NCBI GenBank assembly: GCA_016762995.1
Contig: JAESUT010000060.1
Location: forward strand, 16,997-32,725
Length of the DNA: 15,729 nt
Origin: Gammaproteobacteria bacterium
GTDB taxonomy: Bacteria > Pseudomonadota > Gammaproteobacteria > Pseudomonadales > Pseudohongiellaceae
Direction: 5' to 3'
Part shown: positions 1 through 15,729 of the stretch, one piece after another
Layout: each line of letters starts with the position of its first letter
Numbering within the stretch: position 1 is the first letter of the stretch
The notes under the pieces: generated by a model
Databases searched by the model: none
What the model was told of the DNA's origin: nothing
Seen by the model: only the letters and a program-made list of their open reading frames with translations
Translations under genes and position numbers: made by a program

Positions 1-2
1 CT

Positions 3-227
3 TTAGCGGCAGAAGTATTTTTCAAAGAGTGCGCGAAGGTTTCCGATCTGGTTTTTGAAATCGTAGCGAAACACGGTGGAAGCATTTCTGCCGAACACGG
101 TGTTGGCTTGTTGAAAAAGCCATTCCTGCACTACTCTCGCAGCGCAGTGGAGATCGCCTATATGAAAGGGATAAAGAAAATATTCGATCCCAAGAACATT
201 ATGAATCCAGGAAAGCTTTTCGATTAG
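3..227 (+). CDS. FAD-linked oxidase, C-terminal end (5' truncated by window)
   Basis: Only the last 74 codons are present; the reading frame enters from the left edge and stops at TAG 225-227. The tail has the signature end of the FAD-linked oxidase C-terminal domain (glycolate oxidase GlcD / D-lactate dehydrogenase / D-2-hydroxyglutarate dehydrogenase type): an HGGSISAEHGVG segment, where the His and Glu-His belong to the substrate and metal site of this family, and the closing KKIFDPKNIMNPGKLF motif. Such enzymes are flavoproteins that oxidise 2-hydroxy acids and pass electrons to the respiratory chain. Which substrate this one uses cannot be told from the tail. The family call is firm, the subfamily is open. 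Confidence 0.9.
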   Translation, partial: LAAEVFFKECAKVSDLVFEIVAKHGGSISAEHGVGLLKKPFLHYSRSAVEIAYMKGIKKIFDPKNIMNPGKLFD

Positions 228-246
228 CGCAATTATAGATACAACG

Positions 247-273
247 ATGGTGGCACCATGCCATGTATTTTTT
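247..273 (+). terminator. Putative Rho-independent terminator after the FAD-linked oxidase
   Basis: About 20 bp after the stop codon, TGGCA (251-255) and TGCCA (259-263) form a short hairpin with a CCA loop, followed closely by a run of six T (268-273). An alternative pairing, ATGGT/ACCAT (247-259), overlaps it. The stem is short, so the strength is uncertain. Confidence 0.4.
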
Positions 274-326
274 GCTCTAGGTAGCCTGTAACAAGCAGCG
301 GTTAACCCCTGAAAAGTCGTTACAAT

Positions 327-355
327 TTGCGACATTTAGAATTTCCATCTACGAA
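327..355 (+). promoter_or_regulatory. Possible sigma70 promoter for the cold-shock gene
   Basis: TTGCGA (327-332) and TACGAA (350-355) are separated by 17 bp. This would leave an approximately 90-nt 5' leader before the cold-shock start codon, in keeping with the long leaders of csp mRNAs. The -10 is a weak match, so this is only a candidate. Confidence 0.25.
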
Positions 356-451
356 TTTAGAAGTATACACTGGATATTCGGTCGAATTTTCGCCGGGGGA
401 TTGCTTTGATTAGCGGTTCGATTTCTAGAATGTTTAAGTACGAGAACACGT

Positions 452-661
452 ATGTCAGATTCAGTTGAGGGTACCGTTAAGTGGTTTAATGATGAGAAGG
501 GATTTGGATTTATAGAGCAGGAAGGTGGCAAAGATGTATTCGTACATTTCAGTGCTATCAATGGCTCTGGAAGAAAAACTCTTCATGAAGGTCAGAAAGT
601 AACCATGGAAGTAACCCAAGGCCAGAAAGGCCCTCAGGCAGAGAACGTAAACCCGATTTAG
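452..661 (+). CDS. Cold-shock family protein (CspA-like)
   Basis: This 69-residue protein is the full length of a single-domain cold-shock protein (usually 66-70 residues). It has both nucleic-acid-binding motifs on the five-stranded OB-fold barrel: RNP1 as KGFGFI (residues 16-21) and RNP2 as VFVHF (29-33), preceded by the typical GTVKWFN start. The family binds single-stranded RNA and DNA and melts mRNA structure, in the cold or constitutively. ATG 452 is preceded by GAGAA about eight bases upstream as a modest ribosome-binding site. The gene stands alone between two intergenic stretches and converges on rpiA. Which paralogue it is (cold-induced or constitutive) cannot be decided from one sequence. 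Confidence 0.95.
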
Positions 662-711
662 TAAAGTTTCCAACGACTTTATCTAAGTGGACTAACTGTC
701 AATATTTGCTG

Positions 712-742
712 GGATAAGAAAAGAAAGCGAACATCCGCTTTA
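712..742 (-). terminator. Putative terminator of rpiA (minus strand)
   Basis: On the minus strand AAAGCG (741-736) and CGCTTT (729-724) make a perfect 6-bp stem with a 6-base loop, followed by a pyrimidine-rich CTTTTCTTAT tract (723-714). It lies about 35 bp past the rpiA stop codon. On the plus strand there is no U-run directly after this stem, so it should act mainly for rpiA. Confidence 0.45.
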
Positions 743-775
743 AGCATTTCTTAAAGCAATTAGCCGCACTTTCTT

Positions 776-1453
776 TCACACTAACGGCAGGTATGTCTTG
801 ACCCCTGCGCTTGTTCCTAACAACAAGCGGTCAGCCCCTCGTTCTGCGAAAAGCCCATTACATACCACGCCCGTTATCTGATTCAGCTGAGTCTCTAGTT
901 TTCTTGGATCAAGGATTTCGAGATTGTAGATATCTAGAATATTGTTACCGTTGTCGGTTATACAACCTTCTCTGTACACAGGGTCACCGCCAAGTTTCAC
1001 GATCTCTCTGGCGGCATAGCTGCGCGCCATTGGGATAACTTCAACAGGCAAGGGAAAATTACCTAGTATTGGAACCAGTTTCGATTCGTCTGCTATGCAC
1101 ACAAATTCTTCGGACGCAGCGGCGATAATCTTCTCGCGAGTTAGAGCTGCCCCTCCTCCCTTTATAAGCTGTAAGTGTTCATTGGCCTCGTCGGCGCCAT
1201 CAACATAGACACGCAAAGTCCCAGCGCTATTCAAGTCCAACACAGGTATGTTGAATTCTTTTAGCCGCCTGGCGGACTCTTCGGAGCTGGCAACAGTGGC
1301 GTATATTCTGTGTTGAATTTTACCGAGTTCAGCGATAAATAGATTCGCCGTGGATCCGGTACCTACACCGATAACTGTGTCGTTCTCTAGCAACGATTCG
1401 ACGTATTCAAAGGCGGCTCGTGCTACTGCTTGCTTAAGTTCATCTTGTGTCAT
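776..1453 (-). CDS. rpiA: Ribose-5-phosphate isomerase A
   Basis: RpiA interconverts ribose 5-phosphate and ribulose 5-phosphate in the pentose phosphate pathway. The protein is 225 residues (E. coli RpiA is 219). Visible signatures are the phosphate-binding GVGTGSTA loop (29-36), the DGADE motif with active-site Asp85 and Asp88, KGGGAAL with Lys98, and TREKI with the catalytic Glu107. The open frame extends 12 codons upstream to 1489 and would overlap psd, but family alignment (MTQDELK opening, as in E. coli) and a GGGG Shine-Dalgarno about eight bases before the ATG at 1453 decide for the shorter start. It lies 16 bp after psd on the same strand, so the two are probably co-transcribed. It converges on the cold-shock gene. 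Confidence 0.96.
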
Positions 1454-1469
1454 GCTAACCCCAATAATG

Positions 1470-2333
1470 TTATTCGTGCGTTGAAACAACTTGCCCTAGC
1501 AGCTGACCCATTGCAATGCTGGAAGTGGCTTTCAGTGAAGTTTCAAACTTCACTGTGCCGTGTGGAAACAATACGATGGCAGTAGAACCGAGGCGGAATC
1601 GTCCTAACTCACCGCCTAAGGGAAGCTCCACAGCGGGAGCCTGATTCGTGTAGTTGGTTTCCTTAATCTCGCGCTTCCCTGTAGTTGGGCAAACTTCTCC
1701 TGCCCAGACTGTATCTATTCCGGCGACAATCATTGCGCCAACTAATATGACGGCCATCGGACCAACTTCGGTATCGAATAGGCAGATGAGCCGTTCGTTT
1801 CTTGCAAATAAATTGGGGACGGAGTCGGCCGTTGTTTGATTAACTGAAAATAGTTTGCCCGGCACATAGATTGTCTTCTTCAAAGCTCCGGCCATCGGCA
1901 TGTGCACGCGATGGTAGTCCCTAGGCGAGAGGTAGATCGTGGCGAATTTTCCTGCCTGAAACAGCTCTGCCATCTGCGTGTCACCAGCAAGTAGATCCTC
2001 ACAGCTATAGTGTCTTCCTTTTGCCTGTAGAAGATTGCCGTCGGTTATATTGCCTAGCTGGCTAATCGTACCATCGGCAGGACAAACTATCGCACCTTGA
2101 ATACTAGCGAGTGGCCTAGCGCCTGCTTGTAATTCTCGAGTAAAGAATGCGTTGAAGTTTTTAAACTGCCCTATTTCTTGGATTCTCGCCTGACTCATGT
2201 CCACCTTGTATCGCTTGATAAAGGCGCGAATAAATAGCTTACGCATTAAATGGCTCTGCGCCAGCACTCCAACTCCTCGGGACAGCAGATGATGAGGCAG
2301 GAGATACTGAAACAATATAAATAGGTGCGACAT
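1470..2333 (-). CDS. psd: Phosphatidylserine decarboxylase proenzyme
   Basis: This inner-membrane enzyme turns phosphatidylserine into phosphatidylethanolamine. It is made as a proenzyme that cuts itself before a serine, which becomes the pyruvoyl cofactor. The LGST self-cleavage motif is at residues 248-251 (Ser250). The other members of the Asp-His-Ser processing triad are present: Asp87 in PADGT and His144 in YHRVHMP. At 287 residues it is somewhat shorter than E. coli Psd (322), mostly at the C terminus after the alpha-chain core, which is common in other gammaproteobacteria. The ATG at 2333 has AAGG about seven bases upstream. It follows rsgA by 132 bp on the same strand, the usual gammaproteobacterial neighbour, and precedes rpiA. 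Confidence 0.97.
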
Positions 2334-2465
2334 AGAAAACCTTGAATTAGGAAATATTTCTGTTAGTTACTTCTTTACTCTATTTATCTCTTGTCACTGT
2401 TTTATATCGCTGCGATTTGCAGAGTCGGTTTTCAAACTTTCGCGCTTAGTATCTATCGGCTTCTT

Positions 2466-3473
2466 TCAGCCTAGCTCACCCAAGGAATCAACAATGCGGA
2501 AATAGCTTTCCACTCGTTTGAGAGCAATCTGACCGGCTTCTACGGCAGATTGTATGGCGCAACCGGGCTCCGTTCTATGTGAGCAATCTCGGAATTTGCA
2601 GGAACCGGAAAATGGCCGAAATTCTATGAATCCTTTAAATACTTGCTGCTCATCTATGTGCCCAAGACCGAATTCCCGAATCCCAGGGGAATCTATCAGA
2701 TCGAATCCAGGCATATGATACAGGGAAGAGGTCGTCGTAGTGTGGGTACCCCGATCCCAGGTCGCAGACAGCGGCGCCACTTCGGCTAGCTTGCCGTTAC
2801 TTAATTTGTTAAGCAGGGATGATTTACCTACGCCGGACTGTCCAACCAAAATCGTAGTCTGAGCGGCTAAGACCTGTTTCAGTTCGGGTAGGCCGCGCCC
2901 GTCTTCGGCAGACACCTGAAGTACTGGATAGCCAATTTCCTTGTAAACCGACAACATATTGTCCAGCTCAGTCAGTTCTGCCTCGTTTAGCAGGTCTAGC
3001 TTGTTCAATATCAAAACGGCAGTCAGTTGTAACTGTTCAATTGCTACGAGATAGCGGTCTATAAGGCTCACATGGGGAGTTGGAGATGAGGCGAACACGA
3101 CGAGCACCAAGTCTATATTGGCAGCGATTGGCTTGAGGCGCCCCTCGAAGTTAGAGCGCCCGAAGAAGTTTCGGCGTTGACCTAGGGCTAAAATTACACC
3201 CCCTTCAGCGCCATCGTCAGCCCAAACCAGCAGGTCACCTGTTACTAGTTTAGGCAGGTTCGATCTCTGAGTGCACCGAATAACTCGGCCCTTATCCTCT
3301 GTGATAAGAGATTCAACATCTACATGCTGCCCGTAATTGCTGATAATTCGCCCGTTACATTTTTCTAACGAGGTCTGGGTATCAACTGAGTCAGTCTGAT
3401 CAAAGCCCAGTTCTTTGCGCTGATTTTGGGAAATGCGCGCCAACTGATGTTTGCTTAATCTTCTTTTACTCAT
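2466..3473 (-). CDS. rsgA: Small ribosomal subunit biogenesis GTPase RsgA
   Basis: RsgA is a circularly permuted GTPase that acts late in 30S subunit maturation. The permuted order of motifs is visible: G4 NKLD (157-160) comes before the P-loop GQSGVGKSS (211-219), then G3 DSPG (261-264). An N-terminal OB-fold region (about 40-100) precedes them, and a C-terminal zinc knuckle follows with Cys292, Cys297, His299 and Cys305. The basic N-terminal tail (MSKRRLSKHQLARI) is typical for the gammaproteobacterial form. The length of 335 residues is close to the E. coli protein (350). It is divergent from orn across 167 bp and upstream of psd, the conserved arrangement. Confidence 0.97.
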   Translation of the reverse strand: MSKRRLSKHQLARISQNQRKELGFDQTDSVDTQTSLEKCNGRIISNYGQHVDVESLITEDKGRVIRCTQRSNLPKLVTGDLLVWADDGAEGGVILALGQRRNFFGRSNFEGRLKPIAANIDLVLVVFASSPTPHVSLIDRYLVAIEQLQLTAVLILNKLDLLNEAELTELDNMLSVYKEIGYPVLQVSAEDGRGLPELKQVLAAQTTILVGQSGVGKSSLLNKLSNGKLAEVAPLSATWDRGTHTTTTSSLYHMPGFDLIDSPGIREFGLGHIDEQQVFKGFIEFRPFSGSCKFRDCSHRTEPGCAIQSAVEAGQIALKRVESYFRIVDSLGELG

Positions 3474-3562
3474 CGACAGGTAGTAACTAGCATCATTGTG
3501 CGGATAACTCTTTCAGAGTAATCAAAGGAAAAGATTATTGCATATTCCACTTGCGGAAGCTT

Positions 3563-3571
3563 TGCTACAAT
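3563..3571 (+). promoter_or_regulatory. Possible extended -10 promoter for orn
   Basis: TGCTACAAT fits the extended -10 pattern TGn-TATAAT, 70 bp upstream of the orn start codon and inside the rsgA/orn divergent region. No good -35 is seen at the right distance, as is usual for extended -10 promoters. An inverted repeat TTCC-N6-GGAA (3545-3558) lies just upstream. Confidence 0.35.
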
Positions 3572-3640
3572 CGCCAGGTACTAGATAACTTTACGTGCAA
3601 CGATCGTAGCTTTTTAGGGTAAATCTCGCGGGAAATCAGA

Positions 3641-4183
3641 ATGGATAAAAATCTAAATCTAATTTGGCTAGATCTGGAAATGACGGGTCTAAAGCCAGAG
3701 TCAGATCGCATCATCGAAATCGCAACATTGGTTACAGATGCGAATCTTAATATCCTCGCCGAGGGCCCTGTGCTTGCTATTAAGCAATCCAATGCGGCAT
3801 TAGAGGCAATGGATGATTGGAATCAGAAACACCACGGCGCATCTGGATTGATAGAGCGTGTGAAGAATAGTGATGTCGATGAGGGCGAGGCGACGCGGCA
3901 GACGATAGAATTCCTATCTCAGTACTCCTCGAAGAATGCATCGCCAATGTGCGGTAATAGCATCTGTCAGGATCGCAGGTTCATGGCGAGGTATATGCCC
4001 GAGTTGGAAAACTATTTTCACTATCGCAATTTGGATGTGAGCTCTGTCAAAGAGCTAGCCCGCCGTTGGAAACCAGAAATATTGAAGGGCCTGGTTAAGC
4101 AAGGAGCGCATCAGGCAATGGAAGATATAAAAGACTCTGTTGCCGAGCTGCAATACTACAGAGAACATTTTATCGACGCGTAG
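3641..4183 (+). CDS. orn: Oligoribonuclease
   Basis: Orn is a 3'-5' exoribonuclease of the DEDDh family that finishes mRNA turnover by cutting 2-5-nt oligoribonucleotides, and it also degrades pGpG from cyclic-di-GMP breakdown. All five catalytic residues can be placed: Asp11 and Glu13 in WLDLEMTGL, Asp111 in CQDRRF, and His157 and Asp162 in GAHQAMEDI. The length of 180 residues equals that of E. coli Orn (181). ATG 3641 is preceded by GGGA about nine bases upstream. The gene is divergent from rsgA, and its stop codon is only 10 bp from that of the opposing queG, as in other gammaproteobacteria. Confidence 0.98.
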
Positions 4184-4193
4184 GAATAAACCA

Positions 4194-5246
4194 CTAAACT
4201 TCGTGTTGCAGCAATGCCCATTCAATATGTTCGTTCACCATATCTGAAACATTGTTCAATCTTGACTGTAGCGCACCGGTTATTTCTTTCGAGCTCGGCG
4301 CGTTCCCAAGAGCAATCGCTATATTGCGTAGCCAGCAGTCGTAGCCAATTCTACGAATAGCGGACCCTTCGGTTCGCTTTAGGAATTCTCGCTCGGACCA
4401 GCCAAACAGATCGACTAGCTGAGCATCATCTAGGCTATGCCTAGGTGTAAAATCTTTCTCATCTGTTGGTTTAGAAAATTTATTCCATGGGCAGACGAGC
4501 TGACAGTCGTCGCATCCATAGATTCTATTTCCCATGGGTTTTCTAAACTCTATCGGGATAGATGAGCGCAGTTCGATTGTTAGGTAGGAGATACAGCGTG
4601 TAGCGTCCAATAGGTTGGGCTTTACGAATGCGTTTGTTGGGCAAATATCGAGGCAGGCAGAGCAGCTGCCACAGTGATCGGATACTTGCTCGTCAACGGG
4701 TAGAGGTAGATCAGTAAACAGCTCTCCTAGGAAAAACCAAGAACCGGCCTGCTTGTTGATGAGCATTGTGTTCTTACCAATCCAGCCCAATCCAGATTTT
4801 TCGGCGAGTGCGCGCTCAAGTACCGGAGCGCTGTCGACAAAGGCGCGGTAGCCAAATGGGCCGGCAACATCTTGAATTTGCCTAGCCAGTTTCTGCAGCC
4901 GTTTGCGAATCAGCTTGTGATAGTCACGACCTCTAGCATAGCGAGAGACGTAAGCTTTACCTGTGTTTTGCATGGAATCGAGAGAGTCTTCTGAATCCAA
5001 GGCATAATCCATGCGTACGCAGACGACACGAATCGTACCCGGTACCAGTTGTTCAGGATGGCAGCGCTTGTCATGATTATCAGCCATGTAGGACATGGCC
5101 CCGTGATAATTTCGATCTATCCAATCCTTTAGGTGATGCTCGTACTTACTTAGGTCGATATCCGTAAAGCTTACTTCTTGAAAGCCAAGCTCAACACCCC
5201 ATCTCTTGATGTCGGCTGCAATTTGTTTGATATCGATCTTAGTCAT
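4194..5246 (-). CDS. queG: Epoxyqueuosine reductase
   Basis: QueG catalyses the last step of queuosine synthesis, reducing epoxyqueuosine to queuosine in the wobble position of GUN-anticodon tRNAs, using cobalamin and two [4Fe-4S] clusters. The ferredoxin-like cysteines are clear: CGSCSACLDICP (Cys192, 195, 198, 202) and a second set around Cys218, Cys245, Cys248 and Cys252 (YGCDDCQLVCPW). The catalytic Asp138 sits in VDSAPVLER, followed by the conserved GLGWIGKNT stretch. The length is 350 residues (E. coli 379). The ATG at 5246 has only a weak Shine-Dalgarno, and the upstream aminotransferase ends 14 bp before it, so translation may be coupled in a two-gene operon. Confidence 0.97.
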   Translation of the reverse strand: MTKIDIKQIAADIKRWGVELGFQEVSFTDIDLSKYEHHLKDWIDRNYHGAMSYMADNHDKRCHPEQLVPGTIRVVCVRMDYALDSEDSLDSMQNTGKAYVSRYARGRDYHKLIRKRLQKLARQIQDVAGPFGYRAFVDSAPVLERALAEKSGLGWIGKNTMLINKQAGSWFFLGELFTDLPLPVDEQVSDHCGSCSACLDICPTNAFVKPNLLDATRCISYLTIELRSSIPIEFRKPMGNRIYGCDDCQLVCPWNKFSKPTDEKDFTPRHSLDDAQLVDLFGWSEREFLKRTEGSAIRRIGYDCWLRNIAIALGNAPSSKEITGALQSRLNNVSDMVNEHIEWALLQHEV

Positions 5247-5260
5247 GCGGAAATTCTTAC

Positions 5261-6406
5261 TCAGAGGGCACAGAGAATTTTAGCTGCTTGTTGCAAGGTG
5301 CTATCGTCTTTGCAAAAACAGAAACGAATAATTTTTGTTGCTGGCGGTTCTTCGTAGAAGGGAGCTAGTGGAATAGCAGCTACACCCTTTTCTTGAGTCA
5401 AATAGTTGGCGAATTCCACATCGTTCTTGTCGCTTATCGCACTATAGTCCACTAACTGAAAATAGGTGCTCTTAGAAGGTGTGAACCTGAATCTAGATGG
5501 CGCGAGCAAATTGCAGAACGTGTCTCGTTTCTTTTCATAGAAATCAGGAAGCTCGCGAGTGTGCTCAGGGCATTCGGCCATAAAGTCGGCGATTGCATGT
5601 TGAACAAAGCTAGAAGTAGTAAAAGTAACGTACTGGTGAATCTTACGAAATTCTGTCGTCAATGCTTCCGGGGCAATGCAATAGGCTAGCTTCCACCCCG
5701 TGGCATGATAGGTTTTACCAAAGGAAAAAACGGCAAAGCTCTTTGTGCGCAATTCGGCGTGCCCTAATATACTCTCGTGCTTCACCCCATCAAAGACCAT
5801 GTGTTCATAGACTTCGTCGGAGAGAATTAAGATGTCATGGTCTCGAATCAGTGCGGCGAGTTTATCAAAATCGATTTTATTCAATATGCTGCCGCAGGGA
5901 TTGTGCGGCGAATTAATAATGATAAGCCGAGTTCGAGAGTTTATAGCCTGCTCTAAGCGATCCCAGTCCATACCATAGTCAGGAAGCGTAAGCGGAACGT
6001 GAATTGTTTTACCACCCGCCAACTGTACAGCCGGTTCGTAGGAATCATAAGCGGGGTCGAAGACAATCACCTCGTCGCCCGTGGTCACGACAGCATGCAC
6101 TGCATCGAATAATGCTTCGGTGGCGCCAGAGGTGATCGTTATTTCTGTTTCTGGATTGGCATCGCAGCCGTAGTATTCCTTTACCTTATTCGCAATTTCC
6201 TGTCTTAGTGAGGGGATACCGACCATCGGAGGATACTGATTCTTGCGATCATTGAGATGCTGGGCGACCAGTTCTCTGAGCCGGGCTGGGCAGTCGAAAT
6301 CTGGAAAGCCCTGAGAAAGGTTGATAGCACCATAGTCTTGCGCCATCTTCGACATGACGGTGAAGATAGTGGTTCCAACCTTTGGTAGTTTACTCTGCAA
6401 AATCAT
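5261..6406 (-). CDS. Methionine aminotransferase-like PLP enzyme (YbdL type)
   Basis: This is a class I/II (fold-type I) pyridoxal-phosphate aminotransferase of 381 residues, with strong resemblance along its length to E. coli YbdL, a methionine aminotransferase: SKLPKVGTTIFTVMS and NLSQGFPDFD near the start, Asn169 in NSPHNP, Asp197 and Tyr200 in SDEVYEH, the PLP Schiff-base lysine Lys231 in SFGKTYHATGWK, and the closing VAAIPLAPF and IIRFCF segments with the carboxylate-binding arginine. Enzymes of this group use methionine, glutamine or aromatic amino acids with 2-oxo acids; the kynurenine aminotransferases are relatives, so the substrate remains a family-level guess. A GAGGGG tract directly abuts ATG 6406; a TTG two codons later would have better spacing. 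It probably leads an operon with queG. Confidence 0.9.
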   Translation of the reverse strand: MILQSKLPKVGTTIFTVMSKMAQDYGAINLSQGFPDFDCPARLRELVAQHLNDRKNQYPPMVGIPSLRQEIANKVKEYYGCDANPETEITITSGATEALFDAVHAVVTTGDEVIVFDPAYDSYEPAVQLAGGKTIHVPLTLPDYGMDWDRLEQAINSRTRLIIINSPHNPCGSILNKIDFDKLAALIRDHDILILSDEVYEHMVFDGVKHESILGHAELRTKSFAVFSFGKTYHATGWKLAYCIAPEALTTEFRKIHQYVTFTTSSFVQHAIADFMAECPEHTRELPDFYEKKRDTFCNLLAPSRFRFTPSKSTYFQLVDYSAISDKNDVEFANYLTQEKGVAAIPLAPFYEEPPATKIIRFCFCKDDSTLQQAAKILCAL

Positions 6407-6423
6407 CCCCTCTACGAATTGGC

Positions 6424-6452
6424 AATCTATTCTAACTGATTGCTCCGTCGAA
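6424..6452 (-). promoter_or_regulatory. Possible sigma70 promoter for the aminotransferase-queG unit
   Basis: On the minus strand TTCGAC (6452-6447) and TAGATT (6429-6424) are spaced by 17 bp, ending about 18 bp before the start codon at 6406. This would give a very short leader. Both hexamers are partial matches. Confidence 0.3.
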
Positions 6453-6504
6453 GTGATATCTAGGAGTGATGTGGGAGATAGGTACTAGGCTCTAGCGAAC
6501 TAAA

Positions 6505-6538
6505 GCCGACAGTATTTTCTTTAAAGTACTGTCCCGGC
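6505..6538 (-). terminator. Putative terminator of the tolC-family gene
   Basis: Perfect 7-bp arms TACTGTC/GACAGTA (6508-6514 and 6527-6533) are extended by GCC/GGC (6505-6507, 6536-6538) with a small bulge. On the minus strand the hairpin ends in GGCTTTAGTT. It is about 35-65 bp beyond the TolC-family stop codon. Confidence 0.45.
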
Positions 6539-6571
6539 CAGATGGTTTTTAGGCAGCTAGAGAAGAGTTCC

Positions 6572-7963
6572 TTATAGCGCTAACCACTCGTTCAGGTCGA
6601 TAATGTCCTGTGGGGTCAATATTCCAGCAACCTGTCGTAGAGTCAGGCTGTCTAGAACATAGTTATAGCGAGCATCGGCATATTGACGCAGTGCGCGATA
6701 GAGATTTTCCCGGGCGCGTAAAACTTCAACGATATTACGCGTGCCAACTTCGGCACCGAGCTCTGTTGCATCTAGAGCACTCTGCGCGGATGTAATCGAC
6801 TGTTGCCGCTGCCCGATGACTAGAACGTCTGTGTTAACACGGCGATAGGCATTACGAATATTCTGAGTGAGCTGACGCTCAGTGAAATTTAGAGATTCTT
6901 GAGCGGAGATTACATTGTATTCTGCGGCACGTCTTCTAGAACGGATTGCGCCGCCAGCGTAGATTGGAATCGAGAGGCTCAGCGCTAAGGAAGTGCGATC
7001 GAAGGCGCCGCCACCAATTTGAATGCCCTGGCTGACGATTGGAGCAGTTACGTTGTGATTCCAGCCGCCAGAAAAATCAATGGTGGGTAGATGATCCGAC
7101 TTTCTCGCCTTCAAGTTTTTGCGCGAGGCCTCCAGATTGTATTCAGCGGCCGCGATAATGAGACTGCTATTCTCCGCTTCATTCTCCCACTCTTTAAGGC
7201 TGCCATCGACTTCGACTATAGGGAAGTCTTCGCGCAGAACATCGATGGAAGGGTGCGCCTGACCTGTAATGGCCTCTAGTGCTTCATAGCGAGATTGCAG
7301 TAAGTCCTGCTGCAGAAACGTAGTGTTTCGCGCTAGATCATAGGCTGCTTGGCTGTCGAAGACATCGGTAATGGCAACTAGACCAACCTCTTCGCGCTGC
7401 CTAGTCTGATCCAGTGAGCGCAGTGCGGCTTCTTCTTCCTGCACATTGGTGTCTAACATGTCGATAGCGCGCAATACGTCGAAGTAGGCGGTGGCGACAC
7501 GCATTATCAGGTCTTGCTCTTGGGCGGCTAAATTTACCGCGGCAGCCTTATCCCGTGCCTTGGCGCTTTGAAAGTTGTACCAGCTGGCCAGATTCAAGAC
7601 GCTCTGAGTGAGGTTCATTCCCCAGCCGTGGTTGTTAAGACCGGGCTTGAAGCTGTGGTCATTAGCGACTCGAGTTAGGGCTGTTTCACCGGTAATCGGG
7701 TTTGTGACATTGGCATAGACTGAATCGGTTGGGCCACTGGTTAGGCGCGAGGTAGCTCCACCAACGCCAATAGAGGGCAGTAGAGAGGAGCGGCTCTGAA
7801 TCATGCTTTCCCGATTCTCGCGGTAGCTGGCTTCGGCCTGCCGCAGAGTAGGATCGTTTTCTAGTGCCAGTTGCAATATAGACAGCAGATCGTCGCCGTA
7901 GCTAAATGAGCTGGCCATGCAGCCCAATACTAGAATTCCAATGTACTTCGCTGGTTTACCCAT
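6572..7963 (-). CDS. tolC: TolC-family outer membrane efflux/secretion channel
   Basis: TolC-type proteins are outer-membrane trimers whose long periplasmic helical barrel docks to inner-membrane pumps for drug efflux or type I secretion. The 463-residue protein has a signal peptide (1-23; likely cut SYG|DD), a mature start like TolC (DDLLSILQLALENDP), and the two-fold internal repeat of the family: LLPSIGVGGA (61-70) and HLPTIDFSGG (291-300) after matching helices, plus VGLVAITDVFDSQ (193-205) echoed by VGTRNIVEVLRARE near the C terminus. It is closer to E. coli TolC than to the lipid-anchored OprM type; a VLGC sequence in the signal peptide is not a convincing lipobox. No pump or adaptor gene is adjacent, so it may serve several pumps. 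A strong candidate promoter/operator lies 110-140 bp upstream. Confidence 0.92.
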   Translation of the reverse strand: MGKPAKYIGILVLGCMASSFSYGDDLLSILQLALENDPTLRQAEASYRENRESMIQSRSSLLPSIGVGGATSRLTSGPTDSVYANVTNPITGETALTRVANDHSFKPGLNNHGWGMNLTQSVLNLASWYNFQSAKARDKAAAVNLAAQEQDLIMRVATAYFDVLRAIDMLDTNVQEEEAALRSLDQTRQREEVGLVAITDVFDSQAAYDLARNTTFLQQDLLQSRYEALEAITGQAHPSIDVLREDFPIVEVDGSLKEWENEAENSSLIIAAAEYNLEASRKNLKARKSDHLPTIDFSGGWNHNVTAPIVSQGIQIGGGAFDRTSLALSLSIPIYAGGAIRSRRRAAEYNVISAQESLNFTERQLTQNIRNAYRRVNTDVLVIGQRQQSITSAQSALDATELGAEVGTRNIVEVLRARENLYRALRQYADARYNYVLDSLTLRQVAGILTPQDIIDLNEWLAL

Positions 7964-8070
7964 AATCTATGACCTTCTATGTACCAAATAGTGATATTCA
8001 AATGCCTGAAGAGCTTGTTAAACACTTGCGTAGACAAGGGTTTCGAATGGCGGTCCTGAAAGTAGTCGGC

Positions 8071-8100
8071 ATTCTACACTTTTGTAACCAAAAGTGACAA
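8071..8100 (-). promoter_or_regulatory. sigma70 promoter of tolC with palindromic operator in the spacer
   Basis: On the minus strand TTGTCA (8100-8095) and TAGAAT (8076-8071) stand 18 bp apart, a good sigma70 promoter. The spacer, plus two bases of the -35, is a perfect inverted repeat CACTTTTG-GTTA-CAAAAGTG (8096-8077). Such a placement between the -35 and -10 is typical for a repressor operator (TetR/MarR type) or a spacer-bound activator of the MerR type, although MerR promoters normally have 19-20 bp spacers. The regulator is not identified. Confidence 0.6.
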
Positions 8101-8229
8101 ATTAAACCCCTGCATTTGCGACAGTTAACCTTATTGAACTATTAGACGTTTATTGATCGATTACAGTTACAGCTGACACTGCTTAATTTGCGCTGCGTGG
8201 GAATTAACTCCCTACCTGATTCAAGAAAG

Positions 8230-8251
8230 TCGACTCTAGTAAGATAGTCGA
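8230..8251 (-). terminator. Weak hairpin, possible terminator of the M14 peptidase gene
   Basis: TCGACT (8230-8235) and AGTCGA (8246-8251) can pair around a 10-base loop; on the minus strand the hairpin is followed by CTTTCTT. It is about 75-95 bp past the peptidase stop codon. The stem is short and the loop large. Confidence 0.25.
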
Positions 8252-8323
8252 TCCCTTTAAAAGTACCAACGCAGGGGCCAAACTCATTTCACTGTGTTGT
8301 GACACTTTTGGAGCCTATTTGGC

Positions 8324-9463
8324 TTAGTTAGAGCTGTTCAGCTCTAGATAACTAGACAGCGCATCTAGGCAAGAATGCGCGAGCTGCTTGCTGCGTTCAC
8401 CGGACCATCCATAAGTTTCATCTGGCGTTGCAGTAGTATCTTTGAAGGGCATTTCTAAAGTCATGGCAAGGCAGCCATGTGTTTCCGCAATTTGCGCAGT
8501 GCTCATGGTTAGATTAGCAGTGCCTGGAGTCTTCGCTGGATAACCTTTCTCCGTTTGAAAGTCGACGTTCAATTCGGCCAGCTTATTTTTGTAAAAATCT
8601 AACTGCGCTTGCCTGGCGGCGTTCCAGCCTGCAAGACCCTCGGTGCCGGCAATAAAACAATAAGGTAAAGATTCGTCGCCATGGACATCAAGCATGAAGT
8701 CCGCGCCGGTCTCCTCGATCGCCTGCTTTACGAAGTACACTTCCGGACTGGCATCGATCTCGGGATGCGCCCATTCCCGATTCAGGTTTCTGCCTGCGGC
8801 ATTAGTGCGCAGATGCCCGCGCCGGCTTCCGTCTGGATTCATATTCGGAACTAGATACACATCGCACTGACTCAGGAGTTTACTGCTAGCTGGATTGGAC
8901 TCATCAATTAGGCGTTCGATACAGCCCTCCATCCACCACTCGGCCATGGACTCGCCCGGGTGTTGCCTGGCGATTATCCAGCTTTTCTTCTTGGGATGTT
9001 CAGTCTCAATCGACGAGAATTTTAGTAAGTCTATATCCTGGCCATCCAGTGTTTTGCCAACAACGCGGTGCGAGCAACGAGGTGAAAGCAGGCATCTAGC
9101 GACGAGATCGCCATGACGCTCCATTGAGTAGGGAGCGAAATACGCGAAGTAGACCGAATCATACTCAGGCTGGAATTCGATGGTCATCTTGCCATTCTCA
9201 AACGAGGTTGGATGGCGCAGCCAATTCCTGCGGTCATAAGAATAACAAACACGGTAATCCTCGAAGCCTAGAGGATAGGCAGCACCACCAGCGTTTAGGA
9301 TATGCATTGTACAGGGCGTAGCTTTGACGCCACTAAGCCGGAAATAGAACCACTGGTAAAATTCCGATTCAACATCTGCACGAATCTTTAATTGGATGTC
9401 TTTGGCGTTAGCGCAACTTACTACCTCAATATTGCCTGCATCAAAATTCTGGCTTATGTGCAC
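8324..9463 (-). CDS. M14-family zinc carboxypeptidase, cytosolic carboxypeptidase (CCP/Nna1)-like
   Basis: The 379-residue protein has an N-terminal beta-sandwich domain (about 1-130) and a metallocarboxypeptidase domain. Zinc ligands are His168 and Glu171 in RQHPGESMAEWW and His261 in LDVHGDE; MNPDG (208-212) and RTNAAGRNLNREW (219-231) form the substrate-binding region, and Glu337 in MTLEMPFKD is the catalytic base. This two-domain layout without a signal peptide matches the cytosolic carboxypeptidases, whose eukaryotic members trim glutamates from tubulin. Bacterial members are known, but their natural substrate is not established. Translation starts at GTG 9463 behind a strong GAGGAAG Shine-Dalgarno. 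It is divergent from the aroF-like gene across 110 bp. Family assignment is firm, and the function in this cell is open. Confidence 0.9.
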   Translation of the reverse strand: MHISQNFDAGNIEVVSCANAKDIQLKIRADVESEFYQWFYFRLSGVKATPCTMHILNAGGAAYPLGFEDYRVCYSYDRRNWLRHPTSFENGKMTIEFQPEYDSVYFAYFAPYSMERHGDLVARCLLSPRCSHRVVGKTLDGQDIDLLKFSSIETEHPKKKSWIIARQHPGESMAEWWMEGCIERLIDESNPASSKLLSQCDVYLVPNMNPDGSRRGHLRTNAAGRNLNREWAHPEIDASPEVYFVKQAIEETGADFMLDVHGDESLPYCFIAGTEGLAGWNAARQAQLDFYKNKLAELNVDFQTEKGYPAKTPGTANLTMSTAQIAETHGCLAMTLEMPFKDTTATPDETYGWSGERSKQLAHSCLDALSSYLELNSSN

Positions 9464-9512
9464 AATCTTCCTCGTTTCGACAAAATCTGGTTACTTTTTA
9501 GTGATTTAGCGG

Positions 9513-9540
9513 TTGTCAGCTTACTGGTATTTGTTATCAT
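9513..9540 (+). promoter_or_regulatory. sigma70 promoter for the DAHP synthase gene
   Basis: TTGTCA (9513-9518) and TATCAT (9535-9540) are 16 bp apart, ending 33 bp before the ATG at 9574. I looked for a TyrR box (TGTAAA-N6-TTTACA) around it and saw none. Confidence 0.5.
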
Positions 9541-9573
9541 TGCCGACCCTTTTTTTTAAGCAAGAGATATCCT

Positions 9574-10638
9574 ATGTCGGTAATCACTGACAACTTAAAC
9601 ATTAATTCCAACGTAGCCCTAATTACTCCAGGGCAATTAAAATCTGAGTTGCCCCTTGAAGGCGCGGCTTTGGAATCGGTGGAGCTAGCACGTAATACTA
9701 TTTTCTCAATTTTGGATCGAACCGACCCGCGCTTGTTTGTAGTTGTTGGTCCCTGTTCGATCCATGACACCGAAGCGGCTATAGATTACGCGAAGCGGCT
9801 TAAAGAGCTGGCTGATAAAGTACAGGACACACTATATATAGTGATGCGAGTCTATTTCGAGAAGCCGAGAACGTCGATTGGTTGGAAAGGATTGATCAAT
9901 GATCCCTATCTCGACGATTCGTTTAAGATCGAAGATGGGCTTCGTAAAGGCAGGAAGCTATTGCTCGATATTGTTGATCTGGGGCTAGCAACTTCTACAG
10001 AGGCTCTCGACCCAATTTCACCACAGTACATGCAAGACGTTATTGCCTGGTCTGCAATTGGTGCGCGTACCACAGAATCACAGACGCATCGTGAAATGTC
10101 ATCGGGGTTATCTTCTGCGGTAGGATTTAAGAATGGTACCGATGGTGGATTAACTGTAGCGGTCAATGCTATGCAGTCTGTATCTAGTGCACATCGATTT
10201 CTTGGCATAAATTCTGATGGCCAGGTGTCAGTTGTAACTACTAAAGGCAATCCTTATGCACATGTTGTGTTGCGTGGTGGTGGAAAGGGCCCGAACTACG
10301 ATAGCGTTCACGTTGCGCAGTGTGAGAAAGCATTACTCGATGGCGGTGTGAGTAGCAATGTCATGATCGATTGCAGTCATGCAAATTCGAGTAAAGACCC
10401 AGATGTGCAACCTCTGGTGTTAAAAGACATTAGCCATCAAATTCTTGAAGGCAACAAATCCATCATTGGCGTCATGCTAGAAAGTAATATCAATCACGGC
10501 AATCAATCTATCCCGAAAGACCTTAGTGAATTGAAGTATGGGGTTTCAGTAACTGATGCGTGCATGGATTGGCAGATGACTGAACAGGCAATTTTGGGAA
10601 TGGCAGAGAAATTGAAAGACGTATTACCTGCTAGATAG
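9574..10638 (+). CDS. aroF: 3-deoxy-7-phosphoheptulonate (DAHP) synthase, AroF-like class I
   Basis: This enzyme condenses phosphoenolpyruvate and erythrose 4-phosphate to DAHP, the entry step of the shikimate pathway. It is a type I-alpha enzyme of 354 residues (E. coli AroF 356). Key segments are GPCSIHD with metal ligand Cys61, MRVYFEKPRT, GWKGLINDP, GARTTESQTHRE, GFKNGTDG, the metal-binding His in DCSHANSSKD, Glu in ESNINHGNQS and Asp in VTDAC. N-terminal LITPGQLKSELPL and internal LATSTEALDPISPQY resemble AroF (tyrosine-sensitive) more than AroG or AroH, so feedback by tyrosine is likely but inferred. ATG 9574 follows AAGAGAT. Its stop codon is 11 bp from that of the opposing DUF924 gene. 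Confidence 0.95.
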   Translation: MSVITDNLNINSNVALITPGQLKSELPLEGAALESVELARNTIFSILDRTDPRLFVVVGPCSIHDTEAAIDYAKRLKELADKVQDTLYIVMRVYFEKPRTSIGWKGLINDPYLDDSFKIEDGLRKGRKLLLDIVDLGLATSTEALDPISPQYMQDVIAWSAIGARTTESQTHREMSSGLSSAVGFKNGTDGGLTVAVNAMQSVSSAHRFLGINSDGQVSVVTTKGNPYAHVVLRGGGKGPNYDSVHVAQCEKALLDGGVSSNVMIDCSHANSSKDPDVQPLVLKDISHQILEGNKSIIGVMLESNINHGNQSIPKDLSELKYGVSVTDACMDWQMTEQAILGMAEKLKDVLPAR

Positions 10639-10649
10639 CCCCGTGAATA

Positions 10650-11189
10650 TTAGAATGACGAGCCGGGTTGGGAAAGAAACTCCAGCTCTTCGGCTGTCGA
10701 TTCTCTGCCTAGTACGTCGTTGCGGTGTGGATAGCGGCCGAAGCGATCAATTATCGCCTTGTGCTTTCCCTCAAAGTTAAAACTGTCTTCTAGGCCGGGT
10801 TGGTCGAACAAGAAAAGCGCGATGTCATGTATCTCTTTAGACTCGCTGTGCATGAAAGGCATGTAGAAGAACGACTTCTTAGTGTTATCTAATTCCTTAT
10901 CAAATTTCTTTCGAATTGCTTCCTGTGCCAATACCAATGCTAGATTATCGGTTGCGAATGCTTGCGGGGTGTCGCGAAATATATTTCGAGAAAACTGATC
11001 CAGTATTAGTATTTCTGCGAGTGCACCTAAGGGGTGTTCGCGCCAAGCATAGAGAAGGCCCTGTGAAGCAAGATGATGAGCTTTACCAAATTTGGTTCGA
11101 AGCAACTCATCGAACTCGAGATCTTTGATGAATCGTTGCTTCGGCTCAATGTCTTCAAACCAGAATTGGATAACGTCAGTAGCGGACAC
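10650..11189 (-). CDS. DUF924 family protein
   Basis: This is a 179-residue protein of the DUF924 family (predicted all-helical, TPR-like; no established function). Family hallmarks are the opening VIQFWFED, ILDQFSRNIFR, the FFYMPFMHSES segment, FGRYPHRNDVLGR and the closing ESTAEELEFL. The open frame reaches GTG 11243, but the family normally begins just before the FWF motif, and GTG 11189 is preceded by TTAGGTA at a good distance; the longer start adds 18 residues of unconserved sequence. No signal peptide. It converges on the aroF-like gene with almost no gap, leaving no room for a terminator between them. The family call is firm and the role unknown. Confidence 0.88.
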   Translation of the reverse strand: MSATDVIQFWFEDIEPKQRFIKDLEFDELLRTKFGKAHHLASQGLLYAWREHPLGALAEILILDQFSRNIFRDTPQAFATDNLALVLAQEAIRKKFDKELDNTKKSFFYMPFMHSESKEIHDIALFLFDQPGLEDSFNFEGKHKAIIDRFGRYPHRNDVLGRESTAEELEFLSQPGSSF

Positions 11190-11268
11190 GATGTACCTAA
11201 AATAAATATGCTTACATTTCTTTATCGGCAGTAATGCTGCCACTATGAGCTGCTCTGTAGCTTCCTAC

Positions 11269-11297
11269 TCCATAATTCGTCGTACAATTCATTGTAA
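11269..11297 (-). promoter_or_regulatory. Possible promoter for the DUF924 gene, overlapping a palindrome
   Basis: On the minus strand TTACAA (11297-11292) and TATGGA (11274-11269) are 17 bp apart, 80 bp upstream of the chosen GTG start. The perfect inverted repeat TACAAT-TC-ATTGTA (11283-11296) overlaps the -35 element. A further small hairpin GGCAG/CTGCC lies nearer the gene. Confidence 0.3.
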
Positions 11298-11346
11298 TAA
11301 AAGGCGCGTTGATGAGTCCCAGCAGCGTGATTTTGAATTGAGCCTC

Positions 11347-11377
11347 ATTAGCCTAAGTGCTGCTGGCGTAGGCTAAT
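11347..11377 (-). repeat. Perfect 9-bp inverted repeat spanning the stop codon of the GST gene
   Basis: ATTAGCCTA (11347-11355) and TAGGCTAAT (11369-11377) flank a 13-base loop. On the minus strand it covers the last codons and the TAG stop of the GST-like gene. No T-run follows on either strand, so it is not a standard Rho-independent terminator; it may be an mRNA 3'-end stem-loop or chance. Confidence 0.5.
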
Positions 11378-12012
11378 TTCATAGGTTCTTGCTCTCTGCG
11401 CCCTAGAGTTAACCATTTCTGCACGAAAGGGTTGTCCATTAGTGTCTGCATATAAGTGTGGGCGTCATGGCTGAGGTCTGCCCCGTAGATATCGAAACAG
11501 GCAGCGATAGGTGCATACATACAATCAGCAACTGAGAAGCGCCCGTATAGGTAGTTGCCGTTCTCGCCAAATTTTCGGCGGCAGCAGCTCCATATCGCAT
11601 CAATCCTAGCAATCTCATCTAGAAGTTCAGGTGATGGTCTGGGTTTAAATGAGGCCTTACAATTCAGTGGCCACTCCTTTTTTAGATGGGGAAATCCAGA
11701 ATGAAGTTCGGCGCTAATAGACCTAGCACTCGCACGTCGTTTTGGGCTTGCAGGCCATGCTGAGCCAAGTATAAATTGTTCCGAAATGTATTCACAGATT
11801 GCTAGCGAATCCCAGACCGTTATCTCCCGGTGTAGGAGGACAGGTACTTTCAACGAGGGAGAATAGGGCCCTAGCTTTTCCGCTGTATTGTCCTGATACA
11901 GGGTAACTTGAATCTCTTCGAAATCCACGTCAAACATTTTGAGCAAGAGCCATGGACACATGGACCAAGAAGAATAATTTTTGTTTCCAATTACAAGTCT
12001 AAGAGTATTCAT
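11353..12012 (-). CDS. Glutathione S-transferase family protein
   Basis: The 219-residue protein has a thioredoxin-fold N-terminal domain with the NKNYSSWSMCPWLLLK opening typical of one bacterial GST group (catalytic serine expected within SSWS, residues 14-17). It also has the cis-proline segment KVPVL and the glutathione-binding D-S pair in VWDSLAICEYI, then a helical C-terminal domain with GRFSVADCMYAPIA, the usual capping motif around the conserved Asp. Such proteins conjugate or reduce electrophiles with glutathione; the real substrate cannot be told. ATG 12012 has GGAG about nine bases upstream. It lies 56 bp after pdsO on the same strand and might be read through from it, but no functional link to the sortase system is known. 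Confidence 0.88.
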   Translation of the reverse strand: MNTLRLVIGNKNYSSWSMCPWLLLKMFDVDFEEIQVTLYQDNTAEKLGPYSPSLKVPVLLHREITVWDSLAICEYISEQFILGSAWPASPKRRASARSISAELHSGFPHLKKEWPLNCKASFKPRPSPELLDEIARIDAIWSCCRRKFGENGNYLYGRFSVADCMYAPIAACFDIYGADLSHDAHTYMQTLMDNPFVQKWLTLGRREQEPMKLAYASST

Positions 12013-12068
12013 TGTTATAACTCCGAATTATCTTCTAGCTGAATCACTAGAGGTTTAATTTAAGTGGC

Positions 12069-12842
12069 TTATTCGCCATCCGGGCTTTGTGTGAGCATCG
12101 AGCTGCTGTTATCGCGAAGACGAACGATGACTCGGCGATCAAAAAAGTCGGATTCGAAATTTTGTGCGGGATGTAACGGTTTTGTTTCCCCGTGGGCAAT
12201 CGTCCTAATGAAAGAGCTTTGAATGCCTCTACTATTGAGAAATTGCTTCACTGAATTCGAGCGTTCACGTGAAAGCTTAAGGTTCAATTCTGAATTACCG
12301 TTTCGATCGGCATAGCCGGTGATCTCGACACGTGCTGATGGCATCTGTTCCGCGATCTTGATTAGGCTTGTTAACTGTTCTTCGTAGTGTTTTTCTATTG
12401 CGCTGGAGCCACTGCGGAAATTCAGAGAAAGTACCGTGTTGTCGCAGCAGGGAGTAGTTGGCAACTGCATATTTGCAGGATAGGTTCGAGCGCGATTGAG
12501 GGAGAGCTCGGTGAGTCGCTGTTCGGCCAATTGATATTTGGCCTGCATAGTTTGAGCTTCCTCTCGCAATGCGGCCAGATGTAATTGGTTCTCATAGAAG
12601 TTTGCTTGAAGCTCACGGAGATTCGACTTCGCGCGCCATCCTTCACCGAATAATGCACCGAAGGCTGCGCCCACAATGACGCCCGGGGGGCCACCAGCGA
12701 AGCCGCCAAGAATGGCGCCGCTAAGGGCTCCAGTGGTTTCTTCTTTCGATGGTGGATTTTGATAGTCAGCACGTCGCGAATCGGCTGCAGCCGTAGCTGA
12801 AGCGAGCGTGAATATGAGGGCGAGAGAGATTTGCTTAATCAT
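12069..12842 (-). CDS. pdsO: Sortase-system OmpA family protein PdsO
   Basis: The 257-residue protein has a signal peptide (1-20, ending ATAAA), a glycine-zipper membrane segment rich in G-x3-G repeats (about 38-68), a coiled-coil stretch (about 72-115) and a C-terminal OmpA/Pal peptidoglycan-binding domain (about 137-243) with ITGYADRNG, LNLKLSRERSNSVKQFL and FFDRRVIVRL. Asp179 and Arg194 are in the expected diaminopimelate-binding positions. This order (signal, glycine zipper, coil, OmpA) together with the neighbouring pdsR-pdsS pair matches PdsO, the OmpA-like partner of the proteobacterial dedicated sortase system. It probably sits in the outer membrane or periplasm and holds the system to peptidoglycan; that role is inferred. 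ATG 12842 has AGGA about nine bases upstream. It is divergent from pdsR. Confidence 0.85.
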   Translation of the reverse strand: MIKQISLALIFTLASATAAADSRRADYQNPPSKEETTGALSGAILGGFAGGPPGVIVGAAFGALFGEGWRAKSNLRELQANFYENQLHLAALREEAQTMQAKYQLAEQRLTELSLNRARTYPANMQLPTTPCCDNTVLSLNFRSGSSAIEKHYEEQLTSLIKIAEQMPSARVEITGYADRNGNSELNLKLSRERSNSVKQFLNSRGIQSSFIRTIAHGETKPLHPAQNFESDFFDRRVIVRLRDNSSSMLTQSPDGE

Positions 12843-13147
12843 TTCGATAATCCTGTTTTTAGGTGGAACAAAGTTAGGGTTAGTGACGTCTAATGTTCAC
12901 TGTGCACGATTTTTGGAACGTCCCGATGGCTCTAGCCTCGTGACGTCAGTGAGTGTATTAAACAGAACAGTTATTGCTCCCAGAGGCGCGGAAAAAGGCC
13001 ATGTAGTGATTAAATATGGCAGAATCATGGCAATTGCCTCAGAGTGAGTATTGTCGCTCTGATTAATCAGGGAATTCCGGTATAGTCGCCCTAAATCCTT
13101 TATCTACAATGACTTACAGAGATTGGCATGCATAGAAAGAGAGCGAG
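12843..13147. promoter_or_regulatory. Divergent pdsO/pdsR control region
   Basis: These 305 bp separate pdsO (-) and pdsR (+). They contain two copies of GTGACGTC (12883-12890 and 12940-12947, the second within the palindrome TGACGTCA), a 12-bp palindrome CTGATTAATCAG (13059-13070), a GGAATTCC palindrome (13071-13078) and a good -10 hexamer TATAGT (13081-13086). No sortase gene or other convincing gene fits here; a 54-codon plus-strand frame (12883-13047) is discussed under findings. Confidence 0.6.
13059..13086 (+). promoter_or_regulatory. Candidate pdsR promoter with palindrome at the -35 position
   Basis: TATAGT (13081-13086) is a good -10, but the expected -35 window (13058-13063, TCTGAT) does not match. 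Instead the perfect palindrome CTGATTAATCAG (13059-13070) lies there. That layout suggests an activator-dependent promoter, possibly self-regulated by PdsR, which is inference. Confidence 0.35.
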
Positions 13148-13855
13148 ATGAGTAGGCGAATAGCGATAGTCGAGGACGAGGCTGCAATTCGAGAGAACTA
13201 CGCGGATGTGCTGCGTAAGCAAGGCTACGAGGTGCAAACATTCGCGAATCGAAAAGACGCAATGGCTGCATTTGATATTCGTTTACCGAGTCTAGCGATT
13301 ATCGATATCGGTTTGGAGAATGAAATAGATGGCGGCTTTGCTCTGTGTCAGGCGCTGCGCTCGCTTTCAGACACATTACCTATCATCTTTCTTACGGCGC
13401 GCGACAATGACTTCGATACAGTAAGTGGATTACGAATGGGAGCGGATGACTATCTAACAAAGGATATTAGTCTGCCGCATCTAACGGCTAGGATTGCGGC
13501 GCTGTTTCGCCGACTAGATGTGATCGATCTGCCTCCCTCGCCGGAAAGTTTATTGCACAGAGGAAAGCTCTCATTGGATATCAGTCGTCTTACAATTCAG
13601 TGGGACAGGCAGCCAGTTGCGCTAACGGTAACAGAGTTTTGGATGGTTCATGCCTTGGCCAAGTTTCCGGGCCATGTAAAAAGCCGTCAGGTACTAATGC
13701 AAGAGTCGAAAATATTTGTCGATGGCAGCACGATTACCTCACACGTAAAAAGAATTCGTAAAAAATTCATGCAGATTGATAAACAGTTTGATTGCATAGA
13801 GACTGTTTATGGAATGGGCTATCGTTGGAATATTACGCCCGAAAACACGAATTAG
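13148..13855 (+). CDS. pdsR: Proteobacterial dedicated sortase system response regulator PdsR
   Basis: This is an OmpR/PhoB-type response regulator of 235 residues. The receiver domain (1-120) has the acidic pair Glu9-Asp10, phospho-acceptor Asp53 in IIDIG, Thr83 in FLTAR and Lys105 in YLTKD. The winged-helix DNA-binding domain (about 135-230) ends in the typical ETVYGMGYRW. Stretches such as RRIAIVEDEAAIRENYAD, EIDGGFALC and FDTVSGLRMGADDYLTKD match my recollection of the PdsR family, the regulator dedicated to Gram-negative sortase loci, rather than generic OmpR proteins. ATG 13148 follows an AAGAGAG ribosome-binding site. It is divergent from pdsO and upstream of its partner kinase. Its target promoters are presumably those of the sortase, its substrate and pdsO. 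Confidence 0.9.
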   Translation: MSRRIAIVEDEAAIRENYADVLRKQGYEVQTFANRKDAMAAFDIRLPSLAIIDIGLENEIDGGFALCQALRSLSDTLPIIFLTARDNDFDTVSGLRMGADDYLTKDISLPHLTARIAALFRRLDVIDLPPSPESLLHRGKLSLDISRLTIQWDRQPVALTVTEFWMVHALAKFPGHVKSRQVLMQESKIFVDGSTITSHVKRIRKKFMQIDKQFDCIETVYGMGYRWNITPENTN

Positions 13856-13874
13856 AGAACCTTTGCTTAAGTCT

Positions 13875-14078
13875 ATGGCCATCCTGAATTTTAGTTTATT
13901 TCGCAATGACAAGCGTGGATGCATTAACGCCGTGAGCGCAGGAATGCGCAAGAGTGATCGAGGCACAATATTTAGGCTGGCAGACCTGCCAAGAAATTGT
14001 TTTGCAGCAGCAGGCACCCCGTCTTTTAGAAGGACTGTGTCGAATGCTCATAAATTTGGTCAGAAGCTCCCATTATGA
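13875..14078 (+). CDS. Hypothetical 67-residue ORF between pdsR and pdsS (doubtful)
   Basis: I do not recognise this product. The frame starts with MAILNFSLFRNDKRG, is basic, and has no signal peptide, membrane segment or known motif. In its favour, the TGA stop overlaps the pdsS ATG as ATGA (14075-14078), which would couple translation of pdsS, whose own Shine-Dalgarno is poor; and it fills an otherwise empty 219-bp gap between two genes that should be co-expressed. Against it, no good ribosome-binding site precedes ATG 13875, and another plus-strand frame here (from GTG 13954) is also open. It may simply be a leader. Confidence 0.25.
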   Translation: MAILNFSLFRNDKRGCINAVSAGMRKSDRGTIFRLADLPRNCFAAAGTPSFRRTVSNAHKFGQKLPL

Positions 14079-15729
14079 GTCTTTCATTCAGAAACCCATT
14101 TGGAATTCGATTCAAGCTGGTATTTCTTTCCAGTTTTCTGTTGGTCATACCCTGGCTTGGTTATCAATATATTCTAGAAATGGAACAAGTGCTCAGGCGC
14201 GGACAGGAGCAAATTGTCCTAGGTACAGCTCAGGCATTGGCAACAGCGCTTAATGAGCGTCCAGAGCTTTTCGATGAAGGAAGTTATAGGCCAGCTAGGC
14301 GTAGTGAAGATCTCTACGTCTATCCCATCTTCTCCGCGCTCTCACTGGACGATGGCACGCTGACTGACTGGGATGAGTACCAGCAATACGAAGTGGAGTT
14401 CGCTGACAAGGATCAGCTGCGCACTTCATTGAACCCTTCTCGCTATTACGGTCAGGATGAAACGCTAAGCTTTCGTAATATGGTAGGAGAGCACAATGGC
14501 TCGCTGTATGCCTATTTCAAAGTAGTGGACGATGAAATTGTCTATCGTAGTCGCGATGCGCTCAGCGTGCACCGTAGTGATTTCTTAGAAATTACTATGT
14601 TGTCGAAAGATGGAAATGGGATCCAGCGTTATGTAATAGCCCCTCATGAACCAGAGTTTCTCTATCCGTTTCAGGTGGAGGACGGCTACAGTAATCCGAT
14701 TCACGAAGACAGAATCAGCGGTCAGTGGTACGAATCGACTGACGGCTATGTGATCGAGCTACAGATTCCCATGGACATGTTGGGGGACCGGTTAGGTTTC
14801 GCCATCTTCGATGTAGACGATCATAGCCAGCGGTACGTGAATAAAGTGGTGGCAACCTACCGAGTAGCTGATGTGGAGCGGCTTGGGTCTCTGCGTTTAC
14901 CTACGCCTGAGATCGACAGGATCGTGGCCGGAATGGGGCACAATAACTCGCGTATCCAGGTTGTGGATAGAAATGGAAGGGTACTTCAATCGGTGGGAGA
15001 TATTCAGTCAGCAACTGGGTTATTGCTCACCTCACCAACAGATGAGGCTCCTACCAATAAGTACTGGCTCTATATGCAGAACAAAATTCTGAACCCACTC
15101 TATTATCAGTTTCTGACCAAGCCTAGCAACAATTTTATTGATGACTTGTATTCAGAGGTGACACGGGAGGGCGCGCATATTAATGCGGCACTCGGCGGTG
15201 AGGCCACAACGCAGTTTCGTACACTCGCAGATTCCGATACGCGCCTGTTAGAGGCGGCGCATCCGATATTGGCTAACGGCGAGATCATGGGTGCAGTAGT
15301 GGTAGACCAAAATATGAATGGACTCCGAACATTTCGGAACCAAGCGATGGAAATGTTGTTCAATACCATGCTCGCGGTGATGTTGATCGTAACACTCGGT
15401 CTATTTTTCTCCGCTTCGAGAATTTCTTCGCGCATTCGGTCATTGAGAAATCAGGCTGAAGGTATTATTGGGGAGACGGGCAGAATACAAAACACGATCA
15501 TAGCAACACGAAATTCGGATGAAATCGGCGATCTGTCGCGTAGTTTCTCCACTATTGTTGAGCGATTAACTCAATACACTGACTATCTAGAGAATATGTC
15601 TTCTCGGTTATCTCATGAATTACGTACACCAGTCACTGTGGTGCGCTCCTCTCTCGAGAACCTTGGTCTTACTGCGATAGATAAGGAGTCGGCAGTCTAT
15701 ATTGAGCGCGCCGAAGAAGGCATTAAGCG
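14075..15729 (+). CDS. pdsS: Proteobacterial dedicated sortase system sensor histidine kinase PdsS (3' truncated by window)
   Basis: 551 codons are present and the gene runs off the right edge. A short cytoplasmic start leads to TM1 (about 13-31) and then a large extracytoplasmic region (32-426). TM2 (about 428-446) follows, then a HAMP-like linker (447-505) and a HisKA dimerisation domain with His514 in RLSHELRTPV. The ATP-binding HATPase domain lies beyond the window. The extracytoplasmic part has a beta-rich portion (about 85-255: DDGTLTDW, LYAYFKVVDD, SDFLEI, GYVIELQIPMDML, GFAIFDVDD) resembling CBM9/DOMON-type domains, then a PDC/CHASE-like portion (292-415: IQVVDRNGRVL, EAAHPILANGEIMGAVVV). 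This architecture directly after pdsR identifies PdsS. A stop at 14051 prevents upstream extension, so ATG 14075 is the first start; the Shine-Dalgarno is weak. Confidence 0.9.
   Translation, partial: MSLSFRNPFGIRFKLVFLSSFLLVIPWLGYQYILEMEQVLRRGQEQIVLGTAQALATALNERPELFDEGSYRPARRSEDLYVYPIFSALSLDDGTLTDWDEYQQYEVEFADKDQLRTSLNPSRYYGQDETLSFRNMVGEHNGSLYAYFKVVDDEIVYRSRDALSVHRSDFLEITMLSKDGNGIQRYVIAPHEPEFLYPFQVEDGYSNPIHEDRISGQWYESTDGYVIELQIPMDMLGDRLGFAIFDVDDHSQRYVNKVVATYRVADVERLGSLRLPTPEIDRIVAGMGHNNSRIQVVDRNGRVLQSVGDIQSATGLLLTSPTDEAPTNKYWLYMQNKILNPLYYQFLTKPSNNFIDDLYSEVTREGAHINAALGGEATTQFRTLADSDTRLLEAAHPILANGEIMGAVVVDQNMNGLRTFRNQAMEMLFNTMLAVMLIVTLGLFFSASRISSRIRSLRNQAEGIIGETGRIQNTIIATRNSDEIGDLSRSFSTIVERLTQYTDYLENMSSRLSHELRTPVTVVRSSLENLGLTAIDKESAVYIERAEEGIK

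Follow-up and report, generated by a model that had tools for sequence, protein, structure and literature searches.

The locus analysed here raised the question of why three parts of a dedicated Gram-negative sortase (Pds) system are present in a genome in which neither the sortase nor its target was found. The window (the whole stretch of DNA analysed, 15,729 nucleotides) corresponded to positions 16997-32725 of a 36,850-bp contig, which extends 4.1 kb beyond it. An earlier note, made from the letters alone, had recognised pdsO (- strand), pdsR (+ strand) and pdsS (+ strand), and profile searches agreed with these names, all three proteins scoring over the Pds cut-offs. PdsO (12069..12842, - strand), an OmpA-like protein that has a glycine-zipper-like stretch and, judged by eye, a signal peptide, passed its model narrowly (TIGR03789, 155.2 bits vs. 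a cut-off of 152.2); it also matched Pfam OmpA (57.2 vs. a cut-off of 27.2), and the glycine-zipper models stayed under their cut-offs. PdsR (13148..13855, + strand), an OmpR/PhoB-type response regulator with Pfam Response_reg and Trans_reg_C domains, reached 400.7 with TIGR03787 (cut-off 335.7), its own family ranking first, followed by the CreB and PhoB models. The sensor histidine kinase gene pdsS (+ strand) starts at 14075 and exits the window at 15729: the 551 residues within the window scored 561 bits with TIGR03785, below the cut-off of 612.2, and the full-length protein encoded on the contig (727 aa, the end of which would fall at approximately 16258 in window numbering) scored 799.1. 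Each of the three proteins preferred its Pds model over generic OmpA-, OmpR- and EnvZ-type models, the comparison by which the earlier note had wanted its names judged. The divergent pdsO and pdsR are separated by 305 bp. A GST-family gene (11353..12012, - strand; Pfam GST_N) lies directly after pdsO, and the 56-bp gap between the two points to a putative pdsO-GST operon.

The genome (3.05 Mb, 234 contigs, 92.3% complete) gave no matches to the Pfam sortase model PF04203 (E≤0.001), to the dedicated sortase model TIGR03784 (E≤10) or to the LPXTG-like target model TIGR03788 (E≤1). No sortase or target was present in the 4.1 kb of contig past the window either; after pdsS come frames which, going by their translations alone, we take to be DUF2889-, PpiC-, NudF-, DUF1249- and CpdA-like. 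The locus is therefore an incomplete Pds system, since sortase and target were searched for and none was found; PdsO, PdsR and PdsS each belong to the family named after them. The deduction that both partners, not being at the locus, had to lie elsewhere or be missing was correct, and extending the contig and searching the genome with the Pds models, as had been proposed, settled the choice: they are missing, family-wide. That a complete Pds system is present, with its sortase and target hidden in the gaps of this 92.3%-complete assembly of 234 contigs, was rejected as extremely unlikely on the absence across the family (135 of 137 genomes lack a sortase match, 91 of the 92 good ones among them), and the contig past pdsS runs into unrelated genes. 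Weak “target” matches antisense to pdsR at several loci were artefacts of over-extended query frames.

The nearest named relatives were Pseudohongiella and OM182-clade genomes, and the family assignment is taken from these. PdsS was over the cut-off in 34 of 37 genomes sampled from the genus (the remaining 3 were 65-73% complete); a sortase was detected in one of the 37, the same genome being the only one with a target over the cut-off. For Pseudohongiellaceae as a whole, PdsS (E≤1e-100) was detected in 122 of 137 genomes, and in 89 of the 92 good ones, and a sortase (TIGR03784) in 2: G024, where sortase and target lie 1.3 Mb away from pdsRS, and G067, where the sortase is in two pieces and pdsR and a piece of pdsS are also present. 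Sortase-free PdsRS is thus a trait of Pseudohongiellaceae. The 21 genomes from other families of the order contrast with this: a strong PdsS match occurs in 6, and each of these also has a sortase.

In a sample of 369 gammaproteobacterial genomes, 72 carried PdsS (E≤1e-80) and 55 the sortase (E≤1e-5): 41 had both, 14 the sortase without PdsS and 31 PdsS without a detected sortase, 27 of these 31 being at least 90% complete. The assumption that PdsR and PdsS imply a sortase did not hold, and because 31 of the 72 sampled PdsS carriers lack a detected one, the NCBI model names for PdsR and PdsS, which refer to sortase, are misleading for annotation. In a PdsS tree of 64 rows (with ten long branches, some possibly misplaced), the sortase-free label needed 13 changes outside Pseudohongiellaceae, at least 9 of them on well-supported branches; Pseudohongiellaceae PdsS formed one clade in a strongly supported 19-row group, with 4 other rows from sortase-bearing organisms. 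Sortase and target were near pdsS in only 4 of 79 loci taken from named genomes (up to 10 kb covered on each side of pdsS, often less), all of them from Pseudoalteromonas and sharing the divergent layout srt-tgt-pdsO / pdsR-pdsS, in which the target occupies the place held here by the GST gene. In one genus, shared flanking genes carry Srt-Tgt-PdsO at one locus (L212) and PdsO alone at another (L220).

A module that lost its purpose together with the sortase might be a decaying remnant on its way to disappearing. PdsO is missing from 29 of 67 assessable loci and is the fastest-evolving of the three proteins (dN/dS 0.07-0.14), as such a reading would have it; against it, dN/dS was 0.01-0.04 for pdsR and 0.03-0.06 for pdsS (ranges from the 4 of 8 relatives with finite dS for all genes, the other 4 being saturated for pdsR/pdsS), PdsS has been retained in nearly all good genomes of the family, and the regulatory box described below is kept across genera. 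The low dN/dS shows that strong purifying selection acts on pdsR and pdsS, and the kinase boxes are readable in the PdsS translation; the two genes are not decaying, and the remnant reading is accordingly very improbable.

Between pdsO and pdsR, the alignment revealed an intergenic block of approximately 80 bp (12954..13034, + strand) conserved above its surroundings and found in 62 of the 76 sequences scanned (the window and loci L030-L104, some of which stop short of that region). The block was rejected as a small reading frame (every one of the six frames was stopped in at least 21 of the 62 sequences, with no clear codon periodicity) and as an RNA: no consensus fold was obtained from the 62 loci, and the window had no Rfam match at gathering score, two far-below-threshold matches falling in or near the gap. 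The block contains a TGGCA-n6-TGGCA direct repeat (13007..13034, + strand; core TGATTAAATATGGCAGAATCATGGCAAT) with an 11-bp period; an 11-bp direct repeat is the expected form of an OmpR-family site, and the repeat is here predicted to be the box bound by PdsR. A putative -10-like element for pdsR, TATAGT (13081..13086, + strand), follows. With one mismatch allowed, the hexamer starts 45-47 bp past the box in 55 of the 62 loci and at 55-58 bp, approximately one helical turn further, in the other 7.

Training of the box motif used 29 sites picked by hand upstream of pdsR, the one in the window included (score 48.6), so that high scores at pdsR are partly circular; the tolQ and target promoters discussed below were outside the training. 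In 69 of 71 assessable loci (the 75 loci L030-L104, whose family membership is judged from PdsS similarity and gene order, minus 4; L095, L096, L099 and L100 may be outside the family), the motif scored higher than 8 in the 450 bp before pdsR, vs. 4 matches elsewhere in the same loci (band 8-22, none above 12.1) over 2.49 million positions. A pattern search detected the box in 117 of 137 family genomes (1 for the reversed-pattern control); 28 of the 30 sites viewed in their locus context were just upstream of pdsR, further sites being judged by their distance to PdsS alone. The genome of the window had 17 sites at up to 2 mismatches (7 for the reversed control), exact only at pdsR; of the other 16, 13 were inside reading frames and 3 outside, one of these overlapping a start codon. 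Outside the family the motif was patchy: the best score before pdsR was at most 6.1 in the divergent loci L112-L114 and L116, and 11 of 28 non-family sortase-free loci had any match higher than 8, a count which includes three training loci and some matches not beside pdsR. The box was recognisable in Pseudoalteromonas and several other loci, sortase-bearing or sortase-free.

If the box is the PdsR site, it should precede target-sortase operons lying away from pdsRS. Promoters were scored from 350 bp upstream to 60 nt into the frame, in the orientation found at pdsO, and 14 of 18 remote target-sortase promoters from PdsS-bearing genomes were at or above the 95% quantile of a background of 203 other promoters. 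These 18 cover all but two (G259 and G375) of the 20 known genomes with a sortase away from PdsS; they are not independent, since several come from one family, and in 7 of the genomes PdsS is under the model cut-off. The highest scores were those of G296, G440, G377 and G189 (22.8, 19.4, 18.7 and 12.4 respectively); G024, the family genome mentioned above, was marginal (-4.0), and G333, G334, G508 and G051 were under the background quantile. Of the 14 sortase-only genomes, those with a sortase but no strong match to PdsS, 8 were scored: two of them (G342 and G346) passed the quantile, and 5 of the 8 stretches encode a protein that resembles PdsR or PdsS more weakly by BLAST. When both strands were scanned, all 8 promoter matches higher than 4 shared the pdsO-type orientation. 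At a few loci the best motif match was inside the target gene (L275, L285), a kinase gene (L287) or another frame (L276). The accompanying shuffle test moved two-base blocks and is an approximation, its p-values being uncorrected for the number of tests.

The pattern search also returned 22 secondary sites beyond the pdsR site in family genomes having one, together with a lone site in G089 adjoining neither pdsR nor tolQ. Twenty of the 22 were examined (all except G091 C1:1615030 and G119 C161): 7 were at tolQ, 10 in reading frames, and 3 in other intergenic regions (L297, L298, L302). The 7 mutually similar sites all fell in the ruvB-tolQ gap, before tolQRA; four of the genomes concerned belong to the window's genus, three to a second one. 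They scored 25-36, within the range of the pdsR sites, were oriented as at pdsO, and were the top match of each locus for a motif built solely from six non-family sites. The box forms a conserved island there, the surrounding DNA being unalignable between the two genera. TolQ and RuvB were detected by BLAST in all 7 loci; TolQ exceeded its cut-off at the two loci checked (TIGR02796, 278.8 and 287.1 vs. 221), TolA was confirmed in one (TIGR02794), and TolR was just under the cut-off (118.8 vs. 127.3). These sites amount to 7 of 137 family genomes at up to 3 mismatches; the genome of the window is not among them, and none of its 17 sites precedes tolQ or a pdsO-like gene, its own tolQ promoter lying outside the sequence inspected. 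Shared by two genera of one family, the tolQ sites possibly go back to one ancestral event. Both the binding of PdsR before tolQ and the sign of any regulation there are inferred.

The strongest alternative reading is simple autoregulation, in which the only real targets in the family would be the system's own divergent promoters (pdsO/GST and pdsRS), and the tolQ sites would be lineage-specific or due to chance. The sole exact site in the genome of the window is indeed the one at pdsR, and no tolQ site was seen in 130 of 137 genomes among the sites examined (up to 3 mismatches). Chance does not sit well with all 7 mutually similar secondary sites falling in the same gap, with scores in the same range as at pdsR over the sparse background given above, or with their conservation in two genera, and we regard this restricted regulon as rather unlikely.

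The distribution of PdsO gave a further indication of what belongs to the system. In all 29 assessable loci without PdsO, the GST gene was the divergent neighbour of pdsR. Of the loci compared, the PdsO/OmpA-like cluster was represented in 7 of 14 from the family, 13 of 28 without a sortase, 5 of 10 with the sortase adjacent and 2 of 7 with the sortase elsewhere in the genome, as against 0 of 6 stretches with sortase and target away from pdsRS; this contrast suggests that PdsO travels with pdsRS and not with the sortase. Two loci (L215, L186) had an OmpA-like gene downstream of pdsS, with the box before it; the encoded proteins were nearer the YiaD and Pal models and far under the PdsO cut-off.

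The PdsS sensor was modelled (mean pLDDT 69) as a Cache fold into which a CBM9-like domain of approximately 200 residues is inserted. The predicted insert has 14% identity to CBM9, with Pfam CBM9_1 under its cut-off, and a PDB sequence search with the sensor returned only two weak, irrelevant matches.

We consider it likely that PdsRS, often with PdsO, is a self-contained, autoregulated envelope two-component system of which the sortase is an optional regulon member, lost here. PdsS would sense a periplasmic ligand, probably a carbohydrate, through its predicted Cache domain and CBM9-like insert, and, from what is known of the family, would phosphorylate PdsR; PdsR would act on the TGGCA-n6-TGGCA box to control pdsRS and the pdsO/GST side. 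The same putative box precedes many remote target-sortase operons and, in some Pseudohongiellaceae, tolQRA, the common theme presumably being proteins which connect the outer membrane with the peptidoglycan and the inner membrane. In Pseudohongiellaceae the target-sortase cassette would have been lost and the rest retained under selection. The earlier note had proposed that, in this case, the two-component pair would have been rewired, which proved true in part: the operon of sortase and target has been lost, the pdsO side carries a GST gene, and the box precedes tolQ in 7 of 137 genomes, but the old wiring persists, because pdsRS and pdsO keep a box recognisable in some sortase-bearing genera. 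A broader proposal, which we put forward tentatively and at somewhat less than even chances, is that regulating a sortase is not the main role of PdsRS, which would be a widespread gammaproteobacterial envelope system with a Cache-CBM9 glycan (perhaps peptidoglycan) sensor, tuning the tethering of outer membrane, peptidoglycan and inner membrane; the proteins involved would be PdsO or another OmpA-like protein, Tol-Pal and, in genomes that have one, the sortase-anchored surface protein. The predicted box provides a testable regulon and links the system to Tol-Pal, and sortase-free Pseudohongiella constitutes a clean background for finding what PdsRS senses.

No experimental study of the Pds system turned up in the literature collection searched. 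The available text on TIGR03784 describes a dedicated Gram-negative sortase with its target gene adjacent (PMC3237569); the accessible part of another paper (PMC9927453) has a single mention of the name pdsO, among genes for tRNA synthesis, and was left aside here. Compared with the Pds system as modelled (TIGR03784, 03785, 03787, 03788, 03789), the locus agrees in its PdsO, PdsR and PdsS, all over the curated cut-offs, and, with Pseudoalteromonas, in the divergence of pdsO from pdsRS and the recognisable box upstream of pdsR; it differs in that its genome has no detected sortase or LPXTG-like target. PdsS differs from the cell-wall kinase WalK/YycG by the predicted CBM9-like domain within its Cache fold, and this insert differs from CBM9 carbohydrate-binding modules in being part of a kinase sensor. 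The closest parallel for Tol-Pal is CenKR of Rhodobacter sphaeroides, which, in the available portion of the report (PMC9275681), has an OmpR-family regulator, as here, together with an envelope regulon and a direct-repeat site in front of tolQ, two features that are predicted for PdsR; no PdsO-like partner is mentioned in that portion. The CenR half-site is given there as TGA-N8-TGA, and CenR sites were demonstrated by ChIP-seq, RNA-seq and gel shift (PMC9275681), whereas for PdsR both the TGGCA-n6-TGGCA box and its binding are predicted. CenKR is called by its authors, in the same portion, the first two-component system reported in direct control of Tol-Pal genes (PMC9275681); if the broader proposal is true, Gammaproteobacteria would have in PdsRS a system that controls Tol-Pal and is separate from CenKR.

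The only sortase in the window's genus sample (37 genomes) was found at L111, a locus of genome G024, where it was accompanied by two divergent target-like genes. Neither PdsO nor PdsRS was found in the 19-kb stretch around this sortase, and the score of the predicted PdsR box (a TGGCA-n6-TGGCA direct repeat) at this locus was marginal.

Two near-full-length PdsS matches were present in another genome of the Pseudohongiellaceae, G119: one of 829 bits on contig C70, and one of 514 bits on contig C24. Exact predicted PdsR boxes were also two in number in this genome, on C70 and on a third contig, C161.

Beyond the end of the window, the 3' part of pdsS in this assembly (L002, a locus on the window's contig) contained ambiguous bases, which gave X residues in PdsS; these bases perhaps reflect a strain mixture in a metagenome assembly.

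The gene order across window positions 6572-15729 and L002 was M14 peptidase, DAHP synthase, DUF924, GST, pdsO, pdsR, pdsS and DUF2889. A further locus, L057, carried an additional PdsR-like regulator together with a kinase-like gene 3' of pdsS, ahead of DUF2889 (L057:12166-18548). At many related loci, the block from the M14 peptidase to DUF2889 was flanked by a TolC-like gene and by nudF-, DUF1249- and cpdA-like genes. This block may be an insertion between the TolC-like and nudF-like genes, because tolC and nudF are adjacent in E. coli.
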